Shown: one piece after another, positions 1 to 43,700 of the stretch
Numbering within the stretch: position 1 is the first letter of the stretch
Layout: the number at the start of each line of letters is the position of its first letter
Source of the DNA: an uncultured Flavobacteriales bacterium
Lineage (GTDB): Bacteria > Bacteroidota > Bacteroidia > Flavobacteriales > BACL11
Assembly (NCBI GenBank): GCA_905478765.1
Contig: CAJQJY010000017.1
Location: forward strand, 1-43,700
Length of the DNA: 43,700 bases
Reading direction: 5' to 3'
The notes under the pieces: model-generated
What the model saw: the letters and a program-made list of their open reading frames with translations, nothing else
What the model was told of the DNA's origin: nothing
The model's database searches: none
Position numbers and translations under genes: made by a program

Positions 1-127
1 AAACTTACAACAATTTGTTGGTGAGTACACTAAATCAATTGATTTAGAGTCTTACACTAAAGGAGTTTACTTCTTAGAAATTACAACAAATAGTGGTGTA
101 GTTAACAAAAAATTAATCCTTCAATAA
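1..127 (+). CDS. C-terminal fragment of a T9SS-secreted protein (sorting domain)
   Basis: This is the last 41 residues of a gene that begins before the window; the frame opens at base 2 and ends in TAA at 125-127. The tail reads YTKGVYFLEI, then a short gap, then VNKKLILQ. That is the usual form of the type A T9SS sorting domain (Por_Secre_tail): a G-[IV]-Y-x-[LV] strand followed by a strand ending KK[LI][IV][LI]. Such tails send proteins across the outer membrane and are then removed. Nothing can be said about the function of the missing part. A strong terminator follows 22 bases later. Confidence 0.85.
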   Translation, partial: NLQQFVGEYTKSIDLESYTKGVYFLEITTNSGVVNKKLILQ

Positions 128-149
128 AGAAACTGACCTTAATTAATCT

Positions 150-179
150 AGAAAACCCACTCGTTAGAGTGGGTTTTCT
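150..179 (+). terminator. Intrinsic terminator with perfect 13-bp stem
   Basis: The stem arms are 150-162 and 167-179 with a GTTA loop at 163-166. The stem has a GC-rich core (CCCACTC/GAGTGGG) flanked by A and T runs. It ends the upstream T9SS-secreted gene. Its core matches the hairpin at 1652-1675 almost exactly. Confidence 0.85.
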
Positions 180-234
180 GCTATTAAGTAGGCTTCACGT
201 TTCTTATTTCTAAATTTTTTAAAATTTTTTTAAG

Positions 235-242
235 TAAGTTTG
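235..242 (+). promoter_or_regulatory. -7 promoter box TAAGTTTG, four bases before the ATG
   Basis: This is a perfect match to the Bacteroidota -7 consensus TAnnTTTG. Only CTTT (243-246) separates it from the ATG at 247, so the transcript probably starts at or next to the start codon. No clear TTTG -33 element is present in the T-rich upstream stretch. Confidence 0.55.
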
Positions 243-246
243 CTTT

Positions 247-1647
247 ATGAACAAATTACTATACATATTACTTTACATGCCAATAATTAGCTTTACACAA
301 AATCCTAATTATTCTGAAGATATTGCTCCAATAATCTATGGAAAATGTTTGCAATGTCATTATAGTGGTGGTATTGCTCCCTTGTCTTTAGAAACATACC
401 CAGATGCAGTTGCTAATGCGGGATTAATTCAGCATGTTGTTTCAAATGGAGAGATGCCACCTTGGCCACCAGACACTACATATCAGCGTTTTTCCTATGA
501 AAATATATTATCCCTAGATGAAATAACAATGATTACAGATTGGATTACATTAGGTGCCCCTATTGGAGATACTAACTTATTACCTCAAATCCCGATATTT
601 CCAACTACTTCAAGTTTAGGTAATGCTGATTTAGAAATTCAGATTCCAACTTACTCAAGCACCGCAACTTCAAATTCTGATGATTATGTTTGTTTTTCCA
701 TACCAACGGGCTTAATGCAGAATAGAGAGATACGAGCTATTGAGGTAATACCTGGAAATTTACAAACAGTACATCATGCAATAATTTCATTGGATGCTTT
801 TCCAAATAGTTCTATTGTTACTACACCAAATTGCATGGGACCTCAAGGAGGTACCATTTATACCTGGGCACCCGGATCTGTTCCTTTAATTTATCCTTTA
901 AGTCAGACATATGATTTTGGAGTTAATTTACCAGCAAATAGTAGTTTGTCTATTTCTATGCATTATCCTGAAGGAAGTTTTGGACAATTAGACAGTACTA
1001 AAGTAAAAATTTATTTTCACCCTGTAAACACAGCAATTAGAGAAATATATAGTGATTATTTAATAAATGAAGGTCTTTTATCCCAACCATTTATATTACC
1101 TCCAAACCAGATAACTGAAATAACAGGAACATTTGGACCTACTAATCAAGATTATTCTTTTATGTCAGTATTTCCCCATATGCATCTTCTTGGAAAAAGT
1201 ATTGAGATGTTTGCTGTATCACCTTTAAATGACACCATAAATCTCATTAAAATAAATAATTGGGATTTTGAATGGCAAGGTGCGTATTTATTTAAAAAAT
1301 TTCTAAAAATACCATCAGGAAGTATGATATATGCTACTGGTTTTTATGATAACACACAAAGTTTATCAAATCCAAACCCTGTAACTGTTCAATCAGGTTT
1401 AAACACACAGGATGAAATGTTTGTTGGTATTTTTCAGTTTTTAGATTATGAGATAGGTGATGAAAACATTATTTTAGAAAGTACTAATATTGTATCAAGT
1501 AATAGTTCAAATCTTCCATTTAATTTAAACGGCAAATTTTCTAAAGTAGTTGATATATTAGGAAGAGAAACAAAAGAATCAAAAAATATCCCGCTTTTTT
1601 ATCTATATGATGATGGAACGGTGGAGAAGAAAATAATTATTGAATAA
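247..1647 (+). CDS. Secreted cytochrome c / copper monooxygenase-like protein with T9SS sorting tail
   Basis: Residues 1-18 form a short signal peptide ending FTQ. A class I haem c site CLQCH lies at 34-38, with M70 in GEMPPW as the likely distal ligand. The rest resembles the copper type II ascorbate-dependent monooxygenase (PHM-like) fold: HH at 176-177, a W-A-P-G motif at 207-210, HMH at 311-313 and a DEM motif with M391. These match the two His pairs and the Met that bind copper in PHM. The C-terminus (DILGRET, then YDDGTVEKKIIIE) is a flavobacterial T9SS sorting tail. Protein family and secretion route follow from motifs. The substrate is unknown, and a redox or oxygenase role outside the cell is inferred. 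The gene stands alone between two near-identical terminators. Confidence 0.8.
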   Translation: MNKLLYILLYMPIISFTQNPNYSEDIAPIIYGKCLQCHYSGGIAPLSLETYPDAVANAGLIQHVVSNGEMPPWPPDTTYQRFSYENILSLDEITMITDWITLGAPIGDTNLLPQIPIFPTTSSLGNADLEIQIPTYSSTATSNSDDYVCFSIPTGLMQNREIRAIEVIPGNLQTVHHAIISLDAFPNSSIVTTPNCMGPQGGTIYTWAPGSVPLIYPLSQTYDFGVNLPANSSLSISMHYPEGSFGQLDSTKVKIYFHPVNTAIREIYSDYLINEGLLSQPFILPPNQITEITGTFGPTNQDYSFMSVFPHMHLLGKSIEMFAVSPLNDTINLIKINNWDFEWQGAYLFKKFLKIPSGSMIYATGFYDNTQSLSNPNPVTVQSGLNTQDEMFVGIFQFLDYEIGDENIILESTNIVSSNSSNLPFNLNGKFSKVVDILGRETKESKNIPLFYLYDDGTVEKKIIIE

Positions 1648-1651
1648 ATAA

Positions 1652-1675
1652 AAACCCACTCAAATGAGTGGGTTT
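1652..1675. terminator. Bidirectional intrinsic terminator shared by the cytochrome/PHM gene and tmRNA
   Basis: The arms are 1652-1661 and 1666-1675 with an AAAT loop. The plus strand continues into TTTCTTTT and the minus strand into TTTTTATTTATT. It sits 4 bases after the plus-strand stop codon and 5 bases beyond the tmRNA CCA end, so it can stop transcription from both sides. Confidence 0.85.
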
Positions 1676-1680
1676 CTTTT

Positions 1681-2050
1681 TGGTGGAGCTGGGGGGTATC
1701 GAACCCCCGTCCAAACAAGGAATTATATAACTTTCTACATGTTTATCTTATTTTGGTTTTCGAAATCAGGTTGGAAATAAGCAATCCAAACCTAATCCTT
1801 AGCTTTTTAAAATTTTGCAAGTATATAAAAGCAATAGACCCACTATCCTGATTTTGATTATGTTTCAAGATTTATAGGAGACAGGAAGTCCTATAAAAGA
1901 AACAAAAGCTTACGTAATTATATAAATTAGGCAGCTAAAGCGTAATTATTTTCGCCAATTAAAAATGTGAATTTTAATATTTACGAGCTAAAATACAATG
2001 CTCGACATGCTTACTACAAAACGCACTTGCAGTCAAATCCAGTCAGCCCC
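1681..2050 (-). ncRNA. ssrA: Transfer-messenger RNA (tmRNA), tag GENNYALAA
   Basis: tmRNA rescues stalled ribosomes and adds a degradation tag. On the minus strand it begins GGGGCUGACUGG at 2050 and ends CAGCUCCACCA at 1681. The two ends form the seven-pair acceptor stem with one G-U pair, and the CCA is encoded. The T-arm contains GGGGGTTCGATACCCCC. The tag frame at 1956-1927 reads Gly-Glu-Asn-Asn-Tyr-Ala-Leu-Ala-Ala-stop, matching known Bacteroidota tags. The resume codon appears to be this Gly codon (GGC), but the exact resume point is inferred. Length is about 370 nt, normal for the family. A -7 box lies upstream at 2071-2078 and the shared hairpin at 1652-1675 ends it. Confidence 0.96.
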
Positions 2051-2070
2051 AATAAATTAATGAACTTTTG

Positions 2071-2078
2071 CAAAACTA
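2071..2078 (-). promoter_or_regulatory. -7 box TAGTTTTG for tmRNA
   Basis: Read on the minus strand this matches TAnnTTTG perfectly. It lies 20 bases before the mature tmRNA 5' end, leaving a short leader for RNase P to remove. No obvious TTTG -33 element is seen at the expected spacing. Confidence 0.55.
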
Positions 2079-2110
2079 CAAAAATCACTAGTTAAGTGTT
2101 GTGCTTTTTT

Positions 2111-2118
2111 TACTTTTG
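2111..2118 (+). promoter_or_regulatory. -7 box TACTTTTG for the LYS1-like gene
   Basis: A perfect TAnnTTTG match 21 bases before the ATG at 2140. The leader after it is A-rich (ATATATATAG), which fits start selection without a Shine-Dalgarno sequence. It is divergent from the tmRNA box 32 bases away. Confidence 0.5.
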
Positions 2119-2139
2119 TGAACGAAATATATATAGATT

Positions 2140-3342
2140 ATGAAGATAGGCGTTTTAAAAGAAGAAAAAGTACCAGTTGATAAGCGTGTTCCACTAACGC
2201 CAAAGCAATGTAGAGTGCTGCTTAATACTTATCCTAGCCTCGAGATTGCAGTGAAAAGTAGTAGTATTAGGTGCTTTTCTGATGATATGTATATAGCAGA
2301 AGGAGTACAAGTTGTTAATGACTTGTCTGATTGTGATGTGTTAATAGGAGTGAAGGAAGTGCCAAAAAGTTTACTAATACCTAATAGAACATATTTCTAT
2401 TTCTCTCATACTATAAAGGAACAGCCTTACAATAGAGGTTTGTTATTAAAAATGATGGCACTTAATATTAGTATGGTAGATTATGAGGTGCTGAAAAATC
2501 ATAAAGGAAAACGACTTTTAGGATTTGGAAGATATGCTGGTATTGTTGGTGCTTATAATGGCTTTTTGACTTATGGGTTGAAATCTGGTAAGTATAACTT
2601 GAAAACAGCTCATAATTGTGAGGACAGAGTAGAAATGGAAGGTGAGATGAATAAGATAAAGCTAAGCAATGAAAAGATAATTGTAACAGGAAATGGTAGG
2701 GTAGGAAATGGTATTTTGGATATAATTCAGAAAGCAAATATAAGAGAGGTTTCAAAATCAGAATTCCTAAACAATACGTTTAATGAAGCTGTTTTTATTC
2801 ACCTTAATACTATGGATTACAATGTTAGAATTGATGGTTCCAAATCTAATAAATATGAATTTTATAAGCAGCCAGAATTATATTGCTCCTCCTTTATGAA
2901 TTATGCTAAACAAGCTGATATTTTTATTGCAGGACATTATTATAGTTCTGGTTCTCCTTATTTATTTACTAGAGAGGATATTAAACATCTAGACTTTAAG
3001 ATTAAAGTTGTAGCTGATGTTTCTTGCGATATTAATGGGCCTATTGCTTGCACGATAAGACCTTCAACTCTTTCTGATCCGATTTACGGATATGACAAAC
3101 AAACTGGACAAGAAGTAGATTTTAGTAACGAAGATGCAATTGCAGTTATGGCAGTTGATAATTTGCCTTGTGAGTTACCAAAAGATGCTTCTGAAGATTT
3201 TGGAAATGAATTGCTTGAAAAAATATTACCTTCATTAATTATTAGTGATGATGAGCAAATTATTGCAAATGCTACTCTTTGCAGAAATGGAGATTTAACA
3301 CCAAATTTTGAATACTTACGAAATTACGTAAACGGAAATTAA
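2140..3342 (+). CDS. LYS1/alanine-dehydrogenase-like NAD(P)-dependent oxidoreductase
   Basis: This 400-aa protein has the AlaDh/PNT N-terminal fold followed by a nucleotide-binding domain (VTGNGRVGNGIL, about residues 183-194). It carries the paired residues K72 (GVKEVP) and H90 (YFSHT) that are catalytic in alanine dehydrogenase and in yeast saccharopine dehydrogenase LYS1. The segment GFGRYAGIVGAYNG resembles LYS1 more than true alanine dehydrogenase, and a clear Ald is encoded separately at 27057. No lysine-pathway neighbour is present, so the substrate is uncertain: saccharopine-like, opine-like or another amino acid. The gene is single, with its own promoter, and its stop codon overlaps that of rpe. 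Confidence 0.75.
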   Translation: MKIGVLKEEKVPVDKRVPLTPKQCRVLLNTYPSLEIAVKSSSIRCFSDDMYIAEGVQVVNDLSDCDVLIGVKEVPKSLLIPNRTYFYFSHTIKEQPYNRGLLLKMMALNISMVDYEVLKNHKGKRLLGFGRYAGIVGAYNGFLTYGLKSGKYNLKTAHNCEDRVEMEGEMNKIKLSNEKIIVTGNGRVGNGILDIIQKANIREVSKSEFLNNTFNEAVFIHLNTMDYNVRIDGSKSNKYEFYKQPELYCSSFMNYAKQADIFIAGHYYSSGSPYLFTREDIKHLDFKIKVVADVSCDINGPIACTIRPSTLSDPIYGYDKQTGQEVDFSNEDAIAVMAVDNLPCELPKDASEDFGNELLEKILPSLIISDDEQIIANATLCRNGDLTPNFEYLRNYVNGN

Positions 3343-3989
3343 ATTACTTTTAACTCAGCAATAGTATCAGTAGGATTATCTGATTTAAATATAAAGCTAC
3401 CTGCTACTAACACATCAGCACCTGCGTCTAATAATTTTCTTGCGTTAGATGAAGTTACCCCACCATCAATTTCTATATGTGTATTTAGACCTTGATTTTT
3501 AGCCATCTGTCTAAGTTTTCTTACTTTGTTGTAAGTCATTTCTTCAAACTTTTGTCCTCCAAATCCTGGATTTATTGACATTAATAAAACCATATAACAT
3601 TCAGGTAAAATATCTTCTAAAACAGTTACTGGAGTTGTTAAGTTTAGGACCACACCAGCTTTACATCCCGCATCTTTAATCTGAGTAAGTGTCCTGTGTA
3701 AATGTACTGTCGATTCGTAGTGCACAGTAATGATATCTGCACCAACTTTTGCAAACTCTTCAATATAGCGTTCCGGCTTTTCTATCATTAAGTGTACATC
3801 AAGCGGTTTTGTAGCGTGTTTTTTTATAGCCTTAATCACTGGCATTCCATAAGATATATTTGGTACAAAATGACCATCCATTACGTCAATATGAAACCAA
3901 TCCGCTTTGCTATTATTTATCATTTCACAATCTCTTTGAAGGTTTCCGAAATCTGCTGCTAATATTGAAGGTGCTATTTTGTGTGACAT
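3339..3989 (-). CDS. rpe: Ribulose-phosphate 3-epimerase
   Basis: Interconverts ribulose 5-phosphate and xylulose 5-phosphate in the pentose phosphate pathway. The 216-aa TIM barrel has all the family marks: APSILAADF near the N-terminus, then DWFHIDVMDGHFVPN, DVHLMIEKPERYI, MSINPGFGGQKF and IEIDGGV, and a phosphate-binding GADVLVAGSFIF near the end. The length is typical. It has its own -7 box at 4006-4013, placed straight after the rpoD terminator, so it is probably transcribed independently of rpoD. The last codon overlaps the convergent LYS1-like gene by 4 bases. Confidence 0.96.
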   Translation of the reverse strand: MSHKIAPSILAADFGNLQRDCEMINNSKADWFHIDVMDGHFVPNISYGMPVIKAIKKHATKPLDVHLMIEKPERYIEEFAKVGADIITVHYESTVHLHRTLTQIKDAGCKAGVVLNLTTPVTVLEDILPECYMVLLMSINPGFGGQKFEEMTYNKVRKLRQMAKNQGLNTHIEIDGGVTSSNARKLLDAGADVLVAGSFIFKSDNPTDTIAELKVI

Positions 3990-4005
3990 TTTTAATTCTT
4001 TTTTG

Positions 4006-4013
4006 CAAACATA
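4006..4013 (-). promoter_or_regulatory. -7 box TATGTTTG for rpe
   Basis: A perfect TAnnTTTG match on the minus strand, 16 bases before the rpe ATG. It begins within eight bases of the T-run of the rpoD terminator, so rpoD termination and rpe initiation are nearly coincident. Confidence 0.5.
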
Positions 4014-4020
4014 GATAAAA

Positions 4021-4043
4021 AAAGAGGGCTAAAAGCCCTCTTT
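4021..4043 (-). terminator. Intrinsic terminator after rpoD
   Basis: The arms are 4021-4030 and 4034-4043 (core AGAGGGCT/AGCCCTCT) with a three-base loop. On the minus strand the hairpin runs into a seven-T tract. It lies just 4 bases past the rpoD stop codon. Confidence 0.88.
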
Positions 4044-4047
4044 CAAT

Positions 4048-4911
4048 TTATCCTAAATAAGTTTTCAAGATTTTACTTCTTGATGTTTGTTTTAGTCGCC
4101 TAACAGCTTTCTCTTTAATTTGCCTAACTCTTTCTCTTGTTAAATCAAATTTCTCACCAATCTCTTCAAGAGTCATTGCATGTCCAGCATTTAATCCAAA
4201 ATATGAAGAAACAACATCAGCCTCTCTAGCTGTTAAAGTGTCTAAGGCTCTTCTGATTTCTTCTCTTAGTGATTCTAACATTAGCAGTGCATCAGGGTTT
4301 GGGCTGTCTTCTGAACCCATAACATCATACAAGTTACTATCTTCACCTTCAATTAAAGGGGCGTCCATTGATACATGCCTTCCTGTATTTTTTAATGATT
4401 GCTTAACTTCAGTTATTGAAAGCTCTACTAAATCTGCTATTTCTTCAGCAGTAGGAGGTCTTTCAAATTTTTGTTCTAAAGCTGCATACGCCTTATTAAT
4501 TTTATTAATAGAACCAATTTTATTAAGTGGTAACCTAACAATACGTGATTGTTCCGCTAAAGCTTGTAAGATTGACTGACGAATCCACCAGACAGCATAG
4601 GAAATAAACTTAAATCCTCTTGTTTCATCAAATCGCTTTGCTGCTTTAATAAGTCCAAGATTTCCTTCATTAATTAAATCAGGTAGAGTTAATCCTTGAT
4701 TTTGATATTGCTTAGAAACAGAAACAACAAATCGTAAATTTGCTTTGGTTAGTTTTTCAAGAGCTCTTTCATCACCAGCTTTAATTTTTTGTGCTAACTC
4801 TACTTCTTCTTCAGCAGTAATTAAATCTACTCTTCCAATTTCTTGTAAGTATTTATCAAGTGATGCAGTTTCTCTATTAGTAACTTGCTTTGTAATTTTT
4901 AGTTGCCTCAT
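4048..4911 (-). CDS. rpoD: Primary RNA polymerase sigma factor (RpoD/SigA)
   Basis: The housekeeping sigma factor, 287 aa, the compact form usual in Bacteroidota; it lacks region 1.1 and the long non-conserved insert. Region 1.2 ([18 protein letters not shown]) opens the protein. Region 2 contains [18 protein letters not shown] and [16 protein letters not shown], used for core binding and promoter melting. Region 4 ([27 protein letters not shown]) is the helix-turn-helix for the upstream element. This is presumably the factor that reads the TAnnTTTG boxes found across the window. No perfect TAnnTTTG box was found upstream of rpoD itself. It is monocistronic, with a strong terminator. Confidence 0.96.
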
Positions 4912-4993
4912 TTCTTTTTTTTTATTTAGTAATCTTGTGCACAGCCATTATACGATCAGTTTTGCAAAAGGTTACATTTTAGTATAAAAAATA

Positions 4994-7123
4994 TTATTTT
5001 CTTTCTGGCTTAGGTAAAAGTACTTTTCTTGATAACTTAAGTTTACCACTTCTTTCATCAATAGCAATTAATTTTACTTCAATTGTATCACCTTCTTTAA
5101 GCACATCCTCAACATTCTCGACTCTTTCCCATGCTAACTCAGAAACATGAACTAATCCATCGGTGTTTGGAGCAATTCCAACAAAGGCGCCATAAGGCAT
5201 AATTGATTTTACTTTTCCTTTATAAATTTCACCAACTTCTGGCATAAATGCAATTGATTTAATTTTTTCAACTGCAGAATCAATACCATCTTGATCAGTT
5301 CCTAAGATCTCGACTACACCCATATCATCAATTTCTTCAATAGATATATTTGTTCCTGTAGATGCTTGTAATTCTTGAATGATTTTTCCTCCAGGACCAA
5401 TAATCCCACCAATAGTTGATTTTGGAACTTTTAATACTACAATTTTTGGAGTTTGAGGTTTTAACTGAACTCTTGGCTCTGCAATTGTTTCAATAATTTT
5501 TTCTAAAATATGTAATCTCCCCTCTTTTGCTTGGTTTAAGGCCTTATCTAAAATTTCGTAAGATAATCCTTGTACTTTGATATCCATTTGACAAGCAGTA
5601 ATACCATCAGCAGTACCACAGATTTTAAAGTCCATATCTCCTAAATGATCTTCATCGCCTAAAATGTCAGAAAGTACAGCATAGTTGTTTGGGTCTTTCT
5701 CATCAGAAATTAACCCCATTGCAATACCAGAAACTGGTTTTTGGATTTTAACTCCTGCATCCATTAATGCCAAAGTACCGGCACAAACTGTTGCCATTGA
5801 AGAAGATCCATTCGATTCTAAAATATCCGATACAATTCTTACTGTATAAGGATTCTCAGTAGGAATCATCTTCTTTAATGCTCTTTGGGCTAAATTTCCG
5901 TGTCCGATTTCTCTTCTACTTACATTAAATTTCATTCTGGCTTCTCCTGTAGAGAAAGGAGGGAAGTTGTAGTGTAAGTAGAAACTTTCATGTCCTTGAT
6001 GGGTTACTCCATCTAAACGGTTTACATCAGTAGCTGAACCTAAAGTTACAGTTGTTAATGATTGAGTTTCACCTCTTGTAAATACAGCTGATCCATGTGG
6101 ACTATATAAATAATCTACTTCACACCAAATAGATCTTATTTCAGTTGTTGCTCTTCCATCTAATCTCTTTCCTTCTGATAACACCAGATTTCTTATCGCT
6201 TCTTTTTCAACATCATGGTAGTATACCCCAATTAATTTTGAATCATATTTTTCAGCCTCATCTGCTGATAAGCTTGCAATCCAATCTGTTTTTACAGCTT
6301 TAAATTTAGTTGATCTCTCATCTTTACCTAGTCCTTCTGATGCTACAGAATAAACTGCATCATAAGTTTCTGCGTTAATTTTATTTTTTAAATCTTCATC
6401 ATGATTTTCATGACAATATTCTCTCTTTTCAGTAGAAACACCAACTTGAGCAGCTAATGCTAACTGTGCAGCACATTGTACTTTAATTGCTTCATGTCCA
6501 ATTTTGATTGCTTCAATCATTTCAGCTTCTGAAACTTCACTCATTTCTCCTTCAACCATTGCAACACTATCAGCTGATGCTCCAACCATAAGGTCAATAT
6601 CTGCATTTTCTAAGTCAGCTGCTGATGGGTTAATTACATAACTTCCATTAATTCTTGCTACTCTACATTCTGAAATTGGTCCATTAAAAGGAATATCAGA
6701 AAGTGCAATTGCAGTGGAAGCGGCAAGTGCAGCTAAAGCATCAGGCTTTACATTAGGGTCATGTGAGTTTAAGGATATCATAATTTGCACCTCAGCATGA
6801 TAATCACTAGGAAACATAGGTCTTAATATTCTATCAACCAATCTCATCACCAATATTTCTTGGTCAGTTGGTCTTCCTTCTCTTTTTAAGAATCCTCCAG
6901 GGAATCTGCCATCAGCAGCAAATTTCTCTCTATAGTCTACTGTTAATGGTAAAAAATCTACTCCTTCTCTAGCTTCAAAACTAGAAACTACAGTTGCAAG
7001 CATATGAGTGTTTCCCATTCTTAATTCAACTGAGCCGTGTGCTTGTTTTGCTAATTTTCCTGTTGAGATAGAAATTTCTCTTCCGTCTTCTAATGTAATA
7101 ATTTGTTTTTCTTCTTTTATCAT
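4994..7123 (-). CDS. pnp: Polyribonucleotide nucleotidyltransferase (PNPase)
   Basis: A 3'-to-5' phosphorolytic exoribonuclease of RNA turnover. The 709-aa protein has two RNase PH domains (the first with [14 protein letters not shown] and [16 protein letters not shown], the second with [26 protein letters not shown]), then a KH domain ([14 protein letters not shown], roughly residues 565-580) and an S1 domain ([20 protein letters not shown] to the C-terminus). The acidic catalytic stretch [16 protein letters not shown] is intact. It follows rpsO, as in many bacteria, but a terminator hairpin lies between them and no clear pnp promoter was found. Expression probably relies on read-through. 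Confidence 0.97.
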
Positions 7124-7146
7124 CTTGTCTTCTTTGTTTATAAATT

Positions 7147-7176
7147 AAAAAAGGCAATAAAACTATTGCCTTTTTT
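7147..7176 (-). terminator. Hairpin between rpsO and pnp
   Basis: The arms are 7147-7159 and 7164-7176 (core GGCAATA/TATTGCC extended by A/T runs) with a four-base AAAC loop (GTTT on the minus strand). On the minus strand it ends in TTTTTT. It should terminate many rpsO transcripts and limit pnp expression. Confidence 0.75.
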
Positions 7177-7194
7177 AAGTTTGTTTGTCTTTTA

Positions 7195-7464
7195 TTATCT
7201 TCTTAGACCTAAATCCTTAACTAACTTCCTATAAGCTAAGATGTCTTTTCCTTTTAAGTAGTCTAATAATTTTCTTCTTTTACCAACCATTAATTGTAAT
7301 GATCTTTGTGTTCCGTAATCTTTACGATTGCTTTTTAAGTGCTCAGTTAAATCAGATATTTTCTTAGTAAATAATGCTACCTGGGAGTAAACTGATCCTG
7401 AATCTTTGGCGTCTTTACCAAATTCTTTGAAAATGTTTTCTTTTTTTTGTGTTGTTAAGCTCAT
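7195..7464 (-). CDS. rpsO: 30S ribosomal protein S15
   Basis: S15 binds 16S rRNA helices and helps assemble the central domain of the small subunit. The 89-aa length is standard. Family motifs are present: DAKDSGSVYSQVALFTKKI, LTEHLKSNRKDYGTQRSL, then MVGKRRKLLDYL and YRKLVKDLGLRR at the C-terminus. It has a -7 box at 7500-7507 and an A/G-rich leader (AAAAAGAAGAAT). It lies upstream of pnp, separated by a hairpin. Confidence 0.97.
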   Translation of the reverse strand: MSLTTQKKENIFKEFGKDAKDSGSVYSQVALFTKKISDLTEHLKSNRKDYGTQRSLQLMVGKRRKLLDYLKGKDILAYRKLVKDLGLRR

Positions 7465-7499
7465 ATTCTTCTTTTTAAAACCTCTTTATTTATGGGCCG

Positions 7500-7507
7500 C
7501 AAATTTA
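7500..7507 (-). promoter_or_regulatory. -7 box TAAATTTG for rpsO
   Basis: A perfect TAnnTTTG match on the minus strand, 35 bases before the rpsO ATG. It is followed by GCGGCCC, the usual GC step after the box in this clade. Confidence 0.5.
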
Positions 7508-7544
7508 GTAAAATATTTAATAAATTGCCTTTTTGATAATTTAT

Positions 7545-8390
7545 TTATTTTTTGATAATTCTGAATAGTTGTGCAAGTTTTTCTTTTAATTCTTTTCTGT
7601 CAATAATCATATCAATAAAACCGTGTTCTTGTAAGAATTCTGATGTTTGGAATCCTTCAGGTAAATCTTTACCAATAGTTTCTTTTACTACTCTAGGCCC
7701 TGCAAATCCAATTAGTGCATTTGGTTCTGCTATATTCATATCTCCAAGCATTGAAAATGAAGCAGTTGCTCCACCAAAAGTAGGGTCTGTACATAATGAT
7801 ATATAAGGTAACCCATCTTTTCCAAATTGTGCAAGTTTTGCTGATGTTTTTGCTAATTGCATTAATGATACTGCTGCTTCCATCATTCTTGCTCCTCCTG
7901 ATTTTGAGATAATAATCATTGGATGTTTGTTCTCTCTTGCATAGTCAATTGCTCTAGCAATTTTCTCTCCAACCACCGATCCCATTGATCCTCCAATAAA
8001 TTTGAAATCCATACTTGCAATAACAACTGCTTCTCCTTTTAGTTTTCCATGCGCAGTTCTTATAGCATCTTTCAATCCTGTATTTTTTTGCATTGATTTT
8101 AATCTATCTGTATATTTTTTCTTGTCAGAAAACTTTAAAGGATCTAGTGAAGTCATATTTGCATCAAGCTCAGTAAATTGATTATTATCAAATAATAATT
8201 CAAAATATTCTTTTGAGCCAATTCTAGAATGGTAATTACAATTAATACAACAATGAGAATTCTGTTGATGTTCCTCTGTAGTGATAATTGTTTTACACTT
8301 TGGACATTTGTACCAAAGCCCATCAGGAGTTTCTTTTTTCTGATGAGTTTCGGTGGTAATTCCTTCTTTTATTCTTTTGAACCAACCCAT
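7545..8390 (-). CDS. accD: Acetyl-CoA carboxylase carboxyltransferase subunit beta
   Basis: The beta half of the carboxyltransferase that makes malonyl-CoA for fatty acid synthesis. The 281-aa protein begins with GWFKRIKEG, then a four-cysteine zinc ribbon (CPKC at about 29-32 and CINC at about 48-51), then the crotonase-like domain with [44 protein letters not shown] and [15 protein letters not shown]. accA is not in the window. Its start codon is one base after the fbaA stop codon, so it is co-transcribed with fbaA. Confidence 0.96.
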
Positions 8391-8391
8391 A

Positions 8392-9459
8392 TTATGCGTT
8401 TGTATTTATGTTATTTAAATCTTTAAATGATCTTGTTAATCTTGTTTTAAAAGTAAGCTCAGCCTCTCTTAAATATTTTCTAGGATCATAATACTTTTTA
8501 TTAGGTATTTCCTCTCCTTCAGGGTTGCCAATTTGAGTTTTTACATAATCATTTTTCGCTAAAAAGTAATCTCTTACTCCTTCAGTGAATCCCCATTGTA
8601 AATCAGTGTCAATGTTCATTTTGATTACACCATATCCTATAGCTTCAGTAATTTCTGCTTGACTCGATCCTGAACCACCATGAAAAACAAAATTAATTGG
8701 CTGCTTTTCAGTTCCAAATTTTTCTTCAATAAATTTTTGGGAATTATCAAGAATTTTTGGAGTCAGCACTACATTTCCTGGCTTGTATACTCCATGTACA
8801 TTTCCAAAGGCAGCTGCAATAGTGAATTTATCACTTATTTTCATTAATTCTTCATAAGCATAAGCTACCTCTTCAGGTTGTGTGTATAGTTTAGAAACAT
8901 CAACATCTGTGTTGTCAACTCCATCTTCTTCCCCACCTGTAATTCCTAACTCAATTTCTAAAGTCATGTCAATAGCACTCATTCTTTTTAAGTACTGTTT
9001 ACATAATTCAATATTTTCTTCTAAAGGTTCTTCCGATAAATCAATCATATGTGAAGAATACAATGGTTTTCCGTATGCTGCATAGAATTCTTCACCTGCT
9101 TCTAGTAGCCCATCAATCCAAGGTAATAATTTTTTTGCGGCATGGTCAGTATGTAAAATGATACTTGCTCCATAAAGTTCTGCCATCTGATGAACATGCA
9201 TTGCTCCAGAAATTCCTCCTGCAATAGCTGCTTCATGATTTTCATTAGACAGCCCTTTTCCTGCATAAAACACACAGCCCCCATTTGAGAACTGAACTAT
9301 AGAAGGTGAATTTAATTCTGCTGAAGTTTCCAGAACAGCATTTACTGTACTTGTATTACTAACATTTACAGCTGGTAAAGCATATTTATTTAGTTTTGCA
9401 TCTGCAAATATTACTTGTAATTCTTCTCCTGTAAGCACGCCTGTCTTAAATTTAGACAT
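8392..9459 (-). CDS. fbaA: Class II fructose-bisphosphate aldolase
   Basis: Cleaves fructose 1,6-bisphosphate in glycolysis and runs in reverse in gluconeogenesis. It is a 355-aa class IIA, zinc-dependent enzyme. Visible motifs are [18 protein letters not shown] (with metal-binding His and catalytic Asp), [19 protein letters not shown] (metal Glu), [15 protein letters not shown] and [14 protein letters not shown], and [16 protein letters not shown]. Length and composition match the E. coli FbaA type. It leads an operon with accD. The promoter/leader is the module described at 9475-9496, shared with rsfS. Confidence 0.96.
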
Positions 9460-9474
9460 AAGATTATATATTTT

Positions 9475-9496
9475 TAAATTTGGAATAACAAAATTA
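9475..9496. promoter_or_regulatory. Divergent promoter module (plus TAAATTTG, minus TAATTTTG)
   Basis: The plus-strand box is 9475-9482 and the minus-strand box is 9489-9496, six bases apart; both are perfect TAnnTTTG matches. The minus box serves fbaA (29 bases to its ATG). The plus box could serve the methyltransferase at 9571, with a leader of about 85 bases. The same layout occurs at 35035-35056. Confidence 0.5.
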
Positions 9497-9570
9497 TAAG
9501 ATTGTTGTTAATTTGAGCACGGATTTTCCAATAATTTCATATTATTGATTATTAATAAAAAACAAAGCTA

Positions 9571-10281
9571 GTGATTACTAAAAATCAGATTAAATTTATA
9601 AAGAGTTTGTCACTTAAAAAGAATAGAATAAAGGAACAATTATTTATAGCTGAAGGGGAGAAGATAGTTTCAGAGCTATTGAAGTCAGATTTTGAAATTA
9701 AAGATATTTATGCAACAAAAGAATGGAAAATAAATTGTGATAGTATTACTCAAATTAGTAAAGGAGAGTTGCAAAGAATTAGCAACTTAAAATCTCCTAA
9801 TAAGGTGTTAGCCATTGTTAATTTTAATAATCATAAAATTATAGAACATGAAGGGATAACTCTTGTTTTAGACGAAATAAATGATCCAGGAAATTTAGGT
9901 ACAATCGTTAGAATCTGTGACTGGTTTGGTGTAAAACAAATTATTTGTTCTAAAAATACAGTTGATATATTTAATCCTAAAGTTGTGCAATCTGCAATGG
10001 GTTCTGTATGTAGAGTGCAAGTTAATTATACAGATTTAGAAAATTATTTATCAGAAATTAAAACACCTATTTATGGAGCATTTATGCATGGTAATCATCT
10101 AAACGAAGTTAAGCTTCCTAAATCTGCCCATTTAGTAATGGGTAATGAAGCAAATGGAATTTCTCCTGAAATTAATAAATTAATAACAGATAAAGTTTCA
10201 ATAAAAAATATTGGAAAAAGTGCAGAATCATTAAATGTAGCGGTTGCTACTTCAATTTTATTGCATGAGTTTTGTGATTAA
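9571..10281 (+). CDS. SpoU/TrmH-family RNA 2'-O-methyltransferase
   Basis: A SAM-dependent RNA ribose methyltransferase of the knotted SPOUT class, 236 aa, probably acting on rRNA. The N-terminus (KFIKSLSLKKNRIKEQLFIAEGEKIV) is the substrate-binding domain. The three SpoU motifs are present: NDPGNLGTIVRICDWFG, VMGNEANGIS and SLNVAVATSILLHEF. Translation starts at GTG (9571); no ATG lies near enough to give a full N-terminus. It is transcribed alone, divergent from fbaA. RlmB-like, TrmH or TsnR/AvirB would all fit, and the target nucleotide cannot be told from sequence alone. Confidence 0.92.
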   Translation: MITKNQIKFIKSLSLKKNRIKEQLFIAEGEKIVSELLKSDFEIKDIYATKEWKINCDSITQISKGELQRISNLKSPNKVLAIVNFNNHKIIEHEGITLVLDEINDPGNLGTIVRICDWFGVKQIICSKNTVDIFNPKVVQSAMGSVCRVQVNYTDLENYLSEIKTPIYGAFMHGNHLNEVKLPKSAHLVMGNEANGISPEINKLITDKVSIKNIGKSAESLNVAVATSILLHEFCD

Positions 10282-10303
10282 TCTTACCCAAAATAAATTG
10301 TTC

Positions 10304-10555
10304 TTACCACCTCAATCCTTCCCAGCCACACGTATTACAAACATATCGTCTAGCATCAAATATTCTGAAAGTAAAATGGTGTATTAGTTGATCTTTTTGT
10401 GTTCTTCTAACTCTGTTTAAAGCTGCATGGCAATCAGGGCAATAATTATTACAATGACCATCAGATTGTTTTTTTCCTATTTTTAGATATCTCGCAAAAA
10501 TTAATAGTATAAGATACACTATTACAAGTAGGAAAGTTACTAAAAATTGATCCAT
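10304..10555 (-). CDS. Small membrane protein with C-terminal zinc ribbon
   Basis: An 83-aa protein with one N-terminal membrane helix (about residues 4-22, FLVTFLLVIVYLILLIFARYL). A cytoplasmic-type four-cysteine ribbon follows: CPDC at about 39-42 and CNTC at about 73-76. Basic and His residues lie between (RRTQKDQLIHHF). The pairs are far enough apart to bind one zinc. No family was recognised. It lies 129 bases downstream of porT on the same strand, with no good promoter seen in the AT-rich gap. It ends 22 bases from the convergent methyltransferase gene. Its function is unknown. Confidence 0.7.
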   Translation of the reverse strand: MDQFLVTFLLVIVYLILLIFARYLKIGKKQSDGHCNNYCPDCHAALNRVRRTQKDQLIHHFTFRIFDARRYVCNTCGWEGLRW

Positions 10556-10684
10556 TAAGTTGTGGTTTTATTTTAGCAATATTACATAAAATATTAGCAG
10601 GTTTTTTATTTTTAGCAAAAAATCTACCTAAATTATAAAATGACAAAAAATAATTTAACTTATTAAAATGAAAAAGATTTTAAT

Positions 10685-11398
10685 TTATTCAAAAGTAAAC
10701 GAAAGCATCCAGCCGTTTGTTGTTAATCGATTAAGTGATTGATTGTAAATAGATTCGTCCTTTGAAAGCAAGTTAAGTAATCCGTAAGATAATTTTATTT
10801 GTGGAGAGAATTTAAAGTATTCTAAATAAAAATCTAATCCAAAACCAACTTCACCCATTAAATCATTTTTTTTCAATTTTACAATTTCTTGCCCTTTATC
10901 ATCAATTTTATCTTGAGAAGCAATATCTATACTGTACTTTAATCCTCCAATTACATATGTTCTGAAATTATTATATCTGGCAGATTTGTATTTAATGTAA
11001 ATTGGAAAATCAATGAGTGTAGATTCTATTCTCTTAATACGCATATCATCTTTTTGTTCTTCATCTATAAATCCATAATATAAATGTCTTTCTCCAAAAA
11101 CTAAAGTTGGTACAAATCTTAAATCTGTATATTTTCCAATTCTGAGGTTAGATACAATACCCAAATTAAATCCTTTTTGACTTTTTGAATGCAGTGTTTT
11201 TAAAGTGTCATTTGTAATAGTATTCGAATTCTTCTGCATGTTAAAGTTTAAATCATTTATTCCTAGTGTAAAACCAAAATGTAATTTTTTGAAATCGTAT
11301 TGTATTAAGTTTTGTGCTCTTTTATTCCTTTGAGCTTTAGAATTAAGTGTCCCTAAAAACAAGGCAAGTAAAAGGAAATATATAGTGAGTTTTTGCAT
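10685..11398 (-). CDS. porT: T9SS outer membrane beta-barrel protein PorT
   Basis: PorT is needed for type IX secretion and gliding in Bacteroidota. This 237-aa protein has a signal peptide (residues 1-23, ending SKAQ), then a short basic linker. An eight-stranded-barrel-like sequence follows with alternating aromatic strands (KKLHFGFTLGINDLNF, NLGIVSNLRIGKYTDLRFVPTLVFGERHLYYGF). It ends in a strand finishing GWMLSFTFE, with the terminal Phe-x typical of barrel proteins. It lies directly after ubiE, the usual order in flavobacteria. Identification rests on pattern and neighbourhood. The T9SS tails at 1-127 and 247-1647 would be its clients. Confidence 0.88.
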   Translation of the reverse strand: MQKLTIYFLLLALFLGTLNSKAQRNKRAQNLIQYDFKKLHFGFTLGINDLNFNMQKNSNTITNDTLKTLHSKSQKGFNLGIVSNLRIGKYTDLRFVPTLVFGERHLYYGFIDEEQKDDMRIKRIESTLIDFPIYIKYKSARYNNFRTYVIGGLKYSIDIASQDKIDDKGQEIVKLKKNDLMGEVGFGLDFYLEYFKFSPQIKLSYGLLNLLSKDESIYNQSLNRLTTNGWMLSFTFE

Positions 11399-11420
11399 CA
11401 GCCCCTAAACGAATTCTGTT

Positions 11421-12140
11421 TTATTTTATTGCGATATAAAGTGATACAATTCCAAATGTGAGAGGGATGTGCTTACAATCTCTAAATCCTACATTTTTAA
11501 GTTCAACAATAAATTTTTCTCCTGATGGAAAAGCATCAACAGATTCTGGCAGATAAGAATATGCTGATTTGTCCTTAGAAATCCATGCCCCAATAGTTGG
11601 CAATACATAATGAAAATACAATTTATAGAATTGTTTTAATGGAAAATATTTTGGAGTAGAAGGCTCTAAAATTACTAATATTCCATCCTTATTTAAAACT
11701 CTATTCATTTCTGATAAACCTTTATTAAGATCCTCAAAATTCCTAACACCAAATCCTGCTGTTATAGCATCAAATGTATTGTCATTAAATGGCAAGCTCT
11801 CAGAGTCTGCTAATTGAAGAGAAATTCTGTTATTGAGGTTTTTTTTCTTTATTTTCTCAATCCCAACATTTAGCATCCCTTGTGAAATATCTACGCCAGT
11901 AATTTTTGCATCTGTGTATTTTGCTGCACTTACTGCAAAATCTCCTGTTCCAGTTGCAATGTCAAGTATTATTTTAGGATTATTTGTTAGCTTTTTAATT
12001 GCAATTTTACGCCAAACATTATCCATTCCTAATGATAATGAATGATTTAAAAAATCGTAGCTATTGGAGATATTATCAAACATTTCAGAAACTTGTATTT
12101 TCTTGCTTTTTGAACTATTGTAAGGTGTCACTTTTGACAT
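11421..12140 (-). CDS. ubiE: Demethylmenaquinone methyltransferase (UbiE/MenG)
   Basis: The last step of menaquinone synthesis, C-methylation by SAM. The 239-aa protein carries the UbiE signatures YDFLNHSLSLGMDNVWRK and ILDIATGTGDFAVSAAKY (SAM site), then NTFDAITAGFGVRNFEDL and RVLNKDGILVILEPSTP. As Bacteroidota use menaquinone, the ubiquinone branch is unlikely. It lies 2 bases after rfaE1 and 22 bases before porT in one minus-strand operon. The fourth residue region (KVTPYNSSKSKKIQVSEMFDNIS) is the normal N-terminus. Confidence 0.96.
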   Translation of the reverse strand: MSKVTPYNSSKSKKIQVSEMFDNISNSYDFLNHSLSLGMDNVWRKIAIKKLTNNPKIILDIATGTGDFAVSAAKYTDAKITGVDISQGMLNVGIEKIKKKNLNNRISLQLADSESLPFNDNTFDAITAGFGVRNFEDLNKGLSEMNRVLNKDGILVILEPSTPKYFPLKQFYKLYFHYVLPTIGAWISKDKSAYSYLPESVDAFPSGEKFIVELKNVGFRDCKHIPLTFGIVSLYIAIK

Positions 12141-12142
12141 TA

Positions 12143-13114
12143 TTAAATATGTTTTTTTGCTTCAGTAAGCAATTTGTCTTTATTAATTGGTACTACTCCA
12201 ACTTCCTCACAAACTATTCCACCAGCTAGATTAGAAAGAATTGAGAGTTGTGTGTAATCCATTTTTGAAGCAAGGCATAATGATGCTACAGATACTACTG
12301 TATCTCCAGCTCCAGAAACATCAATAATGTTTCTTTTAAATGCAGGTGTATGTGTAAAGTTCTCTTTTGAGATTACACAAATACCTCTTTCTGATAAAGT
12401 TAAAAGGATACCATTAGCATTTAATTTTTCTCTTAGTTTACTTGTTGCTTTCTCAATTTCATTTACTTTATCAGCATTAAAGTCAATATTCAGTCCATTT
12501 TTAATCTCTATTAGATTTGGCTTAAATATGGTACAGTTTTTATAGGAATTGAAATTCTGTTTTTTAGGATCTACTATTGTTGGTATTCCTTTTTTATTTG
12601 CTGCTGATATTACGCTTTCAATAACTTCAGAAGTAAGTATCCCTTTGTTGTAGTCTTGTAAAATAATAACATCAATATTAGCCATTAAACTTTCGGTAAG
12701 TTTTAAGAATTCTTTAGCTTGAATGATAGGGTGAGTTTCTTCCTCATCAATTCGTAATTGGTGCTTTTTTTCAGCAATTACTCGAGTTTTTATAGTTGTT
12801 TTCCTTTTGCTATTAGCAAGAATTCCTGCTGTTGAAAGGTTTGATTCTTTCATTAATTTTTTAAACAAAATACCTCTATTTCCTGTACCAACTAATGAAC
12901 AAAGTATAGGAGTTGCTCCAAGTGCTTTTAGATTAAGTGCAACATTTGCTGCTCCACCTAATCGGTTTTCATGTTTTTTCACTTCAACAACAGGAACAGC
13001 AGCTTCTGGAGACATTCTATTAATTTCTCCCCACATATAAGCATCAATCATAGCATCACCTACAATAAGGACTTTTTTATTGTTAAAATTCTGAAATAAT
13101 GTTTCAAAATCCAT
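12143..13114 (-). CDS. rfaE1: RfaE1-type sugar kinase (heptose 7-phosphate kinase domain)
   Basis: A PfkB/ribokinase-fold kinase of 323 aa. It corresponds to domain I of HldE/RfaE, which phosphorylates D-glycero-D-manno-heptose 7-phosphate for lipopolysaccharide core synthesis. Motifs are KVLIVGDAMIDAYMWGEINRMSPEAAVPVV, NRLGGAANVALNLKALG and the catalytic VSGAGDTVVSVASL near residue 270. The nucleotidyltransferase domain II is absent, so a separate protein would be needed. The window has no heptose pathway genes beyond this one. Other PfkB substrates cannot be excluded. It overlaps the aspC stop codon by one base. Confidence 0.88.
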   Translation of the reverse strand: MDFETLFQNFNNKKVLIVGDAMIDAYMWGEINRMSPEAAVPVVEVKKHENRLGGAANVALNLKALGATPILCSLVGTGNRGILFKKLMKESNLSTAGILANSKRKTTIKTRVIAEKKHQLRIDEEETHPIIQAKEFLKLTESLMANIDVIILQDYNKGILTSEVIESVISAANKKGIPTIVDPKKQNFNSYKNCTIFKPNLIEIKNGLNIDFNADKVNEIEKATSKLREKLNANGILLTLSERGICVISKENFTHTPAFKRNIIDVSGAGDTVVSVASLCLASKMDYTQLSILSNLAGGIVCEEVGVVPINKDKLLTEAKKHI

Positions 13115-14310
13115 TAGCTTAATTTTGCTAATTGATTCTTAATTCTTCCCATTGCCTCCATCAATTTATCATCTGCTGCTGCATACGAAATTCTAACACA
13201 TTCAGGGTTACCAAAGGCATCACCAGCTACAAAAGCAACATAACAACTGTTTAGTAAATACATACAAAAATCATTTGCATTGTTAATGTTAGTAGTGCCG
13301 TCAGATTTACCAAAATAATAACTCACATCAGGGAAAACATAAAACGCTCCTTGAGGGATATTACATTTGATTCCTTCAATATTATTTAGTTCATTTAATA
13401 TCATATCTCTCCTTTTTAGGAAAGTAGCTTTCATATCAGTAGTAACTTCTTTAGGATTGGCAAGCATAGCTGTTTCAGCAGCTTTTTGTGCAATTGCACA
13501 AGTTGCTGAAGTTATTTGCCCTTGAATTTTGTTACAAGCTTTTGCTATCCAAAGTGGTGCGCCAATAAAACCAACACGCCAACCTGTCATAGCATATCCT
13601 TTACTTACTCCATTGACAGTGACTGTTCTTTCTTTCATGCTAGGGATTGTTCCCATTGAAAAGTGCCCTTCAGTAAAGTTAATATGCTCATAAATCTCAT
13701 CAGCAACAACATAAATATTAGGATATTTCTCCAGCATTTTTGCGATAGCCTCAAGTTCATCTTTTGTGTAAACCGTTCCACTTGGGTTACAAGGTGAACT
13801 GAACATCAATAGCTTAGTGTTGGGTGTAATTGCAGCTTCTAATTCTTCAGGTGTAACCTTAAAATCACTATCAATTGAAGATGGTACTTCAACTGGTACG
13901 CCTTCAGCTAGCTTTATGATTTCAGCATAACTTACCCAGTAAGGACAAGGTAAAAGCACCTCATCACCAGGGTTTAGTAAACTCAAACATACATTGGCAA
14001 GCGACTGCTTTGCTCCGGTAGAAGTTACAATTTGATCAGCGGTAAATTCTAAATTATTATCTCTTTTGAATTTGGTAACAATAGCGTTTCTTAGTTCAGG
14101 TAAACCAGGTACTGGTGTGTAGTGAGAGTAATTATCTTCAATTGCTTTTTTGGCTGCTTCTTTTATGAAATCAGGTGTGTCAAAATCGGGTTCTCCAAGG
14201 CTTAAGGCAATTACATCATGCCCTTTAGCTTTAAGTTCTCTACTCATTCGTGCCATTGCTAGGGTTGCTGATTCTGCAAGGCGATTTAGTCTATCTGATA
14301 CTTTTGTCAT
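13114..14310 (-). CDS. aspC: PLP-dependent aminotransferase (aspartate aminotransferase type)
   Basis: A class I fold aminotransferase of 398 aa. It shows SLGEPDFDTPDFIKEAAKKAI, TSTGAKQSLANVCLSLL, the substrate/PLP strand LLMFSSPCNPSGTVY, VVADEIYEHINF and the PLP lysine in VNGVSKGYAMTGWRVGFIG. This is the Igamma type that often uses aspartate, and in some relatives prephenate. A longer reading from 14463 is open, but the MTKVSDRLNRL start at 14310 matches the family. The extra 51 residues would overlap the -7 box at 14340-14347. It leads the operon with rfaE1, ubiE and porT. Confidence 0.93.
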   Translation of the reverse strand: MTKVSDRLNRLAESATLAMARMSRELKAKGHDVIALSLGEPDFDTPDFIKEAAKKAIEDNYSHYTPVPGLPELRNAIVTKFKRDNNLEFTADQIVTSTGAKQSLANVCLSLLNPGDEVLLPCPYWVSYAEIIKLAEGVPVEVPSSIDSDFKVTPEELEAAITPNTKLLMFSSPCNPSGTVYTKDELEAIAKMLEKYPNIYVVADEIYEHINFTEGHFSMGTIPSMKERTVTVNGVSKGYAMTGWRVGFIGAPLWIAKACNKIQGQITSATCAIAQKAAETAMLANPKEVTTDMKATFLKRRDMILNELNNIEGIKCNIPQGAFYVFPDVSYYFGKSDGTTNINNANDFCMYLLNSCYVAFVAGDAFGNPECVRISYAAADDKLMEAMGRIKNQLAKLS

Positions 14311-14339
14311 GCTTTTTTTATTGTATTTTTTAGAGGTGG

Positions 14340-14347
14340 CAAATATA
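14340..14347 (-). promoter_or_regulatory. -7 box TATATTTG for the aspC operon
   Basis: A perfect TAnnTTTG match on the minus strand, 29 bases before the chosen aspC start, followed by an A-rich leader. It supports the shorter aspC start. Confidence 0.5.
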
Positions 14348-14378
14348 GGAAATAGTTGTTGGTTGGTTTTACTAGTTG

Positions 14379-14415
14379 TTTGATTTTGTTTTCTATTTAT
14401 AAATTTGTAATTTTG
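14379..14415 (+). promoter_or_regulatory. Promoter with tandem -7 boxes for the DUF6150-like gene
   Basis: TTTG at 14379-14382 (possible -33) is followed after 17 bases by TAAATTTG at 14400-14407. A second box, TAATTTTG, lies at 14408-14415. The second box is four bases before the ATG at 14420, which would give a leaderless mRNA; the first would give a leader of only a few bases. Confidence 0.55.
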
Positions 14416-14419
14416 AAGC

Positions 14420-14758
14420 ATGAAAAAGATGATTTTAATACTTATTTTGGTAATTAGTTGCACAACAATTACTAAAGCTCAAAAAGTATTCTCAGTTGAA
14501 TATGCAAGCCAAGCTGATATTAAAGTATTTGTTGCTGACTATGAAAGCAGAGCTGATTTATCTGTTTATAAGGTTGATTACGAAAGCCGAGCAGGAAAGA
14601 ATGACGGGAATTGGTTTTTTGTAGATTATGCAAGTAGGGCAGACAAGAAAATCTTCTTTGTGGAATACGCTTCACAAGCTGATATTATCATTTATTTTGC
14701 AGATTACAGTAGCGGGGCGGGATGGAAAAAGAAAGAAAAAATGCATTTATTTTATTAA
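14420..14758 (+). CDS. Secreted six-repeat protein, DUF6150 (7_1 knot-like) family
   Basis: A 112-aa protein with a signal sequence (residues 1-21, ending TKAQ). A lipoprotein cut before C14 (VIS-C) is an alternative. The mature part is six copies of a 13-residue unit, consensus [VI]-[FYW]-x-[VA]-[DE]-Y-[AES]-S-[QRG]-A-[DG]. The central Tyr falls at 28, 41, 54, 70, 83 and 96, with an extra NDG turn in the middle. From memory this matches DUF6150, whose members are reported or predicted to fold as a deep 7_1 knot; a profile search is needed to confirm. Function is unknown. It is a single gene, divergent from aspC and convergent with meaB. Confidence 0.75.
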   Translation: MKKMILILILVISCTTITKAQKVFSVEYASQADIKVFVADYESRADLSVYKVDYESRAGKNDGNWFFVDYASRADKKIFFVEYASQADIIIYFADYSSGAGWKKKEKMHLFY

Positions 14759-14792
14759 ATCAAAAAATTACTATACACACTATTTTCAGCAT

Positions 14793-15734
14793 CTATAGTT
14801 TACTTAATAATTGATAAATAGAAATCCCTTTAATTAATTCTTTCTCTAGTAATTTAAGTTTTCCTTCAGCTAGAAATAAATTGTATTTTTTGCTGCCTAA
14901 TTCTTCTTTTACTAAATGATGTAGCCAGTAATTATTTTGGTTTTTTCTATTTTCATTTTTCCATCCACTGCTTATCATTTGTGTATCAAAATTATTTATT
15001 GTTTCAAATATTTCTAATACACCAATATTTTCTAAAGCTGAGCAAGTGCTAACTTGTGGCGTCCAACCATTTTCCATAGCAGGGAATAGGTGTAATGCTC
15101 TTGTGTAAGCTAGTGCAGCATTCTTGGCATTTGTGATGTTATCGCCATCCGCTTTGGAAATTGCAAGTGCATCAGCTAGTTCCATTATACCTCTTTTAAT
15201 ACCTTGTAATTCATCACCAGCACCTGATAGCATCAATAGTAAAAAGAAATCTACTAAATAGCTTACAGTGGTTTCGCTTTGTCCAACACCAACTGTTTCT
15301 ATAAGGATAATCTCAAAGCCAGCAGCTTCACATAAAATAATACTCTCTCGTGTTTTATTTGCTACTCCACCTAGCGTTCCACTACTTGGGCTCGGTCGGA
15401 TAAAAGCATTTTCATCAGCTGCTAATTCATGCATACGGCTTTTATCACCTAATATGCTACCATGGGTTCTTTCGCTTGTTGGGTCAATAGCCAATACAGC
15501 TACTTTTTTTCCTTGGCTAGTAAGTAGTTTTCCAAAGGACTCAATAAAAGTACTTTTACCAACCCCTGGCACTCCTGTTACTCCAATTCTAATTGATTTT
15601 CCGCTATATGGTAAACAGACTGTAATTAAATCTTGAGCTTGTTTTACATGCTCAGGCAAAGTACTTTCTAATAGAGTAATCCCTAGCCCTAAAGCAGTTC
15701 GGTTTCCTTCTATTATTTGCTTAGCGAGTTCCAT
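14793..15734 (-). CDS. meaB: Methylmalonyl-CoA mutase-associated GTPase MeaB (ArgK family)
   Basis: A G3E-type GTPase chaperone that loads and protects adenosylcobalamin in methylmalonyl-CoA mutase. The 313-aa protein has Walker A in GVTGVPGVGKSTFIES, then VLAIDPTSERTHGSILGDKSRM, IILIETVGVGQSE (switch/Walker B) and the base-binding AISKADGDN. Mutase subunits are not in the window. It is the last gene of the eleven-gene minus operon, joined to ridA by a TAATG stop/start overlap. No strong terminator hairpin was seen in the 34-base gap to the convergent gene. Confidence 0.94.
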   Translation of the reverse strand: MELAKQIIEGNRTALGLGITLLESTLPEHVKQAQDLITVCLPYSGKSIRIGVTGVPGVGKSTFIESFGKLLTSQGKKVAVLAIDPTSERTHGSILGDKSRMHELAADENAFIRPSPSSGTLGGVANKTRESIILCEAAGFEIILIETVGVGQSETTVSYLVDFFLLLMLSGAGDELQGIKRGIMELADALAISKADGDNITNAKNAALAYTRALHLFPAMENGWTPQVSTCSALENIGVLEIFETINNFDTQMISSGWKNENRKNQNNYWLHHLVKEELGSKKYNLFLAEGKLKLLEKELIKGISIYQLLSKL

Positions 15735-16111
15735 TATTTTACTGCTATTACCGATATTTCTACATTTACATTTTTTGGCAATGCCGATACTTGTACTGCC
15801 TCACGTGCAGGAGGATTTTCTCCAAAAAATTCAGCATATACTTCATTTATGGATGCATAATCGTTCATGTCCTTCATGAATATACTGCACTTTACTACAT
15901 TGCTAAAGTCCATATCCGCTGCTTTAAGTACTGCTAATATATTCTGCATTACCTGAGTTGTTTCAGCTGTAATATTTTCTATTACTAAGTATTCTGTAGC
16001 TGGATTTATTGCAATCTGTCCAGAGCAATAAAGCGTATTATTACTTAATATAGCTTGGCTATAAGGCCCAATTGCTGCAGGTGCATTTTTAGTTGATATT
16101 ACTTTTTTCAT
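15734..16111 (-). CDS. ridA: RidA-family enamine/imine deaminase
   Basis: RidA hydrolyses 2-aminoacrylate and similar reactive enamines formed by PLP-dependent dehydratases, protecting PLP enzymes. The 125-aa protein has the normal start MKKVISTKNAPAAIGPYSQA, YCSGQIAINP, VVKCSIFMKDMNDYASINEVYAEFF and the carboxylate-binding Arg in PPAREAVQVSALP. A longer start at 16141 is open but would add ten non-family residues overlapping yggS. It lies 1 base after yggS and overlaps meaB by 1 base. It sits next to serine and PLP genes, which fits the removal of serine-derived 2-aminoacrylate. Confidence 0.95.
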   Translation of the reverse strand: MKKVISTKNAPAAIGPYSQAILSNNTLYCSGQIAINPATEYLVIENITAETTQVMQNILAVLKAADMDFSNVVKCSIFMKDMNDYASINEVYAEFFGENPPAREAVQVSALPKNVNVEISVIAVK

Positions 16112-16112
16112 G

Positions 16113-16757
16113 TTATTTGTTTCTTTGCCCAAATATAGCACTTCCTACACGAATCATAGTACTACCTTGTTCAATTGCTAAATTATAATCTCCACTCATC
16201 CCCATAGATAGGTTAGTGATGTGGTCATTTTGTATAATATTGAATACAGTTTTAAGGTTTTTGAATTCTTGTGATATTTGCTGAGTGTCATCTGTAAAAG
16301 TTGCCATGCCCATCAATCCTATAATTTTAATATTCTTAAATTCTTTTGCTTGATTTAGGGCACTTTCTACTTCCTCAATTCCAAAACCAAATTTACTACT
16401 TTCAGTAGCGATATGAACTTGTAAAAGGCAGTTAATTATCCTATTATTATGCTCAGCTCTTTTGTTTATTTCATTTAATAATTTTAGGCTGTCCACTGCA
16501 TGAATTAGAGAGACAAAAGGAGCAATAATTTTTACTTTATTCGTTTGCAGATGCCCAATCATGTGCCAAGCGATATCCTTAGGTAATTCCTCAGCCTTAC
16601 GTGCTAATTCTTGTACTTTATTTTCTCCAAAAATTCTTTGTCCTGCATTATAAGCCTCAAGTATAGCAGTATTTGGTTTCGTTTTGGAAACAGCAACTAA
16701 AGTTACCTTACTTGCTAAGCTACTTTGTATTGCTTTTAAGTTACTAGCAATTGTCAT
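16113..16757 (-). CDS. yggS: YggS/PLPBP family pyridoxal phosphate homeostasis protein
   Basis: A 214-aa alanine-racemase-like barrel protein that binds PLP but has no known catalysis; it buffers the PLP pool. Motifs are VTLVAVSKTKPNTAILEAYNAGQRIFGENKVQEL (PLP lysine in the SKTKP segment), WHMIGHLQTNKVK, HAVDSLKLLNEI and NLSMGMSGDYNLAIEQGSTMIRVGSAIFG (phosphate loop). Length is usual. It overlaps the DUF1015 stop by one base (TAATG) and lies one base before ridA. Confidence 0.95.
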   Translation of the reverse strand: MTIASNLKAIQSSLASKVTLVAVSKTKPNTAILEAYNAGQRIFGENKVQELARKAEELPKDIAWHMIGHLQTNKVKIIAPFVSLIHAVDSLKLLNEINKRAEHNNRIINCLLQVHIATESSKFGFGIEEVESALNQAKEFKNIKIIGLMGMATFTDDTQQISQEFKNLKTVFNIIQNDHITNLSMGMSGDYNLAIEQGSTMIRVGSAIFGQRNK

Positions 16758-17968
16758 TAGTCTATTGAGTATATGATAAGACCCGATCGTAATTTTGGTT
16801 CGATATAAGTGCTTTTTGGTGGCATACTTAAGTTATTATCAGCTACTTCTTTTAATGCATTTATAGCAATAGGTTTTAGTATAAAAGCCACTTCAAATTC
16901 TTTACTATCTACTTTATTCTTAATTTCGGATAGTGGAGTTGTACCTGATTCAAATACTATGTTTTGATCCGTTTTCTCATCTGATATATTAAGGATAGGT
17001 GCTAATATGTTATTCGACAATATAGCAGGATCTAACTTGCTTACACAATCTTTTTTTACTGTGCTTTCTTTTGCAATTAAGGAATACCAATCACCACTTA
17101 AATACATCGATATTTCATCTATTAAAGTAGGGGAGTAAAGAGTATTTCCTTTTTTTCTTACAGTAAATGATTTGCCAATTTCAGTAATTAATTCTGGAGC
17201 ATTTAATCCATTAGTATGTTTTACTAATCGGTTAAAATTAATAATATTTAGTTGATTTTCATCAATCAAGAAACTCATAAAATACTGACTGTTTTCTTTA
17301 TTGCTTGTTTCTGATAATAGAGCAGAAGAAGCTGACCTATGGTGCCCATCTGCAATATATAAATTATCAATTGTGGCAAAAGCATTTGTAATGGTATCAA
17401 TGTCATCCGTATTATTTACTAACCAGAGTTTATGAACTACTTTATTAGTTGTGGTAAATTCATATTCAGATCTAGTTCCTTTGTACTGCTGTATAATAGC
17501 TGTTATAGTTGTATTTTCTTTATGACATAATAAAACAGGTTCTGCATTGAACCCAGTAGTATCCAAGTAGCTTTTGAACATATCTCTTCTAGCTGTAAGC
17601 GTATGTTCGTGCTTTTTTATATTACCATTTAAATAATCAGCCACAGCAGTAGCTCCAATTATTCCTTCAAATGTATGGTTTCCGTGTATTTGCTGATAAA
17701 TATAAAGAGATTCAGAAGGTTCAGTTATTAAGAAACCAGCCTCTTTAAATTTATTAAATTTTTCTTTTACAGCTTTAAATTTTTCTACTCCATTCAATTT
17801 TATTTTATCATCATAATCAGGATTAATAATGTGTAAAAAAGTAAAAGGGTTGTGTTCTAACTTCTCCTTTAAAGTTTCATCTGAATAAGATAAATACGAG
17901 CGAGAAGCTACTAAATTTGCTTTATCTCTTGTTGGTCGAATGGCTTTAAATGAGCGAACGATAGCCAT
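16757..17968 (-). CDS. DUF1015 family protein in the serine cluster
   Basis: A 403-aa soluble protein. It shows the DUF1015 marks: an N-terminal RSFKAIRPTRDKANLVASRSYLSYSDE, NPFTFLHIINPD, a central HEHTLTARRDMF, and the IADGHHRSASSALL block around residue 204. The ADGHHR motif looks like a metal or phosphate site, but no activity is established here. It is packed between serA (2 bases) and yggS (1-base overlap). No classical phosphoserine phosphatase (SerB) is encoded in the window, so a role in serine metabolism is a reasonable guess only. Confidence 0.9.
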   Translation of the reverse strand: MAIVRSFKAIRPTRDKANLVASRSYLSYSDETLKEKLEHNPFTFLHIINPDYDDKIKLNGVEKFKAVKEKFNKFKEAGFLITEPSESLYIYQQIHGNHTFEGIIGATAVADYLNGNIKKHEHTLTARRDMFKSYLDTTGFNAEPVLLCHKENTTITAIIQQYKGTRSEYEFTTTNKVVHKLWLVNNTDDIDTITNAFATIDNLYIADGHHRSASSALLSETSNKENSQYFMSFLIDENQLNIINFNRLVKHTNGLNAPELITEIGKSFTVRKKGNTLYSPTLIDEISMYLSGDWYSLIAKESTVKKDCVSKLDPAILSNNILAPILNISDEKTDQNIVFESGTTPLSEIKNKVDSKEFEVAFILKPIAINALKEVADNNLSMPPKSTYIEPKLRSGLIIYSID

Positions 17969-17970
17969 TT

Positions 17971-18930
17971 CTATTTATTAAAATGAGTTGCAATTTGATC
18001 AGCTAATTCTGTCCCAATTCTCTCTTGTGCTTCTAGAGTTGCTGCACCAATATGTGGTGTAAGAGAAATTGCATTATGCATGCAAATATGTATACTTGGT
18101 GTTGGTTCATTGTCAAATACATCTAATCCAGCATAAGCTAGTTTTTCTTTATCCAATGCAAACATTAAGGCAGTTTCGTCAATTACTCCACCTCTAGAAG
18201 CATTCACAATTCCAGCACCAGTTTTCATCATTCCTATTTCTTCAGCACCAACTACAGCCTTATCTCCAATTTTAGGAATATGTAAAGTAATAAAGTCAGA
18301 ATTTGAAAGCACTTCTTTTAAGCTTTCAGTTTCAATAGTAAATGATTTTTTATCTCCATTAAAGAAGTCTAAAGTAATGTTAACTTCCTGAATAAATTTA
18401 TCGTGAGCAATAACCTTCATTCCAAGCCCAATTGCTCTTTTTGCCACCTCCTGTCCAATACGACCAAAACCGATAATTCCTAAAGTTTTTCCTGCAAGTT
18501 CTCTACCATTAGCGTAGGACTTTTTTAAGCCTTTAAAATCCGCATCTCCAATTAATGGCATTTGACGATTACTATCAAATAAGAAACGCACCATTCCAAA
18601 TAAATGAGCAAAAACAAGTTCAGCGACTGAAGCTGATGAGGCTGCTGGAGTATTAATTACATTAATTCCTTTTTCACGAGCATAATCTACATCAATATTA
18701 TCCATTCCTACACCTCCTCTTCCTACTATTTTCAAGTGAGGACAAGCATCAATTAATTCTTTACGGACAGTAGTAGCACTTCTGACTAAAAGTACTTCAT
18801 AGTTTTCAATATTAATAACATTTATTAGATCCTCTTGTGCTACTTTTTTAGTTATTACTGCAAATCCTTTTTCTGTTAAAGCATCAATCCCAGCTTGTGA
18901 GATTCCATCATTTGCTAATATCTTAGTCAT
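17971..18930 (-). CDS. serA: D-3-phosphoglycerate dehydrogenase (short SerA type)
   Basis: The first step of serine synthesis, oxidising 3-phosphoglycerate. This 319-aa D-2-hydroxyacid dehydrogenase lacks the C-terminal ACT domain, so it has no built-in serine feedback site. Motifs are VGRGGVGMDNIDVDYAREKGI, the Rossmann GIIGFGRIGQEVAKRA, the catalytic Arg in VNASRGGVIDETAL, DVFDNEP and the catalytic His in LTPHIGAATLEAQERIG. It lies one base after serC, which confirms the pathway. Confidence 0.94.
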   Translation of the reverse strand: MTKILANDGISQAGIDALTEKGFAVITKKVAQEDLINVINIENYEVLLVRSATTVRKELIDACPHLKIVGRGGVGMDNIDVDYAREKGINVINTPAASSASVAELVFAHLFGMVRFLFDSNRQMPLIGDADFKGLKKSYANGRELAGKTLGIIGFGRIGQEVAKRAIGLGMKVIAHDKFIQEVNITLDFFNGDKKSFTIETESLKEVLSNSDFITLHIPKIGDKAVVGAEEIGMMKTGAGIVNASRGGVIDETALMFALDKEKLAYAGLDVFDNEPTPSIHICMHNAISLTPHIGAATLEAQERIGTELADQIATHFNK

Positions 18931-18931
18931 C

Positions 18932-19996
18932 TTAATTTTGTTCTAATTTATTCATTACATCTACTAATACTTGTACGCTTTCAATTGGCATTGCATTGTA
19001 CATGGATGCCCTAAAACCTCCAACAGATCTATGTCCTTTTATTCCTCTTATTCCTGCTGCATTCCACATAGTGTTGAATGCTTCTTCTTTGCTGCTATCT
19101 GTTAATAAGAAACAAACATTCATATTTGAACGATCTTCCTTTGCAGCTGTTCCTTCAAACAAAGGGTTTCTATCAATTTCTGCATATAATAAATCTGCTT
19201 TATCTTGATTCATTTTTTCAATTACCTCTACACCTCCTAAGTCTTTTAACCATTGTAAAGTAAGCATAGATACATAAATAGGGAATACAGGAGGAGTGTT
19301 GAACATACTATCCTTACTGATATGCGTATTGTAATCTAATATAGTTGGAATATTTCTTCCTGTCTTTCCTAAAATATCATCTTTTACAATTACTAAAGTT
19401 GTTCCTGCAGGACCCATATTTTTTTGAGCCCCTGCATAGATGATGTCAAAATTACAAACTTCAATTTTTCTGCTGAAGATATCCGAACTCATATCACAAA
19501 CCATGAGGGTAGGGCAGTGCGGAAATTTTTTCATTTGTGTTCCGTAAATTGTATTGTTGGAAGTACAATGAAAGTAATCTACATCGCTAGGGATTGTATA
19601 TCCTTTAGGGATGTAACTGTAATTTTTGTCAGATGAATCACCTAATACTATTGCTTCACCTAAACTATTGCCTTCATTAATTGCTTTTTTTGCCCATGTC
19701 CCAGTATTAGTATAAGCAGCTTTACCACCTACTTTCATTAAATTCATGGCTACCATCAGAAATTCCATACTCGCCCCACCTTGTAAGAAAAGAACTGAAT
19801 ATTCTTTAGGAATATTTAAAAGTTCTTTTACTAGAGAAATAGCCTTATCCATTACATCTACAAAAGGTTTACTTCTATGTGAAATCTCAATTAAGGATAA
19901 ATTATCATCATTAAAATTAAGCACAGCTGCCGATGCTTGTCTTAAAACTTTTTGTGGTAGTATACATGGTCCTGCTGAAAAATTGTGTCTTTTCAT
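18932..19996 (-). CDS. serC: Phosphoserine aminotransferase
   Basis: Transaminates 3-phosphohydroxypyruvate to phosphoserine, and can also serve pyridoxine synthesis. The 354-aa PLP enzyme begins KRHNFSAGPCILPQKVL and contains ISHRSKPFVDVM, FLQGGASMEFLMVAMNL and the PLP lysine in IYAGAQKNMGPAGTTLVIV. The C-terminal IRGIKGHRSVGGFRASMYNAMP binds the phosphate. It is 2 bases after efp and one base before serA. Confidence 0.97.
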   Translation of the reverse strand: MKRHNFSAGPCILPQKVLRQASAAVLNFNDDNLSLIEISHRSKPFVDVMDKAISLVKELLNIPKEYSVLFLQGGASMEFLMVAMNLMKVGGKAAYTNTGTWAKKAINEGNSLGEAIVLGDSSDKNYSYIPKGYTIPSDVDYFHCTSNNTIYGTQMKKFPHCPTLMVCDMSSDIFSRKIEVCNFDIIYAGAQKNMGPAGTTLVIVKDDILGKTGRNIPTILDYNTHISKDSMFNTPPVFPIYVSMLTLQWLKDLGGVEVIEKMNQDKADLLYAEIDRNPLFEGTAAKEDRSNMNVCFLLTDSSKEEAFNTMWNAAGIRGIKGHRSVGGFRASMYNAMPIESVQVLVDVMNKLEQN

Positions 19997-19998
19997 TA

Positions 19999-20562
19999 TT
20001 ATTTTATTCTTTCTAAATAAGCTCCTTTTTCAGTATCAATTTTAATATTATCTCCTTCATTTATAAATAAAGGAACATTTATAATCGCACCACTTTCTGT
20101 AGTTGCTGGTTTAGTTGCATTTGTTGCTGTATTTCCTTTTACACCTGGTTCAGTAAATGTAATTTCTAATATTACCTGAGAAGGGACTTGTGCTGATAAA
20201 GGCATACCCTCATCAGCATGAAAAAGGACCTCAACTGTTGCTCCCTCTTTTAGGAATTGTACATTTTCAATGAAGTCTTTTTGCATCATAATTTGTTCGT
20301 AATCATCATTATTCATCAAATGATAATCATTACCCTCAGCATACAAAAACTGATATTTTCTATTTTCTACCCTAATTACATCAATTTTTACTCCGGAAGT
20401 AAAAGTATTATCTAATAGCCTTCCTGTATTTAAATTTCTAATTTTTGTACGTACAAATGCAGGTCCTTTTCCTGGTTTAACATGCAGGAAAGATTCAATT
20501 TTCCAAGGATCTCCATTGTGATTAAAACATAATCCGTTTCTAAAGTCTGCTGTAGTTGCCAT
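19999..20562 (-). CDS. efp: Translation elongation factor P
   Basis: EF-P relieves ribosome stalling at consecutive prolines. The 187-aa protein has the three beta-barrel domains. The tip loop HVKPGKGPAFV carries K32 at the position that is modified in other bacteria. The C-terminal signature VPLFINEGDNIKIDTEKGAYLERIK is intact. No EpmA/EpmB or other modifying gene is nearby, so the modification state is unknown. It lies 5 bases after lpxA. Confidence 0.97.
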   Translation of the reverse strand: MATTADFRNGLCFNHNGDPWKIESFLHVKPGKGPAFVRTKIRNLNTGRLLDNTFTSGVKIDVIRVENRKYQFLYAEGNDYHLMNNDDYEQIMMQKDFIENVQFLKEGATVEVLFHADEGMPLSAQVPSQVILEITFTEPGVKGNTATNATKPATTESGAIINVPLFINEGDNIKIDTEKGAYLERIK

Positions 20563-20567
20563 AGTTT

Positions 20568-21350
20568 TTATTTTTGATTATAACCTTTCATAATTCCTCT
20601 TCCTGAATTCTGTACAAAAGAAATGATTTCATCTCGTTCTGGTGAGGCATTTATTTCAGTTTCAATTTTTAATAATGCTTGCGTATTGTTATTGTTGTTC
20701 TGAAATAAAATTCTAAAAATTGCTTGAATCTCTTTTATTTTATCGTCAGAAAACCCTCTTCTTCTTAATCCAATAGAGTTAATTCCCACAAATGATAAGG
20801 GCTCACGAGCTGCTTTTATGTAAGGAGGAACATCTTTTCGTACTAAGGATCCTCCAGAAACCATTGCATGTTTTCCTACAGATACAAATTGATGAATTGC
20901 AGAGAGTCCTCCAATGATTGCATAATCACCTATTGTAACATGACCTCCAAGAGCTACTGAGTTTACAATTACGCAATTATCTCCAATAATGCAATCATGT
21001 GCAATGTGAGCATATGCCATAATTAAACAATTATTTCCAACTATTGTTTTACCACTTGCTGATGTTCCTCTATTAATAGTAGCACATTCTCTAATTGTAC
21101 AATCATCTCCAATTATCGTTAGGGATTTTTCTCCTTCGAATTTTAAATCCTGAGGTATAGCAGAAATTACTGCACCAGGAAAAATTCTGCAATTTTTTCC
21201 AATTCGAGCCCCTTCCATTATGGTAACATTACTTCCTATCCAAGTTCCACTGCCAATTTCTACATCTTTTTCAATAGTAACAAATGGTTCAATTACAACA
21301 TTTCTTGCTATTTTAGAGTCAGTATGTATAAAAGCTAATGGCTGATGCAT
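20568..21350 (-). CDS. lpxA: UDP-N-acetylglucosamine acyltransferase
   Basis: The first step of lipid A synthesis, adding a hydroxyacyl chain to UDP-GlcNAc. The 260-aa protein is a left-handed beta helix of hexapeptide repeats ([LIV]-G-x4), e.g. GSGTWIGSNVTIMEGARIGKNC. The catalytic His region is MAYAHIAHDCIIGDNCVIVN, and FVSVGKHAMVSGGSLV follows. The C-terminal helical part (IGLRRRGFSDDKIKEIQAIFRILF) is the usual one. It lies 4 bases after lpxC/fabZ. Confidence 0.96.
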   Translation of the reverse strand: MHQPLAFIHTDSKIARNVVIEPFVTIEKDVEIGSGTWIGSNVTIMEGARIGKNCRIFPGAVISAIPQDLKFEGEKSLTIIGDDCTIRECATINRGTSASGKTIVGNNCLIMAYAHIAHDCIIGDNCVIVNSVALGGHVTIGDYAIIGGLSAIHQFVSVGKHAMVSGGSLVRKDVPPYIKAAREPLSFVGINSIGLRRRGFSDDKIKEIQAIFRILFQNNNNNTQALLKIETEINASPERDEIISFVQNSGRGIMKGYNQK

Positions 21351-21354
21351 AATA

Positions 21355-22749
21355 TTATTTTTTAGGTGCTATTTGTGCTAATAAATCTCCTTCTACAACA
21401 ATTTTTCCATTAACAAAACCTTTACCATGCATGTGGCAAAGTCCTCTTCGAATAGGGGAAATTAAGTTTAATCTGAAAATAATTGTATCTCCAGGAATTA
21501 CTTTTTTCTTGAATTTTGCATTGTCAATTTTCATAAAGAAAGTCAAGTAATCCTCAGGGTTTTCTAACGAGCTTAAAATTAAAACCCCCCCTGCTTGAGC
21601 CATAGTTTCCAATTGTAAAACTCCAGGCATTACAGGCTCTCCTGGAAAATGACCTTTAAAATAATCTTCATCAGCTGTTACATATTTTACTCCTACAATT
21701 GATTCCTTTTGTATTTCTCTAATTTCATCAAGAAATAAGAATGGTTCTCTATGTGGTAAAATTTTCTTAATATTCTCTTTGTTATACAATGGAGCTTCTT
21801 CAAAATTGATTACTGGGGCAGTTTTATTCATGTTTTCAATCATTATTTGCTTTAATTTTTTAGCAAAATTAGTATTATTTTTATGTCCTGGTTTAGTTGC
21901 AGTAATTTTTCCTTTGATAGATTTTCCTACCAATGCCAGGTCGCCTATTACGTCTAGTAGCTTGTGTCTTGCGGGTTCGTTTTGATGTCTTAAAGTTAAG
22001 TTGTTAAGATATCCTTTTTTATTAACTGTAATCTCAGTTCTATTAAATGCCATTCCTAGCTTAGCAAGTTTCTCTTTTGTTATTTCATTTTCAACAACAA
22101 TAATTGCATTATTTACATCACCACCTTTTATTAAGTCACTGTCTAATAAAACCTCAAGTTCATGTAAAAAACAGAATGTTCTGCTTGCGGCAATTTCAGT
22201 ATTAAAATCTGTGATCGAATCTAAAGAAGCATTTTGAATCCCTAAGGTTTCTGAATTATAATCAATCTCTACATCAATTTGATATTCATTGGAAGGAGTA
22301 GCGATTAAGGTTGTTCCCGTTTCTTTATCAGTGTATGAAATTTTTCTATTTATTTCAAAGAATTGTTTTTTTACATTAAGAGTTTGAATTCCTGATTTTT
22401 GAATGAGAATTGCAAAATCCTTTGCACTTCCATCTAAGATAGGAATCTCAATATTATCGACTTCAATAATGAGATTATCAATTTCAGCACCAACAACAGC
22501 TGCTAAAATATGTTCAACAGTATTTATTTCAGCTTTTCCTTTTTTAAGCCCAGTACTTCTATCAGTAGAAAACACATTATCAATATCAGCCTTTATTACT
22601 GGATTTTCTTCAAGGTCAGTACGGATAAATCTAATTCCTGTATTTGCATCAGCAGGAACAAGTGTCATATTTGTAAAAACACCTGTGTGAATTCCAACTC
22701 CTGAAATAGAAACGCTATTTTGAATGGTTTTTTGTAGTTTAGGAGTCAT
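21355..22749 (-). CDS. lpxC: Fused LpxC deacetylase / FabZ dehydratase
   Basis: A 464-aa bifunctional protein. Residues 1 to about 305 are LpxC, the zinc-dependent UDP-3-O-acyl-GlcNAc deacetylase: SGVGIHTGVFTNMTL, NTVEHILAAVVG with E79/H80, and the later zinc segment RHKLLDVIGDLALVG. Residues from about 320 are FabZ, the hydroxyacyl-ACP dehydratase: ILPHREPFLFLDEI and GHFPGEPVMPGVLQLETMAQAG with its active-site His and Glu. Fusion of the two is known in Bacteroidota. It ties the committed step of lipid A to fatty-acid elongation. The start overlaps lpxD by 11 bases. Confidence 0.97.
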   Translation of the reverse strand: MTPKLQKTIQNSVSISGVGIHTGVFTNMTLVPADANTGIRFIRTDLEENPVIKADIDNVFSTDRSTGLKKGKAEINTVEHILAAVVGAEIDNLIIEVDNIEIPILDGSAKDFAILIQKSGIQTLNVKKQFFEINRKISYTDKETGTTLIATPSNEYQIDVEIDYNSETLGIQNASLDSITDFNTEIAASRTFCFLHELEVLLDSDLIKGGDVNNAIIVVENEITKEKLAKLGMAFNRTEITVNKKGYLNNLTLRHQNEPARHKLLDVIGDLALVGKSIKGKITATKPGHKNNTNFAKKLKQIMIENMNKTAPVINFEEAPLYNKENIKKILPHREPFLFLDEIREIQKESIVGVKYVTADEDYFKGHFPGEPVMPGVLQLETMAQAGGVLILSSLENPEDYLTFFMKIDNAKFKKKVIPGDTIIFRLNLISPIRRGLCHMHGKGFVNGKIVVEGDLLAQIAPKK

Positions 22750-23764
22750 TTTCTTTTTTCAGTTTATAGAGCGTTTGATACATCTGTGGTAACTTTTTAA
22801 AAATAATATATGCTCTTTGATAATCTCTAATATCAAAAGCCATAGGTCCTTGAACTATCGCTCCTTTCTCATTAATATTTGAAGCAATCCCACTTTGTCC
22901 AGCAATTTTTACTTCATCAGCAATTGTAAGATGACCAGATACTGCAACTTGCCCACCAATCATACAATTTTTTCCAATTTTTGATGAGCCAGCAACTCCA
23001 GTTTGTCCAGCAATTACTGTATTTTCTCCAATATCTACATTATGAGCAATTTGTATTAAATTATCAAGTTTTACTCCTTTCCCAATTTTTGTAGATCCCA
23101 TTGTAGCTCTATCGATAGTAGTATTTGCTCCAATTTCTACATTATCAGCAATTTCTACATTTCCAATCTGACTAATTTTGTTGTAATTATTGTCTTCATT
23201 AGGAGCAAAACCAAAACCATCAGATCCAATTACAACTCCAGAATGAATGAAGTTATCCTTTCCAATTTTACAATCATGATAGATTGATACATTTGGAAAA
23301 ATAATAGTGTTTTCTGAAATGCTGACATTCTTACCAATGTAACAATTTGGGTAAATTTTTACATTTTTTCCAATTGTAACTCCCTCACAAATTGTTGTAA
23401 AAGCACCAATATAAACATCATTAGCAATTGATGTGTCTTTGCAGATATCAGCTTTGTTTGATAGGCCAACTTTATTGAATTTCATCTTATTGTAAATCTG
23501 TAATAATTTACTAAATGAAGTGTAAGCATCTTCAACTTTTATTATAGTAGATTTTATTGATTTTTCAGGTGTAAATGATCTATTTACAATTACAACGGAT
23601 GCATCAGTAGTGTAAATGTACGGAGTGTATTTTTCATTTGCTAAAAAGCATAAATCCCCAGAGCACCCTTCCTCAATTTTAGCAACTGAAGTCACTGCAA
23701 TATTCCCATTCCCCTCTATGTCTCCGTTAAGTAAATCAGCAATTTGTTGAGCAGTAAATTTCAT
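22739..23764 (-). CDS. lpxD: UDP-3-O-(3-hydroxyacyl)glucosamine N-acyltransferase
   Basis: The third lipid A step, adding the second hydroxyacyl chain. The 341-aa protein has the N-terminal uridine-binding domain (FTAQQIADLLNGDIEGNGNIAVTSVAKIEEGCSGDLCFLANEKY). A long left-handed beta helix follows, with many hexapeptide turns. The catalytic His block is KLDNLIQIAHNVDIGENTVIAGQTGVAGS, and a short C-terminal helix (YQTLYKLKKEN) ends the protein. It is 40 bases downstream of the HD hydrolase gene and overlaps lpxC. Confidence 0.96.
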   Translation of the reverse strand: MKFTAQQIADLLNGDIEGNGNIAVTSVAKIEEGCSGDLCFLANEKYTPYIYTTDASVVIVNRSFTPEKSIKSTIIKVEDAYTSFSKLLQIYNKMKFNKVGLSNKADICKDTSIANDVYIGAFTTICEGVTIGKNVKIYPNCYIGKNVSISENTIIFPNVSIYHDCKIGKDNFIHSGVVIGSDGFGFAPNEDNNYNKISQIGNVEIADNVEIGANTTIDRATMGSTKIGKGVKLDNLIQIAHNVDIGENTVIAGQTGVAGSSKIGKNCMIGGQVAVSGHLTIADEVKIAGQSGIASNINEKGAIVQGPMAFDIRDYQRAYIIFKKLPQMYQTLYKLKKENDS

Positions 23765-23804
23765 TTGGCGAATTTAATAATTTTAATCGTTTTAGATGTT
23801 AAAA

Positions 23805-25037
23805 TTAAATCTTGTTAGGATAGCATAAAAAGTATTTATTTACCGTTTTGTTTAAAGCATCAATATTGAATTGATCTGATGCTGAAGTAATATCAATTAC
23901 GTCTCCATTTTTCATTAAAATATTGATGTTAGATTTTTCAATGTTGTAAGTGCTATTACTAACCTTATCAGTAAAGATAAAGTAATTTACTTCTTCTGAT
24001 GATATATTATTTTTTTTAAGAAGTTCCATTTCTTTTTCTTTTATTTCGGACTCAATAAAGGAGTTTTTTTGGACTTTAATTTTAAGAATATTTCTGTTTA
24101 GAATCATCTCAGATAAATTTGAAAGCACAAAATCCTCTTCTTTTTTCCAATATTTTAAGCAAATAAAAATATCATTATCATCAAGTTCAGCAAAACTCTC
24201 AAGAAGGTTATCATCATTTTCAAAATCAGAGATACTAAAATTGTTTTTTAAGAATAATGAAAGTGCTGGAGTTGCAAAAATATCATGATTATTCATCATT
24301 AAATATTTAGCTCTTTTAAGTACTTTAATTAACATATTTTCAGCCGCAACAACAGTTTTGTGTAAATAAACCTGCCAATACATTAGCCTTCTTGCAATCA
24401 AGAATTTCTCAATAGAATAGATTCCTTTTTCTTGTACTACAAGTTTATCATCAACAACATCAAGCATATTTATGATGCGTTCTGTGCCGATATTTCCTTC
24501 AGTTACTCCAGAAAAGAAACTATCTCTTTTCAAGTAGTCAAGCCTATCCATATCCAATTGAGAAGAAACTAGCTGGTGTAGGAATTTCTTTGGATGTTTA
24601 TTATTAAAAATATCAATAGCTAAAGATAATTTTCCATTAAATTTTTCGTTAAAATTGTGCATAAATTGTGAAGAAAGATGTTCGTGTGAGACATTAGAGA
24701 CAATTGAATTTTCAAGCGCATGAGAGAACGGTCCGTGACCGATATCATGCAAAAGAATAGCAATTTTCAGGGCCTCTGATTCTTCATTGGAAATATCGTG
24801 TCCTTTTTGTTTTATCTGATTTATGGCTTTGCTCATTAAATGCAAACAGCCAATTGCATGATGAAAACGTGAGTGATGAGCACCAGGATACACGAGATAT
24901 GAAAGTCCTAATTGTGAAATTTTTCGTAATCGTTGGAAAAAGGGGTGGTCAATTAGGTCTGTAATTATTCCGTTTTCTAGGGTTACAAATCCATAAATAG
25001 GGTCGTTAATTATTTTATCTTTTTTTTTGGAATGCAT
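23805..25037 (-). CDS. HD-domain phosphohydrolase (SAMHD1/dGTPase-like)
   Basis: A 410-aa protein whose N-terminal half is an HD domain. It shows RFHHAIGCLHLM (metal His near 60), LLHDIGHGPFSHALE (HD at 97-98) and SSQLDMDRLDYLKRDSFFSG (metal Asp near 164). This arrangement resembles SAMHD1 and dGTPase-type dNTP triphosphohydrolases, but the natural substrate is unproven. The C-terminal half is less conserved. It leads the lpxD-lpxC/fabZ-lpxA operon and is divergent from porX, with 53 bases between start codons. The link to lipid A genes is positional only. Confidence 0.88.
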   Translation of the reverse strand: MHSKKKDKIINDPIYGFVTLENGIITDLIDHPFFQRLRKISQLGLSYLVYPGAHHSRFHHAIGCLHLMSKAINQIKQKGHDISNEESEALKIAILLHDIGHGPFSHALENSIVSNVSHEHLSSQFMHNFNEKFNGKLSLAIDIFNNKHPKKFLHQLVSSQLDMDRLDYLKRDSFFSGVTEGNIGTERIINMLDVVDDKLVVQEKGIYSIEKFLIARRLMYWQVYLHKTVVAAENMLIKVLKRAKYLMMNNHDIFATPALSLFLKNNFSISDFENDDNLLESFAELDDNDIFICLKYWKKEEDFVLSNLSEMILNRNILKIKVQKNSFIESEIKEKEMELLKKNNISSEEVNYFIFTDKVSNSTYNIEKSNINILMKNGDVIDITSASDQFNIDALNKTVNKYFLCYPNKI

Positions 25038-25090
25038 ATAGGCAAATAACGGATTTTTTTTAATTTTTGTAAAACATAAATCAATAAAAT

Positions 25091-26638
25091 ATGATAAAGA
25101 TACTTTGGGCAGATGATGAGATAGATTTATTAAAACCCCACATTATTTATTTAGAAAATAAAGGGTATGATTTAACACCTTCAAAAAGTGGTGATGAAGC
25201 ATTAGAAATACTAGAAGAACATAAATTTGATTTGATTTTTTTAGATGAGAATATGCCAGGTTTAACTGGTTTAGAAACTTTAACTATAATTAAAGAAAAA
25301 CATGCAAATATACCTGTAGTTATGATTACCAAAAGCGAGGAAGAGAGTATAATGGAGGAGGCAATCGGCTCAAAAATTGCAGATTATTTAATTAAACCAG
25401 TAAATCCAAATCAGATATTATTAGCAATTAAAAAGAATATTGATTCAAATAGGCTGGTTGAAGAGAAAACCACAAGAAATTATCAGCAAGATTTTAGAAA
25501 TATTAGCACTAAATTATCATCATACCTAAATAAAGTAGAGTGGTATGATATTTTTAAGAAACTTACTTTTTGGGAATTGGAGTTGGAAAAATCGGTTGAT
25601 AATAGTGTAGAACAAATTCTTGAAATGCAGAAAACTGAAGCAAACTCTCAGTTTTTTAAGTTTGTAAAACAAAATTATAAAGATTGGATACAAGGAAATG
25701 AGGCACCTTTAATGTCACATAATATTATCAAAAAGAAAGTTGTACCATTAATGAGTGATAGAAAACCCACTTATATGATTCTGATTGATAATTTAAGATA
25801 CGATCAATGGAAAATTATTGAACCTTCAATATTAAAAGATTTTGAAGTTCTAAAAGATGAGATGTATACTAGTATTTTACCTACTGCAACTCAATATGCC
25901 CGTAATGCAATTTTTTGTGGAATGTTACCATCTGAAATTCAGAAAAGGTTTCCTGATATGTGGAAGAATGATGAAGATGAAGGTGGGAAAAATATGTTTG
26001 AAGAGGAATTTCTTTTAGATAATCTGCAGAGACTAGGTAAGAGAGCGTCTAAATCATCTTATACAAAAATAACAAATCTTGATTTTGGAAGAAAAGTAGT
26101 GAATAAAATTCCAAATATGAAAACTAATTCATTGAATGTGATAGTTTATAATTTTGTGGATATGTTATCTCATGCTCGTACTGATATGAAGGTGATAAAA
26201 GAATTAGCTGATGATGATGCTGCTTATCGTTCTTTAACCGCTTCATGGTTTGATCATTCTCCATTAAAAGATATTTTAAAACAGATTGCCAAGCAAGATG
26301 CAAATTTAATTATCACAACTGATCATGGGACAATAAATGTAAATAAACCTTCCAAAGTTATTGGCGATAGAAATGTAAATGCTAATTTAAGGTACAAGCA
26401 AGGAAAAAATTTGAATTATAAGGAGAATGATGTTTTTGAGATGGAAAAACCATTGGATTTTTATTTACCAATCCAAAATGTAAGTAGTAAATATATATTT
26501 GCAAAAGAGGATATGTATTTTGTATATCAAAACAATTACAATCAATTTGTTAAATTTTATAAAAACACTTACCAGCATGGTGGAATTTCAATGGAAGAGA
26601 TGATAATACCAATAATTACTTTAAAAACTAAGTTATGA
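25091..26638 (+). CDS. porX: T9SS regulator PorX (response regulator with PglZ domain)
   Basis: A 515-aa protein that controls type IX secretion with the PorY kinase and the SigP sigma factor in studied Bacteroidota. Residues 1-120 form a receiver domain: acidic pocket D8-D9, phospho-acceptor D52 in FLDENMPG, T80 and K102. After a helical linker comes a PglZ/alkaline-phosphatase-fold domain with metal-site segments LIDNLRYDQW (about 231-240), PTATQYARN (about 264-272) and LIITTDHGT, ending in YQHGGISMEEMIIPII. In published work this domain hydrolyses oligonucleotides. It starts a four-gene operon with tsaE, ald and a DUF4258-like gene. Confidence 0.95.
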   Translation: MIKILWADDEIDLLKPHIIYLENKGYDLTPSKSGDEALEILEEHKFDLIFLDENMPGLTGLETLTIIKEKHANIPVVMITKSEEESIMEEAIGSKIADYLIKPVNPNQILLAIKKNIDSNRLVEEKTTRNYQQDFRNISTKLSSYLNKVEWYDIFKKLTFWELELEKSVDNSVEQILEMQKTEANSQFFKFVKQNYKDWIQGNEAPLMSHNIIKKKVVPLMSDRKPTYMILIDNLRYDQWKIIEPSILKDFEVLKDEMYTSILPTATQYARNAIFCGMLPSEIQKRFPDMWKNDEDEGGKNMFEEEFLLDNLQRLGKRASKSSYTKITNLDFGRKVVNKIPNMKTNSLNVIVYNFVDMLSHARTDMKVIKELADDDAAYRSLTASWFDHSPLKDILKQIAKQDANLIITTDHGTINVNKPSKVIGDRNVNANLRYKQGKNLNYKENDVFEMEKPLDFYLPIQNVSSKYIFAKEDMYFVYQNNYNQFVKFYKNTYQHGGISMEEMIIPIITLKTKL

Positions 26639-27054
26639 GTTTTACACTTATTGTAGATGATTTAGAGCAACTTCCTAAAATTACAAAAGAATTTCTGACA
26701 AGAACTTCCCCTCATAAGAAGTTCGTTTTTTATGCTGAAATGGGAGTCGGAAAGACAACTCTAATAAAAGAACTATCTTCGCAGTTAGGAGTGAATGATG
26801 TTGTAAGTAGTCCTACTTTTTCAATTGTTAATGAATATCTGACAAAAGAAGAGTATAAAATATATCATTTTGATTTTTACAGATTAGAAGATGAGCAAGA
26901 GGCATTTGATATGGGATATGAAGAATATTTTTTTAGTGATGCTTATTGTTTTATTGAATGGCCTGAGAAAATTCCTAACTTGATAGAAGATGATATGGTA
27001 GTTGTAAAGATGCATCTTGATGGAAATAAGAGAGTGATTAATGTATTAATTTAG
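26635..27054 (+). CDS. tsaE: tRNA threonylcarbamoyl-adenosine synthesis ATPase TsaE
   Basis: A 139-aa P-loop ATPase acting with TsaB and TsaD to make t6A37 in tRNAs. Walker A is AEMGVGKTTLIKEL, followed by VVSSPTFSIVNEY, IYHFDFYRLED, the Glu/Asp motif EAFDMGYEEYFF and FIEWPEKIP. All essential motifs are present and the length is normal. The start overlaps the porX stop by 4 bases (ATGA), so the two are translationally coupled. The gene ends 2 bases before ald. Confidence 0.96.
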   Translation: MSFTLIVDDLEQLPKITKEFLTRTSPHKKFVFYAEMGVGKTTLIKELSSQLGVNDVVSSPTFSIVNEYLTKEEYKIYHFDFYRLEDEQEAFDMGYEEYFFSDAYCFIEWPEKIPNLIEDDMVVVKMHLDGNKRVINVLI

Positions 27055-27056
27055 TT

Positions 27057-28262
27057 ATGTCAAAAGAAAAAATATTCAGTTCATTTGGTTTGATGCCAAA
27101 AGAAGAAATGCTAGAAGTTAAACCAAACTTTAAACAATTACAAATTGGCATTCCTAAGGAATCATCATTTCAGGAAAACCGAGTAAGTTTAACTCCTGAA
27201 TCTGTTGGTTTATTGGTAGCAAACGGACACAGTATCATCATTGAAAAAGGAGCTGGAGAAGCAGCAAATTTTTCTGACAAACAATATGCTGATAATGGAG
27301 CAGAAATTGCTTATACCAAAGATGATGTTTTTAAGGCAATGTTTATTCTTAAAATTGAACCTCCTACAAAATCAGAATTAGAACTTATGCATAAAGGCCA
27401 GGAATTAATTTCTGCAGTTCAAATGTGCACTCAATCAGCAGAATATTTTAAAACCATAAATAAAAAAAATATTACAGCTTTTGGTTTTGAGTTTATTAAA
27501 GATACTCAAGATAAATTACCTATTGTAAGGAGTATGAGTGAAATTGCTGGTAGCACTTCATTATTAATTGCTGGTGAGTATTTATCTAACGTAAATAATG
27601 GAAAAGGATTGATGCTTGGAGGGATTTCAGGCATAATGCCAACTAATGTTGTTGTAATAGGTGCAGGAACTGTTGGAGAATATGCATGTAGAACAGCAAT
27701 GGGGCTAGGTTCATCAGTTATAGTTTTTGATAATTCTGTTTCAAAATTAAGAAGATTGCAAAACAATATCAATCAGAGAGTTAGTACATCTTCAATTCAG
27801 CCAAAGGCTTTAATGAAAGCATTGAGAAGAGCAGATGTTGTAATATCAGCATTGCGAATTGGTGATGGTAGAGTACCTTGTATTGTAAGTGAAGAAATGG
27901 TTCAACAGATGAAAAAAGGAGCTGTTGTAATTGATGTAAGTATTGATCAAGGAGGTAGTTTTGAAACTTCTATGGTTACTACTCATAAGAAACCTACTTT
28001 TACAATGCATGGTGTTGTTCATTATTGTGTGCCAAATATTGCATCAAGAGTTTCTCGTACAGCGTCAATGGCAATTAGTAATATTTTAACTCCTATTTTA
28101 CTTAGAATATCAGAAGAAGGTGGAGTAGAAAATACGATAAGAAAACATGAATGTTTACGTAATGGTATTTATGCTTACAAAGGAAGTAACACGAATGAAT
28201 TGTTAAGCAGGAATTTTAAAATTCCGTTTAAGGATTTAGAACTAATAATGGCAACAAGATAG
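27057..28262 (+). CDS. ald: Alanine dehydrogenase
   Basis: An NAD-dependent enzyme interconverting alanine and pyruvate plus ammonia, 401 aa. The N-terminal region is AlaDh/PNT (IGIPKESSFQENRVSLTPESVGLLVANGH, and MFILKIEPPTKSELELM). The NAD domain has VIGAGTVGEYACRTAMGLGSSVIVFD. C-terminal VVIDVSIDQGGSFETS and PNIASRVSRTASMAISNIL are family signatures. An N-terminal extension of about 27 residues compared with classical Ald is typical in Bacteroidota. PntA of transhydrogenase is the closest alternative but would be longer and accompanied by pntB. It lies third in the porX operon. Confidence 0.9.
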   Translation: MSKEKIFSSFGLMPKEEMLEVKPNFKQLQIGIPKESSFQENRVSLTPESVGLLVANGHSIIIEKGAGEAANFSDKQYADNGAEIAYTKDDVFKAMFILKIEPPTKSELELMHKGQELISAVQMCTQSAEYFKTINKKNITAFGFEFIKDTQDKLPIVRSMSEIAGSTSLLIAGEYLSNVNNGKGLMLGGISGIMPTNVVVIGAGTVGEYACRTAMGLGSSVIVFDNSVSKLRRLQNNINQRVSTSSIQPKALMKALRRADVVISALRIGDGRVPCIVSEEMVQQMKKGAVVIDVSIDQGGSFETSMVTTHKKPTFTMHGVVHYCVPNIASRVSRTASMAISNILTPILLRISEEGGVENTIRKHECLRNGIYAYKGSNTNELLSRNFKIPFKDLELIMATR

Positions 28263-28266
28263 CACT

Positions 28267-28716
28267 ATGAGAAGAAGACTTTTATTTTTTGGATTTGGAG
28301 CATTGATAAGTATTTTCTTCCTCTCAATGGGGCCAGAAAACAGATTAAAAGACACCTTTTATGCATACATGGATTACTTTGATATGGACAAGAGAGTAAT
28401 TACTCATCTTTATCCTAATTCTACTGATACTGATGGAAATGTAATTGCAATAGCAACTGATTTTACTACTCAGGCTGAGTGTCAATTAGTGTATTATAAT
28501 ATCACAAAAGAAGATATACTTACAGTATTAGAAGATGGAGAGGTAAATTTTGATTTATCAGAGGAAGATGGAGAGCCTTGCCAATATTATGTAATTGAAA
28601 ACTCAGTAAAAGGATATAATTTAGCAGTGACTTTTGAGCTTTGTTATTATGATGATAAAAGCGTAAAAGTGATGAGGTTTAAAGCTAATAATGAAGAGGG
28701 AATTTGTAATTTTTAA
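28267..28716 (+). CDS. DUF4258-like small membrane-anchored protein
   Basis: A 149-aa protein with a basic start (MRRR) and one N-terminal hydrophobic helix (about residues 5-21), followed by a soluble acidic domain. The segment HLYPNSTDTDGNVIAIATDFTTQAECQLVYYNITKEDI and the later DGEPCQYYVIENSV and VTFELCYYDDKSVKVM resemble DUF4258-type proteins that follow ald in other flavobacteria. Three to four cysteines are spread through the domain. Function is unknown. It starts 4 bases after ald, and its stop codon overlaps the convergent proline dehydrogenase stop. Confidence 0.75.
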   Translation: MRRRLLFFGFGALISIFFLSMGPENRLKDTFYAYMDYFDMDKRVITHLYPNSTDTDGNVIAIATDFTTQAECQLVYYNITKEDILTVLEDGEVNFDLSEEDGEPCQYYVIENSVKGYNLAVTFELCYYDDKSVKVMRFKANNEEGICNF

Positions 28717-29879
28717 GCGTTTCTCCTCCTTTTTTTCTCTTCAATGATATTTGTAAGTTCACGCCCCATTTGACCTGCTATAGAAGTGTTTTCTTCAGCA
28801 CGCCTAATTAAGTAAGGGATTACATCTTTTACTGGCCCGTAAGGAACATATTTTACTACATTAAAACCTTTTTTAGCGGCATTATATGAGATATGATCAC
28901 TCATTCCTAATAGTTGAGATAAGTAAACTCTTTTATCATCTTTTGAGATGTTATGTTTGTTAAGTAGTTCCACTAAAAAAGCTGAACTTTCTTCATTATG
29001 TGTTCCTGCACAAACTGATACAAAATCAATATTTTCAATACAAATTGTAAGAGCTTTGTTGTAATCAGTATCAGTATTTTCTTTAATAGTATGTACTGGG
29101 CAATTATATCCTTTTTCTTTTGCTCTTTCAATTTCTTGTTCATGGTAAGCACCTCTAACAAGCTTCAGGCCTACAAAGAATTTTTCTTCTTCGGCTAGTT
29201 TAACGAGCATTTCTAAATAGTCAACTCTATCATATCTGTAAAGCTGTAAAGTATTAAAAATCCAAGCTTTATTTTTATTGAATTTTTTCATCATTTTTAT
29301 TGCAATATCATCTATTGCATCTTGTATCCAACTTTCTTCCGCATCAATAAATAAAGGAACTTTATTGTCGCTTGCAGTTTGGCAGATATTCTCAATTCGC
29401 CCTTCAAAGATAGTTTTTTCAATTTCTTCTTCTTTTGTAAGATTTGAGTTGTTGTTAATTTTTTCTAAGAGATCAAAACGAGCTAAACCTGTAGGTTTAA
29501 ATACTGAAAAAGGTATTGAAATTTCTGATTTTGCTTTTATTATTGAAGCAATAGTCTCAGTCATTGCAAGGTTAAAATCCTCCTCATTTTCTTTTCCTTC
29601 AGCAGAAAAATCAAGAATAGTACCAATGTTTGATTCCCAAAGTTTGTCTATTGTTGCTTGACTATTTTCTATAGTTGTCCCACCACAAAAATGCTTGTAA
29701 ACAGTTGCTTTTATTGCCCAACTAATTGGCAAATGCAGCCACATAGCTAATTTAATAAATGCAGTAAGTATGTTAGAAATACTTGAGTTGCTAATTGTTT
29801 TAAATAGGAGATAGGCTCTACTTAAATCCTTATCAGATTTGTCAGCAAAAGCAACTTTGATATTCTCGAAATTTATCAT
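28713..29879 (-). CDS. Proline dehydrogenase
   Basis: A 388-aa FAD-dependent TIM-barrel enzyme oxidising proline to pyrroline-5-carboxylate; electrons go to quinone. It shows LFIDAEESWIQDAIDDIAIKMM, LQLYRYDRVDYL, KLVRGAYHEQEIERAKEKGY and YLSQLLGMSDHISYNAAKKG. The flavin/proline-binding YVPYGPVKDVIPYLIRRAEENTS lies near the end. It is the single-function form without the P5C dehydrogenase domain of PutA. It is transcribed alone from the -7 box at 29894-29901. Confidence 0.95.
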   Translation of the reverse strand: MINFENIKVAFADKSDKDLSRAYLLFKTISNSSISNILTAFIKLAMWLHLPISWAIKATVYKHFCGGTTIENSQATIDKLWESNIGTILDFSAEGKENEEDFNLAMTETIASIIKAKSEISIPFSVFKPTGLARFDLLEKINNNSNLTKEEEIEKTIFEGRIENICQTASDNKVPLFIDAEESWIQDAIDDIAIKMMKKFNKNKAWIFNTLQLYRYDRVDYLEMLVKLAEEEKFFVGLKLVRGAYHEQEIERAKEKGYNCPVHTIKENTDTDYNKALTICIENIDFVSVCAGTHNEESSAFLVELLNKHNISKDDKRVYLSQLLGMSDHISYNAAKKGFNVVKYVPYGPVKDVIPYLIRRAEENTSIAGQMGRELTNIIEEKKRRRNA

Positions 29880-29893
29880 CAGTAAAGTTTTAA

Positions 29894-29901
29894 CAAAAAT
29901 A
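29894..29901 (-). promoter_or_regulatory. -7 box TATTTTTG for proline dehydrogenase
   Basis: A perfect TAnnTTTG match on the minus strand, 14 bases before the ATG, giving a very short leader. Confidence 0.45.
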
Positions 29902-29941
29902 TAGTTTTAATAAGAAGACTGTTTGTTTTAATGCAATTTTG

Positions 29942-30580
29942 TTATTTGATTTTTCTACTTATCATTAGGCCATCTCTTATAGGTAAAAGTACATTTTCTA
30001 CTCTAGGTTCAGCTAAAGTTTTTTTGTTGTATTCATTTATAGCTAAAGTTTCTGTATCCATTTTTTCATTGGTTACATTTCCGCTCCAAAGCACATTGTC
30101 AGCAATAAGATAACCACCAATATCTATTTTATCAATCAGCAAATCAAAATAAGTGGAGTAATTTTCCTTATCAGCATCAATAAAAGCCAGTTGGAAATTA
30201 CATTCAAAAGTTGGGATGATGTTTAAAGCATTACCAATGTGTTGTTTGATGTTATTTGAATAGTCAGAACGCTTAAAGTATCGATCTGCAACTGAAGTAT
30301 ATTCTTGATTTATATCTAGTGTATGGAGGGTTCCATTACTTTGTAATCCTTCAGCCATACAAAGCGCACTATAACCAGTGTAAGTGCCAATTTCAATAAT
30401 GTTAGTTGGGTTAATCATTTTACTGAACATGGATAAAGCTCTCCCTTGCAAATGTCCAGAAAGCATTCTGGGTATCATTACATTTGCCCAAGTTTCTCTA
30501 TTTAGTTCAGCTAGTAGTTTTGGTTCTTGTTCAGTATGGCTTACTGAATATTTTTCAATATCTTCTGGTAAGAATTCCAT
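29942..30580 (-). CDS. Catechol-type SAM-dependent O-methyltransferase
   Basis: A 212-aa class I methyltransferase of the Methyltransf_3 (COMT/CCoAOMT) family, metal-dependent. The SAM site is IIEIGTYTGYSALCMAEGL. Metal and catalytic segments are LAFIDADKENYSTYFDLL and YLIADNVLWSGNV, and the end LPIRDGLMISRK is typical. The start MEFLPEDIEKYS at 30580 fits homologues. An upstream in-frame ATG at 30607 would begin inside the terminator hairpin at 30597-30618 and is rejected. The substrate is unknown. It is downstream of the Cys-rich gene but separated from it by that terminator. Confidence 0.93.
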   Translation of the reverse strand: MEFLPEDIEKYSVSHTEQEPKLLAELNRETWANVMIPRMLSGHLQGRALSMFSKMINPTNIIEIGTYTGYSALCMAEGLQSNGTLHTLDINQEYTSVADRYFKRSDYSNNIKQHIGNALNIIPTFECNFQLAFIDADKENYSTYFDLLIDKIDIGGYLIADNVLWSGNVTNEKMDTETLAINEYNKKTLAEPRVENVLLPIRDGLMISRKIK

Positions 30581-30596
30581 AGTTGTGATATAAAAA

Positions 30597-30618
30597 AAGC
30601 CACACAATCGTGTGGCTT
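30597..30618 (-). terminator. Intrinsic terminator after the Cys-rich gene
   Basis: The arms are 30597-30605 and 30610-30618 (AAGCCACAC/GTGTGGCTT) with a four-base loop. On the minus strand it runs into TTTTTTT. It lies 19 bases past the Cys-rich gene stop and just upstream of the O-methyltransferase start. Confidence 0.9.
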
Positions 30619-30637
30619 ATATAATGTTAATATTTAA

Positions 30638-31084
30638 TTATTCTTTTGAAGAATTATCTTTCTTAGGTGGAGGAATATTACTAAGATATTCATCACTTTT
30701 TAAAACCTTTTTTGAACAGCTTTTTTTACAGCTTTTCTTAGATTTTTTGCTGCAAGATGATTTTTCACCTGAATAATCATTAGTTGTTCCGTAATCAAAC
30801 TCACCTTTCTTTGATTTAGAGCATTTAGATTTACTTTTTGAGCAAGCAGCTTTTTCTGATTTAGAACAAGATTTCTTATTTTCACCTTTACAACATGTAC
30901 CTTTTTTCTTATTTTCACATGTTGCATCACAAACTTTCCCTGATTTAGCACAAGTTTTTACTTCTATTATTTCTTCTGTTACTACTACAGTTTCAGTAGT
31001 TGCGTTAGGTTGAGCGTTTACATTAGCGATTCCAATAAAGAATATAGCTAAAAGTAAGATTGATATTTTTTTCATTTTTTTCAT
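30638..31084 (-). CDS. Secreted Cys/Lys/Ser-rich protein of unknown function
   Basis: A 148-aa protein with a clear signal peptide (about residues 1-24, ending NVNA). After an acidic/Thr stretch (TTETVVVTEEIIEV) comes a region with 11 cysteines in about 87 residues, mixed with Lys and Ser (repeated CSKS, KSC and SKSK blocks, including a CC pair). It ends in a tail IPPPKKDNSSKE. Low complexity makes family assignment unsafe. It recalls metal-binding or disulfide-rich surface proteins, but that is only a guess. Translation may instead start at the second ATG (31075). It has its own -7 box and terminator, so it is a single-gene unit. Confidence 0.75.
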   Translation of the reverse strand: MKKMKKISILLLAIFFIGIANVNAQPNATTETVVVTEEIIEVKTCAKSGKVCDATCENKKKGTCCKGENKKSCSKSEKAACSKSKSKCSKSKKGEFDYGTTNDYSGEKSSCSKKSKKSCKKSCSKKVLKSDEYLSNIPPPKKDNSSKE

Positions 31085-31101
31085 TTTTTATTTATTTTAG
31101 G

Positions 31102-31109
31102 CAAATATA
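31102..31109 (-). promoter_or_regulatory. -7 box TATATTTG for the Cys-rich gene
   Basis: A perfect TAnnTTTG match on the minus strand, 17 bases before the first ATG, followed by an A-rich leader. It separates this gene from psd upstream. Confidence 0.5.
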
Positions 31110-31137
31110 GTAAAATAGTTGAAAAGATATCTTATAA

Positions 31138-31785
31138 TTAGTAATTAGCAATTACACTTTGCCCTCCAATTACTTTTTCTTCTAGTTGTGTATTTATCTT
31201 TGTGCCAATTGGGAAAAACAAATCTACTCTAGATCCAAATTTAATAAATCCGAATTCATCAGCTACTTTAGCTCTGTCATTTTCTTTTGAGTAAGTCATA
31301 ATCCTACGAGCAACTGCACCTGCAATTTGTCTGAAAAGAATAGAGATCTTATCATTCTCAACCACTACAGTACTTCTTTCATTTTCTATTGATGCTTTAG
31401 GATGCCAAGCGACTAAAAACTTACCGGGATGATATTTCGTGTATTTTACATTTCCACTAATAGGATACACTTGGTTGTGTACGTTAAGTGGAGACATAAA
31501 GATACTTACTTGTATTCTTTTGTCTTTGTAATATTCCTGTTCAGATGTTTCTTCAATTACAACTACTTTTCCATCACATGGAGCATAGACGACTCCTTCT
31601 TTTCTTTCAAATTCACGCTTAGGGATTCGGAAAAAGTTTAAAGTCATAATGAATAGAAAGCCTGTAACTATAAAAGTAAAACCGACTATATATTTGCTTC
31701 CATAAGTGTAAGCTAAATAGTTGAATAAACTAAAAACTAAAATTTCAAGTATTAGGGTTGCGGTTCCTTCTTTGTGTAATTTCAT
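31138..31785 (-). CDS. psd: Phosphatidylserine decarboxylase
   Basis: Makes phosphatidylethanolamine from phosphatidylserine. It is the short (215 aa) form with two N-terminal membrane helices (about 12-28 and 32-50). The body shows VVYAPCDGKVVVIEE, IFMSPLNVHNQVYPISGNV and NERSTVVVEN. The self-cleavage site is G184-S185 in FIKFGSRVDLFFP, where Ser becomes the pyruvoyl group. It lies one base after cdsA, which makes CDP-diacylglycerol upstream in the same pathway. pssA is not in the window. Confidence 0.94.
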   Translation of the reverse strand: MKLHKEGTATLILEILVFSLFNYLAYTYGSKYIVGFTFIVTGFLFIMTLNFFRIPKREFERKEGVVYAPCDGKVVVIEETSEQEYYKDKRIQVSIFMSPLNVHNQVYPISGNVKYTKYHPGKFLVAWHPKASIENERSTVVVENDKISILFRQIAGAVARRIMTYSKENDRAKVADEFGFIKFGSRVDLFFPIGTKINTQLEEKVIGGQSVIANY

Positions 31786-31786
31786 A

Positions 31787-32428
31787 TTAAATAATATGTA
31801 CGTAAATGTATAATACTGGGATGGTAATCATAAAAGCATCCATTCTATCGAGCATTCCTCCATGTCCTGGAATAAAATCCCCAGAATCTTTTACACCTGC
31901 TTGTCTTTTGTAATGTGATTCTATAAAATCTCCAAGAGTAGCAGTGAAAGGTAGAAATATGCTAATGACTATTGCGTGATTAAGTCCTAAGCTTGGAAAG
32001 TAGCTTACCGCAAGATAAGCAGAGATTATTGTAAAAATAAACCCTCCCACAAAGCCCTCCAATGATTTTTTAGGAGAAACAGAAGGCATGATTTTTGTTT
32101 TTCCAAATCTCACACCAAATAGGTAAGCAAAGGTATCGAATGTCCAAGTAAGTACAAACATTAATAGGATAAGAGATGGATCAAAAGGGGAGTTGGGATT
32201 GTCATGATCCGTCATTCCAAATAACTGAATTATAAAAAATGGTATAAGTACATAAAGGAAAGCAAGAACCTTATTTTTTCCTTTTCTGAGTTTCCACATT
32301 TCATAGATAGAAACAATTCCTAAAACAGCAAAAAGCAAACTAAAAGTAGCTTCAGAATAAGAAGTGCATAACCACATAATAGCGACATAAACTACACCAG
32401 ATAAAGCTCTTTTAAGCGTTTCGTTCAT
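31787..32428 (-). CDS. cdsA: Phosphatidate cytidylyltransferase
   Basis: Makes CDP-diacylglycerol, the precursor of all phospholipids. The 213-aa membrane protein has about six helices. It carries the full CDP-DAG synthase signature near the end: SHYKRQAGVKDSGDFIPGHGGMLDRMD. It is shorter than the E. coli enzyme (about 285 aa), having lost N-terminal helices, while the catalytic C-terminal part is intact. The start overlaps the DUF2007 gene by 17 bases, so translation is probably coupled. Confidence 0.94.
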   Translation of the reverse strand: MNETLKRALSGVVYVAIMWLCTSYSEATFSLLFAVLGIVSIYEMWKLRKGKNKVLAFLYVLIPFFIIQLFGMTDHDNPNSPFDPSLILLMFVLTWTFDTFAYLFGVRFGKTKIMPSVSPKKSLEGFVGGFIFTIISAYLAVSYFPSLGLNHAIVISIFLPFTATLGDFIESHYKRQAGVKDSGDFIPGHGGMLDRMDAFMITIPVLYIYVHII

Positions 32429-32618
32429 CTTCTATTTCTTTAAGTATAGCAGTTGCATTCTCTTTTTGGTTTTCAGGAACAAACAATTCAATTGCACCAA
32501 ACATATTATATGATGAATCTTGCTTATTTAGTAGTACAACATTAATATTGTTTTCTTCTAACATTTGTTTTGTTATTTCAGCTTTATTAGGATTGTTAGT
32601 ACTAAGAATCTTTATCAT
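32412..32618 (-). CDS. DUF2007-type small protein (putative signal-transducing)
   Basis: A 68-aa protein with the PII-like DUF2007 pattern: IKILSTNNPNKAEITKQMLEENNINVVLLN, then AIELFVPENQKENATAILKEI. Members are small alpha/beta proteins of unclear function. Position between ftsH (1 base) and cdsA (17-base overlap) is the only clue and suggests a link to membrane homeostasis, which is unproven. Confidence 0.85.
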   Translation of the reverse strand: MIKILSTNNPNKAEITKQMLEENNINVVLLNKQDSSYNMFGAIELFVPENQKENATAILKEIEDERNA

Positions 32619-32619
32619 C

Positions 32620-34650
32620 TTATTCTTCTTTAACCTCAGTTGTATCCTCTTTCTTTTCTACTACAATTTCCTTTTTAGCTTTTTTGTCAGATTCAGCTTT
32701 TTCATCATCTAACTTTATAAGCTGTTCTTCTTCATATGATTTCCATTTTCTAGCTCCAAATATAGTTTCTAAATCAGCTTTAAAGATCACTTCCTTTTCT
32801 AATAGTTCAGCACCAAGTTTTTCAACTTTATCTTTATTACTAATTAGTACTTCTTTAGCTCTAGTATATTCATATTCTAATATTCCACTAACTTCTTTGT
32901 CAATTAGCTGAGCTCTTTCCTCAGAATATGGTTTAGTAAACCCAGATTGTTGCCCTGAAGAATCGTAATAAGAGATATTTCCTACTTCCTTGCTTAAACC
33001 ATACATACTTACCATAGCGTAAGCCATTTTTGTTACTTTTTCAAGGTCAGATAAAGCACCAGTTGAAATTCTACCAAAGAAAACTTCTTCAGCAGCTCTC
33101 CCTCCCATAGCAGCACAAATTTCATCAAGCATTTGTTCGGTAGTTGTTAATTGTCTTTCTTCTGGCAAGTACCAGGCAGCTCCTAATGACTTTCCTCTAG
33201 GAACAATAGTAACTTTTACTAGAGGAGAAGCGTGCTCTAACATCCAACTTACTGTTGCATGTCCTGCCTCATGGTAAGCAATAGTTTTCTTCTCGTTAGG
33301 AGAAATAATTTTTGATTTCTTCTCCAATCCTCCAATGATTCTGTCAACAGCATCTAAGAAATCTTGTTTCTCCACTTTTTTCTTTGATTTTCTTGCAGCA
33401 ATAAGTGCCGCTTCATTACAAACATTAGCAATATCAGCACCACTAAATCCTGGCGTTTGTCTTGCTAAGAAATTAATATCCATACTCTGCGAGAGTTTGA
33501 TAGGTTTTAAGTGAACTTCAAAAATTTCTTTACGCTCTAATAAATCAGGTAAATCAACAAAAATTTGTCTATCAAATCTTCCTGCCCTAGTAAGTGCTTT
33601 GTCAAGTACATCAGCACGGTTAGTTGCTGCCATTACAATAACCCCTGAGTTTGTACCAAAACCATCCATTTCAGTTAGTAATTGATTCAAAGTATTTTCT
33701 CTCTCGTCATTACTACCCGTCATAGCATTTTTACCTCTAGCTCTACCAATTGCATCGATCTCATCAATAAAGATAATGGCTGGGGATTTTTCTTTAGCTT
33801 GCTTGAATAAATCACGAACACGGCTTGCTCCAACACCTACAAACATTTCTACAAAGTCAGAACCAGATAAGGAGAAGAAAGGAACTTTAGCTTCACCAGC
33901 AACAGCTTTAGCAAGTAAAGTTTTACCTGTTCCTGGAGGGCCTATTAATAATGCTCCTTTAGGTATTTTACCTCCAAGTTTGGTGTATTTTTCAGGTGAT
34001 TTTAAAAAGTCAACTATTTCAGTTATTTCTTCTTTTGCACCTTCTAAACCTGCAACATCTTTAAATGAAACTTTAATATCTGCTTTATCAACTAATTTCC
34101 CTTTCGTTTTTCCTATGTTGAAGATTTGACTTCCGCCACCTCCAGCACCTCCACCCATTCTTTTCATAATAAAAAGCCAAATGAAAATAAAAAAAGCTAA
34201 AGGTAAAATCCAGCCTAATAGGTCGCCAAATACATCTTTTCTGGTTTCGTAAAATGGTGAAATCTTTTCTTCATTATCAAATTCAATTTGTGCTTCTTTT
34301 AGGTTGTTGCTAAAGGTTTCAACTGATCCTATTTCAAAATAATAGTGAGGTCCTAAATTTAGCGCATCACCAAATGTTCTTTTGCTTACTTCTCTATATT
34401 GTTCTTCTGATAAAAATTTCTTTTTAATATAAATATAGGCCTTTTCTTTATTTACAATTACTACTTTTTCAACTTTTTGTTGTTGTAGCATGTTCTGATT
34501 AAATTCTTGCCAATTTGTTTGCTTCGTAACTTCAGTCCCCATAAAGTTCAAGCCAATAAAAAATACAAAAATTAAGGCATAAATCCAATATATTTTGAAT
34601 TTAAAGCCTTTTATTCCACCAGGTAAATTTGATTTCTTTTTGTCATTCAT
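32620..34650 (-). CDS. ftsH: ATP-dependent zinc metalloprotease FtsH
   Basis: A membrane AAA protease for quality control of membrane and some soluble proteins. The 676-aa protein has two membrane helices (about 20-40 and 145-165) flanking a periplasmic domain, then a Gly-rich linker. The AAA module has Walker A GPPGTGKT near residue 238, Walker [12 protein letters not shown], and the second region of homology with [23 protein letters not shown]. The zinc site is HEAGH near residue 460. An acidic/Lys tail ends the protein. It lies 3 bases after rsfS and directly before DUF2007 and cdsA. Confidence 0.97.
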
Positions 34651-34653
34651 AGT

Positions 34654-35025
34654 TTATTCTTCGTCTTTATAATTTCTAAATTTGGCATCTCCCCAAAAAT
34701 CTTCAATGTTGTAAAATGCTCTTGTTTTTTTCTGAAAAACATGCACAATAATATCTGAGTAATCCATTAAAACCCATTCGCCAATATTATTACCTTCAAT
34801 ATGAAATGGCTTTTCACCTAAATCTCTTGAAATCGTTTTTTTTATATTACTTTCAATAGAATTTACGTGCGTGTTAGATGTTCCTGTGCAAATAACAAAA
34901 TACTTGCAGATAGCTGAATCAATTTTTCTTAAATCTAAGGAAACAATCTCTTTTCCTTTAACATCCTGAATCGCGTTAATTATGTTCTCTAACAGAATAT
35001 TTGTTGCATCAATTTTTTTAGCCAT
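34654..35025 (-). CDS. rsfS: Ribosomal silencing factor RsfS
   Basis: Binds L14 and blocks 30S-50S joining when nutrients are short. The 123-aa protein has the RsfS (Iojap) motifs LENIINAIQDVKGKEIVSLDLRKID, YFVICTGTSNTHVNSIESNIKK and the WVLMDYSDIIVHVFQKKTRAFYNIEDFWGDA segment. It is the first gene of the rsfS-ftsH-DUF2007-cdsA-psd operon. Its promoter and leader are the module at 35026-35056, shared with fbaA. Confidence 0.96.
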   Translation of the reverse strand: MAKKIDATNILLENIINAIQDVKGKEIVSLDLRKIDSAICKYFVICTGTSNTHVNSIESNIKKTISRDLGEKPFHIEGNNIGEWVLMDYSDIIVHVFQKKTRAFYNIEDFWGDAKFRNYKDEE

Positions 35026-35034
35026 ATATATTTT

Positions 35035-35056
35035 TAAATTTGCGGTTGCAAAAATA
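35035..35056. promoter_or_regulatory. Divergent promoter module (plus TAAATTTG, minus TATTTTTG)
   Basis: The plus box is 35035-35042 and the minus box 35049-35056, six bases apart, both perfect TAnnTTTG matches. The minus box serves rsfS (23 bases to its ATG). The plus box is 54 bases before the birA TTG start. The layout and the 18 bases 35025-35042 are the same as in the fbaA region. Confidence 0.5.
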
Positions 35057-35096
35057 CATTTTTTAAACTAATAAATTCTGAATAATTTATACTCAT

Positions 35097-35822
35097 TTGT
35101 TTACTGATAATAACATAATATTAAAGAAGGGAGGTTCAACAAATTCTTATGCTTTGAAGCTGAAGAATACAGCTGTTTTTAAAGAGGGATTAGTTGTTAC
35201 TGCTGATTTTCAAACTAGAGGGAAGGGACAAAGAGGTAAAGAATGGGAGAGTAATAGTGGTGAAAACTTGTTGTTGTCAGCAGTAATTGAGTCGAATATT
35301 TCTATTAATAATCAGTTTGACTTAAACATCGTATCTTCTTTAGCGGTAATGGATTGTTTAAAAAGTTATGATATAGATTCTCAAATAAAATGGCCAAATG
35401 ATATTTTGGTTAACAAATGTAAAATAGCTGGAATTCTGATTCAAAATTTAATTTCTAAAAATAGAATAACTCATACTGTAATTGGAATTGGGTTAAATAT
35501 AAATCAGATTGAGTTTACTAATTTTTACCCTTCAGCTACATCAATTCAAAAGGAATTAGGTGCAGTAATAAAAATTGCAGATGTTAAAGATAGTTTGCTT
35601 AATGCACTGCAACTTAGATTGGAAAGTTACAGGTTAAATTCTGATTTAAAGCAGGTGTATCTATCAAATTTGTTTCAGAAAGATAAAGTTGCAAATTTTG
35701 AAAGTAGTAATCAAAAATTTATGGGCATTATTAGAGCAGTAACTAAAAGTGGTTTGTTGCAAATTGAAACTAAAGACTCCATAAAAGAATTTAATTTACA
35801 AGAAGTTAAAATGCTGTTTTAG
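35097..35822 (+). CDS. birA: Biotin--[acetyl-CoA-carboxylase] ligase
   Basis: Activates biotin and attaches it to the biotin carrier protein of acetyl-CoA carboxylase. The 241-aa protein has no N-terminal helix-turn-helix, so it is the enzyme-only form. Motifs are GGSTNSYALKL, the biotinyl-AMP loop TADFQTRGKGQRGKEWES, ENLLLSAVIES, IKWPNDILVNKCKIAGILIQN and VIGIGLNIN. The start is unclear: TTG at 35097 is used here; ATT at 35085 would add four residues (IYTH). No in-frame ATG exists before the conserved region. The stop overlaps the SRPBCC gene by 4 bases. Confidence 0.93.
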   Translation: MFTDNNIILKKGGSTNSYALKLKNTAVFKEGLVVTADFQTRGKGQRGKEWESNSGENLLLSAVIESNISINNQFDLNIVSSLAVMDCLKSYDIDSQIKWPNDILVNKCKIAGILIQNLISKNRITHTVIGIGLNINQIEFTNFYPSATSIQKELGAVIKIADVKDSLLNALQLRLESYRLNSDLKQVYLSNLFQKDKVANFESSNQKFMGIIRAVTKSGLLQIETKDSIKEFNLQEVKMLF

Positions 35823-36208
35823 AAATTCTGCATTTTACTTGCTAAAACATCTAAAAACTGAGTAAGAGGTTTTTCAACCATCTTTTTCATCATCATGTTC
35901 AGTTCAGCATTTATTTCTAATCTTGCTTGGCATTGCTCCCCTTTTTCAGTTATAAAGCAATCTAATGAAAATGGAACTTGACTGTCCTTTGTAGTTAATG
36001 ATATTTTAGAATGCTCAATTTTTTCTCCAATTTCTAAATATAATTTTGGCATTCCTTTCATTTTAAAAGAACAAGTAGTAGCTGTGCTTTCAAAATCTTC
36101 AATTTGTGAAGGCATTATTTCTTTTAAATTGTTTAAGTCTCCAATTTTTGTAAAGAAATCCTCAGCAGTTCTGTTTACTATTACCTCAGGTGATTTGAAT
36201 GTAGCCAT
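35819..36208 (-). CDS. SRPBCC-fold (START-like) small protein
   Basis: A 129-aa protein with a START/SRPBCC layout: N-terminal strand (KSPEVIVNRTAEDFFTKIGDLNNLKEIMP), beta sheet with CSFKMKGMPKLYLEIGEKIEHSKISL, and a long C-terminal helix (MMMKKMVEKPLTQFLDVLASKMQ). Such folds bind hydrophobic ligands. No specific ligand or reaction can be inferred. It starts 3 bases after pyrE, and this pairing occurs in other Bacteroidota as far as can be recalled. Confidence 0.8.
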   Translation of the reverse strand: MATFKSPEVIVNRTAEDFFTKIGDLNNLKEIMPSQIEDFESTATTCSFKMKGMPKLYLEIGEKIEHSKISLTTKDSQVPFSLDCFITEKGEQCQARLEINAELNMMMKKMVEKPLTQFLDVLASKMQNF

Positions 36209-36211
36209 AAT

Positions 36212-36853
36212 TTATTTTTTCCAGATTGCGGGGTTATCTCTCCACTTATTAAGTACAGTTAAATCAGATTCTTCAACATATTGTTGCTCTTTTGCTATTG
36301 GCAATAAAGTGCTGTAATCACATAATGACACATATTCGCATTCTGCTTTTTTAAAGTTTTCGGCTGCAGCATCAAATCCATAAGTAAATATGGAAACAAT
36401 TCCTTTGACATTCATTCCAGCATCTTTTAAAACTTGAGCAGAATCAAGACTACTTTTACCGCTACTAATTAAATCTTCAACTAGTATTACTGATTGTCCT
36501 TCTTCAAAAAACCCTTCAATTTGATTTTGTTTTCCGTACTCTTTTGCTTTTGACCTTACATATATAAACGGTAATCCTAACTCCTCAGCTACTAATGCTC
36601 CATGAGGAATTCCCGCAGTAGCAACACCAGCTATTACATTCGCTCCTTTGTAATGGTTTTTCACAATTGCAGCTAACCCTTGCTTAATATTCGTTCTAAT
36701 CTGAGGGTAAGAAAGTGTTTTTCTGTTATCGCAATAGATTGGAGAATTCCAACCTGCAGTCCATTTAAAATGATTGTTAGGTTGTAAAATAATTGCGTTT
36801 ATTTGCAGTAACGATTTTGCTACTTGTTTAGCAATGTCAATATCATATATCAT
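36212..36853 (-). CDS. pyrE: Orotate phosphoribosyltransferase
   Basis: Joins orotate to PRPP to make OMP in pyrimidine synthesis. The 213-aa protein has FKWTAGWNSPIYCDNRKTLSYPQ (orotate side), VIAGVATAGIPHGALVAEELGLPFIYVRSKAKEYGKQNQIEG and the PRPP motif VILVEDLISSGKSSLDSAQVLKDAG. A -7 box at 36858-36865 ends four bases before the ATG, so the mRNA is probably leaderless. The start codon is one base from the divergent NUDIX start codon. Confidence 0.96.
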   Translation of the reverse strand: MIYDIDIAKQVAKSLLQINAIILQPNNHFKWTAGWNSPIYCDNRKTLSYPQIRTNIKQGLAAIVKNHYKGANVIAGVATAGIPHGALVAEELGLPFIYVRSKAKEYGKQNQIEGFFEEGQSVILVEDLISSGKSSLDSAQVLKDAGMNVKGIVSIFTYGFDAAAENFKKAECEYVSLCDYSTLLPIAKEQQYVEESDLTVLNKWRDNPAIWKK

Positions 36854-36854
36854 A

Positions 36855-37325
36855 ATGCAAAAATATAAAGTTTATATAAATAACAAACCTAAAATTATAA
36901 CAGATAATTGGAAAGAATTTTGTTCTGATTACACCTTAATTGAGGCAGCAGGTGGATTGGTATATAATGCTATAAATCAAATTCTTATGATTTTTAGAAA
37001 TGATAAATGGGATTTACCAAAAGGGAAATTGGAGGTTGGTGAAAATATAAATCAATGCGCAATTCGTGAAGTTAAGGAGGAATGTGGAGTTGATAATTTA
37101 GTAATTATTAAACCCTTAAAAGATACTTATCATACATATGAAATGAGTGGAGTTGCGATACTTAAAAGAACTTATTGGTTTAAAATGAAAACTAATTTTA
37201 CTGCTGATTTAATTCCACAATTAAAAGAAGGAATTACAAAAGTAGAATGGGTAAGCAAAGAAGGTGTTTCAACAAGATTAGAAAATTCTTATGGAAATAT
37301 TAATGAGATTTTTGCTGATGAATAA
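36855..37325 (+). CDS. NUDIX hydrolase
   Basis: A 156-aa protein hydrolysing a nucleoside diphosphate-linked substrate that cannot be named from sequence. The perfect Nudix box (GX5EX7REUXEEXGU) is at residues 57-79, GKLEVGENINQCAIREVKEECGV. An N-terminal stretch of about 35 residues (MQKYKVYINNKPKIITDNWKEF) precedes the domain. A longer reading from 36774 lies inside pyrE and is rejected. Its promoter must lie inside pyrE; no good -7 box was seen there. The stop codon overlaps the start of the LtaS-like gene by 8 bases. Confidence 0.9.
   Translation: MQKYKVYINNKPKIITDNWKEFCSDYTLIEAAGGLVYNAINQILMIFRNDKWDLPKGKLEVGENINQCAIREVKEECGVDNLVIIKPLKDTYHTYEMSGVAILKRTYWFKMKTNFTADLIPQLKEGITKVEWVSKEGVSTRLENSYGNINEIFADE
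36858..36865 (-). promoter_or_regulatory. -7 box TATTTTTG for pyrE, inside NUDIX codons 2-4
   Basis: A perfect TAnnTTTG match on the minus strand, ending four bases before the pyrE ATG. It lies within the first codons of the divergent NUDIX gene. Confidence 0.5.
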
Positions 37326-39162
37326 TTTAAAATACTTCATAAAGTTATTTGCTTTTTGGTTGTTTTACTTTTTTGTAAATCGCTTGTTTTTTATTGCTAA
37401 TTATTTAGAGGAATTCTCTAAAGTTTCTACAGATGAATTGCTTCAGATTTTCCCAAAATCAATTGGATTAGATATTTCGTTTATTGGATACTTATCAGTA
37501 GTAATTGTTTTGTTTTTATTTCTTAATTCTTTAGTGTTAAGCAAAAGGATCAATACTTTTATTAGTGGTATCATTTATTGGATAAATGCTTTCTTTATAG
37601 TGGTTTCTGCTCTGATAATAGGTGGAGAAATCTCGCTTTATGCTGAGTGGGGCACGAAACTTAATTTCACTGCATTGAGTCATTTTGCAAATCCATCAGA
37701 AGTTTTTGCTACTGGCTCTATTGCAAACTATGTTATAATGCTTATTGCACTTTTAATTGCAGTAGTTTTTGTTAAAATTTATTCGCTTTATGTACATCAG
37801 TATTTTATTGCAACAAAATATAATGTAAAGCAGTTTGTGTACAAATTATTAAAACTGCCATTGGTTTTAGGTATTTTACTTTTAATTGTACGGGGAGGCT
37901 GGCAAGAAATACCAATAAATTTGAGTGATGCTTATTTTTCAAAAAACATAATTGTAAACGATGTGTCTGTAAATCCGAATTGGAATTTATTGCAGAACAT
38001 CCTTAAGAATAAAAGCAATTTTAAAGGAAATCCTTATAAAAAACACTCTCAAGAAAAAGTAGATGAATTTATGAATAGCGTAAAAAATGAAAGCGATTCT
38101 ACTACTTATATTTTAAATACTAAAACACCAAATATTGTTTTTATCCTACTTGAAAGTTGGTCAGCCGATAATGTTGAAAGTTTAGGTGGACTTAAAGGAA
38201 TTACTCCTAACTTTAAAGCACTTGAAAAAGAGGGTTTACTTTTTTCTAACTTTTATTCTAATGGTTGGACTTCTGACCAAGCAATGAGTTCTATTTTTTC
38301 TTCTTTTCCAGTATTGCCGCATGCATATATTATTAATCAAACAGATAAAGCTAGAAAGTTACCGTCATTTAATAAATCCTTAACTGATTATCATTCATCT
38401 TATTTTTTTGGTGGACAACTAACCTATGGGAATATCAAAGGCTATTTGCTTTCCCAAGGATTTGATAAAGTAAAAGACGGTGCAGATTTTAAGCATTTGA
38501 AATCAGGTAGTTTGGGGGTGCATGATGAGTATATGTTTACTCAATTTAAAGAAGAATTGAATGATTTACCTCAACCATTTATGAGTGCACTTTTCACAAT
38601 TAGCTCTCATTCTCCTTATGATTTTCCTGATGAGCATAAACTATCTTTCAATAGTAAACAAGATGAATATGTAAATTCAGTTGCTTATACCGATAAATGT
38701 TTGGGTAATTTTATGAAAAGTGTTAAAAATGAGAATTGGTATGCCAATACCTTATTTGTAATTGTTGCCGATCATAGCCATAATTCTCCTATCAAAAGAA
38801 GATTTGCACAAAAAGAAAGATTTAAAATTCCTATGCTTTGGTATGGTGAAGTTTTAGATGCAAACTATCAAGGAAATGAGTGGAATTCTTTATCTTCTCA
38901 TCTTGATATTGCTCCTACTATTTTGAATCAGATGGATATTAATGTTGATAATGATTATTTTGGTGCAGATATCTTAGGCAATAATTCTGGATTTATTTTT
39001 TACTGTTTTGGTAGTGGTTATGGTATTATTAAAGAAGATGGCAATTCTGCTTTTTCTATAAAATATAATAAGTTTATTGAAAGTAATTTTAATGATAGTA
39101 GTATTGTATCTGAAGCTGAGATGTTCTTACAATATTCATTTGATGAATATTTAAAATATTAA
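37318..39162 (+). CDS. LtaS/MdoB-type membrane sulfatase-fold enzyme
   Basis: A 614-aa membrane protein of the alkaline phosphatase superfamily related to lipoteichoic acid synthase and phosphoglycerol transferases. About five N-terminal helices (first 200 residues) precede the periplasmic catalytic domain: E279 in FILLESWSADN, nucleophile T318 in NGWTSDQA, and D485-H486 in VADHSHNS. In this Gram-negative setting a phosphoglycerol or phosphoethanolamine transferase is more likely than teichoic acid synthesis. The ATG at 37318 overlaps the NUDIX stop; upstream in-frame ATGs at 37291 and 37303 are less likely. The stop overlaps the next, convergent gene. Confidence 0.9.
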   Translation: MNNLKYFIKLFAFWLFYFFVNRLFFIANYLEEFSKVSTDELLQIFPKSIGLDISFIGYLSVVIVLFLFLNSLVLSKRINTFISGIIYWINAFFIVVSALIIGGEISLYAEWGTKLNFTALSHFANPSEVFATGSIANYVIMLIALLIAVVFVKIYSLYVHQYFIATKYNVKQFVYKLLKLPLVLGILLLIVRGGWQEIPINLSDAYFSKNIIVNDVSVNPNWNLLQNILKNKSNFKGNPYKKHSQEKVDEFMNSVKNESDSTTYILNTKTPNIVFILLESWSADNVESLGGLKGITPNFKALEKEGLLFSNFYSNGWTSDQAMSSIFSSFPVLPHAYIINQTDKARKLPSFNKSLTDYHSSYFFGGQLTYGNIKGYLLSQGFDKVKDGADFKHLKSGSLGVHDEYMFTQFKEELNDLPQPFMSALFTISSHSPYDFPDEHKLSFNSKQDEYVNSVAYTDKCLGNFMKSVKNENWYANTLFVIVADHSHNSPIKRRFAQKERFKIPMLWYGEVLDANYQGNEWNSLSSHLDIAPTILNQMDINVDNDYFGADILGNNSGFIFYCFGSGYGIIKEDGNSAFSIKYNKFIESNFNDSSIVSEAEMFLQYSFDEYLKY

Positions 39163-40010
39163 GTCGTTTTTAATAAACAAGATGATATTTCTATAGTCCA
39201 TAGCAATATAGATACTATTACTAATAGTATTAATAATTCTAACCTATTTCTCCAGAAAAATTGAACTAAACGGAAACTCCATAGGGTTCGCAAAAAAAAT
39301 ATATTAGTTCCTTGCAATTTATCAGAAGCTTCAGGAGTAATAATTGTATCTAATTTAGTTTGACAAAAATAATCTAGACCTTCCATCTGCATATTACTTT
39401 TCTCTCCATATCTATCTCCTAGAAACCTTCTATCAACATAAGTAAATGGAATAACTTTTTCAGCTAACCCAATCTTAGAAAGTTCATGAGAACCACAAGA
39501 AGCAAAATCTCTGAAGTTATCAAATTGATCTTTGCAGATTACTTGAATACAAGACTCTGGGAAGCAGTATTTATTAGCCCATAAGCCTGTCCAGCCGGTC
39601 TTTAAACTATTTATATAATCAAACATCCTATTAGAAATTAAAAATGCGTCAGCCTCAATATGCACGATTTTTTCGTAATTATATTTTTCAGCTATTTCTA
39701 GTGAAGCACAGAAGCTTCTCCACCAACCCTCATTATTTGCAGAGTTATGAGACCAGTTCAATCCTTTTCTATTATTAAATGAATATAAATTAATTTTATT
39801 TGTTTCTTGAAAGTTGCCTAATTGACCCTCTTTTATAATATGCACCATATCATCTGTCATCACTTCTAAATCAGAACTGTCATCAATTAAATACATGTTC
39901 TTGTCATTAGTAAATGGATGATGATTATAATAATCAATCCATTTTTGGTATCTTTTAAGATACAATTCTTCCGTATCAAAGTAGGATGTACAAAAGATAA
40001 GTGTCTTCAT
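39159..40010 (-). CDS. Glycosyltransferase-like protein with C-terminal membrane helix
   Basis: A 283-aa protein not assigned to a named family. The N-terminus (TLIFCTSYFDTEELYLKRYQKWIDYY, then MYLIDDSSD) and the central IVHIEADAFLISNRMFDYI look like a GT-A fold, with E-A-D in place of the usual metal-binding D-x-D. WWRSFCASLEIAEKY precedes it. The last 45 residues hold an amphipathic Trp/Arg-rich part and one membrane helix (LELLILLVIVSILLWTI), so the protein is probably anchored to the inner membrane. It stands alone, with its own -7 box. Donor and acceptor are unknown. Confidence 0.65.
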   Translation of the reverse strand: MKTLIFCTSYFDTEELYLKRYQKWIDYYNHHPFTNDKNMYLIDDSSDLEVMTDDMVHIIKEGQLGNFQETNKINLYSFNNRKGLNWSHNSANNEGWWRSFCASLEIAEKYNYEKIVHIEADAFLISNRMFDYINSLKTGWTGLWANKYCFPESCIQVICKDQFDNFRDFASCGSHELSKIGLAEKVIPFTYVDRRFLGDRYGEKSNMQMEGLDYFCQTKLDTIITPEASDKLQGTNIFFLRTLWSFRLVQFFWRNRLELLILLVIVSILLWTIEISSCLLKTT

Positions 40011-40040
40011 TAGTTATGTAATATTAAAAATAATATAGGG

Positions 40041-40048
40041 CAAAGGTA
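40041..40048 (-). promoter_or_regulatory. -7 box TACCTTTG for the glycosyltransferase-like gene
   Basis: A perfect TAnnTTTG match on the minus strand, 30 bases before the ATG. The leader contains an AT-only inverted repeat (40021-40036). Confidence 0.45.
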
Positions 40049-40080
40049 ACTAAAAAGCACATTCTTATCTAAGCATTAGC

Positions 40081-41394
40081 TTACTGCTCATAACTTTGAA
40101 TAATACCACCAGTAATTTTAAGTAGCGCAATTTTGCTTTCCACTAAATTATAAGCAGCTTGCTGTGCATTAATACCTGAATTAATAAAAGCAATTTCAAT
40201 ATCCCTAAGCATAAATGAATTGATAACTCCTCTATTTTTTTTGTCGTTAGCTAGAAAGTAATTAGTTTCAGCAATTTTAAAAGCTTTTTGGTTTAAACTA
40301 AAAGCTGATATTCTGCTGTTGTATTTGTTATTTATCAAAGATAATTGATGCAATACTTCTCTTTTAACTTTTTCGTATTGTAAATCGTTTATTTCCTTTT
40401 GTACTTTTACCTTTCTTAAGGTGCTGTATAGTTTTCCTCCATCAAATAATCGAAAATTAACTGAGAAATTTGCAAAATAATTTAAGCTTTCTCCAGTGTT
40501 GTCCATACTATTACTAAGCTCTCCAATATCATAAGTACTCTCGTTATAAGCAGCTCCTGAGTTTACTGAAATCATAGGGTAAAATACTGCTTTTGATAGG
40601 CGAATATCTTGCTTTGCTAGTTGTATGTTGTAATACTGATTTTTGATATTTGTATTATCAGCAAGTGTGCTAGCTTTTAAGTTATCATATGAGAATAATT
40701 GTATTTCAGTATCAATCTCATCAGTAAAGTTCCAAGTTGTTTCAATTTCTTTTCCTAGAGTAAGATTAAGGTTTTTGATTGCATTATTATAGTTGAGTTC
40801 TTGCATAATAAGATTTGAACTATCTGTAAGCATAGCATTTTCAATTTGTAATAAATCAATTTTACTACTTACTCCAATATCATATTTTGTTTGCAGATAT
40901 TCCAAACGATTATTTGCCAGACGCACAACTTTTTGTAATAATTCTAATCTTTTCTTTTGCAGTACACAGTTGTAGTATTGTAGGATGATTCCTTGTATGG
41001 TATTTTCTATGCTTAGTGTTGCATTATTACTACTTCTTTCTTCCAAATTTCTTAGTTTAGCTTTGTTTGCTCTAATTGCAAATCCATTGAAGAGAGTCCA
41101 GCTGAGATTAACACTACCATTTATTGAAGTAGAGCGTAGCTCTTGTTGTATAAATGAGGCTGGATTATTAGATTGATCTGATAAAGATTCTTCTTTTCTT
41201 ACTGATAGGTTTATAGCAGGTAATGCGCCAGCATTAGTCCAGTTGTTATTTATTTTATTAATATTCTGTTTTTTTGTACTTATTTGTATGTTATAATTTT
41301 TCCAAAGTCCTATTTTAATTGCATCCATTAAGCTAAGTGAGTCTTGGCCATAAAGAATATTAGATAGTAATAATAGTAGTATGATTTTCTTCAT
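40081..41394 (-). CDS. TolC-family outer membrane efflux protein
   Basis: A 437-aa outer membrane factor with a signal peptide (residues 1-17, ending LYGQ). It has the duplicated coiled-coil/barrel layout: SLMDAIKIGLWKNYNIQISTKKQNI, LSWTLFNGFAIRANKAKL, then YFANFSVNFRLFDGGKLYSTLRKVKVQKEIND and a final heptad-rich helix. It provides the outer membrane channel for a tripartite pump. It overlaps the RND pump stop by one base (TAATG), so the two form one export unit. Confidence 0.94.
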   Translation of the reverse strand: MKKIILLLLLSNILYGQDSLSLMDAIKIGLWKNYNIQISTKKQNINKINNNWTNAGALPAINLSVRKEESLSDQSNNPASFIQQELRSTSINGSVNLSWTLFNGFAIRANKAKLRNLEERSSNNATLSIENTIQGIILQYYNCVLQKKRLELLQKVVRLANNRLEYLQTKYDIGVSSKIDLLQIENAMLTDSSNLIMQELNYNNAIKNLNLTLGKEIETTWNFTDEIDTEIQLFSYDNLKASTLADNTNIKNQYYNIQLAKQDIRLSKAVFYPMISVNSGAAYNESTYDIGELSNSMDNTGESLNYFANFSVNFRLFDGGKLYSTLRKVKVQKEINDLQYEKVKREVLHQLSLINNKYNSRISAFSLNQKAFKIAETNYFLANDKKNRGVINSFMLRDIEIAFINSGINAQQAAYNLVESKIALLKITGGIIQSYEQ

Positions 41395-43700
41395 TATTTT
41401 TCTATTTTATTTTGTCTCATTTGTATTTTTGTAAACGGCTCAACATCCATCTTAGTAGGTGGTGTTTCTCCTCCAATCCATAACCACCATCTTACACGCC
41501 TTAAGTCATTAAAATACATAATTAAAGAAGGGAAATAGAGTAGAAGTAGTATTGTTCCAAATAAGACGCCAAATGCTACTGATATTGCCATTGGAATTAG
41601 GAACTGTGCTTGAAAACTTCTTTCTAATATTAGTGGAAACAACCCGACGAAGGTTGTTATGGTTGTAAGTATTATTGGTCTGAATCTACTTGTTCCTGCT
41701 GATATTGCAGCCTTTTCTATTGCCATTCCCTTTTTTAAATTTCTATTATATTTGTCAAGCATTACTACAGCGTCATTAACTAATATTCCTATTAGAGCAA
41801 TTACTCCCCAAACGCTTAAAGTTGAAAATGGTCTCCCCATTATACCATGACCTAGAATCGCTGAGAACACACCAATAGGAATAACCATTAAGATTAATCT
41901 TGCTTGATAGAATGATTTAAAGTTTAGTGATATGGTAAGTATAATGAGTATTAAGCTTAATAAAAATGCAATTCCTAATCTTCTTCCACTATCAGCAGCT
42001 TCTTCAGCTTGCCCCATTATTTTATACGTCACTAGGGGAAATTCATTTTTCATAATGTTTAAATATTCTCGTTCAATTTTTTCATTCACATCTGCTGAGA
42101 ATTCTGAATTGTAGAGATTAGCATCAACACGTATTTCTTTAGTTCCATTTATATGATTTATTTTAACTTTCCCTCTTTTAAATTGATAACTTGCAAGCTC
42201 TTCAAGGGGATACATTTCTCCACTAATAGTCTTTATTTTTACTTTGTCAAGATCATCAATACTATTCCTATTTTTTTCTGGATATCTTAGCCATATTTTC
42301 ACTTCGTCTCTTCCAATAATAAGACGCTGTACTTCTTCTCCAAAGAAACCTTGTCGTATTTGTTTCATAATATTAGCTTGGTTTAATCCAAGTGCATACG
42401 CTTTTTCTTTAAGTTTGATATGAATTTCTCGACTCCCAACTCCTGCATTGTCCATGACTTCTTTTACCATGTTGATTGAGTTAATTCTTTCTTTTAACCA
42501 TTTTGCAGCATTATTCAATTCTTTATCATTGTTAGATTGTAATGATATAGAGACAGCTTTTCCAAATTGTTGAAATCCTCCAACTGATATCTTTTCCATC
42601 ATGGCAATAGAGTCTGGATCTATTCTTTTTTGCAGTTCATTTGATATTTCTATTGTTGAAATTAAGTCATTTTCTTTAATTGCTAGTCGTAATCCTCCTG
42701 CGTGAGATCCTGACACTCCTAGATCTTCAGTAAAGCCAATATTTAAAGATACGTCAGTAAATATTGAATCATTAAATCTTTCTATTAACTCATGATGATA
42801 ATCCTTGATTATAGAATCAACGTACAATAGAAAGTTTTCAGTTCTAAATTCCCGTTCACCAGGTTTATAGCAAAACTCAATCTTTACCTCATTGAAAGGA
42901 ACAGATGGGAAGAAAGTGTACCTAATTAGCCCAGATGCACTCATGCCTATTACGATAATAATTAGTAAGACTGGAGTCCAAACATGTTTGCGATAGTTTT
43001 TAATGAATTTTGTATTTAACTTAGTGTAGGCATCTCTCATCCTGATGACTCTTTCCTCTACTTTTTCTTTAATTTTGCTAAAATATGATGTAGTATCTTT
43101 TTCTAGTACTGATTTAGATGATAAGTGAGCTGGAAGTATTAAAAATGCTTCAATTAATGAAAATAGAAGCGCTGCAATGACACTAAAAGCCATCTCTTGC
43201 ATCATTTCCATTTGTCCGCCTACAAAGAGTAATGCGGAGAAGGCAAATACAGTGGTAATAACTGATGTGAAAACAGGAGTTATCACTTCCATTGTTCCAT
43301 CCAGAGCAGATTGCATTGGAGATTTACCTTTTTCAAAATGAGCATATATATTCTCTGCAATTACTATGCCATCATCCACTAAGATACCTACAACTAATAT
43401 CATTCCAAATAATGATATCATATTTATAGTCATTCCATAGAATATTCCAATAGCAATCATTCCAACAAATGAGAAAGGTATCCCAAAAGCTACCCATATT
43501 GATAATCTAAATGAAAGAAAGAATCCTAGAATAATTAATACTAATAATAATCCTAATATTAGATTTTCACTTAGAGTTGCTATTCTTTGATCTAGCATGT
43601 CTGCAAATTGAAATAATGTAATTATCTTATATTCTGGATTTTCTTTATTGAAGTTGGAAATATATTTTTGTACTGATTTAGCAATCTCTTTAATATCTTC
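41394..43700 (-). CDS. RND-family efflux transporter permease (N-terminus outside window)
   Basis: The last 768 residues of a proton-driven inner membrane pump; the frame is open through the window edge at 43700. The apparent ATG at 43598 is internal. Visible parts include helices 2-6 with the proton-relay region VVGILVDDGIVIAENIYAHFEKGK, the second large periplasmic loop, and the second helix bundle with GVIALIGILVNDAVVMLDKYNRN and the closing LILLLYFPSLIMYF. A cytoplasmic tail of about 45 residues ends the protein. It resembles multidrug (HAE) rather than heavy-metal types, but the substrate is uncertain. The membrane fusion partner is expected beyond the window. Confidence 0.93.
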   Translation of the reverse strand, partial: EDIKEIAKSVQKYISNFNKENPEYKIITLFQFADMLDQRIATLSENLILGLLLVLIILGFFLSFRLSIWVAFGIPFSFVGMIAIGIFYGMTINMISLFGMILVVGILVDDGIVIAENIYAHFEKGKSPMQSALDGTMEVITPVFTSVITTVFAFSALLFVGGQMEMMQEMAFSVIAALLFSLIEAFLILPAHLSSKSVLEKDTTSYFSKIKEKVEERVIRMRDAYTKLNTKFIKNYRKHVWTPVLLIIIVIGMSASGLIRYTFFPSVPFNEVKIEFCYKPGEREFRTENFLLYVDSIIKDYHHELIERFNDSIFTDVSLNIGFTEDLGVSGSHAGGLRLAIKENDLISTIEISNELQKRIDPDSIAMMEKISVGGFQQFGKAVSISLQSNNDKELNNAAKWLKERINSINMVKEVMDNAGVGSREIHIKLKEKAYALGLNQANIMKQIRQGFFGEEVQRLIIGRDEVKIWLRYPEKNRNSIDDLDKVKIKTISGEMYPLEELASYQFKRGKVKINHINGTKEIRVDANLYNSEFSADVNEKIEREYLNIMKNEFPLVTYKIMGQAEEAADSGRRLGIAFLLSLILIILTISLNFKSFYQARLILMVIPIGVFSAILGHGIMGRPFSTLSVWGVIALIGILVNDAVVMLDKYNRNLKKGMAIEKAAISAGTSRFRPIILTTITTFVGLFPLILERSFQAQFLIPMAISVAFGVLFGTILLLLYFPSLIMYFNDLRRVRWWLWIGGETPPTKMDVEPFTKIQMRQNKIEK

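Follow-up and report, generated by a model that had tools for sequence, protein, structure and literature searches.

The gene, its surroundings and its family

The window, by which we mean the whole stretch of 43,700 nucleotides analysed here (from an uncultured Flavobacteriales bacterium), carries at positions 14420-14758 (+) a complete gene, running from ATG to TAA, for an exported DUF6150 protein of 112 amino acids. The gene is present as a single copy in its genome (1.6 Mb, 20 contigs searched) and is flanked by a class I/II aminotransferase gene, which is divergent, and by meaB, which is convergent; a scan for promoters and terminators gave results at the level of chance. Residues 1-20 (14420-14479, +) form the predicted signal peptide, with cleavage expected between Ala20 and Gln21 on the basis of the -1 and +1 residues of relatives and of the Q-rule (PMC5837995), while the mature protein of 92 amino acids, residues 21-112, is encoded by 14480-14755 (+). 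When the mature part was compared with near relatives for which dS was unsaturated (L008, L009, L012, L015 and L018), dN/dS ranged from 0.024 to 0.057, which indicates strong purifying selection on the gene. Elsewhere in the window are a tmRNA gene (1681-2050, -) with the tag GENNYALAA, and a gene (10688-11398, -) for an outer-membrane beta-barrel protein that matches OMP_b-brl_2 and is presumably similar to PorT, a type IX secretion component.

The initial annotation had proposed a DUF6150-like protein, and the profile search agrees: residues 18-110 match positions 6-97 of the 98 in Pfam PF19647 (DUF6150) with an E-value of 4.3e-22 and a score of 78.4 bits (cut-off 27). NCBIfam returned no match over a cut-off. 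DUF6150 was found in 27 of 60 related genomes, its own included, the others being 12 of 13 in the genus, 13 of 23 in the other genera of the family, and one of 23 elsewhere in the order. Wider sampling gave 39 of 196 genomes in the order and 17 of 296 across the phylum; in three other families the counts were 2 of 9, 13 of 80 and 19 of 120. When named genome contigs were scanned, at least 388 relatives were confirmed among 592 candidate stretches. Searches of plasmid and phage proteins matched none. The family is thus widespread but patchy, common in marine and other Bacteroidota, and the protein of the window is therefore an ordinary member of it. In one genome (G593), a DUF6150 copy is split over two reading frames (L163, L164), and an intact copy (L154) lies on the same contig.

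Gene order was compared in 80 loci, drawn from the at least 388 confirmed relatives. The aminotransferase gene adjoins DUF6150 in 22 of the 80, its place being kept in the bacterial family to which the window belongs; outside this family the neighbours vary, and no partner gene recurs widely there or hints at a function. Since the neighbours change elsewhere, the DUF6150 gene probably works alone. A PnuC-like gene followed by an AAA_28, nucleotide kinase-like gene lies 3' of DUF6150 in six of the 80 loci (L067, L079, L085, L090, L098 and L124), across several lineages, and in L068 the PnuC-like gene alone follows, with the contig ending nearby. These clusters were defined by BLAST, with Pfam run on both genes of L067 and L124 and on the PnuC-like gene of L079. 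As PnuC is found in 55 of the 60 relatives anyway, no link between it and DUF6150 is claimed. In eight near relatives (L046, L048, L049, L050, L052, L054, L058 and L061), a same-strand gene lies 4-22 bases downstream of DUF6150, and its product has a similar leader (of the type MKKLLLILxxLPxIGFxQ) on a different body; this gene is absent from the window. To judge from these sequences, the slot downstream of DUF6150 in near relatives looks like a variable place for exported proteins.

Six repeat units that change together

The mature protein is built of six units: the unit Tyr residues stand at 28, 41, 54, 70, 83 and 96, giving the spacing 13-13-16-13-13, and further Tyr residues lie outside the unit positions at 50, 92 and 112. 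Unit 1 (VEYASQADIKVFV; 14495-14533, +) and unit 2 (ADYESRADLSVYK; 14534-14572, +) are followed by unit 3 with its longer central linker (residues 52-67; 14573-14620, +), and then by unit 4 (VDYASRADKKIFF; 14621-14659, +), unit 5 (VEYASQADIIIYF; 14660-14698, +) and unit 6 (ADYSSGAGWKKKE; 14699-14737, +). When the mature sequence was shuffled 20,000 times, the identity summed over the 15 unit pairs averaged 13.9 ± 3.5, with a maximum of 32; the real value of 84 puts the six-unit periodicity far beyond chance. The Tyr positions, the spacing and the closeness of units 1 and 5 (identical at 9 of 13 positions, the closest pair in this protein) had all been read from the sequence beforehand, and each of these observations holds.

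The three extra residues are central, lying between unit 3 and unit 4 around N61-D62-G63 (14600-14608, +), as had likewise been noticed, and this is the sole site at which spacing varies in the family. Indeed, the outer spacings are 13-13 and 13-13 in 130 of 130 distinct family copies, while the centre measures 16 residues in 122 of them and otherwise 17 (four copies), 15 (three) or 14 (one); the count comprises copies with all six unit positions aligned, and those in which a unit position falls in a gap (L027, L041 and fragments, for example) are outside it. The pattern is hence a property of the family and not peculiar to the window. Locus L041 (985-1701, -) encodes a 239-residue protein without a leader, in which five 13-residue DUF6150 units without the central insertion are followed by a linker and then by a weak SH3_3 match, below the cut-off.

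Within a given protein, most or all of the six units tend to one loop motif, be it YESRAD, YSSQAD, YAHQAD, YPNQSD, WKSDAD or others. The within-protein match at offset +3 (0.849) lies above the maximum obtained by permutation (0.586), and 36 of the 45 strongest covarying pairs, counted by hand, link the same offset in two different units. Mean same-offset covariation is about 0.108 for interleaved, 0.102 for sequential and 0.112 for other unit pairs, and shows no preference for interleaved over sequential neighbours. One case is genus g226 (L147, L148, L150, L154 and L156), where Trp replaces Tyr in all six units and every unit carries the loop WKS(D/E)A; elsewhere in its bacterial family, most members have Tyr. 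The protein of the window is less uniform than many, with Gln, Arg and Gly all occurring at offset +3. The tree of motif switches is weak, with one supported independent pair among the comparisons listed.

Synonymous codons provide a view of how this likeness is maintained. Across 121 of 122 genes, they match between units at 0.524 against an expected 0.469, and in the window gene the match is below chance (0.378 against 0.475). With values so near chance, it seems to be selection on the protein that keeps the units alike, and not recent DNA copying. Nine of the 121 genes, L133 and L033 among them, exceed the synonymous expectation by more than 0.2, and in these few lineages recent homogenisation may have occurred. 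A duplication of a three-unit half had been suggested from the closeness of units 1 and 5. As a recent event, whether duplication or gene conversion, this finds no support: synonymous codons are near chance between units, the pair 1-5 lies outside the half-duplication register, and the commonest closest pair in the family is 4-5 (38 of 87 rows), followed by 1-5 (20) and 1-4 (16), in a count that leaves out nine rows whose mature part is other than 92 residues. As an ancient event, a half duplication is possible, since across the family the register-3 pairing (1-4, 2-5, 3-6) has the highest mean score (37.0, versus 33.2, 29.2, 21.2 and 19.4).

The shared motifs can be read in two ways. The loops may face outwards and act together, as in the interpretation that we favour; alternatively, with family and fold unchanged, the loop motif may be the rung of an internal packing ladder, with no repetitive ligand and a role for the protein that is unrelated to its loops. 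Packing would fit well with same-offset covariation that joins many unit pairs, with a Trp-for-Tyr exchange that extends to all six units of g226, and with units that are kept alike by selection and not by recent copying, but sits less comfortably with offsets +1 and +3, which are mostly polar or small (Glu, Ala and Ser; Gln and Arg), as expected of a surface loop. Internal packing explains the shared motifs about as well as a ring of ligand-binding loops, and the packing alternative as a whole is a serious one, to which we would give a little less than an even chance.

Predicted fold and likeness to a 7_1-knotted protein

The AlphaFold2 model of the mature protein, built with 96 relatives, has a pLDDT of 95.8 and a pTM of 0.83, and DSSP assigns to it a C-terminal helix (mature residues 85-91; 14732-14752, +) and, ahead of this, six short strands with a helical turn of three residues after each. 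A Foldseek search of the PDB with this model placed entries of Q9PR55 at ranks 1-4 of 47, with E-values of 5.8e-3 to 5.7e-2; the remaining matches begin at an E-value of 1.0, and many are SPOUT methyltransferases. Q9PR55 is an 89-residue Ureaplasma protein for which AlphaFold predicted a 7_1 knot with its core at residues 27-83 (PMC9278004, in the portion available), and the knot has been confirmed by X-ray crystallography (PMC11223836, PMC13352647). In the available portions of these two papers, it is the only natural 7_1-knotted protein described as confirmed.

In structural alignment with VIA-align 2, four of the 164 chains compared reached a Z of 2 or higher, each of them Q9PR55. The best alignment (Z 6.5) covers 60 residues at 1.8 Å and places residues 1-82 of the model on residues 25-84 of the chain, skipping 22 model residues; the aligned stretch contains the whole knot core, and on this ground the model falls with the fold of the 7_1-knot group. 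A Z of 6.5 is middling by the program's own note, yet it stands alone among the 164 chains. A phage homologue (L168), modelled separately, behaved in the same manner, with a pLDDT of 95.2, four of 227 chains at Z of 2 or more, and a best Z of 6.6 over 60 aligned residues at 1.8 Å; as their underlying alignments largely overlap, the two models are not fully independent. The suggestion of a 7_1-type fold, made at the outset, is in this respect strengthened. The name "septoil knot", which accompanied it, turned up in the literature searched only for soft-matter rings and not for any protein.

Other searches were silent. HMMER searches of PDB sequences, with the profile and with single sequences, gave no match to Q9PR55, and a fold search of BFVD gave nothing below an E-value of 1.2. 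The missing sequence match may still leave room for common descent with Q9PR55.

The spacing suggests a path for the chain. Six units could make two interleaved laps around a ring, three units to each, with the longer central linker carrying the chain from the first lap into the second; on such a path, it would follow that the outer spacings never change and that only the centre does. A toy two-lap ring of six units gave a determinant of 5 or 7 in 51-56 of 60 closures under five settings, while a toy ring of sequential units gave a determinant of 1 in 57 of 60. With five units, the determinant was 5 in 50 of 60 closures with the last return and in 23 of 60 without it; a determinant of 3 also occurred. 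The geometry of these rings is assumed, and a determinant of 5 or 7 is not unique to 5_1 or 7_1, so the toy model says no more than that the spacing of the repeats agrees with the knot types described in the Q9PR55 group.

The principal rival at the level of fold is an unknotted repeat solenoid, whose likeness to Q9PR55 would be local, with similar strand-turn units wired otherwise. Foldseek's own superposition on Q9PR55 is poor (TM 0.32, rmsd 10.2), showing that in this register the courses of the two chains diverge; this speaks for such a solenoid, and the chain path may differ in part from that of Q9PR55. Moreover, AlphaFold2 does not respect topological barriers (PMC10672856, in the portion available). 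These points are outweighed, in our view, by an alignment, obtained with two different sequences, of 60 residues at 1.8 Å that spans the knot core in full, with no chain but Q9PR55 reaching a Z of 2 among the 164 and 227 compared. Furthermore, the AlphaFold prediction of 7_1 for Q9PR55 was itself borne out by X-ray, and a sequential solenoid offers no reason for a fixed longer centre. We consider the solenoid unlikely. The fold predicted for the window protein is most likely that of the torus-knotted Q9PR55, and knotted; as to knot type, 7_1 is our leading guess and 5_1 the next.

Phage copies, export and proposed role

A search with alignment A2 found exported DUF6150 relatives on 14 IMG/VR viral contigs, encoding nine distinct proteins (L165-L188; for example L168:3357-3722). 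Single-sequence searches of the viral contigs found none, and 50,697 phage records yielded no relative. Six of the nine proteins were submitted to Pfam, and all six pass the DUF6150 cut-off. Adjoining genes match PHROGs for a baseplate wedge (L182), terminase large subunit (L187), RIIA lysis inhibitor (L188), RNA-binding protein (L179) and DNA ligase (L181), while four of the ten neighbour proteins compared have no match; PHROGs holds no convincing family for the DUF6150 protein itself. One might see in DUF6150 a phage-derived envelope modifier, acting for example in superinfection exclusion and now domesticated in bacterial genomes. The viral contigs, several with phage genes alongside, speak for this origin, but the gene has a stable chromosomal place next to the same aminotransferase in the family of the window, and bacteria carry it often but phages seldom (14 loci in 2.9 million contigs). 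PADLOC, in addition, with its models of known anti-phage defence proteins, returned no families for P0001 and L168. This origin appears quite improbable.

The leader of the window protein had been read as a sign of secretion or lipid anchoring, in contrast to cytosolic relatives. Among 96 distinct relatives (a set that leaves out duplicates, proteins with X and those with an HMM score under 50), 95 have a leader of at least 15 residues, 94 have Gln at +1 after it, and 90 have Ala or Ser at -1. Secretion is hence the rule in this branch of DUF6150 and no oddity, and the supposed contrast with cytosolic relatives falls away. Anchoring as a lipoprotein via Cys14 we hold to be very improbable and reject on the leaders of the family: VISC fits the lipobox pattern in L007, L008 and L009 as well as in the window protein, but the pattern fits only six of 95 leaders, two of these at another place, the family does not keep the Cys (L015, at 96% identity across the full protein, has VIIC), and what is conserved is the cleavage site before Gln. 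In Bacteroidetes, substrates of signal peptidase I expose a Gln that is turned into pyroglutamate, the so-called Q-rule (PMC5837995, in the portion available). With Gln21 directly after Ala20, export of the window protein as such a substrate is strongly supported. The plant-type glutaminyl cyclase (PF05096) was not found in the genome of the window; an animal-type enzyme may or may not be among its two good matches to Peptidase_M28.

Returning to the reading that we favour, the gene would be expressed as a preprotein whose leader is cut before Gln21, with pyroglutamate expected at the new N-terminus. For the 92 mature residues, the high-confidence model predicts six units of strand plus helical turn and a C-terminal helix. 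The subsequent steps are the most conjectural. The knot may yield a small, protease-resistant envelope protein presenting six equivalent loops, Tyr-x-Ser-Gln/Arg-Ala-Asp, which together could bind a repetitive envelope or extracellular partner, and phages might carry the gene in order to alter the host envelope. As to function, our best guess, which we infer from these features, is a small, tough envelope protein whose six equivalent loops act together. Overall, an exported DUF6150 protein with a Q9PR55-like, probably knotted fold and a six-loop role in the envelope is the reading to which we give reasonable, though far from full, confidence.

New here are the carriage of exported DUF6150 by phages, the lineage-specific motif that the six loops of a protein tend to have in common, and neighbours that are not conserved across families. 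Our search of the open literature, outside subscription journals and databases, found no paper naming DUF6150 or PF19647, and the link between this family and the 7_1 fold may be absent from open print. A large exported family with the same likely fold, strong selection, invariant spacing and natural five- and six-unit copies would allow knot type, unit number and function to be compared directly, and phage carriage is a possible handle on function. A bolder proposal, which we consider rather unlikely, is that the exported DUF6150 branch forms a natural series of torus knots in bacteria and phages, in which unit number and central linker set the complexity and the six loops co-evolve as one functional ring. 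If so, five-unit (L041) and six-unit copies would differ in their knots, and the knot of the six-unit form may be 7_1 or may even surpass in complexity all those solved, for example as 9_1; among natural proteins of solved structure, Q9PR55 has the most intricate knot to date.

In comparison with known systems, the window protein belongs to a known kind and likely has a knotted fold. It matches PF19647 over nearly its full length, with no difference in what was tested. Its only solved fold relatives are the structures of Q9PR55 from Ureaplasma urealyticum (PDB 8IWA, 8IWB and 8JRM), with which it shares 20% identity in the structural alignment, without an HMMER sequence match, and 82 residues of the model span 60 of Q9PR55. 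P73136, a homologue of Q9PR55 with a predicted 5_1 knot, was grouped with it by its authors' comparison (PMC9278004, in the portion available). The Knotted Solenoid fold (PMC13123833, likewise), a homodimeric 3_1 solenoid from another bacterial group, was not among the fold matches seen; like the window protein, it is a small bacterial repeat protein, knotted in that case and probably in this one.
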